A DNA stretch of 40,100 nucleotides from a virus. Below, one piece after another: positions 1-40,100 of the stretch. The notes under the pieces are model-generated. The model was not told the origin of the DNA. It did no database searches and saw nothing but the letters and a program-made list of their open reading frames with translations. The position numbers and the translations under genes are program-made. Where the stretch lies: the IMG/VR virus record IMGVR_UViG_3300037847_006595, positions 1 through 40,100 of that record. The stretch is one strand, 5' to 3'. The first letter of the stretch is position 1, and each line of letters begins with the position of its first letter.

Positions 1-2
1 TA

Positions 3-1166
3 TATAACCCCTTCAAACAGTATTTTGTCACAGGTAAAACGTGTAGGAAGAATTCTAATTTATTTAAGTATAATACTTATAAAACCATATTTGAGTTATT
101 AGATGACTTAAGTAGTAGAAAAATTACAGGACATGATGCAATTGCTGCTGTAAATGGTTTTCTTATGGCTACTTGTGATAGTGTTAAAGAACAAGAATTA
201 GTTTTAAGTATTATTGATAAAGATCTTAAAATTAGAGCAGGAGATAAAGTTATTAATAAAGCAGTTCCTGGTTTAATTCCTACATTTTCAGTTGCATTGG
301 CTCAAGAATATAAAGGTAAATGTGATTGGGATGATAGATGGTATGCTTCAAGAAAATTAGATGGAGTTAGATGTTTGGCTGTGGTAGATCAAAATGGAGA
401 TTGTACATTATATTCTAGAATGGGTAAAGAATTAACTACCTTAAATAGAGTAAAAGAAGCTATTGAAAACACAGGTATTGTTAATTATGTTTTTGATGGT
501 GAAATATGTTTAATGGATGAAAATGGTAATGAAGATTTTCAGGGTGTTATGAAACAACTTAGACGTAAAGATCATCAAATTGAAAATCCTATATTTATGA
601 TATTTGATATGATTCATAGATGGGAGTTTAATCAAAAGAAAGGTGATACCCCATTAACTGAAAGGTTACGTGCTTTAAGAGCTTGGCAAGGTGGTAGGTT
701 TACAGATACATCAGTATTACGTTATGTAGATCAATTCCAAATAAATGATGATGATCATTTTGAAACATGGAATAAATTATCAGCTGAAAAAGGTTGGGAA
801 GGATTTATGTTACGTAAAAATGTAGGTTATGAAGGTAAACGTAGTAAAAACCTAGTTAAAGTTAAAAAATTCCATGATGCTGAGTATGAAGTATTAGGTT
901 GGGATGTTGATACACATGAAGTAGTTAGAGATGGTAAATCAGAATCTATGACTATGTTATCACAAGTGTGGATTGAGCACAAAGGTTATTTAGTAAAAGT
1001 AGGTAGTGGATTTACTCAAGAGCAGCGTTTGCAATATATGGATGGTTCTATTGTAGGAAAAACAATAACTGTACAATATTTTGAGGAAACTGCAAATCAA
1101 GAAGGTGGAATAAGTTTAAGATTCCCTACAGTAAAAATAATACACGGAGAAAAAAGAGAATTATGA
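3..1166 (+). CDS. ATP-dependent DNA ligase (5'-truncated by window edge)
   Basis: Joins nicked DNA during phage replication and repair using ATP. The frame is open from base 3, so the first visible Met (base 165) is internal: the 54 residues before it read as continuous ligase N-domain (FKQYFVTGKTCRKN). The adenylation motif I is RKLDG, with the nucleotidyl lysine at visible residue 118. Motif III is FDGEI, IIIa is FMIFDM, IV is EGFML and V is LVKVKK, in the right order and spacing, followed by an OB-fold tail with VKVGSGF. About 387 residues are visible, and the true start lies upstream of the window. The stop overlaps the next small gene (ATGA). It belongs with the early replication genes. 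Family assignment is firm. Whether it is closer to T4 gp30 or to smaller phage ligases cannot be decided without the missing N-terminus. Confidence 0.95.
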   Translation, partial: YNPFKQYFVTGKTCRKNSNLFKYNTYKTIFELLDDLSSRKITGHDAIAAVNGFLMATCDSVKEQELVLSIIDKDLKIRAGDKVINKAVPGLIPTFSVALAQEYKGKCDWDDRWYASRKLDGVRCLAVVDQNGDCTLYSRMGKELTTLNRVKEAIENTGIVNYVFDGEICLMDENGNEDFQGVMKQLRRKDHQIENPIFMIFDMIHRWEFNQKKGDTPLTERLRALRAWQGGRFTDTSVLRYVDQFQINDDDHFETWNKLSAEKGWEGFMLRKNVGYEGKRSKNLVKVKKFHDAEYEVLGWDVDTHEVVRDGKSESMTMLSQVWIEHKGYLVKVGSGFTQEQRLQYMDGSIVGKTITVQYFEETANQEGGISLRFPTVKIIHGEKREL

Positions 1167-1333
1167 TAGAATTTTTAAAACATTTATTTGGATTTTGTGG
1201 TGAACATTGGCACCCAAATGTATTTACTTTAGCAGCTTCAGTTCCAATTATTGGACCAGCTATTTATTATGTTAAATGTAAATGTGGAGGTTGGTTTAAA
1301 CATAAAAAGAATTGTAAACATAATGAAAAATAA
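1163..1333 (+). CDS. Small Cys/His-containing protein, 56 aa
   Basis: The start ATG overlaps the ligase stop (ATGA) and the end overlaps the next start (ATGAAAAATAA), so it fits the translational coupling used throughout the window. The protein has a hydrophobic middle (residues about 21-36, FTLAASVPIIGPAIYYV) followed by a CKCGGW segment and a basic, His-rich tail (FKHKKNCKHNEK). The Cys/His pairs could bind a metal. The hydrophobic stretch is borderline for a membrane segment. I do not recognise the family. The main support for a real gene is that it fills the gap between two genes exactly and has phage-like codon use. Confidence 0.65.
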   Translation: MIEFLKHLFGFCGEHWHPNVFTLAASVPIIGPAIYYVKCKCGGWFKHKKNCKHNEK

Positions 1334-1799
1334 AGTATTAGATTATATTAAAAATGTATTAGAAGTACCAAGAGATGAATATAATGGTATGCCTGTTTGT
1401 CCTTTTGCTAAACAAGAAAGAGAAACTGATAATATTTACATAGATAATATAACTACTAAAAATGATTTTATTATTTGCATGCATAAATTTATTAAATCAG
1501 GTAAAAATTCAGCTGTGTTTATTCAAGAACATGCTGAAATGGATGAAAGGGATACTAAACGTTATCAACATTTTTTAAATAAAGTATTAGAAGCATCAGA
1601 TCAAAGTAATTGGAAAGCATTATGTATTAATCCTAATGATAAATTAGAAGTGGATGGTTTTAATGCTAGAGCATTAGCTCCTTGTTTTTTAGTTTTGATA
1701 AATAATTTAGAGGACATAAATTCAGCTCATAAAACTATTTTAAATACTAAATACTTTGATAAAATGGATGGTAAATATAAAAAATATTTAGGTGTATGA
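1323..1799 (+). CDS. Conserved-looking hypothetical protein, 158 aa
   Basis: I chose ATG at 1323 because it overlaps the preceding small gene's stop. The longer in-frame extension back to 1251 would run inside that gene. The protein starts MKNKVLDYIKN, has GMPVCPFA near residue 27 and ends KKYLGV. It is soluble, mixed alpha/beta in appearance, with no membrane segment and no nucleotide-binding motif. The CPFA segment and two later cysteines do not form an obvious zinc site. Its stop overlaps the methylglyoxal synthase start by four bases, so the two are probably co-translated. The function is unknown, and I do not recognise a family. Confidence 0.8.
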   Translation: MKNKVLDYIKNVLEVPRDEYNGMPVCPFAKQERETDNIYIDNITTKNDFIICMHKFIKSGKNSAVFIQEHAEMDERDTKRYQHFLNKVLEASDQSNWKALCINPNDKLEVDGFNARALAPCFLVLINNLEDINSAHKTILNTKYFDKMDGKYKKYLGV

Positions 1800-2167
1800 A
1801 ATTAGCTGTAATTGCACATGATGGTAAGAAAGCAGATATGGTTTCTTTTGTAATGAAACGAATGAATTTCTTTAAAAGAGATGATGTTGAATTAGTTGGA
1901 ACAGGTACAACAGGTACTATGATTCAACATGCAGGATTAAAAGTTGACTTAGTTGCATCTGGACCATTGGGTGGTGATGCTCAAATTGGTGCTATGGTAA
2001 CTGAAGGTGAAATTGATGGTGTTATATTTTTTAGGGATCCTTTAGATAAACACCCTCATGATGTTGATATTAGTATGTTGTTGAGATTATGTGATGTGCA
2101 TGATATTCCTTTAGCAACTAATTATAAATCAGCTCATATAATGATTAAATATTTTAAAAATAAATAA
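1796..2167 (+). CDS. mgsA: Methylglyoxal synthase
   Basis: Converts dihydroxyacetone phosphate to methylglyoxal and inorganic phosphate, a bypass of lower glycolysis. The 123-residue protein carries the family signature almost intact: IAHD at residues 6-9, the phosphate-binding GTGTTG at 35-40, SGPLGGD at 55-61, FFRDPL at 78-83 and HPHDVD at 86-91. D61, D81, H88 and D91 align with the E. coli catalytic residues D71, D91, H98 and D101 at a constant offset of ten (E. coli numbering from memory). It is shorter than the roughly 150-residue cellular enzymes, mainly because both ends are trimmed. It is coupled to its neighbours by ATGA upstream and TAATG downstream. It is a metabolic gene with no obvious role in DNA work, so it probably redirects host carbon or phosphate. 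The assignment is strong; activity is untested. Confidence 0.93.
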   Translation: MKLAVIAHDGKKADMVSFVMKRMNFFKRDDVELVGTGTTGTMIQHAGLKVDLVASGPLGGDAQIGAMVTEGEIDGVIFFRDPLDKHPHDVDISMLLRLCDVHDIPLATNYKSAHIMIKYFKNK

Positions 2168-2619
2168 TGAAAGTACCCAAAAAGCCAAGTGGTAGGCGAG
2201 CAATGCCTTTTTATTGGTGGAGACGTTTTAGATCACATAAAAATTTACCTTATAAAGCAAGATTACTAGATAAAATTACAAATGGTGATTTTGATCCAAC
2301 CCCATTTTTTCAAGAAGCAGAGTGGGAATTACATTGGATGAAAGAAGAACAAGATGATTTTAGAGATAATTATAAAGGTAATTTAGATGAAATAGAACAA
2401 GATATTCGTTATCTTGAAATTGAATTAAGAGCTAGAAAACGTTATAATAAGTTGTATGAAGATGGGATGAAGGATGAAGCTGATAGAATGGATAGACTAG
2501 TTAATAATTTCAGTAAACATTTTAAAGTTAATAGAAGTAAAATGCATGATATTGTTTATAGTTTTGATGGTACTATTTTAGAATTATATAGATTTATGCA
2601 AAAGGATTTGGCTACCTGA
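2167..2619 (+). CDS. Hypothetical basic/helical protein, 150 aa
   Basis: Starts in a TAATG overlap with mgsA. The N-terminus is basic and aromatic (KKPSGRRAMPFYWWRRFRSHK). It is followed by a long, charged, probably helical region rich in Glu, Asp and Arg (residues about 45-120), with heptad-like spacing that could form a coiled coil. There is no signal peptide or membrane segment. The first host-type promoter of the window overlaps the last codons, so this gene ends the ligase-mgsA transcription unit. The family is not recognised. Confidence 0.8.
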   Translation: MKVPKKPSGRRAMPFYWWRRFRSHKNLPYKARLLDKITNGDFDPTPFFQEAEWELHWMKEEQDDFRDNYKGNLDEIEQDIRYLEIELRARKRYNKLYEDGMKDEADRMDRLVNNFSKHFKVNRSKMHDIVYSFDGTILELYRFMQKDLAT

Positions 2620-2638
2620 AATAGGGTTCGTATGTTTA
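2607..2638 (+). promoter_or_regulatory. Host-type promoter P1 (TTTG-N20-TATGTTTA)
   Basis: TTTG at 2607-2610 and TATGTTTA at 2631-2638 are separated by exactly 20 bases, and the spacer ends AGGGTTCG as in the sister sites. It resembles the Bacteroidota -33/-7 promoter (TTTG, TAnnTTTG). It overlaps the end of the upstream gene and reads into the 54-residue gene at 2657. Confidence 0.75.
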
Positions 2639-2656
2639 CATTGTAAAATTAAGGTT

Positions 2657-2821
2657 ATGATAAAAGTAAATGATTTAGTAAGTGTTTTTCAGTTTGGAAC
2701 TGATACATTCAAAGTTAAAAGAATTCAAGGTAATAATGTTTTAATTCAGGGTGCTAATAAAGCAACTACTACAGTTCATATTGATGATTGCATGAAGAAA
2801 ACATTTAGAGTAATTGCGTAA
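2657..2821 (+). CDS. Hypothetical small protein, 54 aa
   Basis: Short gene between two near-identical promoters, with the start context TTAAGGTTATG shared by many genes here. The product (MIKVNDLVSVFQFG to KTFRVIA) has alternating hydrophobic residues, as in a small beta-barrel of the SH3 or KOW type, with a turn at GNN and another at GANK. That fold is only a guess from pattern. It has no membrane segment. As the first gene after P1 it may be a host-takeover micro-protein. Confidence 0.75.
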   Translation: MIKVNDLVSVFQFGTDTFKVKRIQGNNVLIQGANKATTTVHIDDCMKKTFRVIA

Positions 2822-2824
2822 ATA

Positions 2825-2856
2825 TTTGGCTACCTGAGATAGGGTTCGTATATTTA
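2825..2856 (+). promoter_or_regulatory. Host-type promoter P2 (TTTG-N20-TATATTTA)
   Basis: TTTG at 2825-2828 and TATATTTA at 2849-2856 with a 20-base spacer. The whole 32-base element differs from P1 at only a couple of positions, including the spacer, so the two are recent duplicates or under common constraint. It drives the gene cluster from 2891. Confidence 0.8.
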
Positions 2857-2890
2857 CCATGTTAATAAGTTAAAAAATAAAATAAAGGTT

Positions 2891-3160
2891 ATGATGAATA
2901 AAGAAATGATTAATGAATTGGTTGGTTATGAAGGTAAGCAGTTTAGTGATAACTTTAGTAATACAAATAGTAGTTTGTGTTTAAAAGTTGATGCTGAGAA
3001 CGACACTGTGTATTACCAGGAGTGTTATAGTCAGTATGGTAATTTTACTGGTAAGAATATTAAGGGTGAAAAACGTACTGATGAGCTTCGTCACCCACGT
3101 ACAGGTCTTAAAACAATGACCTTGCACCAATTTTATGGTGCTGCAATTGGTTGGATTTAA
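2891..3160 (+). CDS. Hypothetical protein, 89 aa
   Basis: First gene after P2, preceded by AATAAAGGTTATG. Two adjacent ATGs give the same product with or without one Met. The middle looks like antiparallel beta strands (SSLCLKVDAENDTVYYQECY), followed by a basic segment and a C-terminal TLHQFYGAAIGWI helix. It has three cysteines and no recognisable zinc motif or membrane segment. The family is not recognised. Expression early in infection is inferred from the promoter. Confidence 0.8.
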   Translation: MMNKEMINELVGYEGKQFSDNFSNTNSSLCLKVDAENDTVYYQECYSQYGNFTGKNIKGEKRTDELRHPRTGLKTMTLHQFYGAAIGWI

Positions 3161-3173
3161 TTAAATGGAAGTT

Positions 3174-3269
3174 ATGTTAGAAGTAAATATTATAGAAGTT
3201 ATTAATTTAATACTAGTTAGTATTATATTAGGAATGGTAGTTGGAAGTGGAATAAGTTTTAAAAAATAA
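3174..3269 (+). CDS. Micro membrane protein, 31 aa
   Basis: A single predicted membrane helix (residues about 5-26, NIIEVINLILVSIILGMVVG) followed by a short basic end (SFKK). ATG at 3174 is preferred over an in-frame ATG at 3165 because it carries the standard AAGTTATG context. The stop is five bases before the next gene's start in the same context. It is too short for family assignment; placement and the shared start signal are the evidence. Confidence 0.55.
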   Translation: MLEVNIIEVINLILVSIILGMVVGSGISFKK

Positions 3270-3273
3270 AGTT

Positions 3274-3600
3274 ATGTCTAAGTTTACAAGTTGTTTAAAT
3301 AAAGGATTCCAAATGGAATTTGAAAATGGATTTAGAATCTCTGTTCAGTGGGGTATAGGTAATTACTGTGCTGTTAGAGAAATAGATGCATATGGTACTC
3401 CTCCAAAACAAGATTACTGGGATTCAACAAGTGCTGAAATTGCTGTATTTGATGGTGATATGAGGTTTATTGATATTAGAAAAGATGATCAAGTTGCTGG
3501 ATGGTTGTCAACTGACACTGTAGCCAAAGTAATTGCTATTGTAAGTTCAGCTAAAACTGCAAATGAAATAAGTAAAAAATGTCAAGCACTTAATCTATAA
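3274..3600 (+). CDS. Hypothetical protein, 108 aa
   Basis: Preceded by AATAAAGTTATG. The N-terminal two thirds looks like a small beta-sheet domain with aromatic residues (FRISVQWGIGNYCAVREIDAY; YWDSTSAEIAVFD). The last third is helical (STDTVAKVIAIVSSAKTANEISKK). There is no signal peptide or catalytic motif that I can identify. It sits in the P2 transcription unit with genes 2891 and 3603. Function unknown. Confidence 0.8.
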   Translation: MSKFTSCLNKGFQMEFENGFRISVQWGIGNYCAVREIDAYGTPPKQDYWDSTSAEIAVFDGDMRFIDIRKDDQVAGWLSTDTVAKVIAIVSSAKTANEISKKCQALNL

Positions 3601-3602
3601 AA

Positions 3603-3818
3603 ATGGCTAAATACCAAGATTTAAATAAGGAAATGCTTCGTATGATGACTGTAACTGAAAGGTTTAATTACATAGCATATAAAAAGCGAATGGCAATGGA
3701 GTTAAAAAAGGATCCTAGAACCAAACAATGGGTAGATGAGGATAATAATGAGTGGGATAGGTGGAATGATGGTAGTGATAATTCCAGCGGTGATGGAGAA
3801 GATTCAAATGAGTATTAA
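3603..3818 (+). CDS. Hypothetical protein with acidic tail, 71 aa
   Basis: Follows the previous stop by two bases. The N-terminal half is helical and basic (MLRMMTVTERFNYIAYKKRMAMELKK). The C-terminal 27 residues are Asp, Asn, Ser and Gly rich and almost certainly disordered (DEDNNEWDRWNDGSDNSSGD). Such acidic tails occur in phage DNA-mimic and host-binding micro-proteins, but nothing here proves that role. Confidence 0.75.
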   Translation: MAKYQDLNKEMLRMMTVTERFNYIAYKKRMAMELKKDPRTKQWVDEDNNEWDRWNDGSDNSSGDGEDSNEY

Positions 3819-3834
3819 TTAAAATTACCTAACG

Positions 3835-3996
3835 ATGACTGAAGGTTTATTGGGTCTTATTGGTGTTATTGTGTTATTTATTTTAACATTTGTGTGGTGT
3901 GTAGCGGAGGAGTATTTTAAGAAAAAATCCAAACGCAAGTATGACAAACAAATGGCCAAGTATGACACGTGGAAGAAATGGACTAATAGTATATGA
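3835..3996 (+). CDS. Small membrane protein, 53 aa
   Basis: MTEGLLG start, one membrane helix (about residues 5-24, LLGLIGVIVLFILTFVWCVA), then a highly basic cytoplasmic-type tail (EEYFKKKSKRKYDKQ). By the positive-inside rule the tail would be in the cytoplasm. The upstream context is ACCTAACGATG, without the usual AAGTT. Codon choice (GCG, GTG, ACG) begins to differ from genes to the left, marking the left end of a stretch with unusual composition. The family is unknown. Confidence 0.65.
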   Translation: MTEGLLGLIGVIVLFILTFVWCVAEEYFKKKSKRKYDKQMAKYDTWKKWTNSI

Positions 3997-4144
3997 ACAA
4001 CTAGTGAGGGGGAATATAAACCAAAACACACCCCATGTTAACCCCTTTATTCCGCGCCTCCAACCCTTACCTATAGGAACGAGTATATATTACGAACCGC
4101 AAAGTAAACGCGTTGTTCGCGACTATTCACAAAGGCATGTGTAA
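3962..4144 (+). CDS. Doubtful small ORF, 60 aa, overlapping the membrane protein
   Basis: Starts inside the preceding gene in another frame (an earlier in-frame ATG at 3941 gives 67 residues). The product is Pro, Arg and Tyr rich (NPFIPRLQPLPIGTSIYYEP) and ends QRHV just before promoter P3, the same arrangement as other genes that end next to a promoter. Against it, the codon use (CGC, CCC, CTC) is unlike the phage average and there is no start signal. It may be a real micro-gene in the unusual-composition stretch or chance. Confidence 0.3.
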   Translation: MTRGRNGLIVYEQLVRGNINQNTPHVNPFIPRLQPLPIGTSIYYEPQSKRVVRDYSQRHV

Positions 4145-4149
4145 AATGG

Positions 4150-4181
4150 CTTGGAATTTGAAAAAAGGGTTTGTATATTTA
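4150..4181 (+). promoter_or_regulatory. Host-type promoter P3 (CTTG-N20-TATATTTA)
   Basis: CTTG at 4150-4153 (one change from TTTG), a 20-base spacer ending AGGGTTTG, and TATATTTA at 4174-4181. It points into a region with no convincing long gene but with a strong hairpin, so it may drive a noncoding transcript. Confidence 0.6.
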
Positions 4182-4189
4182 AGTAAGAT

Positions 4190-4327
4190 ATGGTAAAGTC
4201 GCGTGTAGGTGCGGTGGAGTGGGTGATTGCGTGTTATGAGCATGCATTGGTGGTACAGAATACGACGGTAGGGAGGTATACACCAGTACCTAAGCCGTAC
4301 CGCTTACCTTACTATAAGTTATTGTAG
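4190..4327 (+). CDS. Possible micro-ORF, 45 aa, directly after P3
   Basis: ATG lies nine bases after the -7 element, so a transcript would be nearly leaderless. The product begins MVKSRVGAVEWVIACYEHAL and ends KPYRLPYYKLL. Codon use is G-rich (GTG, GCG, ACG, GAG), unlike neighbouring genes. There is no AAGTT start context. It is plausible as a host-takeover micro-protein, but the stretch could equally be the 5' part of a noncoding RNA. Confidence 0.3.
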   Translation: MVKSRVGAVEWVIACYEHALVVQNTTVGRYTPVPKPYRLPYYKLL

Positions 4328-4685
4328 TATTATTTATTTATTATTTATGTAGTACCTTGTGTAGGGGTGGTTAGTACTTTGTACGTAACTATCCCTACCG
4401 TTGTTGGTACTGGATAATATATTCTCACCGCTATATCCCTTACACATGCATATAATATTTTTGCCGCCGTACCGCGTACGCACGTAATAATTACCCACGG
4501 ATAGCCGCCGTCCATCGGGCGTGTATATGCGCAAAAAAAGTTTTAGCTGTCTTTATGGTTCGAAAACGATCTTAAATCATCGATTGTATATAAGGATATA
4601 TATGGGTAAAGGGATTAAAATTTATGATATGTGGATTCTTTTTTTTAAAAAAATTTTGATTATCGACAAAATATATACGGAGATA
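4328..4685 (+). other. Intergenic stretch without a convincing gene
   Basis: About 360 bases between the micro-ORF and promoter P4. It holds the 4351-4411 hairpin, a smaller CGTAC-CGC-GTACG hairpin at 4468-4480, the self-complementary GTAATAATTAC at 4484-4494, and T8A7 at about 4639-4653. Up to about 4530 it is clearly richer in G and C than the flanking genes. A 38-codon + strand frame at 4602 runs through promoter P4 and is discounted. A 66-codon minus-strand frame at 4334-4534 opens with TTG and is also discounted. Confidence 0.6.
4351..4411 (+). ncRNA. Strong nested hairpin, candidate structured RNA
   Basis: Bases 4361-4377 pair with 4381-4398 over 17 base pairs with a TTT loop and one bulged G (4385). 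The flanking AGTACC (4351-4356) and GGTACT (4406-4411) form an outer six-pair stem. Two pairs (4367-4392, 4369-4390) are G-U in the + transcript but would be C-A mismatches in the other strand's transcript, so the fold favours a + strand RNA. Promoter P3 lies 170 bases upstream. No run of T follows the stem, so it is not a simple terminator. No known RNA family is recognised. Confidence 0.5.
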
Positions 4686-4717
4686 TTTGGAGAAGCGAGG
4701 GAGGGTTCGTATATTTA
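4686..4717 (+). promoter_or_regulatory. Host-type promoter P4 (TTTG-N20-TATATTTA)
   Basis: TTTG at 4686-4689 and TATATTTA at 4710-4717 with a 20-base spacer ending GAGGGTTCG. It fixes the start of the next gene at 4738, 20 bases downstream. Confidence 0.8.
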
Positions 4718-4737
4718 GGTATATTAAAATTAAAGTT

Positions 4738-4947
4738 ATGACAATCGAACAATTTAAAGAAAAACACAATGAGTGGGGTTATCCAGATACAAATAATGTA
4801 TTAATGAGAATAGCTTCAAATTTATCAGATTTACACATCGAAAAAACATTTTTTACAGATGAAGAAATGGATCAAAAATTAAATGCACTCAAAAAATATA
4901 TATTTGATTATCAAGAAGTTTTAAGAAAAGAAAAAGAAAATGTGTAA
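4738..4947 (+). CDS. Hypothetical helical protein, 69 aa
   Basis: ATG at 4738 is chosen because it follows P4 and has the AATTAAAGTTATG context; a longer reading from 4687 would start inside the promoter. The protein begins MTIEQFKEKHNEWG and is predicted mostly alpha-helical and charged. Its C-terminal half (DEEMDQKLNALKKYIFDYQEVLRKEKENV) looks like a coiled coil. Small acidic/basic helical proteins of this size are typical early phage products. No family is recognised. Confidence 0.8.
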   Translation: MTIEQFKEKHNEWGYPDTNNVLMRIASNLSDLHIEKTFFTDEEMDQKLNALKKYIFDYQEVLRKEKENV

Positions 4948-4951
4948 AATA

Positions 4952-4983
4952 TTTGGTTCCCCAAGAGAGGGTTCGTATATTCA
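4952..4983 (+). promoter_or_regulatory. Host-type promoter P5 (TTTG-N20-TATATTCA)
   Basis: TTTG at 4952-4955 and TATATTCA at 4976-4983, spacer 20 bases with CCCC and GAGAGGGTTCG. It lies directly after the upstream stop and serves the DUF932 gene. Confidence 0.8.
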
Positions 4984-5016
4984 CCACATAATAATTAATA
5001 AATAAAAATCAAGGTT

Positions 5017-5832
5017 ATGCTAAACGAAGAAACATTACAAACAGCAAAGTATTTAAGTAAAGAAAATATTAAATCACTTGCACCAGCAGTATTTGCTAAA
5101 ACACCTAGTAGTGAGGTGTCAAAACACTATACTCATATTCCAACAGAAAGAGTTATTGATGATATGGAGTTATTGGGTTGGAAAGTTATTGAAGCTAAGG
5201 AAGTAAAAGCAAGAAAAAAATCAACTAGAGGTTTTCAAAAGCACTTATTAGTGTTTAGAAATGATGAAGTTGTTATTAATGGTAAAGATGGTGATACAGT
5301 TTTTCCACAAATATTAATGACTAATTCTCATGATGGTAAAAATGCTTTTAATTTTGAAGCAGGTTTATATAGATTAGTTTGTTCTAATGGATTGGTAATT
5401 GCCGATACAAGATTTGAGTCAGTTAAAATGAGACATATGGGTTATTCATTTGATGATTTACAAGTTAAAATCAAAGAAATGGTTGAAAATCTTCCATTAA
5501 CAGTTGAATCAATGAATAAAATGAAAGCTACAGAGTTAGAGCAAAAACAAATTTTAGATTTTGCTAAAGAAGCTTTAAATACTAGATTTAATGAGAATGA
5601 ATTAAATAGAATTAAAATAGATATGGATGAATTCATCAAACCAGTTAGAAAAGAAGATGAAGGAAAAGATCTATGGTCAGTATTTAATGTAGTTCAAGAG
5701 AAAATTATTGATGGAGATTTTGAATATATTGCAGGTGGTAAGCTTAGAAAAGCTAGAGAAATTAAAAATTTCAAGCAAGATATGAAAATAAATAAAGAGT
5801 TATTTAATGTTGCTTTAGAGTATGCCTCATAA
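5017..5832 (+). CDS. DUF932 family protein
   Basis: The 271-residue protein matches the DUF932 (YfjQ/YubP-like) pattern found on phages, plasmids and integrated elements. It has an N-terminal TERVIDDMELLGWKV segment, the KSTRGFQKHLLVFRN strand region (residues about 69-83), the hallmark FEAGLYRLVCSNGLVIAD (about 113-130), then a long helical C-terminal half. Its biochemical role is not established. It has the AATCAAGGTTATG start context and its own promoter P5. It overlaps the nucleotidyltransferase gene by 11 bases, so the two may be co-expressed. Confidence 0.85.
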   Translation: MLNEETLQTAKYLSKENIKSLAPAVFAKTPSSEVSKHYTHIPTERVIDDMELLGWKVIEAKEVKARKKSTRGFQKHLLVFRNDEVVINGKDGDTVFPQILMTNSHDGKNAFNFEAGLYRLVCSNGLVIADTRFESVKMRHMGYSFDDLQVKIKEMVENLPLTVESMNKMKATELEQKQILDFAKEALNTRFNENELNRIKIDMDEFIKPVRKEDEGKDLWSVFNVVQEKIIDGDFEYIAGGKLRKAREIKNFKQDMKINKELFNVALEYAS

Positions 5833-6229
5833 GAATATAGTTTGGATAAATGGATGTTTTGATGTGCTCCACATGGGGCATATCAAACTCTTCCAAAGAG
5901 CAAGACAAATGGGTCTTCCGGTGATAGTGGGGATAGATACGGATGATAGAATTCAGTCGATGAAGGGAAAGGACCGTCCTATAAATAACTTACAACATAG
6001 GGTAGAATTTTTAAAAGCTATTAAATATATAGATGCGGTAGTATCTTTTTCAACGGATGATGAATTAATTGAAATAATTAAAGAACATTCCCCAAGATAT
6101 ATGTTAATTGGTGATGACTATAAAGATAAGAAGATAATAGGTAGTGAATTCATCAAGGAAATAATATATGTAAAGAGATATGGTGATCTAAGTTCTTCGG
6201 ATATTATAAACGGAGCCCACAACTCGTGA
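5822..6229 (+). CDS. Cytidylyltransferase-like nucleotidyltransferase (HldE C-terminal/TagD type)
   Basis: A 135-residue, single-domain nucleotidyltransferase that transfers a nucleotide to a sugar or alcohol phosphate. The opening NGCFDVLHMGH (residues 10-20) holds the HxGH catalytic motif. MKGKDRPINNLQHRVEFL (about 47-64) and LIGDDYKDKKIIGSE (95-109) are typical of the heptose-1-phosphate adenylyltransferase domain, and LSSSDII near the end supplies the ISSTxxI nucleotide loop. Sequence alone does not settle whether it uses ATP or CTP, or the acceptor. It could feed modified sugars for surface or DNA decoration. The late-type motif begins right at its stop, so it ends the early unit. Confidence 0.85.
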   Translation: MPHKNIVWINGCFDVLHMGHIKLFQRARQMGLPVIVGIDTDDRIQSMKGKDRPINNLQHRVEFLKAIKYIDAVVSFSTDDELIEIIKEHSPRYMLIGDDYKDKKIIGSEFIKEIIYVKRYGDLSSSDIINGAHNS

Positions 6230-6238
6230 TATTTATAA
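6230..6238 (+). promoter_or_regulatory. Putative late promoter (TATTTATAA)
   Basis: TATTTATAA starts directly after the preceding TGA and lies 15 bases before the 6254 start. The same element at the same distance precedes genes at 10625 and 34078. Confidence 0.65.
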
Positions 6239-6253
6239 TAAAATAATTCCAGT

Positions 6254-6622
6254 ATGGCAACATATACAGCAGCACAAATGCATAATAGCGGAACGTTAGG
6301 AGAAGAACTGTCAGGAGCTAAAACATTTACCGTTCTTAATGTAACGGCGTCTAATAATAATTTCCCAATTGGTTATCTTACACTGGAAGGGAATGCAACC
6401 GCTAATCAAAACTTAACTTCCACTACTCGACTTACGGGATCATTTGCTTCATTTACGGGGAATGTTAATGTTGATTCACTAGTTACAAGTTCTACCCATT
6501 GGGCTATATCAATTGGAAGAGGAAATGGTAGTGGATCATTTCAATTTACTCCAACTCAAACAATTGCTGCTAACTCATATTACATAAAATCAACCGGTAA
6601 TTTTAGTTTAGTTATATCATAG
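6254..6622 (+). CDS. Probable virion surface/decoration protein, 122 aa
   Basis: The composition is rich in Thr, Ser, Asn and Gly with short alternating strands (MATYTAAQMHNSGTLGEEL; FTVLNVTASNNNFPIGYLTL; YYIKSTGNFSLVIS) and no charge clusters. This is the look of a small beta-sandwich phage structural protein such as a fibre or decoration protein. A late-type promoter precedes it although its neighbours have early-type promoters, which supports a virion role. Codons such as GGA, ACG and GCG are a little more GC-rich than nearby. The family is not recognised, and the function is inferred. Confidence 0.7.
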   Translation: MATYTAAQMHNSGTLGEELSGAKTFTVLNVTASNNNFPIGYLTLEGNATANQNLTSTTRLTGSFASFTGNVNVDSLVTSSTHWAISIGRGNGSGSFQFTPTQTIAANSYYIKSTGNFSLVIS

Positions 6623-6717
6623 TGTATAATAATGTGTAATAATATATAATACTGTATATACGTATTTATAGATGCTATATTGTAGAAGAGAGAAGTTTCG
6701 AGACGGCTTTAGATAAA

Positions 6718-6749
6718 TTTGGAGAAGCAAGATATTTTTCGTATATTCA
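6718..6749 (+). promoter_or_regulatory. Host-type promoter P6 (TTTG-N20-TATATTCA)
   Basis: TTTG at 6718-6721 and TATATTCA at 6742-6749, spacer 20 bases ending TTTTTCG. The spacer begins GAGAAGC as in P4. It precedes the 6774 gene by 24 bases. The 95 bases between the upstream stop and this site contain no recognisable feature. Confidence 0.7.
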
Positions 6750-6773
6750 CGTCACAAAATAAAGGTTATAAAC

Positions 6774-7229
6774 ATGCAAAGAATTTCAATAAAAGAATCA
6801 AAACAATTTTTTCCCGCTAAAGATGTATCTAATGCTTCTTATTTTACTTTATCACCCTCTCCTAGAGGTGAAGGATGGGAAAGTGTAACATATTTTACAA
6901 ATCGTAAAAAACTTTCTTATACCAATCGTGATGGCGATCATGATTCTTGGGTTTATGTTTTATCTAATCCTGTTCAACCGGGTATTTTAAAAATTGGTTA
7001 TACTAGCAATACTCCCGAAGAAAGAGCAAGACAATTATCAAATTCAACAGGTGTAGCAATGCCTTATGAAGTTGAATATGCTTATAGTTGTTGGAATGGG
7101 TTAGAATTAGAAAAGGATATTCATGAAAGATTACATGAATATCGCTTGAATAATCAACGTGAATTTTTTCAAGTTGATTTGGAGGAGGTAAAAGATGTTA
7201 TTAATGAAATAGGTGAAAGTTATGTATAA
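6774..7229 (+). CDS. T5orf172/Mug113-type GIY-YIG domain protein
   Basis: The C-terminal half is a GIY-YIG fold of the T5orf172 class: VYVLSNP (residues 60-66) is the GIY strand and LKIGYTSN (72-79) the YIG strand. They are followed by an arginine-bearing helix (EERARQL, 82-88), the LEKDIHERL helix with a conserved Glu/His (112-120) and REFFQV at 129-134. The N-terminal 55 residues lack a known motif. Such proteins are nucleases or DNA-binding modules of phages and are often mobile. The start ATG follows AAAGGTTATAAAC, a variant of the usual context. The last codons overlap the lipoprotein gene. Confidence 0.85.
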   Translation: MQRISIKESKQFFPAKDVSNASYFTLSPSPRGEGWESVTYFTNRKKLSYTNRDGDHDSWVYVLSNPVQPGILKIGYTSNTPEERARQLSNSTGVAMPYEVEYAYSCWNGLELEKDIHERLHEYRLNNQREFFQVDLEEVKDVINEIGESYV

Positions 7230-7863
7230 AAATATATTAATATTATTAGGTTTTTTTAGTTTATTCTCATGTACTAAAGAAACTATTTATCCAACACCAT
7301 GTAATGGTGATTGTGAAACATCATGGGAAGTAATTTATAAAAATCAATTTGTAAATCCTAACAGTGATGGGTATTTTGAAATTCAATGGGATGATTTAGA
7401 TTATTTTCAAATACAAGGTAGTTTAACCCCATTAAATGATGAGTATGTTATAAATGGAGTTCCATTAGTTGAATCTAGTTTTGATTCCGATTATTGGATT
7501 ATTATGGATTCTATACAATTTCAAACCCCCATGTATAGTTATTTAGGTTGGTTTAATGACGATAACCTTGAGAACCCAATTCCCATTGGTAACTACGTTT
7601 ATACTATGTCTAACTTAATGGATATTCACCCACCAACTAATATAGCTGGTTATCAAATTCCTGAAAATTTTTGTTCTGAATGTCCATATGCTACTACGCT
7701 TTTAGGTTCACATTCTAAATACAATTACTCCCCAAAGCAAAATTTTATGTTAGATAATGAAATGATAGGTGATACAATTAATGTATTTACTAAAACACTA
7801 TTTAACTCAGATATAGGAGAAAATACTATTATAGAAAACAATATCAAAATTATTATATTATGA
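7222..7863 (+). CDS. Phage-encoded lipoprotein, 213 aa
   Basis: The signal peptide begins MYKNILILLGFF and ends in the lipobox L-F-S-C, with the lipidated cysteine at residue 17, then TKETIYPTPC. This is the short Bacteroidota style of lipoprotein signal. ATG at 7222 has the GAAAGTTATG context and is preferred over GTG at 7213. The mature part (about 197 residues) is acidic and aromatic with a CSECPYATT segment, and looks like a beta-rich extracytoplasmic domain. A plausible role is blocking superinfection at the envelope or altering the cell surface; this is inference. It overlaps both neighbouring genes. Confidence 0.85.
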   Translation: MYKNILILLGFFSLFSCTKETIYPTPCNGDCETSWEVIYKNQFVNPNSDGYFEIQWDDLDYFQIQGSLTPLNDEYVINGVPLVESSFDSDYWIIMDSIQFQTPMYSYLGWFNDDNLENPIPIGNYVYTMSNLMDIHPPTNIAGYQIPENFCSECPYATTLLGSHSKYNYSPKQNFMLDNEMIGDTINVFTKTLFNSDIGENTIIENNIKIIIL

Positions 7864-8756
7864 ATTTAGGGTATGCATGTATTAATACAGCATTAAAATC
7901 AGGAGGTATTTTTACAAATAGAACAATGCGTAGAAAAACGTTTGATTCTAAAGGTTTGGATTATGTATCTGAACTTGCTCTTCAAAATGTAAAAGATCTT
8001 GAAACACACATCCATTGGAATCATGAGTTTGGTATTAAATTATTTAGATTATCATCTCAAATATTTCCCTGGATGGAAGAGTATAATTGGGAGGATTTAA
8101 AAGATTATCCTATGATTGATGTCTATATGAAAAATATAGGAGAATTAGCTAAAAAATATAACCAACGTCTTACAATGCACCCAGGTCCATTTCATTGTTT
8201 AGCTTCACCAAATGATAAGGTTGTTAAACGCACAGTTATAGGCCTAAATAAACATTCAGAACAATTTGATATGATGGGCTATGAACCTAGTCATTATAAT
8301 AAAATAAACATACACGTTGGAGGTGCTTATGGTGATAAAGAAGCCGCATTGGAACGTTTTTGTAAGAATTTTGAATTATTAGATGATAATACTAAAAAAC
8401 GTCTCGTGGTTGAAAATGATGATTCACCAACAGAATACTCTGTAAAAGATTTATATGAAGGTGTTTATAAAAGAATTGGTACACCTATTACATTTGATTA
8501 TTTCCACCATAAATTTAATACAGGTGGTCAAACTGAAGAAGAGGCACTTAAATTAGCAGCTACTACATGGCCTAAAGGTGTTACTCAATGTTGTCACTAT
8601 TCTGAAAGTAGACAAAAGGAAAAATTAGATGAATCTATTAGACCACAGGCGCACTCAGATTTAATTTATAATAAAATTAATACTTATGGTTTAAATCCTG
8701 ATATTGTTATTGAAGCTAAATTAAAAGAACAAGCGATATTTAATAAAGTAATTTAA
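7860..8756 (+). CDS. uvsE: UV damage endonuclease UvdE/UvsE
   Basis: Nicks DNA 5' of UV photoproducts, starting an alternative excision repair. The 298-residue TIM-barrel protein has all hallmark segments: LGYACIN at 3-9, FRLSSQIFPW (62-71), LTMHPGPFH (104-112), INIHVGGAYGDKEAALERF (149-167), LVVENDD (182-188), ITFDYFHHKF (210-219) and, near the end, CHYSES and RPQAHSD. These supply the His, Glu and Asp metal ligands. The length is normal for the family. The start overlaps the lipoprotein stop by four bases (ATGA). It is probably used to repair the phage genome in sunlit water, where most UvsE-bearing viruses would be exposed. Confidence 0.93.
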   Translation: MNLGYACINTALKSGGIFTNRTMRRKTFDSKGLDYVSELALQNVKDLETHIHWNHEFGIKLFRLSSQIFPWMEEYNWEDLKDYPMIDVYMKNIGELAKKYNQRLTMHPGPFHCLASPNDKVVKRTVIGLNKHSEQFDMMGYEPSHYNKINIHVGGAYGDKEAALERFCKNFELLDDNTKKRLVVENDDSPTEYSVKDLYEGVYKRIGTPITFDYFHHKFNTGGQTEEEALKLAATTWPKGVTQCCHYSESRQKEKLDESIRPQAHSDLIYNKINTYGLNPDIVIEAKLKEQAIFNKVI

Positions 8757-8773
8757 AGACTTCCGCGAAAATA

Positions 8774-8805
8774 TTTGGTTTCCCGAGAGAGGGTTCGTAT
8801 ATTTA
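8774..8805 (+). promoter_or_regulatory. Host-type promoter P7 (TTTG-N20-TATATTTA)
   Basis: TTTG at 8774-8777 and TATATTTA at 8798-8805, 20-base spacer with CCCGAGAGAGGGTTCG, nearly identical to P5. It drives the RecA/RadA-type gene 31 bases downstream. Confidence 0.8.
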
Positions 8806-8835
8806 CAGAGTAAATAATTAATAATAATAAAGGTT

Positions 8836-9633
8836 ATGTCAAATTCAAACACAATTAAAAGAGGTCGTCCAAGTAAAATTAATTCTCCTCAAACAGTAAG
8901 CATTAATGTAAAAACTGTTAAAATGAATGATTTAAATTTCGATAAGAAATTATTTAAACCAATGAGAACTAGAACTAAAGTTGATGCATTTTTTAGTTCA
9001 GATAATGGTATTATGCCAGGTACAAATGTTGTAATTACAGGTGATCCAGGTGTTGGTAAAACTACTGTTTTATTAGATATTTTAGGTGATCTTAATAAAA
9101 ACAAGAAAAAATGTTTATTTATATCAGGTGAGATGAATGCTATTGATATGGTTGGTTATGTTAAAAGATTCCCTAAATTTGGTAAATTAGATATTTTATT
9201 TATGGGTGATTATACAGAAGTTAATCCTGATGTAGTTTTAAGAACAGCCCTTAAAGAAGGATATGATTGTGTATTAATTGATTCACTTGCTGAAATATCA
9301 GATAGTTATGTAGATTACTTTGGTGGTACTGGAAAGTCAAATACCAATAGAATTCTTCAATTACTTGATGAGCATAATTTAGGTAATAATGAATCTAAAA
9401 CTAATACTACATTTTTGATTATTCAACAAGTTACTAAAGGTGGTACATTTGTTGGTTCAAATAAAATTAAACATATGACAACAGCAATGGGTCATTTAAA
9501 ATTTGATGATCAAGGTAGATACTTACATTTTAGTAAAAACCGAAGAGGTGGTAATGGTAATAAATTATACTTTAATTTAAATTCTAGAAATAAAGTTAAT
9601 TGGTTATTTGATGAGCCAATGAATATGATATAA
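8836..9633 (+). CDS. RecA/RadA superfamily ATPase
   Basis: A 265-residue P-loop ATPase with Walker A GDPGVGKTT at 69-77, a RadA-like ISGEMN (96-101) and Walker B CVLIDS (145-150). These are followed by a QQV segment as in RecA/DnaB/RadA proteins. The N-terminus has KRGRPSK (residues 8-14), an AT-hook-like minor-groove binding motif, then a 50-residue linker. It could be the phage's strand-exchange protein, a RadA-type branch migration enzyme or a helicase loader. It is shorter than T4 UvsX (about 390), so I do not name it. The neighbouring UvsE supports a recombination/repair context. Confidence 0.85.
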   Translation: MSNSNTIKRGRPSKINSPQTVSINVKTVKMNDLNFDKKLFKPMRTRTKVDAFFSSDNGIMPGTNVVITGDPGVGKTTVLLDILGDLNKNKKKCLFISGEMNAIDMVGYVKRFPKFGKLDILFMGDYTEVNPDVVLRTALKEGYDCVLIDSLAEISDSYVDYFGGTGKSNTNRILQLLDEHNLGNNESKTNTTFLIIQQVTKGGTFVGSNKIKHMTTAMGHLKFDDQGRYLHFSKNRRGGNGNKLYFNLNSRNKVNWLFDEPMNMI

Positions 9634-9800
9634 TGAAAAAGAAGAAGAAGAAGTTGGATTTCAACGGTGGGTGGTCTCATGGAGAAGCTGCCCACCATAT
9701 TGGAAAAAAGTTAACAGAAAAAGTAGTAAAAAGTAAAAAAGATTATAAAAGAAAATCAAAACATCCTAAAAATTGGGAGTTTGGTGAAGATGAGTATTAA
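9633..9800 (+). CDS. Small very basic protein, 55 aa
   Basis: Starts in a TAATG overlap with the ATPase gene, so it is probably co-translated. The product begins with Met and six lysines, contains GGWSHGEAAHHIGKKL and a second basic stretch (KSKKDYKRKSKHPK), and ends acidic (FGEDEY). The charge suggests nucleic-acid binding, perhaps as an accessory of the ATPase. It has no known motif. Confidence 0.7.
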   Translation: MKKKKKKLDFNGGWSHGEAAHHIGKKLTEKVVKSKKDYKRKSKHPKNWEFGEDEY

Positions 9801-9819
9801 TTTAAAATAAATAAAAGTT

Positions 9820-10005
9820 ATGGCAAGAATAAATGTAAACACAAAAAATAGTATGTTACTTAATAATAGGTTATATATTACAGCTTTAAAAGCACAAATG
9901 ATAAATCCAAAATTACAAGAATTTATCGTTACAGGAAATAATGTAAACCATCCTACAAAAGGAATGTTTTATGAATATACAGGTAACTACTCAAGAAAAT
10001 CATAA
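9820..10005 (+). CDS. Hypothetical protein, 61 aa
   Basis: Has the AATAAAAGTTATG start context. The product begins MARINVNTKNSMLLNNRLY and ends YTGNYSRKS. It contains one probable helix (ALKAQMINPKLQEFI) and polar, Asn-rich surroundings. There is no membrane segment or motif. The next gene starts in its stop codon (TAATG), giving a run of coupled micro-genes with unknown roles. Confidence 0.75.
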   Translation: MARINVNTKNSMLLNNRLYITALKAQMINPKLQEFIVTGNNVNHPTKGMFYEYTGNYSRKS

Positions 10006-10202
10006 TGAACGATATTCAAAAAAGATTTGTTGAAAAAGCAACTTCATCTGAGATTTTAGATGTAGTTGAGTCATTAGATAAAGCATCTAATAGTGGTAAG
10101 TTAGTTGAAGTAGTATATACAGCTATGGAAACTATAAAGTCTAATAATTTTATCACAATCCCACTTGCATTACAAATAGCTTGTGAGGATTGGGATATTT
10201 AA
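10005..10202 (+). CDS. Hypothetical helical protein, 65 aa
   Basis: TAATG overlap with the previous gene. The protein is acidic and helical throughout (MNDIQKRFVEKATSSEILDVVESL, then VVYTAMETIKSNN and PLALQIACEDWDI). It has no recognised motif. It is the middle member of three coupled micro-genes ahead of the tRNAs. Confidence 0.75.
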   Translation: MNDIQKRFVEKATSSEILDVVESLDKASNSGKLVEVVYTAMETIKSNNFITIPLALQIACEDWDI

Positions 10203-10213
10203 AAAATAATAAT

Positions 10214-10387
10214 ATGGATAATAAATTTGAAAAAAATTCAAAACCAGTTACAATGGAAGAAATGGTATCATTACATGATGAATGGTGGAATAGTTTATCG
10301 GATAAAGATAAAGAAAAATTATTTCAAGAACAAAAAGAAGCAGAAGATTATTTCTACAATATTAAACAACAAGACTCCCCTAAATAA
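10214..10387 (+). CDS. Hypothetical acidic protein, 57 aa
   Basis: ATG at 10214 is chosen over an in-frame TTG at 10190 because it follows an A-rich leader (AAAAAATAATAATATG) and starts after the previous stop. The product (MDNKFEKNSKPVTMEEMVSL) is a charged helical peptide with HDEWWNSLSDKDKEKLF in the middle. It ends eight bases before tRNA-Leu. No family is recognised. Confidence 0.7.
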   Translation: MDNKFEKNSKPVTMEEMVSLHDEWWNSLSDKDKEKLFQEQKEAEDYFYNIKQQDSPK

Positions 10388-10394
10388 TTTTTAA

Positions 10395-10480
10395 GTCAGA
10401 GTGGTGGAATAGGTAGACACGTTGGACTTAAAATCCAATGAACAGTAATGTTCGTGCGGGTTCGATTCCCGCCTCTGATA
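10395..10480 (+). tRNA. tRNA-Leu (anticodon UAA)
   Basis: The acceptor stem GTCAGAG/CTCTGAT has one G-U pair at the end. The anticodon stem TTGGA/TCCAA (10422-10426, 10434-10438) encloses loop CTTAAAA with anticodon TAA at 10429-10431. A long class II variable arm (GAACA-GTAA-TGTTC) confirms a leucine-type tRNA, and the T arm is GCGGG-TTCGATT-CCCGC. The discriminator is A. CCA is not encoded. It reads TTA, by far the commonest leucine codon in these genes. Confidence 0.95.
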
Positions 10481-10484
10481 CTAG

Positions 10485-10558
10485 GGATCAGTAGCTCAGC
10501 TGGATAGAGCATTAGCCTTCTAAGCTAACGGTCGCAGGTTCGAATCCTGCCTGATTCA
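10485..10558 (+). tRNA. tRNA-Arg (anticodon UCU)
   Basis: The acceptor GGATCAG/CTGATTC has a G-U at the second pair. The D arm is GCTC-AGCTGGATA-GAGC. The anticodon stem TTAGC/GCTAA encloses loop CTTCTAA with anticodon TCT at 10519-10521. The T arm is GCAGG-TTCGAAT-CCTGC and the discriminator is A. CCA is not encoded. It lies four bases after tRNA-Leu, so they share a transcript. It reads AGA, the dominant arginine codon here. Confidence 0.95.
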
Positions 10559-10600
10559 CTAGGAGTTTTTACAAAATTACAAAATAATTTGGATTACTAG

Positions 10601-10609
10601 TATTTATAA
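10601..10609 (+). promoter_or_regulatory. Putative late promoter (TATTTATAA)
   Basis: Exact TATTTATAA 15 bases before the 10625 start and 42 bases after the tRNA pair. Confidence 0.65.
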
Positions 10610-10624
10610 CATATATTAAATGTT

Positions 10625-10813
10625 ATGGGTCACTACGAAGATGAATTAGTTGAAATTTACAATGAGGTTGTTGCTGAAGGTATCAAAAAAGAGTTTGATC
10701 ATCAGCTTGAAAAAATGAAACAACAACCAAAGCATAGTCATAAATCTGTAAAAGAAAAGTGGGGTTATGCTCTCTATAGGGTTAAAGGAGGGCCATCACT
10801 TGATAAGTACTAA
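10625..10813 (+). CDS. Hypothetical protein, 62 aa
   Basis: Follows the late-type motif. The start context is AATGTTATG. The protein is a charged helix (MGHYEDELVEIYNEVVAEGI) followed by a basic, His-rich part (HQLEKMKQQPKHSHKSVKEKW) and a Gly/Pro tail. It has no known motif. It is linked to the next gene by five bases. Late expression is inferred from the promoter. Confidence 0.75.
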   Translation: MGHYEDELVEIYNEVVAEGIKKEFDHQLEKMKQQPKHSHKSVKEKWGYALYRVKGGPSLDKY

Positions 10814-10822
10814 TATTTATGA
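10814..10822 (+). promoter_or_regulatory. Variant late-type motif (TATTTATGA)
   Basis: One change from TATTTATAA. It overlaps the first ATG of the 10819 gene, so if it is a promoter, translation probably begins at the second ATG (10828), five bases downstream. It may also be chance. Confidence 0.35.
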
Positions 10823-11244
10823 TAAAAATGCTTAATTTAGAAAATCTGTTTAGTTTATTTAGTCCCGAAAATGTAAAATCGGATCCTAAAACTTACCTTG
10901 ACTTTGAAAATCAACCACTTTATTATTGTGGTATGTGGAAAAAATTAATTTTAAACCACTTAAATTTTTCAAAAAAAGTAGCTAACTTCTTTGCTGCCTC
11001 TAATGGTGAATTTGATATAGAAGATATTAGAGAAGCAGGAAAATTTGTTGCATTTAATAGAGCATGGTTTTATATAAATAAATTAGATCTAAATAATGAT
11101 GATCACATACTTACTATTTTAAGTTATAGTGATGATGAATTTGTAGCTACATTAGAAATGGGTATTAAACATTTTACATCATCAGAAGAGTACGAAAAAT
11201 GTGCTAAATTACTAAAAATCAAAAACATTTCAAGAAAAAGTTAA
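10819..11244 (+). CDS. Hypothetical protein, 141 aa
   Basis: The product begins MIKMLNLENLFSLFSPENV; the second Met (base 10828) is an alternative start. It is mostly helical, with an aromatic, hydrophobic middle (LYYCGMWKKLILNHLNFSKKV) and a repeated acidic helix near the end (SSEEYEKCAKLLKI). It has no signal peptide. I do not recognise a family. It ends the small-gene group before an intergenic stretch. Confidence 0.78.
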   Translation: MIKMLNLENLFSLFSPENVKSDPKTYLDFENQPLYYCGMWKKLILNHLNFSKKVANFFAASNGEFDIEDIREAGKFVAFNRAWFYINKLDLNNDDHILTILSYSDDEFVATLEMGIKHFTSSEEYEKCAKLLKIKNISRKS

Positions 11245-11258
11245 TCTAAGTTTGGTTA

Positions 11259-11317
11259 CCATATCTCTTTCTAGTACCTTGGAGATACAGGGTTTTAAAG
11301 AAAATAGAGAGATAAGG
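11259..11317 (+). other. Intergenic inverted repeat after 11244
   Basis: CC-A-TATCTCT (11259-11268) can pair with AGAGATA-A-GG (11308-11317) around a 39-base loop. No T run follows, so a terminator is unlikely. TTTG at 11251 with TACCTTGG 20 bases later is a weak promoter-like match inside the same stretch. Confidence 0.3.
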
Positions 11318-11332
11318 GAATTAGGAATAGGG

Positions 11333-11364
11333 GGTGGATGATACAGGAGGGATTCGTATATTCC
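11333..11364 (+). promoter_or_regulatory. Weak host-type promoter P8 (TATATTCC)
   Basis: The -7 half (GGGATTCGTATATTCC, -7 at 11357-11364) matches the family well, but the -33 position reads GGTG instead of TTTG. It lies 26 bases before the 11391 start. Confidence 0.5.
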
Positions 11365-11390
11365 AGCATATTAATTAATAAATTACAATT

Positions 11391-11588
11391 ATGGCATTTA
11401 GAAATAAAGGATTAGTAGACAAAAGATTTACTAATATCAAATCAAAAATTAAAAACCTAGATTTAATGGTTGCAAGAGGTCAATCCTCAGCTAAAGATTT
11501 TAGAAATGGTTTAAAAGATTTATATGAATCTATAGAAGATTTAGAATCAATAGTAGAAAAAGAAGCCTCACCACTAAAATTCGGTTAA
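11391..11588 (+). CDS. Hypothetical protein, 65 aa
   Basis: The start context is AATTACAATTATG. The product is a basic-then-acidic helical protein (MAFRNKGLVDKRFTNIKSKI, then KDFRNGLKDLYESIEDLESIVEKE) with coiled-coil-like heptads and a short SPLKFG tail. No family is recognised. It is probably transcribed together with the HD-domain gene 16 bases downstream. Confidence 0.75.
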   Translation: MAFRNKGLVDKRFTNIKSKIKNLDLMVARGQSSAKDFRNGLKDLYESIEDLESIVEKEASPLKFG

Positions 11589-11604
11589 AATAAAAATAAA
11601 AGTT

Positions 11605-12387
11605 ATGAAATTATCAGCAGAACAAATCCAATCTAATTGGGAAATCTTTACTAATAATATAGAAACATACATATCAGGAGATAGAAAAGAAAAATTATTA
11701 AAATTTTATTCTAAATTCCAAGATAGGTTAATGTTAATGCCTGCTTCACATAAAAAAGAATACCACAATGCATTCCCAGGTGGTTATATTGAACACGTTA
11801 ACAGAGTAGTAGAATGTGCTTTAAAACAATATGATTTATGGAAAAGTGAAGGTTGTGATATGTCTACTTTTACTAAGGAAGAGTTAGTATTCTCAGCTAT
11901 TAACCATGATTTAGGTAAAATGGGAGATGAGACACATGAATCTTATTTACCCCAGACTGATAAGTGGAGAAGAGAAAAATTAGGTGAGGATTATATGCAT
12001 AACAAAGAAATTGCTTTTGCCGCAGTACCAGATAGAGGTTTATTTTTACTTCAACAACATGACGTTAAATATACTTTTAATGAAATGGTTGCTATTCAAA
12101 CTCATGATGGTTTATATGATATAGCTAATGAAAAATACCTAAAATCATATATGCCAGAAACAAAACCAAGAACTGCTTTACCTTTTATACTACATTTTGC
12201 AGATATGATGGCTGCTAGAATTGAATTTGAAAGAGAGTGGTTACCAAAATTTAAAAATAACTTGGATGGTAAAAAAGAAAATTATACATTGAATACTAAT
12301 AGCAAAAAATCTAATGCTAATACTAAAAATAAAGCATTAGGTACTATTAAAAGCGAAGGCTTAAAAAATATATTTGATAAATTATGA
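11605..12387 (+). CDS. HD-domain phosphohydrolase
   Basis: The 260-residue protein carries a metal-binding HD domain: GGYIEH with H64, the HD pair in INHDLGK at H101-D102, a second pair THDG at H167-D168, and the last ligand in LHFADMMA at D200. The pattern resembles the HD domain of YhaM-type 3'-5' exonucleases and related nucleotide phosphohydrolases. Substrate (RNA ends, dNTPs or a signalling nucleotide) cannot be told from sequence. The start has the AAAAGTTATG context. The C-terminal 35 residues are Asn/Lys rich and probably flexible. The stop overlaps the membrane protein gene by four bases, and the sigma factor gene follows it. Confidence 0.85.
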   Translation: MKLSAEQIQSNWEIFTNNIETYISGDRKEKLLKFYSKFQDRLMLMPASHKKEYHNAFPGGYIEHVNRVVECALKQYDLWKSEGCDMSTFTKEELVFSAINHDLGKMGDETHESYLPQTDKWRREKLGEDYMHNKEIAFAAVPDRGLFLLQQHDVKYTFNEMVAIQTHDGLYDIANEKYLKSYMPETKPRTALPFILHFADMMAARIEFEREWLPKFKNNLDGKKENYTLNTNSKKSNANTKNKALGTIKSEGLKNIFDKL

Positions 12388-12677
12388 TCATAACAGTACC
12401 AACCATTATTATAATTCTACTTTCAGTTGTTTGTATCATTTTAGGATTTACAACGTTAAATTTACTTAGAAAAAACGAAAAAGCAGAGGATATTGTAGTT
12501 GGATATCTTGAATACCTAGATAAAATATCTAGAGTTATTGAAGCTGCAGAAGCTAAAGTCAAAAAAATTGACATTAAAGGTTCATTTGCATCAGATGATG
12601 AAATAGGTTTTTTCTTTAAACAAATTAAACAAATACAAAGTATCTTAAATGAGTTCCAGTTGAAAAAATTTAAATAA
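12384..12677 (+). CDS. Membrane-anchored helical protein, 97 aa
   Basis: One N-terminal membrane helix (residues about 3-27, ITVPTIIIILLSVVCIILGF), then a cytoplasmic-type helical region (RKNEKAEDIVVGYLEYLDKI). It ends with the segment SFASDDEIGFFFKQIKQIQ. That last segment looks strongly constrained (Asp/Glu then FFF) and seems familiar from small proteins of T4-like phages, but I cannot name it. It is coupled to the HD gene by ATGA and to the sigma gene by TAATG, so the three are likely made together. It might tether a partner to the membrane. Confidence 0.75.
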   Translation: MIITVPTIIIILLSVVCIILGFTTLNLLRKNEKAEDIVVGYLEYLDKISRVIEAAEAKVKKIDIKGSFASDDEIGFFFKQIKQIQSILNEFQLKKFK

Positions 12678-13492
12678 TGGATGAAATAATAAGAAGGCAC
12701 AAAGCCCAAAAACAGGGCAGAGTTTATTTTACAAAAGAAACAGAAAAAGCGATTGTTAGTTATAATCGCTCTTCTGATCCGGAAGAACGAAGTAAATTAT
12801 ATGAAGAAAAAATACATTGGGCCTTTTATAAATTAACAGAAAATATAATTCATACCTTTAAATTTTATTATACTGATGGAGTTGAAAATCTAGAAGATTT
12901 ACAACATGAAATAATGGTATTTTTATTATCAAAAATCCATAAATTTGATCCTACTAATGGGGCTAAAGCATATTCTTATTTTGGAACTATAGTTAAAAGA
13001 TGGCTAATAGTTTATAATCAAAAAAATTATGGTAAGAAAATAAGCAATATTTCAATTTCAGATTTAAACCATTATTCACAATTAGATACAACAGATCCAT
13101 CATTTATTACATCTAAAAGAGTTGAAGAGGATGTTCAAACAGTAATTAAACATGAGGAATTTAGTAATATGCCTCATTCTAAAATACCAAAAGAATATAA
13201 ATACGAAGATAGATTGTCTTTATTTGTAGATGAATATATAGAATATTGTACAGATAGAATATATGAATTATTTCCTAAAGGTAATGATGCTACTATAGCT
13301 GATGCTATTTTAGAATTATTTAGAAAAAGAGATAATATAGATGTTTTTAATAAAAAAGCACTTTATATTTACATACGTGAAATGGTTGATGTAAAAACTC
13401 CTAAAATTACAAAAATAGCAAATAAATTATATGGTATTTTTAAAGAAAAATATTTATTCTATCTAGAACACGGTTATTTTCCTCCAAAATAG
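12677..13492 (+). CDS. Late-transcription sigma factor (T4 gp55-like)
   Basis: A 271-residue diverged sigma-70 protein. The recognisable part is region 2, about residues 44-115: EKIHWAFYKLTENIIHTF, then DLQHEIMVFLLSKIHKFDP and NGAKAYSYFGTIVKRWLI. This matches the core-binding and -10 recognising helices of gp55-type factors. There is no clear region 4, as in gp55, which reads only a -10-like element. It sits immediately before the tail gene block, whose genes carry the TATTTATAA element, so that element is its likely target. It is longer than T4 gp55 (185 residues) because of a C-terminal extension of unknown role. Confidence 0.85.
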   Translation: MDEIIRRHKAQKQGRVYFTKETEKAIVSYNRSSDPEERSKLYEEKIHWAFYKLTENIIHTFKFYYTDGVENLEDLQHEIMVFLLSKIHKFDPTNGAKAYSYFGTIVKRWLIVYNQKNYGKKISNISISDLNHYSQLDTTDPSFITSKRVEEDVQTVIKHEEFSNMPHSKIPKEYKYEDRLSLFVDEYIEYCTDRIYELFPKGNDATIADAILELFRKRDNIDVFNKKALYIYIREMVDVKTPKITKIANKLYGIFKEKYLFYLEHGYFPPK

Positions 13493-13505
13493 TTTTAAAA
13501 ATATA

Positions 13506-13514
13506 TATTTATAA
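13506..13514 (+). promoter_or_regulatory. Putative late promoter (TATTTATAA)
   Basis: Exact motif, extended upstream as TATATATTTATAA, ten bases before the first gene of the tail block. Confidence 0.7.
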
Positions 13515-13524
13515 CCAAAAAATT

Positions 13525-13866
13525 ATGGGACAATTAGATTCATTAATTTTTGGTAAAAAAACATTTTCTGATATTTTAGAAGAAATTTACCAAAATCAAA
13601 AAAAGAGAGATGCTCAAGTTGTTGCTTTAATTTCTGAGTTAAAACCTCTAGTTCAAGAAATAGGTGATGCAACTCTTATAGTACCACTTATAAAAGAATA
13701 TATGGAAATAGGGGTAAAGAATGATGATGCCTTAATTAAAATGGCTACAATCGTTCAAAGAGCACTACAAAACCAAAACGATGATGGTGGGTTAGGTATT
13801 ACAGACGAAGAAAAGGAAGCATTACTAGCTGAAATGGAGAAACTCCAGTCAGATAAAAAAGCATAA
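13525..13866 (+). CDS. Helical protein at head of tail block, 113 aa
   Basis: An all-helical, soluble protein: MGQLDSLIFGKKTFSDILEE, a coiled-coil-like middle (QNQKKRDAQVVALISELKPLV; IVPLIKEYMEIGVKNDD) and an acidic, Lys-rich tail (TDEEKEALLAEMEKLQ). It is the first gene after the late promoter and two bases ahead of the spike-like gene. It may be a small assembly or baseplate hub component, but no family is recognised. Confidence 0.78.
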   Translation: MGQLDSLIFGKKTFSDILEEIYQNQKKRDAQVVALISELKPLVQEIGDATLIVPLIKEYMEIGVKNDDALIKMATIVQRALQNQNDDGGLGITDEEKEALLAEMEKLQSDKKA

Positions 13867-13868
13867 AT

Positions 13869-15101
13869 ATGCCAAGATTATCAACCACATTAGCTTCATT
13901 TAACCCTATTGTAACTGCTAAAGCAGGTAAGGCAAATGTTTTTGCTGCTAGGGTAAAATTTTCAATGATAGACGATAAAACCCAAAGTCAAGTATTTAAA
14001 GATTTTGGAGAATGGAGTTCTATTGGTTGTATATTTTTTGACAGGTTAAATCAACCAAATTCAAATCCTAAATTTACATCAGATAATTTTGCAAAACCAT
14101 TATTTCCAAATAATTCAAATATACCTTTACATAATGAATTAGTGTATATAATGGCATTACCTAATAGTAGTGTTCAATCTGATGTTAATAATTTATCATA
14201 TTATTATTTTCAACCTATTAATATATGGAATAGTACACATCACAATGCGATACCAGACCCTATTTATGGAGATGCAAACCCAGAATCTCAACAAGCTGAT
14301 TATCAACAAACAGAAGCAGGATCAGTTAGAAGAGTAACAGATGGTGGTACTGAAATTGATTTAGGAAATAATTTTCAAGAAAAATTAGAGATAAGAAATT
14401 TACAACCCTATGCTGGAGATTTAATATACCAGGGAAGATGGGGTCAAACACTTAGATTTGGTTCAACTATACAAGGAGCACAAATTCCAAATCCATGGTC
14501 TAATGCTGGTGCTGATGGGGATCCTATTACTATCTTAAAAAATGGTCAACATGAAGATAGTTCTGAACCATGGATTCCACAAGTTGAAGATATTAATACA
14601 GATAAATCAAGTATTTATTTAACATCAACACAAGAAATACCAATTGATTTAGCAAGTAAAAATTATAAATCATATAGCTCATCACCTGAAGCTGCTCCTA
14701 AATTTACAGGTGAACAGGTAATTATAAACTCAGGGAGATTATTATTTAATTCAAAAACAGATAATATATTATTATCATCATTTGACACAATTAATTTAAA
14801 TTCAGTTAATAGTTTAAATGTTGATACTCCTAAAACCATAGTAGCATCAAAAGAAATTTATTTAGGTGATAAAAATGCAACAGAACCAGTAATATTAGGT
14901 GATAAATTTTTAGGTGACTTATCTAGATTATTAACAGCTTTAATATCATTGTGTGGTGCTTTAGGTACTCCTATAGGAGCAGGACCACCATTTGTTGTAA
15001 ATGCAGCAATACCAGGCCCTGCTACTCAAACATTAGTAAAAGCACAAAATATGCTTAATAAAATTCAACAATATAAATCAAAGGTTAGTAAATCTAAATA
15101 A
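13869..15101 (+). CDS. Baseplate central spike-like protein (gp5-type)
   Basis: A 410-residue protein. The N-terminal third has a beta-barrel look (VFAARVKFSMIDDKTQSQVF; WSSIGCIFFDRLN; NELVYIMALP) fitting an OB-type domain. Residues about 180-200 contain PYAGDLIYQGRWGQTLRFGS. Residues about 275-335 form regularly spaced short strands (IINSGRLLFNSKTDNILLSS, INLNSVNSLNVD) typical of the gp5/VgrG intertwined beta-helix needle. No lysozyme domain is visible, unlike T4 gp5. Its position just before the gp25-like and gp6-like genes supports a spike or hub role. The C-terminal 60 residues are helical with a Gly/Pro-rich hydrophobic stretch. Confidence 0.72.
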   Translation: MPRLSTTLASFNPIVTAKAGKANVFAARVKFSMIDDKTQSQVFKDFGEWSSIGCIFFDRLNQPNSNPKFTSDNFAKPLFPNNSNIPLHNELVYIMALPNSSVQSDVNNLSYYYFQPINIWNSTHHNAIPDPIYGDANPESQQADYQQTEAGSVRRVTDGGTEIDLGNNFQEKLEIRNLQPYAGDLIYQGRWGQTLRFGSTIQGAQIPNPWSNAGADGDPITILKNGQHEDSSEPWIPQVEDINTDKSSIYLTSTQEIPIDLASKNYKSYSSSPEAAPKFTGEQVIINSGRLLFNSKTDNILLSSFDTINLNSVNSLNVDTPKTIVASKEIYLGDKNATEPVILGDKFLGDLSRLLTALISLCGALGTPIGAGPPFVVNAAIPGPATQTLVKAQNMLNKIQQYKSKVSKSK

Positions 15102-15103
15102 GA

Positions 15104-16522
15104 ATGTCGGTATTATCAAAATTATTAGTAAAATCTACAACGCGAGTTATAAAAAATACTGCTAAATTTGAATTAGCAGTTGATGATTTAATTGAAAAAT
15201 TTAATTTATCATGTCCTCCTAAAGATCAGTTACTAAAAATTGTAGAACAAAAAAACCAAATTCAATCTGCCCTACAAAATGTATTAGGTGAATTTTCTAA
15301 AGTTGATAAAACTGTTAAGACAACAGAAACAATAGTAACAACTGTAGAAGCAGCAGTTAGAGTTATTAAAGCAATCCCAGTACCAACGTCAGTACCTCCT
15401 GGTGTTGGTATTCCTATTAATGTAATAACATTATTAGCTGATTCATTAGATACATTAGGAGATTTAGTAAAGGGAGCAAAGGGATCCCTTAAAATAGTTC
15501 CAACTGTATCAAAATCAGTAACTGAATCAGCACAAATAATATTAGATAAATTAACTGAATTAGATGGAAAGTTAAATATTTGTATTGAGGAATTAGCAGA
15601 GGGAATGAATGATCAAGAAAAAAGTGAGTTATTAAATGAAATAGGAAATGTAGCAGCAGCATCAGGTTTATCTACTAATGTAAATTTAAATGTAGCAAAT
15701 GAAGAAGAATTAGTTAAAAGATTACAACCAGGAGCAACTGATAGGTTTTTATATCAAAAAACTGGATTTCCAAACCCAGACTGGTTACTTACTATAGAGT
15801 ATAATAATAAAAATGAATTTACTTTTCCCCAAAGAAGAATTAGAGCAGAAAATATAAATAAATTTGATGGTAATCCTTATAAAGGTGTTGTTGTTTATAA
15901 CATTTATGGTAAAAAATACTCATATAGTACATCAGTAGAAGTATTAGTTGATGAAGTTAAATTTGTAATAGAACAATTAGATACAAATTGGTATAAAAAT
16001 AATAACCCTGAGTTTAATACATCAGGACAATTCAATACCCAAACACAACAAATAGATAGACCTTCTACTGGTACACCTACAGCACCTAGAGAACCAATTA
16101 AATTTAATATGAACCCATTATTTAATAATGGTAAAGAATCTAAAAGAATAAATTTACCAACTAATATTAATGGTTTAAATAATATACTAAATGGTAGAGT
16201 TATTACAACACGACCTTCACAATCAATAGAAATTAATGTTGATACTGGGTTTAATGTAGGTCGTTTAGCTGGATTAGATCCATTTGTAAAACTAAAATTT
16301 ACCCCAGATATACTTAAATCAATAAACCCATCACAAAATCCAGATTTTAGAGTAAGAACATTAAGTGTTACAGATGAGCGTGAATATACAAGAAAATTTA
16401 CGTATAATGAACCTGGCGAATATACATTTAAATTAGAAGTTGTTGAACAATTTGATGTATTACCAACAAATAATCCTGAACTTAAAGCTGAGGCTTGGGT
16501 AGAATTATTTGAAAACGATTAA
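15104..16522 (+). CDS. Tail/baseplate structural protein, 472 aa
   Basis: The N-terminal half is helical with long coiled-coil segments (VEQKNQIQSALQNVLGEFSK; TETIVTTVEAAVRVIKAIP). It contains a hydrophobic Pro/Gly-rich segment (VPTSVPPGVGIPINVITLLA, about residues 94-113) that could be a membrane-inserting or buried helix hairpin. The C-terminal half is beta-rich and polar. It follows the spike-like gene by two bases and is followed by the gp25-like module. A tape-measure or hub-associated role is possible but unproven; the family is not recognised. Confidence 0.72.
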   Translation: MSVLSKLLVKSTTRVIKNTAKFELAVDDLIEKFNLSCPPKDQLLKIVEQKNQIQSALQNVLGEFSKVDKTVKTTETIVTTVEAAVRVIKAIPVPTSVPPGVGIPINVITLLADSLDTLGDLVKGAKGSLKIVPTVSKSVTESAQIILDKLTELDGKLNICIEELAEGMNDQEKSELLNEIGNVAAASGLSTNVNLNVANEEELVKRLQPGATDRFLYQKTGFPNPDWLLTIEYNNKNEFTFPQRRIRAENINKFDGNPYKGVVVYNIYGKKYSYSTSVEVLVDEVKFVIEQLDTNWYKNNNPEFNTSGQFNTQTQQIDRPSTGTPTAPREPIKFNMNPLFNNGKESKRINLPTNINGLNNILNGRVITTRPSQSIEINVDTGFNVGRLAGLDPFVKLKFTPDILKSINPSQNPDFRVRTLSVTDEREYTRKFTYNEPGEYTFKLEVVEQFDVLPTNNPELKAEAWVELFEND

Positions 16523-16539
16523 AAAATTAATAATAATAA

Positions 16540-16548
16540 TATTTATAA
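16540..16548 (+). promoter_or_regulatory. Putative late promoter (TATTTATAA)
   Basis: Exact motif six bases before the 16555 start, the shortest spacing in the set. The transcript may be almost leaderless. Confidence 0.6.
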
Positions 16549-16554
16549 TAAAAA

Positions 16555-16899
16555 ATGAAGTCATCAGAGTTAAAAAATTTAATAAAAGAAGCAGTTAGAG
16601 AAGCAATTCAAGAAGAATTAAAAGATATTTTATTGGAAGCTGTAAAAACTCCTAAAGTTTCTCACCAACAGATAACATCAACTCCAGTTGTAGAACATCA
16701 AGCTCCACAACAACCAGTTATGTCAGCTTCCGAAAGACGAGAAGCATATAAAAATATATTAGGTGACACAGCAGCTGCTTTTTCAACTAACAATGTGCCT
16801 CAAAGTTTTACACCCCAACCTGGTTATGATTCAGCAAATGGAACATTACCATCAGGAGAAGTTAATATGTCACAAATAGCATCATTAATGAAAAAATAA
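16555..16899 (+). CDS. Small late protein with helical Leu-x-Glu leader, 114 aa
   Basis: Begins with an amphipathic helix, MKSSELKNLIKEAVREAIQ, continuing to ILLEAVKTPK. It contains two (Leu/Ile)-x-Glu-Ala steps (IKE-A and LLE-A) of the sort cut by T4 prohead protease. The rest is Pro, Gln and Ser rich and looks disordered (QAPQQPVMSASERREAY; FTPQPGYDSANG), ending MSQIASLMKK. It overlaps the gp25-like gene by one base (TAATG). It could be an internal scaffold or baseplate accessory. The family is unknown. Confidence 0.7.
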   Translation: MKSSELKNLIKEAVREAIQEELKDILLEAVKTPKVSHQQITSTPVVEHQAPQQPVMSASERREAYKNILGDTAAAFSTNNVPQSFTPQPGYDSANGTLPSGEVNMSQIASLMKK

Positions 16900-17306
16900 T
16901 GGCAAGAATAATAGCAAGTAAATATCCTATTGATTCAATCGGAAGAAAAGCCGTAGGGTTTTCTCTTCCATTTAATGGACCTGCTGTTTTTAATCCTACA
17001 TTTACCACTAGAGATCAAACAAAATCTAATTTAATTAATTATTTGTTAACTAATAGAGGTGAAAGAGTATTTAATCCTAATTTTGGGGCTGATCTAAGAA
17101 ATTTATTATTTGAACAAATATTAGACAGAACAACTGAAGACTTAAAAAATAGAATTCAAAATGATATTTCAATTTTTTTCCCAAATGTTGTAATATTAGA
17201 AATTCAATTTGACAATGAACCAGATAATAATGAAATTAATTTTACATTAACTTATCAAATCCAAAATTTTGATATTACTGATGAAATAAACATACTACTA
17301 CAATAA
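16899..17306 (+). CDS. Baseplate wedge protein, gp25/GPW family
   Basis: A 135-residue lysozyme-like-fold wedge protein that joins the sheath to the baseplate. Family features: Pro/Phe-rich N-terminus (GFSLPFNGPAVFNPTF), the strongly conserved LLTNRGERVFNPNFGADL (residues about 49-66), then LLFEQIL and a beta-rich C-terminus (EINFTLTYQIQN). The EPR-type motif of the family is represented by GERVFNP. Length is normal. It overlaps the gp6-like gene by one base, the same order as in T4-like and other contractile phages. Confidence 0.92.
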   Translation: MARIIASKYPIDSIGRKAVGFSLPFNGPAVFNPTFTTRDQTKSNLINYLLTNRGERVFNPNFGADLRNLLFEQILDRTTEDLKNRIQNDISIFFPNVVILEIQFDNEPDNNEINFTLTYQIQNFDITDEINILLQ

Positions 17307-19168
17307 TGGCTGATTTAAAAAGAGACATAAGATATATTGATAGGGATTTTAACCAATTTAGAAATGCTTTAATTAACTATTCTAAAACTTATTTTCCTGA
17401 TACTTATAATGATTTTACAGACACATCTACTGGTATGCTATTTATGGAAATGGCATCATATGTAGGTGATGTTTTATCATTTTATTTAGATAATCAAATC
17501 CAAGAAACATTTATTCAAAAAGCTAGACAGCAAGAAAATTTATATCAAATGGCTTACTTATTAGGTTATGAACCTAAAGTAACCACAGCTGCTAGTGTTG
17601 ATATTGATTTTTATCAACAAGTACCTGCTAAACTATCAGGAAGTGAATATGTACCTGATTATGATTATGCAATGATTATCCCAGAAAATACTCAAATTAC
17701 TTCTAATGTTGATTCAACACAACAATTTTTAATAGAAGATGTTATTGATTTCTCAGCATCTGGTTCTTTAGATCCAACAACAGTATCTGTGTATCAAATA
17801 TCAGGAGCTAATCCAACATATTATCTATTAAAGAAAACAAGAAAAGCAATTTCAGCAACTATTAATTCAATTGATTTTACATTTACGGCAGCTGAAAGAT
17901 TTGATACAAGAACAATTAATGCTTCTAATATTATAGGCATTTTAGATTGTAAAGATACAGATGATAATGAATGGTATGAAGTGCCTAATATGGCTCAAGA
18001 AAACGTATTTGATACAATAAGAAACACAAATACAAATGACCCAACTTTTAATATAGAAGAAGATGCTCCATATTTACTTCAATTAAAACAAGTACAAAGA
18101 AGGTTTGTAACTAGATTTATAGATTCAGGTTCATTACAAATACAATTTGGTGCTGGTTCAACTAAAAATAATGATGAAACTATAGTACCAAATCCTGACA
18201 ATGTAGGTTTAGGATTACCATTTGAAAGAGACCAATTAACAACAGCATTCTCACCTTTAAATTTTATATTTACAAATACTTATGGTATTGCCCCTTATAA
18301 TACAACCTTAACATTTAGATATTTAACAGGTGGAGGTGTAAGTTCAAATGTAGAAGCAGGCACATTAACAGTTTTAGATGATACTAATTTTACATTTGTA
18401 AATCCTAATCTTTCAGATACAGCTTTAGCTAATCAAATATTTGCATCAGTATCAGCAAATAATGCTTTAGCAGCCGATGGTGGTCAAGATGGGGATACAA
18501 TTGAAGAATTAAGGTTAAATGCAGTTGGTAATTTCCAAAACCAATTAAGAGCAGTTACTAAAGAAGATTATCTAATTAGAACATTATCAATGCCTTCTAA
18601 TCTAGGTACTATTGCTAAAGCATATGCAGCACCAACTAAAATAGCTGAATATCAACCTGGAGAATTACCTACAATTTTAGATTTATATGTTCTAACTTAT
18701 GATGCAGATAAAAAATTAAGAACAGCATCATCACTAATTAAAAGAAATTTAAGAACATACTTAGCAGAATATAGAATGATTAATGATTCTATTAAAATAA
18801 AAGACGCTTTTGTTATTAATATTGAAGTAGTATTTGATATTATAGTATTACCTAATTATAATAATAGTGAAGTTTTAACTAAATGTATAGATTCATTATC
18901 TAATTTCTTTGATATAGATGATTGGCAAATAAATCAACCAATATTATTCTCAGATCTCTATGTTTTATTAGATAAAGTAGAAGGTGTTCAAACAGTTAAA
19001 AAGATTCAAATTAATAATTTAACAGGTGAGGCATTAGGATATAGTTCATTTGCATATGACATCCCAGGTGCTACAATTGATGATGTAGTATACCCATCAA
19101 TTGATCCAATGATTTTTGAAGTTAAATTCCCTAATTCAGATATTAAAGGTAGAGTAGTACCAATATAA
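17306..19168 (+). CDS. Baseplate wedge protein, gp6/baseplate J-like
   Basis: A 620-residue protein of the gp6 group, which forms the inner baseplate ring. The start LKRDIRYIDRDFNQFRNALI and FTDTSTGMLFMEMASYVGDVLSFYLD (about 38-63) are the typical N-terminal helices of gp6/J proteins. LRAVTKEDYLIRTLSMP (about 413-430) and the C-terminal beta domain with SNFFDIDDWQINQPI match the J-like core. It is close to T4 gp6 in length (660). Start is in a TAATG overlap with the gp25-like gene. Confidence 0.92.
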   Translation: MADLKRDIRYIDRDFNQFRNALINYSKTYFPDTYNDFTDTSTGMLFMEMASYVGDVLSFYLDNQIQETFIQKARQQENLYQMAYLLGYEPKVTTAASVDIDFYQQVPAKLSGSEYVPDYDYAMIIPENTQITSNVDSTQQFLIEDVIDFSASGSLDPTTVSVYQISGANPTYYLLKKTRKAISATINSIDFTFTAAERFDTRTINASNIIGILDCKDTDDNEWYEVPNMAQENVFDTIRNTNTNDPTFNIEEDAPYLLQLKQVQRRFVTRFIDSGSLQIQFGAGSTKNNDETIVPNPDNVGLGLPFERDQLTTAFSPLNFIFTNTYGIAPYNTTLTFRYLTGGGVSSNVEAGTLTVLDDTNFTFVNPNLSDTALANQIFASVSANNALAADGGQDGDTIEELRLNAVGNFQNQLRAVTKEDYLIRTLSMPSNLGTIAKAYAAPTKIAEYQPGELPTILDLYVLTYDADKKLRTASSLIKRNLRTYLAEYRMINDSIKIKDAFVINIEVVFDIIVLPNYNNSEVLTKCIDSLSNFFDIDDWQINQPILFSDLYVLLDKVEGVQTVKKIQINNLTGEALGYSSFAYDIPGATIDDVVYPSIDPMIFEVKFPNSDIKGRVVPI

Positions 19169-19178
19169 AATTTAAATT

Positions 19179-19751
19179 ATGGCAACAGGAAGAAATGACA
19201 TACCAAATATAAAACCAAACGAAGAAGTTAAAGGTATTAGACCAGGATTAGTTGATAGTTTTAATAAAACTAATCTAGATCTAGAAAATAGAGCTCCTTT
19301 AGGAGGTCCTATTAACACTGATCCTGTTACAATAAATGGTGTTGAATATGGTGGTTTTTCAGCTAAATATTCTCCAACAGAACCTTATTTGCAAAGAGGA
19401 GGCCAACAATCAGCACTAGTAACAGTTGATGCTGGTGGTGATGTAACTGATGAAGGAATTTTAAAAGTAACAGCATTAGATATAGCATCAGATGAAGCAG
19501 GAACAAAACAAGGAGGAACTGGAGGTCCAAATAGAGTAGCTCCAAATCAATTTAACACTGTAGGTGGTGAAGGTACTTATACTAATTATAAAGCTTCTAC
19601 ATCCCCAACAACACCTCTTCCTAGTGCAGGTGAACCTTTAAAAACAAGAGATAATAAAGACTCAACATCAAAATTAAATGCTTACACACCAGATAGTACT
19701 TATATGGAATCTATAATTAAATATAAATCAGAAAACGAAGATAAAATATAA
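19179..19751 (+). CDS. Disordered structural protein, 190 aa
   Basis: Low-complexity composition rich in Gly, Asn, Pro, Thr and Asp with almost no hydrophobic core (MATGRNDIPNIKPNEEVKGI; TKQGGTGGPNRVAPNQF). It ends in a short helix (YMESIIKYKSENEDKI). It probably wraps or bridges other baseplate proteins, since it lies between the gp6-like wedge gene and a beta-rich protein. The family is not recognised. The A-rich context AATTTAAATTATG supports the start. Confidence 0.72.
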   Translation: MATGRNDIPNIKPNEEVKGIRPGLVDSFNKTNLDLENRAPLGGPINTDPVTINGVEYGGFSAKYSPTEPYLQRGGQQSALVTVDAGGDVTDEGILKVTALDIASDEAGTKQGGTGGPNRVAPNQFNTVGGEGTYTNYKASTSPTTPLPSAGEPLKTRDNKDSTSKLNAYTPDSTYMESIIKYKSENEDKI

Positions 19752-19754
19752 GAT

Positions 19755-20903
19755 ATGGCTGTATATAAAATATTTCCCGAAAAAGATGCAACATTATACA
19801 CTGAATTTCCAAACAGAAATACAGGTTTAGATCAAATTTTAGAAGCAAATACTTACCTAGCTAATGGTTTAGGTCAAGTAAGTAGGTATTTAGTTAAATT
19901 TTCAACTAGTGATATTACAAATGTAATAACTAATAAAATAGGAACTGGAACCCCAGAATGGACTGCTTATTTTAGAAATTATCATGCTGTAGTAACAGGA
20001 TTAAATCTAGACTCAGAATTAGAATTTTACCCTGTAGCTGGAAATTGGGGAATGGGTACAGGTAGATATAATAATTCTCCTGAAGTTACAAATGGTACAA
20101 GTTGGAATTGGTTAGATTATTCAGGTTCAACAGAATGGCCTACAAGTGGTTTTTCAACATATGTAACAGCTTCGTGGTCGGGAAGTGTTGAAGGAGGAGG
20201 AAATTGGTATACAGGTTCAAATCTAACATTAGACCCCGTAACTCAATCACAAACATTTACATATGCTAATCCTAAAGATATACTTGTAGATGTTAAAAAT
20301 ACAGTTGAAACATGGTATAGCTACTCTTTAGATAACTCAGATGGATTTGTTAATCAAGGATTTTTAGTTAAACAACCTTCATCTGTTGAATTTTTAAGAA
20401 CTAAAGCTAATACAAGATCATTTAAATATTTTTCAATTGATACAAATACAATCTACCCTCCTGAATTAGAATTTAGATGGAACGATTTTACATTTGATAC
20501 AGGTTCATCTACAAATACAGTATTACCTCAAGTAGAAAGCTTTATATCAGTTTATAATAATAAAGGAACATATTACTCGGAAAGTGTACCTAGATTAAGA
20601 TTTTCGGCTATGCCAAAATACCCAGATAGAGTATTTTTAACAGCATCATTATATACAACAAATTATTATCTACCAGAATCACAATCTTTATACGCTGTAA
20701 AAGATACAGAGACAAATGAATTTGTAATTGATTTTGATAGTGATTATACTAGAATTAGTGCTGATGCTACTTCAAGTTATTTTGATCTATATATGAATGG
20801 TTTAGAACCTGAAAGATATTATACAATTTTAGTAAAAACTACTATAGGAGATGTTACTAAAGTTTTTGATGAAAATATAATGTTTAAAGTAGTTAACGGA
20901 TGA
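19755..20903 (+). CDS. Beta-rich baseplate/tail protein, 382 aa
   Basis: The opening MAVYKIFPEKDATLYTEFP and the NRNTGLDQILEAN that follows match the DNRLRE-like jelly-roll pattern (strand, then KDATLY, then NxG), common in phage tail and surface proteins. Later strands contain many aromatics (NWGMGTGRYNN; SWNWLDYSGS; ELEFRWNDFTFDTG). The C-terminal part looks like a second beta-sandwich (RYYTILVKTTIGD). By position it could play the part of T4 gp8 or of a fibre-anchoring protein, but I see no direct similarity to gp8. Its stop overlaps the next start by four bases. Confidence 0.75.
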   Translation: MAVYKIFPEKDATLYTEFPNRNTGLDQILEANTYLANGLGQVSRYLVKFSTSDITNVITNKIGTGTPEWTAYFRNYHAVVTGLNLDSELEFYPVAGNWGMGTGRYNNSPEVTNGTSWNWLDYSGSTEWPTSGFSTYVTASWSGSVEGGGNWYTGSNLTLDPVTQSQTFTYANPKDILVDVKNTVETWYSYSLDNSDGFVNQGFLVKQPSSVEFLRTKANTRSFKYFSIDTNTIYPPELEFRWNDFTFDTGSSTNTVLPQVESFISVYNNKGTYYSESVPRLRFSAMPKYPDRVFLTASLYTTNYYLPESQSLYAVKDTETNEFVIDFDSDYTRISADATSSYFDLYMNGLEPERYYTILVKTTIGDVTKVFDENIMFKVVNG

Positions 20904-21334
20904 GTAAAAACGTAAATTTAAAAAGAACAGTTTTTGATAAAGCTAAATTTAATGAGACAGTTGATACTAATTTTACTCAATTACAAAGTGAATTAGACCC
21001 TCAGTTTTTTGACTTAAGTTTGGCTACAATAGAGGATTTTTGGAGTTTATATGAAAAATTCTTCTATGAAATTCCTAAAGAAGGTGATATAAATTCCCAT
21101 GAATATTTAGTTAAAACAAGTGGTGAGTATATTGATTATCAACCACAAAGAGAAGAAATTGAAGCTTTATTAGAAGAAATAGCAGAGTTAAGAGAAGAAA
21201 ATTTAGAAGTAAGACAAGAAATAGCTGATGTTGTAGCTAATTTTAATGAAAACAACAACAATAACAATACATCAGAAGCAAGATCAGGTGTATTTAATGA
21301 TAAAAGAAGAAGAAGAAGAAATAGAAGATCTTAA
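20900..21334 (+). CDS. Small baseplate protein with arginine-rich tail, 144 aa
   Basis: The N-terminal part (NLKRTVFDKAKFNETVDTNF) is followed by FDLSLATIEDFWSLYEKFFYEIP, an acidic coiled coil (REEIEALLEEIAELREENLE), a run of asparagines and a C-terminus of consecutive arginines (KRRRRRNRR). Size and place between wedge genes recall T4 gp53, but no sequence match is evident. The Arg-rich tail could bind nucleic acid or an acidic partner such as the giant protein encoded 12 bases downstream. Confidence 0.72.
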   Translation: MSKNVNLKRTVFDKAKFNETVDTNFTQLQSELDPQFFDLSLATIEDFWSLYEKFFYEIPKEGDINSHEYLVKTSGEYIDYQPQREEIEALLEEIAELREENLEVRQEIADVVANFNENNNNNNTSEARSGVFNDKRRRRRNRRS

Positions 21335-21345
21335 AATAACTATTA

Positions 21346-24300
21346 ATGGCGGAATATATAGATCAATATAGCGAAGAAAGCTCAACTGGGAAAGAAAAAA
21401 TAAAAGAAGCAGTAAAAGTTAAAACAACTTCTTCAATTACTTTATCTAACCCTGTTAAACCTTTAAAAGTAGAAGATGTAACTGAAGGAAATAATGATAT
21501 TATTATCCCTGTTAGTGCTTCTTGTGTTCCTATTAATCCTTCTTTACTAACTGAAACAGGTGATGGTTTTGAATTACAGGATCAAGAAATTATTCCAAGT
21601 GAAAATATAACAGGTTCATTTGTACCCGGAGAAAATATAGTTGAATTTTTTGTATATGATGCTGATAAAAATTTAGCAAGTGTAAATTATAATTTTACAA
21701 ACTGGACATTAGGTAAAAACTCAGAAAATACTTTATTAACAGGTTCTTATACTGATTCACAAACAGGAGAAAATGTAGTAGTAGAAAATCCACCTACATC
21801 ATCTGTAACTAATGCTATTGAATTAAATCCTACGGCTAATGCCTTTAATTTAGGATTTGATGCTGGTCAAGTATTTGCAGCTTATAACTTTATTAATTAT
21901 GAGTTAGGATCAAGTATAGAAAATACATTTTATATAGCAGAAATATCAGGTGATAGAACAGAAATTGCTATTAAATCTAATTTTATATCTAAAGAAGAAA
22001 TTTTAAGCAGTTATACTTCTTTAAAGGAATCATTAAACTCATCTAATAACTTTGATGAATTCTATATTAGTTTATTCAATAATGATTATCAAATAGCTGT
22101 AAATTGTATTTTAGATGAATCAGGTGAAGAACCAAGAGTATTAATAAAATTATATGACGCTCTACCAGCACAATTTAATGTAAAAGATGAATTATATGTT
22201 GCTACAAAAGTAGGTGAAAGTGTTGCTTATAAAATTAACTATATTGAAGATGTTCAAACATTTATTGACAATGCAACTTACATTAAAGGTCCTAATATTA
22301 ATATATCACTACAGGATCTAGTTAATAATTCAACTACTTTAAAATCAAGAAATGATTTAGTTGAAACAAACTCAACATCATCATTAAATCAAGTATTAAA
22401 TATATTAAATCAAAGAGGAGTAGCTATTACACCTAATTACTCTTATGATACATTTGATCAATTTGTTAATTTCTCTTCTGCTAAAGAAAGAATTAATAAT
22501 TTTTATGAAAAAGTATCTCAAATACAAGCTTATGAAGCTGATATAGAAAGTATAACAGCTATAACAGGTTCAAATCCTAGTGTAACAGCTATATCTCAAA
22601 GTTTAGCTAGTCTAGAAACAAATATATCTAATTTAATTCAAAATTTTGATGGGTATGAAACCTATTTATATTATAATACTTCATCTTTATATGCTTACCC
22701 AAAAACAGGATCTGCATACCCATTTGATTTATTACCAACAGGAAGTACTGAAGTATTAGAGTGGTTAGGAAGTGACGTAGAAGGTTCTCAATACTATGGA
22801 GGTATAATTTTATCAGCTTCTTTATATGATGAAAATAATCAAAATTGGTTATATTATACTATACCTCAATACATTGTTGAAAACTCTGAAAATGAGAATT
22901 ATGTTACTTTTGCTAATATGGTAGGTCAATCCTTTGATGAGGTATGGATTTATACAAAAGCATTAAGTGAAAGATATAATACAACTAATAACCCAGATGA
23001 AGGATTACCCTTAGGATTAGCTGCAGATGCTATTAAAGGTTTAGGATTTGAAACATTTGGTAACAACTATAATAACCAAGGTAATTTTATAGGTTTAGCA
23101 GGTGAAGATAATGGTAGTTATGTTCCACCAACTGGAAGTGAATTAATTACTCAATATATAGCTGTAAACAGTGGATCAGTAGTTAATTACTGGGACCCAG
23201 GATATTCATGGGAAGATTATGTTGAATCAATTAATAACCCAGGTTTCCCTTATGCTATAGATAAAGTAAGTAAAGAAATTTATAAACGTCTATTCCATAA
23301 TATGGCTTACCTTACTAAAAAGAAAGGTACAGTATCAGGTTTAAGACAATTAATTAATATTTGGGGTATACCAAATACTATTCTTCGAATTGATGAGTTT
23401 GGAGGAAAAAATAGAGATAATAGTAATGATTATGATTTATGGTATAATAGATTTAGTTATGCCTATACTCCTGTAGCAACACAGTATTTAGCTAGTTCAT
23501 CTGTTTTAGTACCATGGATGCCTTTAGAAAGGAATTTTATTGCTAATGTAAATGAAGATGGTGATAATGAGTTTATAGTACCAGATGGTGTTGGTGTAAG
23601 ATTTAAAACTACAGGTTTCCCATCTTCTAGTTTTGCTGGTACTAATTTTAGTCAATCTATTTTATCTAAAAAATCTAATGGTTTAGAAGATAATAAAGTA
23701 GATTGGGCAATATCATTACAATATGATGAGCAACCATCAGGTTCATATAGTGGATCTAGTTTTAGTGATTATTATGAATATGGAAATTTATCATTCTATT
23801 TATCTGGATCTGAAAGTGAAGGAGGTACTATTCAATCACCAAAAATATTTTTACCGTTCTTTAATAAAGGGTGGTGGACAGTTTTATTACAAAGAGACCA
23901 ACACGTAAGTCAGAGTTTAAATACATCGGCAACAACATATACTCTATTTGCAGCTAATAATCAATATAATGGAGATGATGGTAATACTATAGGATGGACA
24001 GGATCAGCAAGTATAACTATTTCTAACCCAGGTGCTTCATCATCATTAAATGAATCTTGGAATGCATTTGGAGTAGGTGATCCTAATGGAGTTTATGTAG
24101 GTGGTTATATATCAGGATCTAATGTAGGTACAGTAAAAAGTGGATCAGGTGGAACAGATGGGTTTACAGCAATAACAAATCCTGCAAGTAAAATATTTTC
24201 AGGTTCATTCCAAGAATTTAGATATTATTCAAATGCTATTAGTGAATCTGTATTCCATGATTTTGCTATGAATCCTGAGTCAGTTGAAGGTAATGCAATT

Positions 24301-27300
24301 ACAGGATCACAATCATCTTTTGATATAGTAAACTTTAGAGCTCCATTAGGTAATGAATTAGAACAATTATATACATCATCAGGTAGTGATCCTTATACAG
24401 TAGAAATATCTTCATCACACCCAGCAATAACAGGATCAGCTCCATTAGTAATAACAGGTTCATTTATTAACCCAGCTAACTTTACAGTAACATCAAGTTA
24501 TAATTGGATTATATATTATAATGCTAATACTAGAACATATAGTAAACCTAATTATGAAGTATATCAATTAGACCAACCAGCAATCGGAATTAGAAATAGA
24601 GTATCAAATAAAATACAGGTAGAGGATGGTGATGCTTATGGTAATGTATTATCAAGACAAATAAGTATTGACCAAAATTATTTAATAAGTCAAAGTTATA
24701 CTGAAGATACAAATAATTTAGAAGTTGGTTTTTCACCTCAAAATGAAGTAAATGATGATATTATAGCTACATATGGACATGGAGTAATATCGGATGCAAT
24801 TGCAGATCCAAGAAATGTAACATCATCACTTCCATATTACCCAAAATTAAGAGAAACAGCTGAAGATTATTTTAAAAAATATACTCAAGGTAATGTTTGG
24901 GATTATATTAGATTAATAAAATACTTTGATAATTCATTATTTAAAGCAATTAAATCATATGTACCTGCACGTACTAGCGTAACTACAGGTGTTATAATCA
25001 AACAACATATGTTGGAGCGTAACCGTCGCCCAGCTGTACAAATAACGCCAGATTCTACAATAGCTTACGGTGTATCAGGTTCATTTGTTACATCATCAGC
25101 TGATACAGGAGCTATATATGGTACAGGAGTTTATGGTACAGGAGTTTATGGAACAGAAGGTACTGATACACAATGGGGTGCTAATACATTAAATGTAGCT
25201 CAAGTATTTAGAAATTTAGAATTAAATGCTAATATTCCTGAAGGTTCATATTCAGGCACTATTGAATCATTTAGTGGTAGCCCAGCGTTTTATTCTACCC
25301 CAGTAGATTTCACATATTTTACTGCAAGTGGTACAGTTAATATTACAGGTTCAACATCACAAATTCCATTATCGAATTCAGGATCTTTCTTTTATAGTTC
25401 TTCCGTCGCTTCTTCACCATTCCCTGAAGGACAAATACAAAACTTTATACAAGCTGGATACCAAATGACTGGTTCTCTTTCTAGAGTTTCAATGGATCTT
25501 AATAATGTTTATATTCACCCATTAGGTAGCTCAGAAGGTGATCCGGGAGGTTGTTTTTTATCAACAACAAAACATATAAAATCTAAGGTTCAATGGAATG
25601 CAACTAGAATTGCAGATGGAGCAGATCTAACTGGAAGATTTCAAATAACTTCAAGTGAAAGAGGAGTAATATATAACCAAGTTACCCCAAACCTCACTAA
25701 CCCAACTACCATATCTCATACATCTTCATTGTTAGAATTTTTCCCTGAAGAACAATTGTATTTTAACCTTATGATAGAAGGAGCGGAAGTAGAATTTACA
25801 AATATGTTCCTTAGATTTGGTAATTTAGAAGATGAAAACTCAGGAAGTATTGGTGAATACCAAGGAGACCCAGTATCACAACAAGGGTGGTTTGATAAAT
25901 ACGAAACTATATCAGGTAGTGTATTAGAATGGAATGGTTACCAAGAGCAATTTTTCAATGGAGAGTATAGTGGTAGTGAAATAATTGCAATGACCCAATC
26001 ATTATTGAATAACCCATATGCTAGAGAGTCAGCTCCTGACACAACATATCATATGATTGTAGATGCTGATATAGGTCATGATCCTTTAGGTGACAATTCT
26101 GATCCATTAGATTACGGAATTCAATTACAAATTTACTCATCAGATAATTATACAGCTGCATCAAAGAAACTTCAGACTGTATATAGTAATTTAGGTCCTA
26201 CAACAGGAGCAATTTCAACGTTCCCATCAACTACAAACCCAGAAAATTATTTTATAGCACAACTTTTACTTCCTAATTTTGTAATACAAGATCCTGGTGG
26301 TGTACGAACCCCAGTTATAATAAATCAAGGTGAAATAAGATCTTCTGAGTTAGTTCCTTTACCATCATTTAAAGATGGAGAAATATACTCAACCTGGACT
26401 ACTTTAGAAGATGGTCGATATGGATTCAATCAAACAAATCCATGGATTGCAGGAGAAACAATTACATCAAAGAATGCTGCATATACTATTCAAAATTCAG
26501 GACTATTAGGAAACTTAAGCTCGGGTATTATCCATAGTGGTTATTTAGGTAGAACTGAGACAGTAAAAAGAAAATTTGGTAAATTTGGAGTTGGAATTTT
26601 TAGTGACCCAGGTGCTGGAGATGTATCAGGATCTACTTTATATGAATTTAAAGAACCTTCACTTAATAAAGGAAGACCTATAGTACTTAATCAAGCACCA
26701 ACAGGTGGGGTTGCAGATTTCCCTAAAATTCTAGGAAATCCTGATAATCCTATAGTACCAAATTATTATTATGCAGATTGGCAATTTAGATTTAGTGAAT
26801 TCCAAACTAAAAGACAACAAATTTTAGACACAGCTGCTACAGCATCATTTAATGTTGGAACTGGTAGTATGTATTTACTTGGTACTTCATTTACTTCATC
26901 ATTCTTCCATGATGTAGGATCACTTATACCTGTAGCAGCCTTATTTAATGTAAATTCAATAGACTCTCAGGGTAATTTAGTAAATAATGAAAGTACTTTA
27001 TTAAATAATCCTCAATTTACTTATACATTAGTAGATTTAAGTGGTAGTGGAACAGCAGCAACTGAAGATGCTTTTGGATTAGCTGGGAATTTATTTGATC
27101 AATCAAGAAATGTTGTTGATGGTATTATTTCTAATAATGCCAACACTATGATTGGGTATGCTTATAATATGAACTTTAATGGTATAGGAATTAGTGGTAG
27201 TAATGGATCAAGACCATTAAGTGGTTCACATTATGCTGTTGAGGATGATATAAATGATTATGGCTTTTTACCTCAAACAACCCAATCATCAAGATATATT

Positions 27301-29025
27301 CCATTTGATCCAACCTTACCAAATGAAACAGAATTTTATAACACAGCATTTAATCCATTAATTAATAATGCAACTTCAAGTGTTAAAAACACTTACATAA
27401 TGAAAGTTGAATATGATGATGGTTCTGTAATTCCTTCAAATATAATACCTATTATTGACAGATCAGCTCAAAAAGCAAATACGCCTGACAGTAATTATAC
27501 AACAACTAGAATTATTAATCCTAGATATGTAGGTAGTAGAATACAAAGTGCTAATTATAATTTCTTTACTCCTTCAACATCAAGTATTACATTCTTAAAT
27601 GCTTTAAGTGGAAGTTCAACATCACAATCATCATGGCAAGGAGATGATAGTTATGGTAGCCAAGCAGTAATTAATAAAAATCCAATTTATTTTGCTAGAT
27701 TTAAATCATCATATAATAATTTAAATTTACCAGGTACTTATACATTTGAAATTGAATCATTAATTTTATCACCAACATCTAGTATATTAGGTACAAAAGC
27801 ACCAGAAACACCAGTAACTATTAAAGTAGATGGTAGTGGAAATAATTTAACTGAAGTTAGAAGTACATTTGAAGTAGATAGAAAAGTAGCTATAGCATAT
27901 GATTCTCTTAAATTTAATACAATTGATTATGGTAAGTTAAAAACAGGTGATAATGTTATATTCCAAGGTTCTTTAGAAATGCCAACAATTGGTGCAACAA
28001 CAACAGGAGAAACAGGACCTACAGATCAATATAGTTATCCAACATTTGCACCTACTATGTCATTCCAAACAGCAAGTTGGGTTACTGCAGGTGCAGGAAA
28101 TTTAACAAACTATGAAAACATTTCAGCATCAGCTGCTAATGGAGCTTTAGGATCTAATGCAGGTTATATAGTAACAGGAAGTAAATGTTTATTCTTAAAA
28201 GGAGAAGGTAGTTATGCTCAAGCCCCAATGTACTCAGTAAGTAGTGGTGGTGGGAATGATTCCTATGTACAATATATTGCGGGTCCAGGATTAGGTGTTT
28301 TAAATAGTTTAAATACAGCTGTAAGTGAATCTAATGATGCTGAATTAGATGATGAAAGTGGAGTTGAATTAGTAGCTCCAGGTATTCCAACTTCATTATC
28401 AACATCATTTTCTGAAAACCCATCACTTTCAGAAAAATCTATTTATTATTGGAGACAAGATTTCTCATCTAGTGGTATTAGTGGTTATAGAGAGTCAGAA
28501 GGTGCATTACCATTTATTATAAAAGTAAATGATGAAATAGAATGTACATTTAACGATAATACTGTTTATGGAGCTACAGCTGCTGATGCAAATTATAGAA
28601 CTATGACATTTATAGTAACAGGTATAAGTGGTTCATTTGGAGAGTCAGGAACTGACGTTGGACAATACTCAGCTTCATATTGTGATGATTCACAATGTTT
28701 CTCAACTAGACCATGGAGTAATGCAAATAATGTTTTACGTAATGCTATTCAAGTCTACCCAGATCCATCTCAACAAAATGTAATTGGTGGGCAAATTGGT
28801 AGCTTTGTAATTAGAAGAAGAGTAAATGCTGATGATAGAGTTATTGTTTATCAAACACCACCAACAACATTTGGAGTAGGAGCAACAACTGGATCTGGTG
28901 GTGGATTCTTAATACCAAATGACTTTACACCACAACAAAAAAGAAATGCTTTAACATTAATTAACCAATTAAAACAGAAAAATTCATTTAGAGATGATTC
29001 GGAATTACCAGATCCAATACCATAA
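21346..29025 (+). CDS. Giant baseplate/tail-fibre protein, 2559 aa
   Basis: The largest gene in the window. The N-terminal 600 residues mix helical and beta segments. Residues about 640-687 (EIYKRLFHNMAYLTKKKGTV, then LRQLINIWGIPNTILRIDEFGG) match the tail protein I/gp7-like wedge pattern seen in many Bacteroidota phage tail proteins. Residues about 780-975 look like a concanavalin/LamG sandwich (VDWAISLQYDEQ; WWTVLLQRDQH; FQEFRYYSNAISESVFHDFAM). Beyond that are many Ser/Gly/Thr-rich strands with recurring ITGS/ISGS steps, fitting a long fibrous or multi-domain host-binding region. A short tandem repeat lies near residue 1258. By order after gp25 and gp6 it probably replaces gp7 and possibly other wedge/fibre proteins. 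Confidence 0.85.
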   Translation: MAEYIDQYSEESSTGKEKIKEAVKVKTTSSITLSNPVKPLKVEDVTEGNNDIIIPVSASCVPINPSLLTETGDGFELQDQEIIPSENITGSFVPGENIVEFFVYDADKNLASVNYNFTNWTLGKNSENTLLTGSYTDSQTGENVVVENPPTSSVTNAIELNPTANAFNLGFDAGQVFAAYNFINYELGSSIENTFYIAEISGDRTEIAIKSNFISKEEILSSYTSLKESLNSSNNFDEFYISLFNNDYQIAVNCILDESGEEPRVLIKLYDALPAQFNVKDELYVATKVGESVAYKINYIEDVQTFIDNATYIKGPNINISLQDLVNNSTTLKSRNDLVETNSTSSLNQVLNILNQRGVAITPNYSYDTFDQFVNFSSAKERINNFYEKVSQIQAYEADIESITAITGSNPSVTAISQSLASLETNISNLIQNFDGYETYLYYNTSSLYAYPKTGSAYPFDLLPTGSTEVLEWLGSDVEGSQYYGGIILSASLYDENNQNWLYYTIPQYIVENSENENYVTFANMVGQSFDEVWIYTKALSERYNTTNNPDEGLPLGLAADAIKGLGFETFGNNYNNQGNFIGLAGEDNGSYVPPTGSELITQYIAVNSGSVVNYWDPGYSWEDYVESINNPGFPYAIDKVSKEIYKRLFHNMAYLTKKKGTVSGLRQLINIWGIPNTILRIDEFGGKNRDNSNDYDLWYNRFSYAYTPVATQYLASSSVLVPWMPLERNFIANVNEDGDNEFIVPDGVGVRFKTTGFPSSSFAGTNFSQSILSKKSNGLEDNKVDWAISLQYDEQPSGSYSGSSFSDYYEYGNLSFYLSGSESEGGTIQSPKIFLPFFNKGWWTVLLQRDQHVSQSLNTSATTYTLFAANNQYNGDDGNTIGWTGSASITISNPGASSSLNESWNAFGVGDPNGVYVGGYISGSNVGTVKSGSGGTDGFTAITNPASKIFSGSFQEFRYYSNAISESVFHDFAMNPESVEGNAITGSQSSFDIVNFRAPLGNELEQLYTSSGSDPYTVEISSSHPAITGSAPLVITGSFINPANFTVTSSYNWIIYYNANTRTYSKPNYEVYQLDQPAIGIRNRVSNKIQVEDGDAYGNVLSRQISIDQNYLISQSYTEDTNNLEVGFSPQNEVNDDIIATYGHGVISDAIADPRNVTSSLPYYPKLRETAEDYFKKYTQGNVWDYIRLIKYFDNSLFKAIKSYVPARTSVTTGVIIKQHMLERNRRPAVQITPDSTIAYGVSGSFVTSSADTGAIYGTGVYGTGVYGTEGTDTQWGANTLNVAQVFRNLELNANIPEGSYSGTIESFSGSPAFYSTPVDFTYFTASGTVNITGSTSQIPLSNSGSFFYSSSVASSPFPEGQIQNFIQAGYQMTGSLSRVSMDLNNVYIHPLGSSEGDPGGCFLSTTKHIKSKVQWNATRIADGADLTGRFQITSSERGVIYNQVTPNLTNPTTISHTSSLLEFFPEEQLYFNLMIEGAEVEFTNMFLRFGNLEDENSGSIGEYQGDPVSQQGWFDKYETISGSVLEWNGYQEQFFNGEYSGSEIIAMTQSLLNNPYARESAPDTTYHMIVDADIGHDPLGDNSDPLDYGIQLQIYSSDNYTAASKKLQTVYSNLGPTTGAISTFPSTTNPENYFIAQLLLPNFVIQDPGGVRTPVIINQGEIRSSELVPLPSFKDGEIYSTWTTLEDGRYGFNQTNPWIAGETITSKNAAYTIQNSGLLGNLSSGIIHSGYLGRTETVKRKFGKFGVGIFSDPGAGDVSGSTLYEFKEPSLNKGRPIVLNQAPTGGVADFPKILGNPDNPIVPNYYYADWQFRFSEFQTKRQQILDTAATASFNVGTGSMYLLGTSFTSSFFHDVGSLIPVAALFNVNSIDSQGNLVNNESTLLNNPQFTYTLVDLSGSGTAATEDAFGLAGNLFDQSRNVVDGIISNNANTMIGYAYNMNFNGIGISGSNGSRPLSGSHYAVEDDINDYGFLPQTTQSSRYIPFDPTLPNETEFYNTAFNPLINNATSSVKNTYIMKVEYDDGSVIPSNIIPIIDRSAQKANTPDSNYTTTRIINPRYVGSRIQSANYNFFTPSTSSITFLNALSGSSTSQSSWQGDDSYGSQAVINKNPIYFARFKSSYNNLNLPGTYTFEIESLILSPTSSILGTKAPETPVTIKVDGSGNNLTEVRSTFEVDRKVAIAYDSLKFNTIDYGKLKTGDNVIFQGSLEMPTIGATTTGETGPTDQYSYPTFAPTMSFQTASWVTAGAGNLTNYENISASAANGALGSNAGYIVTGSKCLFLKGEGSYAQAPMYSVSSGGGNDSYVQYIAGPGLGVLNSLNTAVSESNDAELDDESGVELVAPGIPTSLSTSFSENPSLSEKSIYYWRQDFSSSGISGYRESEGALPFIIKVNDEIECTFNDNTVYGATAADANYRTMTFIVTGISGSFGESGTDVGQYSASYCDDSQCFSTRPWSNANNVLRNAIQVYPDPSQQNVIGGQIGSFVIRRRVNADDRVIVYQTPPTTFGVGATTGSGGGFLIPNDFTPQQKRNALTLINQLKQKNSFRDDSELPDPIP
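25117..25146 (+). repeat. 15-bp tandem repeat in the giant gene
   Basis: TATGGTACAGGAGTT occurs twice in perfect tandem (25117-25131, 25132-25146), followed by a third diverged copy (TATGGAACAGAAGG). It encodes YGTGV repeats. Slippage here would change the protein by five residues without a frameshift. Confidence 0.85.
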
Positions 29026-29080
29026 TCACCTAAATCAATAAATTTAAACTATAACTTGGAATAGAAACTAAAAAATTATA

Positions 29081-29089
29081 TATTTATAA
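29081..29089 (+). promoter_or_regulatory. Putative late promoter (TATTTATAA)
   Basis: Exact motif, with upstream TTATA, 16 bases before the 29106 start. It begins the unit of three structural genes that follows the giant gene. Confidence 0.7.
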
Positions 29090-29105
29090 CTAAAATACAC
29101 TAAAT

Positions 29106-29774
29106 ATGGGATATTTAAATAATCAGGTAGTAACAGTAGATGCTATCTTAACAACAAAAGGAAGGGAACTCTTGGCAAGAGGAGATGGTTCTTTTAATAT
29201 TACACAATTTGCTTTATCTGATGATGAAATTGATTACACTTTATACAATCCATCAAATCCATCAGGATCAGCATTTTACGGAGAAGCTATCCAAAATATG
29301 CCATTATTAGAAGCATTTCCAGATGAAAACCAAATGATGAAGTATAAATTAGCAACTCTACCTAGAGATACAGCTAAAATGCCAATACTTGATATCGGAT
29401 TAGGTTTAATAAAATTAGCTCAAACAGCTCAAACAACTATTCAACCACAAACATTAAATTACTTAGGTAATAATTCAGTAGTTGAATCATCTGGATATGT
29501 ATTTACTGTAAGTGATGTTAGACAATTTAGTTCTGTAATAGGAACAGGTATTGATACAGACGCTGCACTTGCATTAAATTCAACAACAACAAACGGAACA
29601 GATGTATCTAAAACAGTAATTGGAACTACTTGTACACTTGTAGCAACAGGAGTTAATACTCTATATGGTACAACAGGAACAGCAGCTTCCACATTATATA
29701 GTTTATTAACTATTGTAGGTAGAGACTCAGGTGCAAGATTACAAGTTCCAATTAACATAACTAAAACATCATAA
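29106..29774 (+). CDS. Structural protein, 222 aa
   Basis: The N-terminal part is well structured and looks constrained: VVTVDAILTTKGRELLARG then FNITQFALSDDEIDYTLYNP. It is followed by LEAFPDENQMMKYKLATLPRD. The second half is Thr/Gly/Ser rich and beta-like (YVFTVSDVRQFSS; NGTDVSKTVIGTT), ending with a small IVGRDSGARLQVPINI strand pair. The first part resembles a block I associate with tail proteins of T4-like phages, without a named family. Virion localisation is inferred from the promoter and neighbours. Confidence 0.75.
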   Translation: MGYLNNQVVTVDAILTTKGRELLARGDGSFNITQFALSDDEIDYTLYNPSNPSGSAFYGEAIQNMPLLEAFPDENQMMKYKLATLPRDTAKMPILDIGLGLIKLAQTAQTTIQPQTLNYLGNNSVVESSGYVFTVSDVRQFSSVIGTGIDTDAALALNSTTTNGTDVSKTVIGTTCTLVATGVNTLYGTTGTAASTLYSLLTIVGRDSGARLQVPINITKTS

Positions 29775-29785
29775 AATAAAAAAAT

Positions 29786-30829
29786 ATGGCTGGAGCTTTT
29801 CAAACATTAGACCCAAGAGATTTACTTATAAGTAATGAAAATGTTACCAATACAGTTTGGTTAAACAACTCTCCTAATATATCTGAATATTACACATCTT
29901 CGGTACAAGTAGCAAGTACAACAGGACAATTTTATTATAACATTTATTATGGTGCAGCAGCTACAGGGTCAGTTCAGTTTGCCATAGCATATTGTGATGA
30001 AGGTGGTAGTGGTAGTTTATTATATAACCCAAATGTAGCAGAATATTCTCCAACAAGAACAAATTATGGTCAATATAGATCTTTAATTTTAGGAGATGAA
30101 GAAAATTCATTTGTATTTGGTAATCAATCAGCATCTTATTTTTATGCTTTACCAATAGAAAGATCAGGATATAAAGAAGAATTACTTCCAGGAGTAATGA
30201 CTTTATGCTTATCAGGATCTGGAGCATCAGATCATTTATACCTTACAGATGATAGTAAATTAGGTGGAGCAGCAGTATTCTCAGAAGCAGGTAGAATATA
30301 TAACTTAGTTTCAGGTTCAGCTGGAACTGTTTATACAGGAGTAGATGCAAATGGTTGGACGGCAAATTCAGGTTCATATGGTTGGTTCATGCCAGACATA
30401 GGAACGATATTATTAAATGGACCTGCATTAGATGGATTATTTGCAGATGGTGGTATTAATTTAGGTACAGGTAGAAATGGTAACACTGCAGATAATAACC
30501 CACAAAAATTATTTAATAGATTAAATCTAGGTGGTGCGGCATCAACTAACCCAGGATGGACTTTAAACTCAAATGAACAACTTTCATCAGACTTTGTATT
30601 TGTAAGAGCAAGAGCAGATGAATTTAATTATTCGACAAACCCATCATTTATATCAGGTTCTACTGGAGCTGTGTTATTTGATTCATTTATTAACGACCCA
30701 CAAGTATACATTACCTCAGTAGGTTTATATAATGATAATCAAGAGTTAGTAGCAGTAGCTAAATTATCTAGACCATTATTAAAAGACTTTACTAAGGAGT
30801 TGCTTGTAAGAGTCAAGCTAGACTTCTAA
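29786..30829 (+). CDS. Tail structural protein, paralog A, 347 aa
   Basis: The N-terminal segment GAFQTLDPRDLLISNENVT is followed by a beta-rich polar body (YYNIYYGAAATGSVQFAIAY; LYLTDDSKLGGAAVF). The C-terminal domain reads ADEFNYSTNPSF, then VYITSVGLYNDNQELVAVAK and LSRPLLKDFTKELLVRVKLD. That C-terminal domain is shared with the next gene, so the two are tandem paralogs. They are probably fibre, collar or neck components. Four bases separate this stop from the next start. Confidence 0.77.
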   Translation: MAGAFQTLDPRDLLISNENVTNTVWLNNSPNISEYYTSSVQVASTTGQFYYNIYYGAAATGSVQFAIAYCDEGGSGSLLYNPNVAEYSPTRTNYGQYRSLILGDEENSFVFGNQSASYFYALPIERSGYKEELLPGVMTLCLSGSGASDHLYLTDDSKLGGAAVFSEAGRIYNLVSGSAGTVYTGVDANGWTANSGSYGWFMPDIGTILLNGPALDGLFADGGINLGTGRNGNTADNNPQKLFNRLNLGGAASTNPGWTLNSNEQLSSDFVFVRARADEFNYSTNPSFISGSTGAVLFDSFINDPQVYITSVGLYNDNQELVAVAKLSRPLLKDFTKELLVRVKLDF

Positions 30830-30832
30830 TGG

Positions 30833-31831
30833 ATGAGTGCGTTCAAACAATTTACAACAAAGGATGTTATTCAAACACCCTTTATAGCAGATAAAGGATG
30901 GATATTATCTGGTAGTTCTGAAATTACTGGATCAGAATATGGTATCAATATTTTTTATGGTATAAACCATCCTATAGGTTCTACTAGTTATGATACCCAA
31001 ACTGGGTTTGTTTACTCTGCATCACAAGGAAATGTTTATAACAGTGCTAAACATCTTTACTACACTAATTTCCTAACTCAAAGCACAGGTGATAATGCAA
31101 CTACACAAAGTGTAACACCAGGGGCAACCAGAGAAGATGATTATTTCTTCGGTCCTATTATAGCCCCAAGATTTGATAATTATTTACAATCAACTTTAGA
31201 ACAAAATCGATTTTTTCCAACTGGATCTGGAGCAAAAGGAACTATTACTACAATATCTATACCTCAAAAACTATTTGGTGAAGGAATAGTACCTAATACT
31301 TTTAGATTTACATATACAGAATCAGCAGCTTTCCCAACTGGGGTTCAAGTTATAGATGATGGTGAAGGGAATCTTATAAGTAGCTCTATAACATCATCAG
31401 GTGGAGATCTTAATACTGATTTAGTTGTTGGACAAATATTTTATAATCAAGGAATAGCAGTTTTTACAACAGGAAGTAACAATGGTAATAATTTAGGAGC
31501 CCTAGCAAAATACATTGGATCAGATCTTCGTAGAATGAAATTTGAATTTTCTTCCTCAATTACTATTTACGAACAACAATATAAATGTACAATTTTAGAA
31601 AACGAATTTGGTTACTCAACTAATCCTACGTTACTTAAAAACAGTGGTGGTACTGGAAGTTATAATGTTGAATATTATGACTACGTTACATCATCATTTT
31701 TTGAACCATATGTGACTTGTGTTGGATTATATAATGAAAATACTGAGTTGGTAGCTGTTGGAAAATTGTCATTTCCATTACCAATTTCACAATTTACAGA
31801 CACAACGATCATAGTTAACTACGACGTATAA
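30833..31831 (+). CDS. Tail structural protein, paralog B, 332 aa
   Basis: The C-terminus (ENEFGYSTNPTLL, then YVTCVGLYNENTELVAVGK and LSFPLPISQFTDTTIIVNYD) aligns with paralog A without gaps over the core. The N-terminus (SAFKQFTTKDVIQTPF) has a similar but weaker match to paralog A's opening, while the middle differs in sequence (INIFYGINHPIGS). Constant ends with a variable middle suggest similar attachment but different exposed surfaces. The stop overlaps the GIY-YIG gene start (TAATG). Confidence 0.77.
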   Translation: MSAFKQFTTKDVIQTPFIADKGWILSGSSEITGSEYGINIFYGINHPIGSTSYDTQTGFVYSASQGNVYNSAKHLYYTNFLTQSTGDNATTQSVTPGATREDDYFFGPIIAPRFDNYLQSTLEQNRFFPTGSGAKGTITTISIPQKLFGEGIVPNTFRFTYTESAAFPTGVQVIDDGEGNLISSSITSSGGDLNTDLVVGQIFYNQGIAVFTTGSNNGNNLGALAKYIGSDLRRMKFEFSSSITIYEQQYKCTILENEFGYSTNPTLLKNSGGTGSYNVEYYDYVTSSFFEPYVTCVGLYNENTELVAVGKLSFPLPISQFTDTTIIVNYDV

Positions 31832-32280
31832 TGAACAATTGGATATATCAAAACCAGGAAGTAGATACTGTATCTGACTTCCCAGATAATACCTACGGAT
31901 TTGTTTATAAAATAACACATCTACCTACAGGTAAAAAATACATAGGTAAAAAAATACTATTTTTTACTAGAAAAGTAAAACTAACAAAAAAAGATTTATT
32001 AGAGTTTGAAGGTGTAGTAGGTAGAAGACCTGCATATAAATTAGCAGTAAAAGAATCTGACTGGAAAACATATTGGGGATCTAATAAAGAAATATTAGAA
32101 TTATCTAAAACAGAACCAGATGACCACTGGGAAAGAGAAATATTAGCTGCGGCCCCAAGTAAAAAATTACTTACTTATTATGAAACAAAATTTCAAATGA
32201 TTTATCAAGTATTAGAAAAACCTGAAGAATTTTGGAATGATAATATTTTAGGAAAATTTTATACTAAAGACTTTCAGTAA
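31831..32280 (+). CDS. SegE-like GIY-YIG endonuclease
   Basis: A 149-residue protein with the GIY-YIG core: GFVYKITH (residues 23-30), KKYIGKK (35-41), a basic insert, SDWKTYWGS (77-85) and the catalytic-type Glu in YYETKFQ (E118). This is the pattern of phage SegE-like nucleases, which are free-standing DNA endonucleases that can behave as homing enzymes. It lies between tail genes and the primase gene, an intergenic seam where such genes often land. The start is coupled to paralog B by TAATG, so it may be transcribed late. Whether it is active or domesticated is unknown. Confidence 0.83.
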   Translation: MNNWIYQNQEVDTVSDFPDNTYGFVYKITHLPTGKKYIGKKILFFTRKVKLTKKDLLEFEGVVGRRPAYKLAVKESDWKTYWGSNKEILELSKTEPDDHWEREILAAAPSKKLLTYYETKFQMIYQVLEKPEEFWNDNILGKFYTKDFQ

Positions 32281-32286
32281 TATAGC

Positions 32287-32317
32287 TTTGATGCATAAAA
32301 TTAGTTTTGTATATTAA
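32287..32317 (+). promoter_or_regulatory. Host-type promoter P9 (TTTG-N19-TATATTAA)
   Basis: TTTG at 32287-32290 and TATATTAA at 32310-32317, spacer 19 bases (one shorter than the rest), ending TTTTG. The primase ATG follows seven bases after, so the leader would be very short. Confidence 0.6.
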
Positions 32318-32323
32318 ACCACC

Positions 32324-33259
32324 ATGGTAAATGAACTATTAATAAACCTAGTTAATTCGGTACTAGGATCAGGTAAACGTACTGCAAGAGGCAATCAGGC
32401 ACATTCTTGTCCCTATTGTAATCACCATAAACCTAAATTAGAAATAAATTTCTCACAAAACAAAAAAGGATATAATCCTTGGCATTGTTGGGTATGTGAT
32501 AAGAAAGGTACACGAATTTCTACATTATTTAAAAAAGTAAAAGCATCAACTGAAAAATTTGATGAATTATATAAATTAATAGGTAATGAACAAGAATACA
32601 CCCAAAACCCTACAGATAAAAAAATATTAAGATTACCTAAAGAAATAAAATATTTTTCTGATATTACTATGTCTGATATAGAAGGTAGACGTGCTCTGTC
32701 TTATCTAAAAAATAGAGGAATTACTAAAGAAGATATTATCAAATACAACTTAGGATATTGCACATCTGGTAGATATCAAAATATGATTATTATACCATCA
32801 TATGATGAAAAAGGTCATTTAAATTATTTTACAGGTAGATCATTTGAGGATAAACCATATATTAAATATCGTAATCCAGAAACATCAAGAAATATAATCC
32901 CATTTGAATTATTTATTAATTGGGATTTACCATTAGTTTTATGTGAGGGTCCATTTGATGCTATTGCTATTAAACGAAATGCAATACCATTATTAGGTAA
33001 AAATTTACAACAAAATTTATTAATGAAAATTGTTAAGTCAACAGTAGAAAAAATATATATTGCTCTAGATTCTGATGCTAGAAAGCAAGCATTAAAGTTT
33101 GCTGAAAAGTTTATGGATGAAGGAAAGGAGGTCTACTTAGTAGAACTCGAAGGGAAAGACCCTAGTGAAATGGGATTTAACTATTTTACAAATTTAATCC
33201 AAAAAACTCTTCCATTATCACAATATGATTTAATGGAGAAAAAATTACAACTTATATGA
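32324..33259 (+). CDS. DNA primase (T4 gp61-like)
   Basis: Makes RNA primers for lagging-strand synthesis with the replicative helicase. A 311-residue protein with an N-terminal zinc ribbon (C29, C32, C55, C58 in SCPYCN and HCWVCDK) and YFTGRSF (168-174). The Toprim catalytic core has E208 in LVLCEGPFDAIA and the metal-binding DSD at 249-251 (IALDSDARK). T4 gp61 is 342 residues, so length fits. Primase, nuclease and P9 form a replication island set inside the late region. The next start overlaps by four bases (ATGA). Confidence 0.92.
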   Translation: MVNELLINLVNSVLGSGKRTARGNQAHSCPYCNHHKPKLEINFSQNKKGYNPWHCWVCDKKGTRISTLFKKVKASTEKFDELYKLIGNEQEYTQNPTDKKILRLPKEIKYFSDITMSDIEGRRALSYLKNRGITKEDIIKYNLGYCTSGRYQNMIIIPSYDEKGHLNYFTGRSFEDKPYIKYRNPETSRNIIPFELFINWDLPLVLCEGPFDAIAIKRNAIPLLGKNLQQNLLMKIVKSTVEKIYIALDSDARKQALKFAEKFMDEGKEVYLVELEGKDPSEMGFNYFTNLIQKTLPLSQYDLMEKKLQLI

Positions 33260-34053
33260 GTAAGAAAAAAATTAATCTAACAAATTCAACAACTTATTAT
33301 AAAAAGTCATATAATAGAGTCTTAGAAATTAGTGAAGATTCAAAACAAATAACCTTACCAGATGCTAGGTATTATAGACGAAATGGAAAATATTATCCAT
33401 CAATTACTTATGTTTTATCTTATTACCCTAAAGGTAAACATTTTGAGGATTGGCTAAAAAAAGTAGGATATTCAGCAGATTGGATTGTTAAAAAAGCAGG
33501 TGAAGAAGGTACTCAAGTACATGAAATGATTGAAGATTATCTTAATGGTAAAGAGTTAAACTTTTTAGTTAATGGGCAGCCAATGTACAATCCTTTAGTA
33601 TGGCAAATGTTTTTAAGATTTGTTGATTTTTGGGAAACATATAAACCAACTTTAATTGAAACAGAAGTACATATATTTTCAGATGAACTTAAAATAGCAG
33701 GTACTTGTGATATGGTATGTGAAATTGATGGTGAGTTATGGATTATTGATTTTAAAACATCTAACCATTTACAAACTACATATGAATTACAAACAGCGGT
33801 TTATGGTAAATGTTATGAGGAATGTTTTGGTAAAACAGCAGATAGATATGGTATTTTATGGTTAAAATCATCTAAAAGAGGACCTAAAGAAGGTGCTATA
33901 CAAGGTAAAGGATGGGAATTGTTTGAATCAAAACGTACACAAGAAGAAAATATTGGTATATTTAATACTGTTAAAAAGTTATTTGATTTAGAAAATCCTA
34001 GACATAAACCAAGTTTTACTGAATTTAGAACTACAGCTAAAAGGGAGTTGTGA
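33256..34053 (+). CDS. PD-(D/E)XK nuclease (RecB/Cas4-like)
   Basis: A 265-residue exonuclease-type protein. The motifs are in RecB/Cas4 order: GTQVHEMIEDYL (H89), the LIETEVHIF strand (E135/E137), GTCDMVCE (D152), LWIIDFKTS (D165, K167) and the QTAVYGKCYEE helix (Q179, Y183). There is no iron-sulfur cysteine cluster of the Cas4 kind that I can see. Likely roles are DNA end resection for recombination or host DNA degradation. It is co-transcribed with the primase. The TGA stop is immediately followed by a late-type promoter. Confidence 0.88.
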   Translation: MSKKKINLTNSTTYYKKSYNRVLEISEDSKQITLPDARYYRRNGKYYPSITYVLSYYPKGKHFEDWLKKVGYSADWIVKKAGEEGTQVHEMIEDYLNGKELNFLVNGQPMYNPLVWQMFLRFVDFWETYKPTLIETEVHIFSDELKIAGTCDMVCEIDGELWIIDFKTSNHLQTTYELQTAVYGKCYEECFGKTADRYGILWLKSSKRGPKEGAIQGKGWELFESKRTQEENIGIFNTVKKLFDLENPRHKPSFTEFRTTAKREL

Positions 34054-34062
34054 TATTTATAA
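34054..34062 (+). promoter_or_regulatory. Putative late promoter (TATTTATAA)
   Basis: Exact motif starting at the base after the nuclease stop and 15 bases before the 34078 start. It marks the switch from the replication island to the right-hand late block. Confidence 0.7.
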
Positions 34063-34077
34063 CAAAATATTCAATTC

Positions 34078-34611
34078 ATGATATCATTAGTACAGTTATT
34101 AAAAGAAGTGAGTATACCCAAAAATAAATGGGTACCACTATCGGGCAATGATATAAAAGATTTAGAAGATGACATTCTAGATTTAATTCAAAATGCTTAT
34201 GGACCTATTGGAGGTCATCCTAATTATAAATCAGTAGGTGATTTAGCAGGATCTGATTATGAAATTATTGATTTAGACGATGACCCAGATTTAGATGCTG
34301 TTACAGTAACTAAACAAAGAGCGGGTGGTACTAAACACGTTGGTATAGGACATGATGGTACAAGTCCAGGTAAAAGAGGAGCAATAGGTCGTACAATTGA
34401 TCAATTAGACAAACCTTCAAATTACATTGAAGCATCAGGTGCTATAGAAAATATTTTACGTAAGGCAGGAGTAGTACAAGTTACAGATGAAGAAACAATT
34501 CGTAAAGCTTTAAAAGGTAAAGAAATAAAAATATACGATGATGGTACTTATGATAGAATTTTAGGTGGTAAAAAGTATAGAAAAACAATGTTTGGAAAAC
34601 CAAAAGTATGA
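34078..34611 (+). CDS. Late protein with prohead-type leader, 177 aa
   Basis: Begins MISLVQLLKEVSIPK. The first ten residues form a short hydrophobic/amphipathic helix ending in Leu-Lys-Glu, resembling T4 capsid-targeting leaders that are cut after Leu/Ile-x-Glu. The rest is acidic then basic (DYEIIDLDDDPDLDAV; RAGGTKHVGIGHDG) and ends with a KEIKIYDDGTYDRILGGKKY beta segment. I recognise no enzyme family. A close variant of the leader (LVQKLDEMSIPK) lies inside the 1047-residue protein. Late expression is indicated by the TATTTATAA site. The stop overlaps the kinase gene by four bases. Confidence 0.78.
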   Translation: MISLVQLLKEVSIPKNKWVPLSGNDIKDLEDDILDLIQNAYGPIGGHPNYKSVGDLAGSDYEIIDLDDDPDLDAVTVTKQRAGGTKHVGIGHDGTSPGKRGAIGRTIDQLDKPSNYIEASGAIENILRKAGVVQVTDEETIRKALKGKEIKIYDDGTYDRILGGKKYRKTMFGKPKV

Positions 34612-35405
34612 TAAAATTAATGCAATTACTAAAAGAGGCAACAGCATCTCCTAAAGCAATTATATTAGCAGGTGCGCCAGGAGCTGGAAAAGGATATATT
34701 CTTAAAGGATTAGATCTATCTGGTTTAACTACTTATAATATAGATTTTGACTTTGTTCCTTTATTAAAAAAAGCAGGTGTTAGTTTAGATTTAAAAAATG
34801 CTACCCCTGAAGAAAGAAGCCAAGCAGCTAAATTAATGAGACAAGCTACTGCAAAATTAAAGGATGAGGATTTACCTAAAGCAATAGCTAGTAGAGAGTC
34901 ATTTATATTAGATGGTACTGCTGCATCATATAGACAAACAGAAAAATTAAAAGAAGAACTAGAAAATGCTGGTTATGAAGTATTTATGCTTTATGTTTAT
35001 ACTGATTTAGAACGTTCATTAAAACAAAATCAAGATAGATTTGATAAATCAGGTGATAGAAGTTTAGCACCAGCTATTGTAATGAGAACATGGAATGATG
35101 TTACTAAAAATTATCAACCATATAAAGATTTATTTGGTAATAATTTTGTATCTGTATCAAATTTGTTACAAGATGAAAAATTAGATAATTTAGAAGATAT
35201 AGTAAAAAAATATTTAGATCCTTTTAAACCACAAAATACAAAACCTAAAACTGATGCCCAAAAAGCAAGATCAGCTAAATCTAAAGCTCAATTAAATGCT
35301 GATATTAAAGCATTATTATCAGATGAAGGTGTTAAAGACATAATTGATAATTCAGTTTCAAGAGAAGAAGCTCAAGCAAAAATAAAATCATTTATAAATG
35401 GGTAG
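34608..35405 (+). CDS. P-loop kinase (zeta-toxin/AAA-like) with leader, 265 aa
   Basis: Leader MIKLMQLLKE-ATASPK, the same design as the preceding protein and with the Ala after Glu preferred by T4 prohead protease. Directly after it comes the kinase fold: IILAGAPGAGKGYIL (Walker A, about residues 18-32), the YNIDFD strand (38-43) and ESFILDGTAASY (about 107-118). VFMLYVYTDLERSLKQNQDR follows (Walker B-like strand and LID arginines). This resembles zeta toxin and small-molecule kinases. The C-terminal 60 residues are Lys/Ala rich and probably flexible. The substrate could be a nucleotide-sugar or nucleoside. The stop overlaps the next start by eight bases in another frame. Confidence 0.8.
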   Translation: MIKLMQLLKEATASPKAIILAGAPGAGKGYILKGLDLSGLTTYNIDFDFVPLLKKAGVSLDLKNATPEERSQAAKLMRQATAKLKDEDLPKAIASRESFILDGTAASYRQTEKLKEELENAGYEVFMLYVYTDLERSLKQNQDRFDKSGDRSLAPAIVMRTWNDVTKNYQPYKDLFGNNFVSVSNLLQDEKLDNLEDIVKKYLDPFKPQNTKPKTDAQKARSAKSKAQLNADIKALLSDEGVKDIIDNSVSREEAQAKIKSFING

Positions 35406-38400
35406 AGTATTAGCAGCATATGGAGGAGGTTTTAAACCACCTACAAGAGGTCATTTTGAAATAGTAAAAACAGCACTTAATGACTTTCCAGAAATAGATG
35501 AATTTTATATCTATGTAGGAGGTAAAGTACGTGATGGTATAGATCAATTTGAAGCAATTCAGATTTGGGACATATATAAAAAATATTTAGCTAATAAAGT
35601 TGATATACAACCTTCAAAATCTCCAATTGGAGATATTTTACGTTTAGCTAAAGATAATCCTCAAGATATTGTTTATTTTGTTATAGGATACAGAGAAGGT
35701 AGACAAGATGATTTAGATGATGTATCTGCAAGAACAGATAATTTAAAAGAAAAATATCCTAATATTATAGTTAAAGTAATTCCTACTTATGATCCTAATA
35801 TGAGTGGTACTAATGCTAGAAAGGTATTAGATAATGAAGAAGAATTTATTAAATTTTTACCTTATGAAGTAGAAGAAAAATCTGAAGTATTTAAATTAGT
35901 ACAAAAGTTAGATGAAATGTCAATTCCTAAATTTGATGTAGTAAAACCTATTATTGACAAATTTTTAGGAGGAGCAGAAAAAGCTGGTAAAAAATTATTA
36001 GAAATAGTTAAAAGAGAAGGCAAACAAACTTTAGTATTAGTTAAAGAAATAGCAGAGTATGTAATATCAGGTGAAAAACCAAACCCAGCTGAAGAAAAGA
36101 AAATAAATAAACAGTTATTAGATCTAGGGTTTTTAGCATTATTAGGAATAACTGGTAATATCCCAGTATCTATAGTTGGTATTTTATATTGGATACTTCA
36201 AGAATCAGGTGTTGCTAAAGAATTTTTAAAATTAGATGAAATAGCTTTAATAGAAGAATGGCTTAATGAAGCAGATCCTAAAAAAGGAACAGGTAAAAAA
36301 CCTAAAGGATCAAGTAGAAGATTATACACAGATGAGGATCCTAAAGATACTGTAGGTGTTAAGTTTAGTACTAGACAAGATATAGTAGACACTTTAGGTA
36401 AAGCATCGTTTAAAGCTAAATCACATGCTAGACAATCTCAAATTATTAATTTAATACACCAAAGAGTAAGAGCAGCACTAGCCAGAACTAAGGACCCAGA
36501 TAAGAAAAAGAAACTAAAAGCTGGATTTGAATATATTAAAGGTAAAAAAGAAGCATCTAAAAAGAAAACACAGCGTTTAAAAAAACAAAAGAAAGAAAAT
36601 GTAGCACCTAATCATAATGGTAAAGCAGCTCCATTTGGATCTGGATATAAAGAATTAAATGAAGGTAAGTATGATTCTTTAGTAACTAAATTAGCTGGTT
36701 TTACTTTAAATGCTTGGAAAGGTGATTTTGAAGATGGTCAAAATAAAGGACTTATTGAAGTAGAAGTAGGTCCTGGTTTAGATTTTGATTACCCACATTT
36801 AAAATTTATATATAAAGCAGAAGCTAAATTTGGTGGTTTTTATAGAACAGCAGGAGCAGCTATACCTGATCCACCTAAAGGTTTACCTAGAGTTAGATTA
36901 AATTATAATATTCCTATAGATGAATTACCTAGAATGTGGGAACGAATTTCTATGGATATTAGAAATACTATTAGACATGAAATAGAACATTTAATGCAAT
37001 CAGGACCTAATGTTAAAAAAGGTAAAGAAAAAGCATCAGATAGATCTGAAAGAGAAGAATTAGCAACAGGTAAAAAACCATGGTGGAAATTTTGGAGAAA
37101 AACTTTAGGCACTCCTGAGTATTATAAATTAGAAAAAGAAATAGACGCTAATTTAGAAGGTTTATATTTAAAAGCTAAAAAATCAAGACAACCTTTAGAG
37201 CAAGTAATTGATAATTATTTGCAGTATGATTTAAATTTACCTATAGAGGATAGAGAAGATATAAAAGCTTTATGGAAAAAAAGAGCACCTGAATTAAATA
37301 TACCATTAGAGGAAGGAGATACATATGAAAAGATGGCTGCTAAAGGTAAAAAAGCAGGTAATTTAAAACAAGGTACAGTTAGAAAAAGATTAGGCATTCC
37401 TAAAGATAAAAAAATCCCATTATCTAAAATTAATAAAGAATTATCTAGATTAAAGAAAATGGATAAAGATAAAGATAAAAAAGGTGTACAATTAGGAGAT
37501 AAAAACCAAAAATATTATAAAGCACTACAGTTATCTAAAACATTAAAAACTACTACTAACGTAAATGAAAGTGCTACATATTCCCAACATATAGATCTTA
37601 TAGGGTTTTTAGCTAAACTAACTCAATATATGTTAGATAAAGGTATGAATATTGAACCATTACCAAATTTAGAATTTATTGATGGTGATATTGAAAATGC
37701 TAAACAATTTCTTGGTAAAACAGCGTATTATGACCCAAATACTCAAACTATAGCATTATATACTGAAGGTAGACATCCTAAAGATATAGCGCGTTCATAC
37801 GCTCATGAAATGATACATCATATACAGTATTTAGAAAATAGGTTGGGTAATGTACAAACTACTAATACATTGGAGGATGATAACCTTGATAAATTAGAAC
37901 AAGAAGCTAATTTAAGAGGTACAATGACGTTTAGAAACTTTACAGATTCTTTAAATGAAGTATATAAACATAAATTTGGGTTTAATGATAAATTGGGTAA
38001 GGATCCTTTTGGATTAAACCAATTTGCAAGAGAAATAGCTACAGAAGTAGAAAACGCTATGAATAAAAAAGAATATAAAATATTTTCGGATATGGATGGG
38101 GTCATAACTGACTTTAATGGTAGATTTGAAAAATACTCTGATGGTATTCCACCTTCAGAATACGAAAAAAGATTTGGTAAAGAAAAATTTTGGGAATTAG
38201 CTGATGGTGAAGGTGTAGCATTTTGGGTAGGCATGCCTTGGATGTCTGATGGTAAAACATATTGGGATTATATTAAAAATTATGATGTAGAATTATTATC
38301 ATCACCTTCAAGATCTCAAACATCTAGATTAGGTAAAAGACTATGGGTTAGAAATAATTTACCTGGAGTTAAATTAACATTAGCTCAAGCAGCTAAAAAA

Positions 38401-38541
38401 CAAAATTATGCAGCACCAAACCATATATTAATTGATGATAGAGAATCGAATATTGAACAATGGAGATCACAAGGTGGTATAGGAATATTACACACATCAG
38501 CTGCTGATACAATTGAACAACTTAAACAACTAGGATTATGA
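35398..38541 (+). CDS. Multi-domain late protein: nucleotidyltransferase, membrane segment, two zincins, HAD phosphatase (1047 aa)
   Basis: Domains in order. (1) Residues 1-160: HIGH-type nucleotidyltransferase, FKPPTRGHFEIV at 12-23 and MSGTNARKVL at 135-144. (2) Residues 241-267: membrane-like segment. (3) Residues 295-400: Lys/Arg-rich region. (4) Residues about 425-600: zincin with HEIEH at 527-531 and a following LEKEIDANLEGLYLKA. (5) Residues about 725-850: second zincin with HEMIH at 803-807 and LEQEANLRG, so the two look related. (6) Residues 891-1047: HAD 5'-nucleotidase type, DMDGVITDF at 898-906 and ILIDDRESNIEQW at 1010-1022. Leu/Val-x-Glu steps fall in the linkers (LDE 171-173, LNE 289-291, LNE 420-422, VNE 722-724, LNE 852-854). 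LVQKLDEMSIPK (167-178) copies the leader of the 34078 protein. It is probably a virion cargo polyprotein; this is inference. Confidence 0.83.
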   Translation: MGRVLAAYGGGFKPPTRGHFEIVKTALNDFPEIDEFYIYVGGKVRDGIDQFEAIQIWDIYKKYLANKVDIQPSKSPIGDILRLAKDNPQDIVYFVIGYREGRQDDLDDVSARTDNLKEKYPNIIVKVIPTYDPNMSGTNARKVLDNEEEFIKFLPYEVEEKSEVFKLVQKLDEMSIPKFDVVKPIIDKFLGGAEKAGKKLLEIVKREGKQTLVLVKEIAEYVISGEKPNPAEEKKINKQLLDLGFLALLGITGNIPVSIVGILYWILQESGVAKEFLKLDEIALIEEWLNEADPKKGTGKKPKGSSRRLYTDEDPKDTVGVKFSTRQDIVDTLGKASFKAKSHARQSQIINLIHQRVRAALARTKDPDKKKKLKAGFEYIKGKKEASKKKTQRLKKQKKENVAPNHNGKAAPFGSGYKELNEGKYDSLVTKLAGFTLNAWKGDFEDGQNKGLIEVEVGPGLDFDYPHLKFIYKAEAKFGGFYRTAGAAIPDPPKGLPRVRLNYNIPIDELPRMWERISMDIRNTIRHEIEHLMQSGPNVKKGKEKASDRSEREELATGKKPWWKFWRKTLGTPEYYKLEKEIDANLEGLYLKAKKSRQPLEQVIDNYLQYDLNLPIEDREDIKALWKKRAPELNIPLEEGDTYEKMAAKGKKAGNLKQGTVRKRLGIPKDKKIPLSKINKELSRLKKMDKDKDKKGVQLGDKNQKYYKALQLSKTLKTTTNVNESATYSQHIDLIGFLAKLTQYMLDKGMNIEPLPNLEFIDGDIENAKQFLGKTAYYDPNTQTIALYTEGRHPKDIARSYAHEMIHHIQYLENRLGNVQTTNTLEDDNLDKLEQEANLRGTMTFRNFTDSLNEVYKHKFGFNDKLGKDPFGLNQFAREIATEVENAMNKKEYKIFSDMDGVITDFNGRFEKYSDGIPPSEYEKRFGKEKFWELADGEGVAFWVGMPWMSDGKTYWDYIKNYDVELLSSPSRSQTSRLGKRLWVRNNLPGVKLTLAQAAKKQNYAAPNHILIDDRESNIEQWRSQGGIGILHTSAADTIEQLKQLGL

Positions 38542-38744
38542 GTGAAATAAAAACATTAGGTGGTGGTTATAAAGGTGGTTCTCCTCGAGTAAGAAGTAAT
38601 AATACTAAAACATTTACTCCTCCACCCCCACAACAAAAAATATTAGTAAGTGAATTAATTAACCAAATTAAAGTATGGAAAATTGATGGTAAGTTAACAT
38701 CAGAAGAAATACAAACAATAATTACGGAGTTACAAAAAATATAG
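38538..38744 (+). CDS. Hypothetical protein, 68 aa
   Basis: Start overlaps the polyprotein stop (ATGA). The first half is Gly/Pro/Ser rich and disordered (TLGGGYKGGSPRVRSNNTKT, then FTPPPPQQK). The second half is one helix pair (ILVSELINQIKVWKIDGKLT, SEEIQTIITELQKI) resembling a small SHOCT-like or assembly helix pair. It ends three bases before the zinc-ribbon gene. No firm family assignment. Confidence 0.72.
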   Translation: MSEIKTLGGGYKGGSPRVRSNNTKTFTPPPPQQKILVSELINQIKVWKIDGKLTSEEIQTIITELQKI

Positions 38745-38747
38745 TTT

Positions 38748-39323
38748 ATGAGCAAAGTACAAGGATTAAAAAAACAATTTACTGAAAAAGATGTTAACAG
38801 AATGCGTAACCTTATTCAAGGTAAGCACGGTGAAAAAGTAGGTCAAGGTGTTGGTTATTCTAAGTCAGAAAAACATTATAAAGAGGGTGATGTATGGGAA
38901 GCAGATGGTCGTAAATGGACTATTAAAGATGGTATTAAACAAAATATTACTAAATTAGATGCTGCAAAAAAAGCTCATATGATGCCTATATTTTGTCCTA
39001 GTTGTGGGTCTAAAATGCATGTTGATATTGATAAAGCTTATTATAACCTACACAAAAAATGTCTTAATTGTGTTGTTAAATTTGAACATGAATTACGTAA
39101 AGCAGGATTATATGAAGCTTATGAAGCTAGAATTATAAACTCAGATATAGATGGGTTTATAAATGACATAAAAAGCTATATAGAGTCACAACTAACTATA
39201 TCAAATAATTCATATATAACAGAACAAGGAGATGTTGAAAAGTGGGTTGGAGGTCCTAATATAGAAAAAGTATATGAGGGATTAGCTAAAACAATCGAAC
39301 ATTTAGAAAGTCTTAAAAAGTAA
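38748..39323 (+). CDS. Zinc-ribbon protein, 191 aa
   Basis: Two CxxC pairs, C83/C86 (FCPSCGSKM) and C105/C108 (KKCLNCVV), form a zinc ribbon. Around it are a basic N-terminal helix (VQGLKKQFTEKDVNRMRNLI), a WEADGRKWTIKDG beta hairpin and helical flanks (FEHELRKAGLYEAYEARI; VYEGLAKTIEHLESLKK). A nucleic-acid or protein-binding role is likely. The segment from WEADGRKW to the ribbon looks conserved, but I cannot name a family. It is co-directional with the late block and followed by a late-type promoter. Confidence 0.8.
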   Translation: MSKVQGLKKQFTEKDVNRMRNLIQGKHGEKVGQGVGYSKSEKHYKEGDVWEADGRKWTIKDGIKQNITKLDAAKKAHMMPIFCPSCGSKMHVDIDKAYYNLHKKCLNCVVKFEHELRKAGLYEAYEARIINSDIDGFINDIKSYIESQLTISNNSYITEQGDVEKWVGGPNIEKVYEGLAKTIEHLESLKK

Positions 39324-39335
39324 AATATTTTTATA

Positions 39336-39344
39336 TATTTATAA
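39336..39344 (+). promoter_or_regulatory. Putative late promoter (TATTTATAA)
   Basis: Exact motif within TATATATTTATAAATAAAA, ten bases before the last gene's start. Confidence 0.65.
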
Positions 39345-39354
39345 ATAAAATAAA

Positions 39355-40100
39355 ATGGATAACTTTAATATAACTGGATACTTTAAGAAACAATATCTAA
39401 ATGAAATTGATAAAGATTTGGAGAAGAAGTTTTATAGTAATTTCCCTTCTGCAACACCCAAACCTCGCCTTTTACATAAAGAAGATGATGCCCAAATATT
39501 ATTAGCTGCTTTAAGAAAAGAGTTAGGCGATCTTAGATTTGATGATATGTTTAGAGGTGGTTCTTATAATGGTAGAGAAGGTTATTATTTAAGAACATTT
39601 GGTTTACAAGATTGGTCGGCTGATGCTATTCAAAAAGTAAAAAATGCTTTTGAAAAAGCAAATACACAAACTAAAAAATATAATTTTGAATTTTATGATA
39701 CTGATGATTATGAAATGGAATTTGGAGGTGATAGAGACTACCCGGCTTCAATTTCATTTTTCTCTATAGATAAAGCTAACATAAAAGAAGGTGTTGAAAA
39801 AGAAATGTTTACTTTTTTAGATGCTTTAAGAGACACAGGTGTAACTAATATGTTTGGAGCTGGTCCTTATTTATCAAGAGAATTTGGTTTAGATAAAAGA
39901 GAAGCTAGAGAAATATTAGCTAAATGGATGAGAAGTAAAGAAGAAGACCCAGATGAAATTGATAGAGATAGAATCTTTATGAAAGGTAAAGTTGATGAAA
40001 AAATTGACTTTGAATATGTACTAGATTTAAGAGATGAAAAAAAAGATATTGAAGATAGAATTGCTCAACTATATAGAGATATGGAACAAGAAGCTGAACC
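39355..40100 (+). CDS. Late protein with Leu-Asn-Glu leader (3'-truncated by window edge)
   Basis: Open from ATG at 39355 to the window end (248 codons visible). The leader MDNFNITGYFKKQYLNE ends in Leu-Asn-Glu at residues 15-17 followed by IDKDLEKKF, a third possible capsid-targeting/cleavage leader in this block. Beyond it the protein is charged and helical, with FLDALRDTGVTNMFGAGPYL and a following FGLDKREAREILAKWM, then an acidic coiled-coil-like stretch. No enzyme family is recognised. The rest of the gene lies outside the window. Confidence 0.8.
   Translation, partial: MDNFNITGYFKKQYLNEIDKDLEKKFYSNFPSATPKPRLLHKEDDAQILLAALRKELGDLRFDDMFRGGSYNGREGYYLRTFGLQDWSADAIQKVKNAFEKANTQTKKYNFEFYDTDDYEMEFGGDRDYPASISFFSIDKANIKEGVEKEMFTFLDALRDTGVTNMFGAGPYLSREFGLDKREAREILAKWMRSKEEDPDEIDRDRIFMKGKVDEKIDFEYVLDLRDEKKDIEDRIAQLYRDMEQEAE

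Follow-up and report, generated by a model that had tools for sequence, protein, structure and literature searches.

A rhythmic noncoding locus of related marine phages as a candidate cis-acting platform

A stretch of about 500 nucleotides in a viral genome, with a promoter pointing into it, a strong hairpin and no good gene, raises the question of whether an RNA or the DNA itself is being maintained there. The stretch lies in a 40.1-kb IMG/VR virus record (40,100 nucleotides, analysed whole and called the window below), which carries T4-like tail genes, has its genes on the + strand and, judged by its proteins, is closest among cultured phages to the Baltic Flavobacterium phage immuto. The first-pass annotation read positions 4190-4685 as a noncoding RNA, for instance one that titrates a host factor or regulates phage genes. 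We gathered 40 related viral loci via the protein of the downstream DUF932 gene and found that the conserved unit is a composite noncoding locus, present in about 50 related marine phage loci with one copy per genome, and conserved while its surroundings are otherwise rearranged. It runs from an element A through promoter P3 (which is not universal) and a directional array to a core B and the DUF932 gene. Sequences within a group are related, so that counts are not independent, and the main support comes from agreement between groups whose arrays cannot be aligned. The features of the locus in the window are the following.

4014-4135, + strand: element A, with TTAACCCC at 4038-4045, a CCAACCC box, GTATATA at 4083-4089, half-sites, and TTCACAA at 4126-4132
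4151-4181, + strand: promoter P3, TTGG-N15-TTTGTATATTTA, with TTGG at 4151-4154 and TTTGTATATTTA at 4170-4181; the motif is the one that precedes ORFs elsewhere
4190-4327, + strand: doubtful 45-codon frame, not a gene
4270-4491, + strand: directional array of TA/GTAC(C) units with a 3.67-nt (11/3) period, best described as A-N-T-A-C-K-T-A-C-Y-T
4351-4411, + strand: outer helix around the hairpin, AGTACC (4351-4356) with GGTACT (4406-4411); altered in relative L002 (...CTTACT), not strictly kept
4361-4398, + strand: hairpin inside the array, 17 pairs, TTT loop, single G bulge
4492-4601, + strand: core B, with TACCCACG, GCCGTCCATCG-GCGTGTATATG, A-rich AAAAAAAGTTTTAGC, TTTATGGTTCG and ATCATCGATTGTATATA
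4606-4686, no strand assigned: AT-rich stretch after B (GC 0.21); the relatives are not consistently AT-rich here (mean GC 0.30)
4662-4678: third motif copy C, ATCGAC..TATATAC, resembling the ATCGAY..TATATAC motif of A and B
4686-4717, + strand: next promoter, TTTGG-N15-TTCGTATATTTA, serving a small ORF at 4738
5017-5832, + strand: DUF932 gene (Pfam PF06067, E 1.5e-33; synteny)

The hairpin was the starting point. Refolding confirmed it as first described, with 17 pairs, a three-base loop and one bulge within AGTACC/GGTACT, and its stability is indeed biased to the + strand RNA (−21.2 kcal/mol, vs −13.2 on the − strand). Together with the outer helix it reaches −29.2 kcal/mol, it ranks first in stability among all 42-nt windows on both strands of the 40.1 kb, and the region 4190-4685 folds better than its dinucleotide shuffles (z −2.5; 0 of 100 shuffles as good). 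The hairpin is kept in L001 (98.5% DNA identity) and L002 (89%), where the stem is invariant and differences fall only in the loop and the outer helix. Outside these two it is absent, and nine more distant relatives fold differently at the same place; therefore the hairpin is young, and is best explained as arising in one lineage, either as a by-product of the palindrome-rich array or as an elaboration of it. The noncoding RNA proposed at the outset thus holds in part: the region is noncoding and promoter-led in this phage, but the comparison gives no support for a conserved regulatory RNA built on this hairpin.

P3 fits a phage promoter motif, TTTGG-spacer-TTYGTATATTTA, found before many genes in the window and in a 164-kb relative (G001), which bears out its annotation as a promoter; the motif resembles the published Bacteroidetes −33/−7 promoter, TTTG/TANNTTTG (PMC6847099). 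P3 is directed into the element in the window, L001, L002, L009 and others, though not in all relatives: L046, L052, L075 and L093 keep A, the array and B with no recognisable P3, which argues that the P3 transcript is not the conserved product, though these four may use a promoter of an unrecognised type. The doubts first raised about the 45-codon frame were justified, since in L002 (89% identical) an indel of one nucleotide puts it out of frame, and no dominant 3-nt coding period is seen in the array. The layout varies in other ways among the relatives. In group 3 a 166-172-aa ORF lies between A and the array, and the other groups have no such ORF; in L003, L006, L015, L021, L032, L041, L068 and L089 it stands directly upstream of the array, its stop codon abutting it, and it has conserved NDCVVRAIANAC and HALAI motifs and no Pfam match. 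In L082 and L088, B comes after a gene with little or no array.

The array carries a strong 3.67-nt rhythm. GTAC is enriched between P3 and B (98 copies vs 53 expected), spacings between copies of GTAC or ACC peak at 4, 7, 11, 22, 33 and 44 nt, and periodograms show a sharp line at 3.66-3.68 nt in every group, with power relative to shuffles of about 6-fold in groups 1/2, 5-fold in group 3, 5-fold in group 4 and 4-fold in the rest. Of 35 loci taken singly, 32 show a stronger rhythm than any of 60 shuffles, and the rhythm exceeds dinucleotide shuffles as well as an order-3 Markov model (mean 1.39 vs 4.37 observed). The power ratio is 5-7 at 3.67 nt, about 1 at 11 nt and 0.8-2.0 at 5.5 nt, and there is no rhythm at 10.5 nt. 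Since power at 11 nt is at background, the array is not a decayed 11-mer tandem repeat, and we rejected an integer 11-mer repeat of the iteron type on the same ground; Tandem Repeats Finder reported only a 21-nt stretch with an 11-nt unit, and no array. A scan of the whole window put its highest 3.67-nt peak at the array (8.7 sd, start 4251), and two relatives of 158 and 164 kb likewise peak most strongly at the locus. Other positions in these two genomes, and in immuto, reach a lower 5-6.6 sd, so a single window at 5-6 sd is not unusual and the case rests on recurrence across loci.

That recurrence takes several forms. Four groups share the rhythm although no alignment between their arrays is possible, and gap lengths between related arrays peak at 3-4, 7, 11 and 15 nt, whereas the control falls smoothly (pairs are not independent here). 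TA steps are phase-locked to B across loci to within about one nucleotide (resultant 0.70, n=33). The array is also directional, with TACCT found 36 times vs 6 for AGGTA. A rhythm that outlives the alignability of the sequence is a physical fingerprint of how something grips nucleic acid.

Core B is the best-conserved part. Its profile gives an nhmmer E of 1e-35 in the window and matches about 50 distinct loci, distant ones included, its exact pattern occurs in 53 stretches of viral contigs, and the spacing of its blocks is nearly constant among copies. RNAalifold predicted zero pairs in 39 diverse copies, the mean folding z of 48 copies was −0.12 on the + strand and +0.20 on the −, and a consensus-fold shuffle test with 32 copies gave −1.46 (+) and +0.38 (−). 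Conserved, constantly spaced and without RNA pairs, B would seem to behave as a protein-binding sequence; an unstructured RNA is possible. We found no B in immuto, and the pattern of its end motif was not found in bacterial and archaeal genomes. In a Blast search against 50,697 phage records, a long query hit only DUF932, and B itself matched no better than by chance. We rejected the idea that B acts as the promoter of the genes after it, those genes often being convergent (230-500 bp off). Motif copy C also lies about 80-100 nt past B in several relatives, for example L009.

Element A (nhmmer E 7.9e-30 for the window) stands 430-1365 nt upstream of B in over 25 loci and carries repeated, operator-like GTGAAC/GTTCAC half-sites next to P3, as well as inverted ones (ACGAAC at 4092-4097, GTTCG at 4115-4119). 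The half-sites change in matching fashion, and the consensus-fold z of −4.4 (+) and −2.8 (−) suits a dyad in DNA as well as a small hairpin. In the 164-kb relative the CGA..TATATAC motif occurs at A, at B and only once elsewhere, on the other strand, from which it follows that the A/B pair forms a single locus. A single long RNA in which A pairs with the region after B was rejected, the complementary stretch not being kept in relatives.

Elsewhere in these genomes, a pair of neighbouring tRNA genes (Rfam) lies at 10395-10558 on the + strand of the window; the 164-kb relative has such a pair too, about as far from B. The two tRNAs of the window were the only hits at gathering score in an Rfam search of it, and a permissive search up to E 10 added nothing relevant. 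Both long relatives have extended gaps that lack coding-strand ORFs and show raised GC (0.35-0.47), at 140376-142099 in the G002 contig (L129:376-2099) and at 134091-137555 in G001; neither gap has an Rfam match.

Taken together, the rhythm in four unalignable groups, the sizes of the indels, the phase lock and the foldless B favour a cis-acting platform over a trans-acting noncoding RNA. The reading we lean towards, tentatively and with somewhat less than even confidence, is that the phage chromosome has here a nucleoprotein platform that acts in cis, and most likely an element of the origin-of-replication type. Proteins would sit on A, at its repeats, and on the conserved core B, and the array in front of B would offer a TA/GTAC step every 3.67 bp, or three in 11 bp. 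Starting in the array, a helical assembly of protein, or melting and wrapping of the DNA, might then spread into B. Transcription begun at P3, or at a promoter farther upstream, would cross the array toward B and the AT-rich stretch, and may open the duplex or supply a primer. Protein binding, DNA melting and the role in replication are all things we infer. GC skew gives no origin mark in the window, because nearly all genes are on one strand and the skew follows gene class. Against an origin, the AT-rich stretch after B does not appear to be general in the relatives; against a platform of DNA only, directionality of the array is something that an RNA would also show.

The strongest competitor, rather unlikely in our judgement, has as the functional product a transcribed noncoding RNA of 350-450 nt (in group 3, a 3' UTR) that starts from P3 or from another promoter upstream. 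The array would be recognised in the RNA, for instance through a multimeric protein that binds UAC units every 3.67 nt; titration of a host factor is included here. The array is directional and lies downstream of a same-direction promoter in most loci, and the folding z of −2.5 for 4190-4685 fits as well. The array of groups 1/2 contains, in 11 relatives, two small hairpins of the sense strand with 81% of cells paired, compared with 35-49% in slid versions, and their covariation score is reached by only 1 of 500 shuffles, a control that shared ancestry can inflate; several of their pairs alternate between U-G and C-G, which favours a sense RNA. Group 3 has lower folding energies on the sense than on the antisense strand. 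This modest covariation in one set and the sense-strand folding of group 3 point to RNA and count against the DNA platform. The RNA reading has to contend, however, with group 4 arrays and B, neither of which yields a consensus fold, with the 15-pair helix of group 3 (94% paired), whose covariation does not go beyond shuffles (the alignment starts inside the helix for three rows), with the lack of an Rfam match, and with the four relatives that lack P3 and keep everything else. RNA structure thus seems possible but not general in the array, whereas the rhythm is general.

A site for packaging initiation, segregation or homologous pairing, in which the array wraps a multimeric ring or aligns two duplexes, would suit the single copy and the helical-type phasing. 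Two remote analogies lend it some colour, the 11- and 12-mer rings of the terminase small subunit of the T4-like phage 44RR (PMC9611059) and the recognition between duplexes of interspersed homology with an 11-12-bp period in Neurospora (PMC4858203). T4-like phages are, however, reported to package without a unique pac site (PMC9611059), and the locus is not near a terminase gene, that of immuto lying about 56 kb from its DUF932 gene, so we consider such a site improbable. A plain transcriptional control region, with A and B as operators for phage or host regulators and the array as a spacer with DNA-bending signals, is improbable to a similar degree: the repeated half-sites beside P3 and the promoters on both sides would be explained, but genes past B are often convergent and 230-500 bp away, and spacer DNA would not hold a 3.67-nt phase with matching indels. 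That the locus is a functionless chance hairpin in low-complexity sequence or a decayed tandem repeat is very improbable, for although the array is rich in short palindromes such as GTAC and a 21-nt stretch with an 11-nt unit is reported, this is already contradicted by a rhythm conserved across groups that no longer align, and also by the background power at 11 nt and the conservation of B across distant contigs.

Returning to the cis-acting platform, should these marine Bacteroidetes-type phages have their origin here, the locus would be their cis element for starting replication and a direct way to the initiator. Set against the open-access literature, it may even be a platform class not described before, a directional, degenerate array of TAC-type units at 11/3 nt, phase-locked to a 110-bp core, a possibility that we regard as doubtful. 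Such a platform would call for a protein that polymerises helically along DNA or RNA, three subunits to every 11 nucleotides, or else for some other physical way of reading one-third helical turns. A role as RNA would suggest a multimeric RNA-binding protein whose step is unusual.

The DUF932 gene is the constant neighbour of the locus, 0.3-5 kb downstream of B wherever the gene is in reach. A functional link through its product was considered and dropped, as the AlphaFold model is only moderately confident (pLDDT 75.8) and has no significant structural match: Foldseek gave none at E <= 0.001, and VIA-align gave no Z above 6.6 and no significant match. RAD52 chains recur among the weak Foldseek hits, at E 0.4-1.9 and TM-scores of 0.08-0.22 that are too weak for use. 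In immuto (MW353175), a 300-nt noncoding gap located 2-3 kb downstream of the DUF932 gene is flanked by ACCCGT/ACCTGT direct repeats with about 12-nt spacing (66.3-66.9 kb; L109:26312-26897), and the arrangement looks like an origin with iterons.

Among known systems, the immuto gap shares with our locus a noncoding setting near a DUF932 gene in a related T4-like phage and phased repeats that contain ACC, but it differs in its 12-nt spacing, in repeats that flank a 300-nt gap and in having no A or B sequence. The noncoding RNAs GOLLD, ROOL and OLE (PMC12286853) are likewise long noncoding stretches in phage-type genomes, whereas the locus has no Rfam match and no conserved secondary structure in its best-conserved part. 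Plasmid partition sites of the ParMRC parC type have repeats spaced by 11 bp. Like the locus, they are arrays of short units with 11-bp-related spacing near a promoter; the unit of the locus is 11/3 nt, however, with no power at 11 nt, and no ParM- or ParR-like gene was recognised among the neighbours scanned. In T4, oriF and oriG consist of a promoter and an AT-rich downstream unwinding element, and oriE has evenly spaced 12-nt repeats (PMC3016281). These origins have no sequence relation to the locus, which has a 3.67-nt rather than a 12-nt period and contains the long conserved core B. Both, however, involve a T4-like phage, a promoter directed into a noncoding stretch and short phased repeats, with AT-rich DNA downstream in the window, and the T4 origins would therefore be the nearest functional analogy to the locus rather than a class to which it belongs.

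Follow-up and report, generated by a model that had tools for sequence, protein, structure and literature searches.

A group of late genes in a T4-like myovirus raises the question of how one phage could carry several unrelated enzymes into its head, and what part a long multidomain protein encoded among them would play. The DNA that we analysed, hereafter the window, is an entire IMG/VR record of 40.1 kb and a fragment of the phage genome. Baseplate proteins (gp25-like and gp6-like) and a late-sigma-like protein were recognised in it from sequence and genome order, and a primase and an exonuclease from PHROGs, while a megablast of the whole window against phage records gave no match. Among cultured relatives, the nearest that we found is Flavobacterium phage immuto (160 kb), which makes a Bacteroidota bacterium the probable host of the window's phage.

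A first-pass annotation had suggested that these genes encode virion cargo with short N-terminal leaders. All the strings that it quoted were present at their positions when we checked the open reading frame translations, and leaders ending in Leu-x-Glu do open three different proteins. The first is a putative cargo protein of 177 aa (34078..34611, + strand) that reads M-ISLVQLLKEVSIPK; its leader, MISLVQLLKE (34078-34107), is followed by VSIPK. The second is a Zeta-toxin-like P-loop kinase (34608..35405, + strand; Pfam Zeta_toxin, E 1.5e-17) with the N-terminus MIKLMQLLKEATASPK and the leader MIKLMQLLKE (34608-34637). The third, which the window end cuts (39355..40100, + strand), has the leader MDNFNITGYFKKQYLNE (39355-39405). 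A second LxE-punctuated polyprotein lies a few kb downstream of the first in related contigs (L041 8081-9988, L056 7545-9746, L073 19403-21007, L076 13099-14952 and L080 14551-16425) and has a module in common with it (module D in L056); gene 39355 may be a second polyprotein of this kind, of which the window has the first part. About 10-30 bases upstream of genes 6254, 13525, 16555, 29106, 34078 and 39355 we noticed TATTTATA, which precedes both cargo-region starts and is a possible late promoter element, its window total being not above chance. TATAAATA, searched over the window as a late promoter, gave an uninformative count (15 matches vs 16.4 expected), and a string near GAGAGGGTTCGTATATTTAC, common to the regions upstream of 2891, 5017 and 8836, is a possible early or middle promoter element.

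In T4, gp21 cleaves after L/I-x-E, and in the 10-residue leader of IPIII residues 4 and 7 serve targeting and residues 8 and 10 processing, which is blocked by Asp at position 10 (PMC9026906). The kinase leader has L or I at positions 4, 7 and 8 and E at position 10, the key positions of T4 IPIII, in 53 of 64 orthologs. Since 61 of the 64 keep the pattern M-x(1-3)-h-x2-h-[LIVMF]-x-E, the kinase leaders, judged from their sequences, are not a chance occurrence. Leaders are exchanged between orthologs, yet their xE ending is retained: the kinases of L046 and L028 carry a swapped leader (MDNFxxKKYxxEGxLLKE) that still ends in LLKE, and with these two included 63/64 kinase leaders end in LxE, the sole exception being LLKG. 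Likewise, the ortholog of the 34078 protein in the relative G001 is 91.5% identical and has an identical leader, and that in G002 (58403) has a different one, MSFNLQKYFKNQYLLE. Relatives of the 39355 protein with the same leader type retain the xE ending too.

A search for a gp21-type protease found none in the window, itself a fragment, but 14 of the 20 relative records have a member of the family (PF03420), among them every record of at least 59 kb and the close relative G001. In immuto, the propeptide of the major capsid protein carries LFE, LLE, ILE and VSE. The immuto polyprotein lies at 107-110 kb, and terminase, portal, gp21 and capsid protein at 119-128 kb. Within the 100-130 kb block, made up of the polyprotein and head genes, an early [LIVMF]xE is found in 22/31 ORFs, compared to 34/177 elsewhere (odds ratio 10, p 2.6e-8). 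A loose leader motif (positions 8-19) is weakly enriched over whole genomes, and clearly so only by genome block. From sequence and the literature on relatives, it is probable that the late genes encode head cargo with T4-type leaders and gp21-type sites.

The kinase is followed by a putative cargo polyprotein of 1047 aa (35398..38541, + strand), in which unrelated domains of disparate activity (NMNAT-like, basic, zincin-like, HAD) share one chain. The polyprotein suggested earlier is thus real and more extreme than proposed: it is modular, with sites at module borders, and further [LIV]xE sites that had been missed stand at residues 291, 422, 639, 724 and 854. All seven modules are read from the + strand. 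Module 1 is NMNAT/cytidylyltransferase-like (173 aa, 35398..35916) and ends in LDE before M (codons 35908-35916); its CTP_transf_like match has an E of 0.0047 in the window, under the Pfam cut-off, and of 3.1e-5 in G002. It is followed by a helical module 2, or B (118 aa, 35917..36270, ending in LNE before A), and a basic module 3, or C (131 aa, net charge +22, 36271..36663, LNE before G). Module 4, or MP1, is metallopeptidase-like with an RHExEH motif (217 aa, 36664..37314, LEE before G), module 5, or D, is again basic (85 aa, net charge +16, 37315..37569, VNE before S), and module 6, or MP2, is a zincin-like metallopeptidase with HEMxHH (130 aa, 37570..37959, LNE before V). Module 7 consists of a linker helix, DPFGLNQFAREI, and a HAD/5'-nucleotidase domain (193 aa, 37960..38538; phrog_2643, E 5.4e-23). 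The punctuation is not strict: the motif is missing from some junctions, no canonical [LIV]xE immediately precedes the HAD domain in the window's polyprotein, and the motif is found also within NMNAT.

Pfam gave no match for modules C, D, E, F and MP1; against phage records module D had none and module C a single weak one, in Pelagibacter phage HTVC033P; and a PDB sequence search with MP1 and MP2 returned no convincing match. In MP1, HExxH is invariant and the AF2 model has a pLDDT of 83, with no Foldseek match at E <= 0.001 and VIA as the best structural match (Z 4.1), which is too little to assign a fold. In MP2, HExxH and E110/E112 are invariant; IrrE is matched in sequence (E 7.5e-3), and the structure matches are tied (Wss1, Z 7.2; IrrE, 7.1; SPRTN-like, 6.7; ArdC, 6.2), so that the predicted fold is zincin-like. 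Going by its family alone, the NMNAT could, if it arrives at entry, help the cell to recover NAD+ when NAD-depleting defences act. A second cytidylyltransferase-like gene, stand-alone and without an obvious leader, lies elsewhere in the window (5822-6229; PF01467, E 1.4e-19).

One internal string had been taken for a near-copy of the 34078 leader. Residues 167-178 indeed read LVQKLDEMSIPK (bases 35896-35931) and 9 of the 12 residues agree, but this is not a duplicated leader. A DNA duplication was rejected: at the DNA level only 24 of 36 positions are identical, the codons for S, I and P differ, and relatives read KSEIWNIIRPAVNE or KEEVFNILRPVIKE at the same position. Because it is the regular NMNAT tail in relatives and its codons are unlike those of the leader, LVQKLDE is, on the sequence evidence, no internalised leader but the ordinary C-terminal end of the NMNAT module, with a cleavage-type site after it. 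Moreover, junctions have only P3-P1 of the motif in common, with near-maximal entropy at positions -4 to -15. The idea that an N-terminal tag became internal when tagged genes fused is therefore unsupported, at least at the site named.

Relatives of the polyprotein are encoded at 80 viral-contig loci, and they have been extensively shuffled. Among 37 non-redundant relatives the middle modules vary in kind, order and number, while NMNAT comes first (behind another segment in immuto) and HAD comes last or as a separate gene. Non-redundant lengths run from 418 to 1325 aa, some being cut by contig ends. As an example, the close relative G001, with a kinase 94.7% identical, has C, G, D, F and MP2 where the window has B, C, MP1, D and MP2. 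A given module can be preceded by an internal [LIV]xE or, where it is a stand-alone gene, by an N-terminal leader: MP1 is a gene of its own in L047, with the leader MQLTLSDILFE followed by GKYDSLV, and so is module C in L036, with the leader MVMIKLIDILFE followed by GDPKVGTGKK. In 10 of 11 stand-alone HAD genes the domain is preceded by an N-terminal extension that contains the motif; the L066 gene has no extension. Other cassettes seen in the family are a plastocyanin/azurin-like copper-binding domain (PF00127, E 7.9e-14) between two [LIV]xE sites in the L067, L066 and L073 polyproteins, and an extra HAD-type phosphatase besides the terminal HAD in those of L052 and L077 (weak PNK3P/acid-phosphatase-like matches).

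To relate the borders of this shuffling to the motif, we made motif-blind local alignments of the 37 non-redundant polyproteins and compared them with 1000 circular shifts as a null. Alignments start exactly on [LIV]-x-E 142 times (about 24 expected; permutation maximum 40) and end exactly on it 175 times (about 25 expected; permutation maximum 41), and the control motifs [LIV]xD and [LIV]xK show no comparable excess. For six modules, [LIV]xE stands exactly before the module start in 60 of 71 distinct upstream contexts, with positions -4 to -15 near random; the seeds for this count were picked with the site in view, which makes it less blind, and the breakpoint test is the cleaner of the two. 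Inside modules the motif is depleted (156 observed vs 278 expected from composition; reversed motif, 354).

We consider it likely, from these sequence patterns, that the 1047-aa polyprotein is cargo targeted to the head and that a gp21-type prohead protease cuts it between its modules. During prohead assembly the scaffold core would take up the polyprotein together with the leader-tagged kinase and the 34078 protein. Cuts by the protease after [L/I/V]-x-E at the module borders would next separate the NMNAT, the basic DNA-binding-like proteins, the zincin-like proteases and the nucleotidase, and these products would be ejected with the DNA and act as infection starts. Related phages would swap, gain and lose modules, and crossovers would persist at protease sites, since whatever module lands between two of them is turned into a released product. 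What counts against head targeting is that an N-terminal leader is absent from 33 of 69 polyproteins, the window's among them. Our guesses are that leaderless chains enter the head through the recurring internal helix (DPFGLNQFAREI) or by co-assembly with the leader-bearing kinase. In the window the kinase stop and the start of the leaderless polyprotein overlap by 8 bases (ATGGGTAG, window 35387-35415), a coupling that could bear on targeting.

The strongest competitor is that the chain, as a polyvalent protein, processes itself, its own zincin-like module MP2 cutting it before packaging or after injection. MP2 is present in 38 of 39 polyproteins, ArdC, IrrE and Wss1 are among the matches of its zincin-like fold, and the idea has a precedent in Iyer et al. 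(PMC5512222). We nevertheless find it unlikely: the junction motif equals the published L/I-x-E specificity of gp21, and it also occurs in the capsid protein propeptide and the kinase leader, both without a metallopeptidase. It is quite improbable, too, that [LIV]xE merely provides linkers or helix caps at the domain borders of a multidomain enzyme that works uncut, be it in virions or inside cells. This reading fits the fact that cleavage is so far unobserved, and P2 is often Asn (38/71), a possible hint of a structural role or of another preference; but the leaders of the stand-alone modules and of the kinase end in the same motif, module interiors are depleted of it, and [LIV]xD, which would make an equally good linker, is not enriched. 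That the motif is instead a DNA-level recombination hotspot, a short shared sequence and not a protease site, seems very improbable: GAA encodes the P1 Glu in 60 of 61 cases and with the common P2 Asn gives a short microhomology, but nine different codons (L, I, V, M) are used at P3, which speaks for selection on the protein, P2 and P1' are variable, and leaders at N-termini, where there is no junction, end in this motif as well.

The preferred reading, a prohead-cut cargo polyprotein, is built from parts of known kinds, namely T4 capsid targeting with gp21 processing and polyvalent proteins (PMC5512222). T4 IPI-III and Alt are alike in leader length, in key positions 4, 7, 8 and 10, in the L/I-x-E motif, in head gene context and in the gp21-type protease, found here in relatives. 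Each T4 cargo is one protein behind a leader (Alt also undergoes a C-terminal cut), whereas here a single chain joins many unrelated modules, almost every junction has a site, and the modules have been shuffled between phages. Polyvalent proteins (Iyer et al. 2017, PMC5512222) are likewise large late-region proteins of disparate domains with zincin-like peptidases, mosaic architectures and predicted delivery with the DNA, and their processing has been proposed to be mainly by their own metallopeptidase. Here, in contrast, the chain is punctuated by sites of a separate capsid protease, recombination breakpoints fall on these sites, and most module families that we tested have no Pfam match. In the giant phages phiKZ and SPN3US, gp21-like proteases trim head and ejected proteins after a short Glu-ending motif; as far as described, this removes propeptides, whereas here one chain is proposed to give rise to several enzymes.

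Phages of the Kyanoviridae have the same gene neighbourhood. Their distantly homologous nucleotidyltransferase, the virion cytidylyltransferase of cyanophages (T4-GC190; S-CREM2 ORF154), has a CTS-like leader, MKNFSSFLTE, and was found by virion mass spectrometry in S-SM1 (PMC3037559) and in S-CREM2 (PMC10665884); ORF154 has 286 aa and lacks the multi-module chain. Intermediate versions of 596-650 aa with several sites occur in HTVC008M and Melnitz. In the Pelagibacter phage HTVC008M the kinase starts with MIPFILKE, the NMNAT-like protein has 596 aa and the HAD protein starts with MKYSAFKAETLNLHLVQE; in the Methylophilales phage Melnitz the NMNAT-like protein has 650 aa, and its C-terminal part resembles, by eye, the second polyprotein of L073, L076 and L080. 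In S-CREM2, an F-type leader is carried by 5 of 28 non-structural virion proteins (6, 13, 14, 136 and 154) and by 0 of 167 undetected ones (p 4.4e-5, with a pattern tightened after the N-termini were seen; p 0.002 for a looser version). A broader leader motif is weakly enriched there (virion 18/52 vs undetected 41/167, p 0.11), so that the two sets are told apart by the stricter format alone. The virion-detected gp12 of S-CREM2 (L127, 7704-10313), annotated as Cas9, has a leader-like N-terminus, FASFMAE, which suggests that it is also head cargo. Virion proteomics of immuto was sought in PMC7077304, which mentions neither immuto nor mass spectrometry.

In the open-licence literature we found no description of a polyvalent protein whose prohead-protease sites double as shuffling borders. 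The swapping of parts exactly at sites of the capsid-maturation protease suggests a modular loading of many cargo proteins into the head. On balance, we lean towards a fuller version, in which one polyprotein packs a whole enzyme set into the head in equal copies and is cut in the prohead by the capsid-maturation protease, whose sites are the standard borders of shuffling, the gene being a rapidly evolving cassette array of early effectors. If this is true, T4-like phages would load several enzymes at once via a modular, protease-punctuated polyprotein, and it would become clear how polyvalent proteins can be processed without depending on peptidases of their own. It would also provide a sequence rule to predict the head contents of uncultured phages, and, with Flavobacterium phage immuto as a cultured relative, would open the way to direct tests of how injected effectors evolve.
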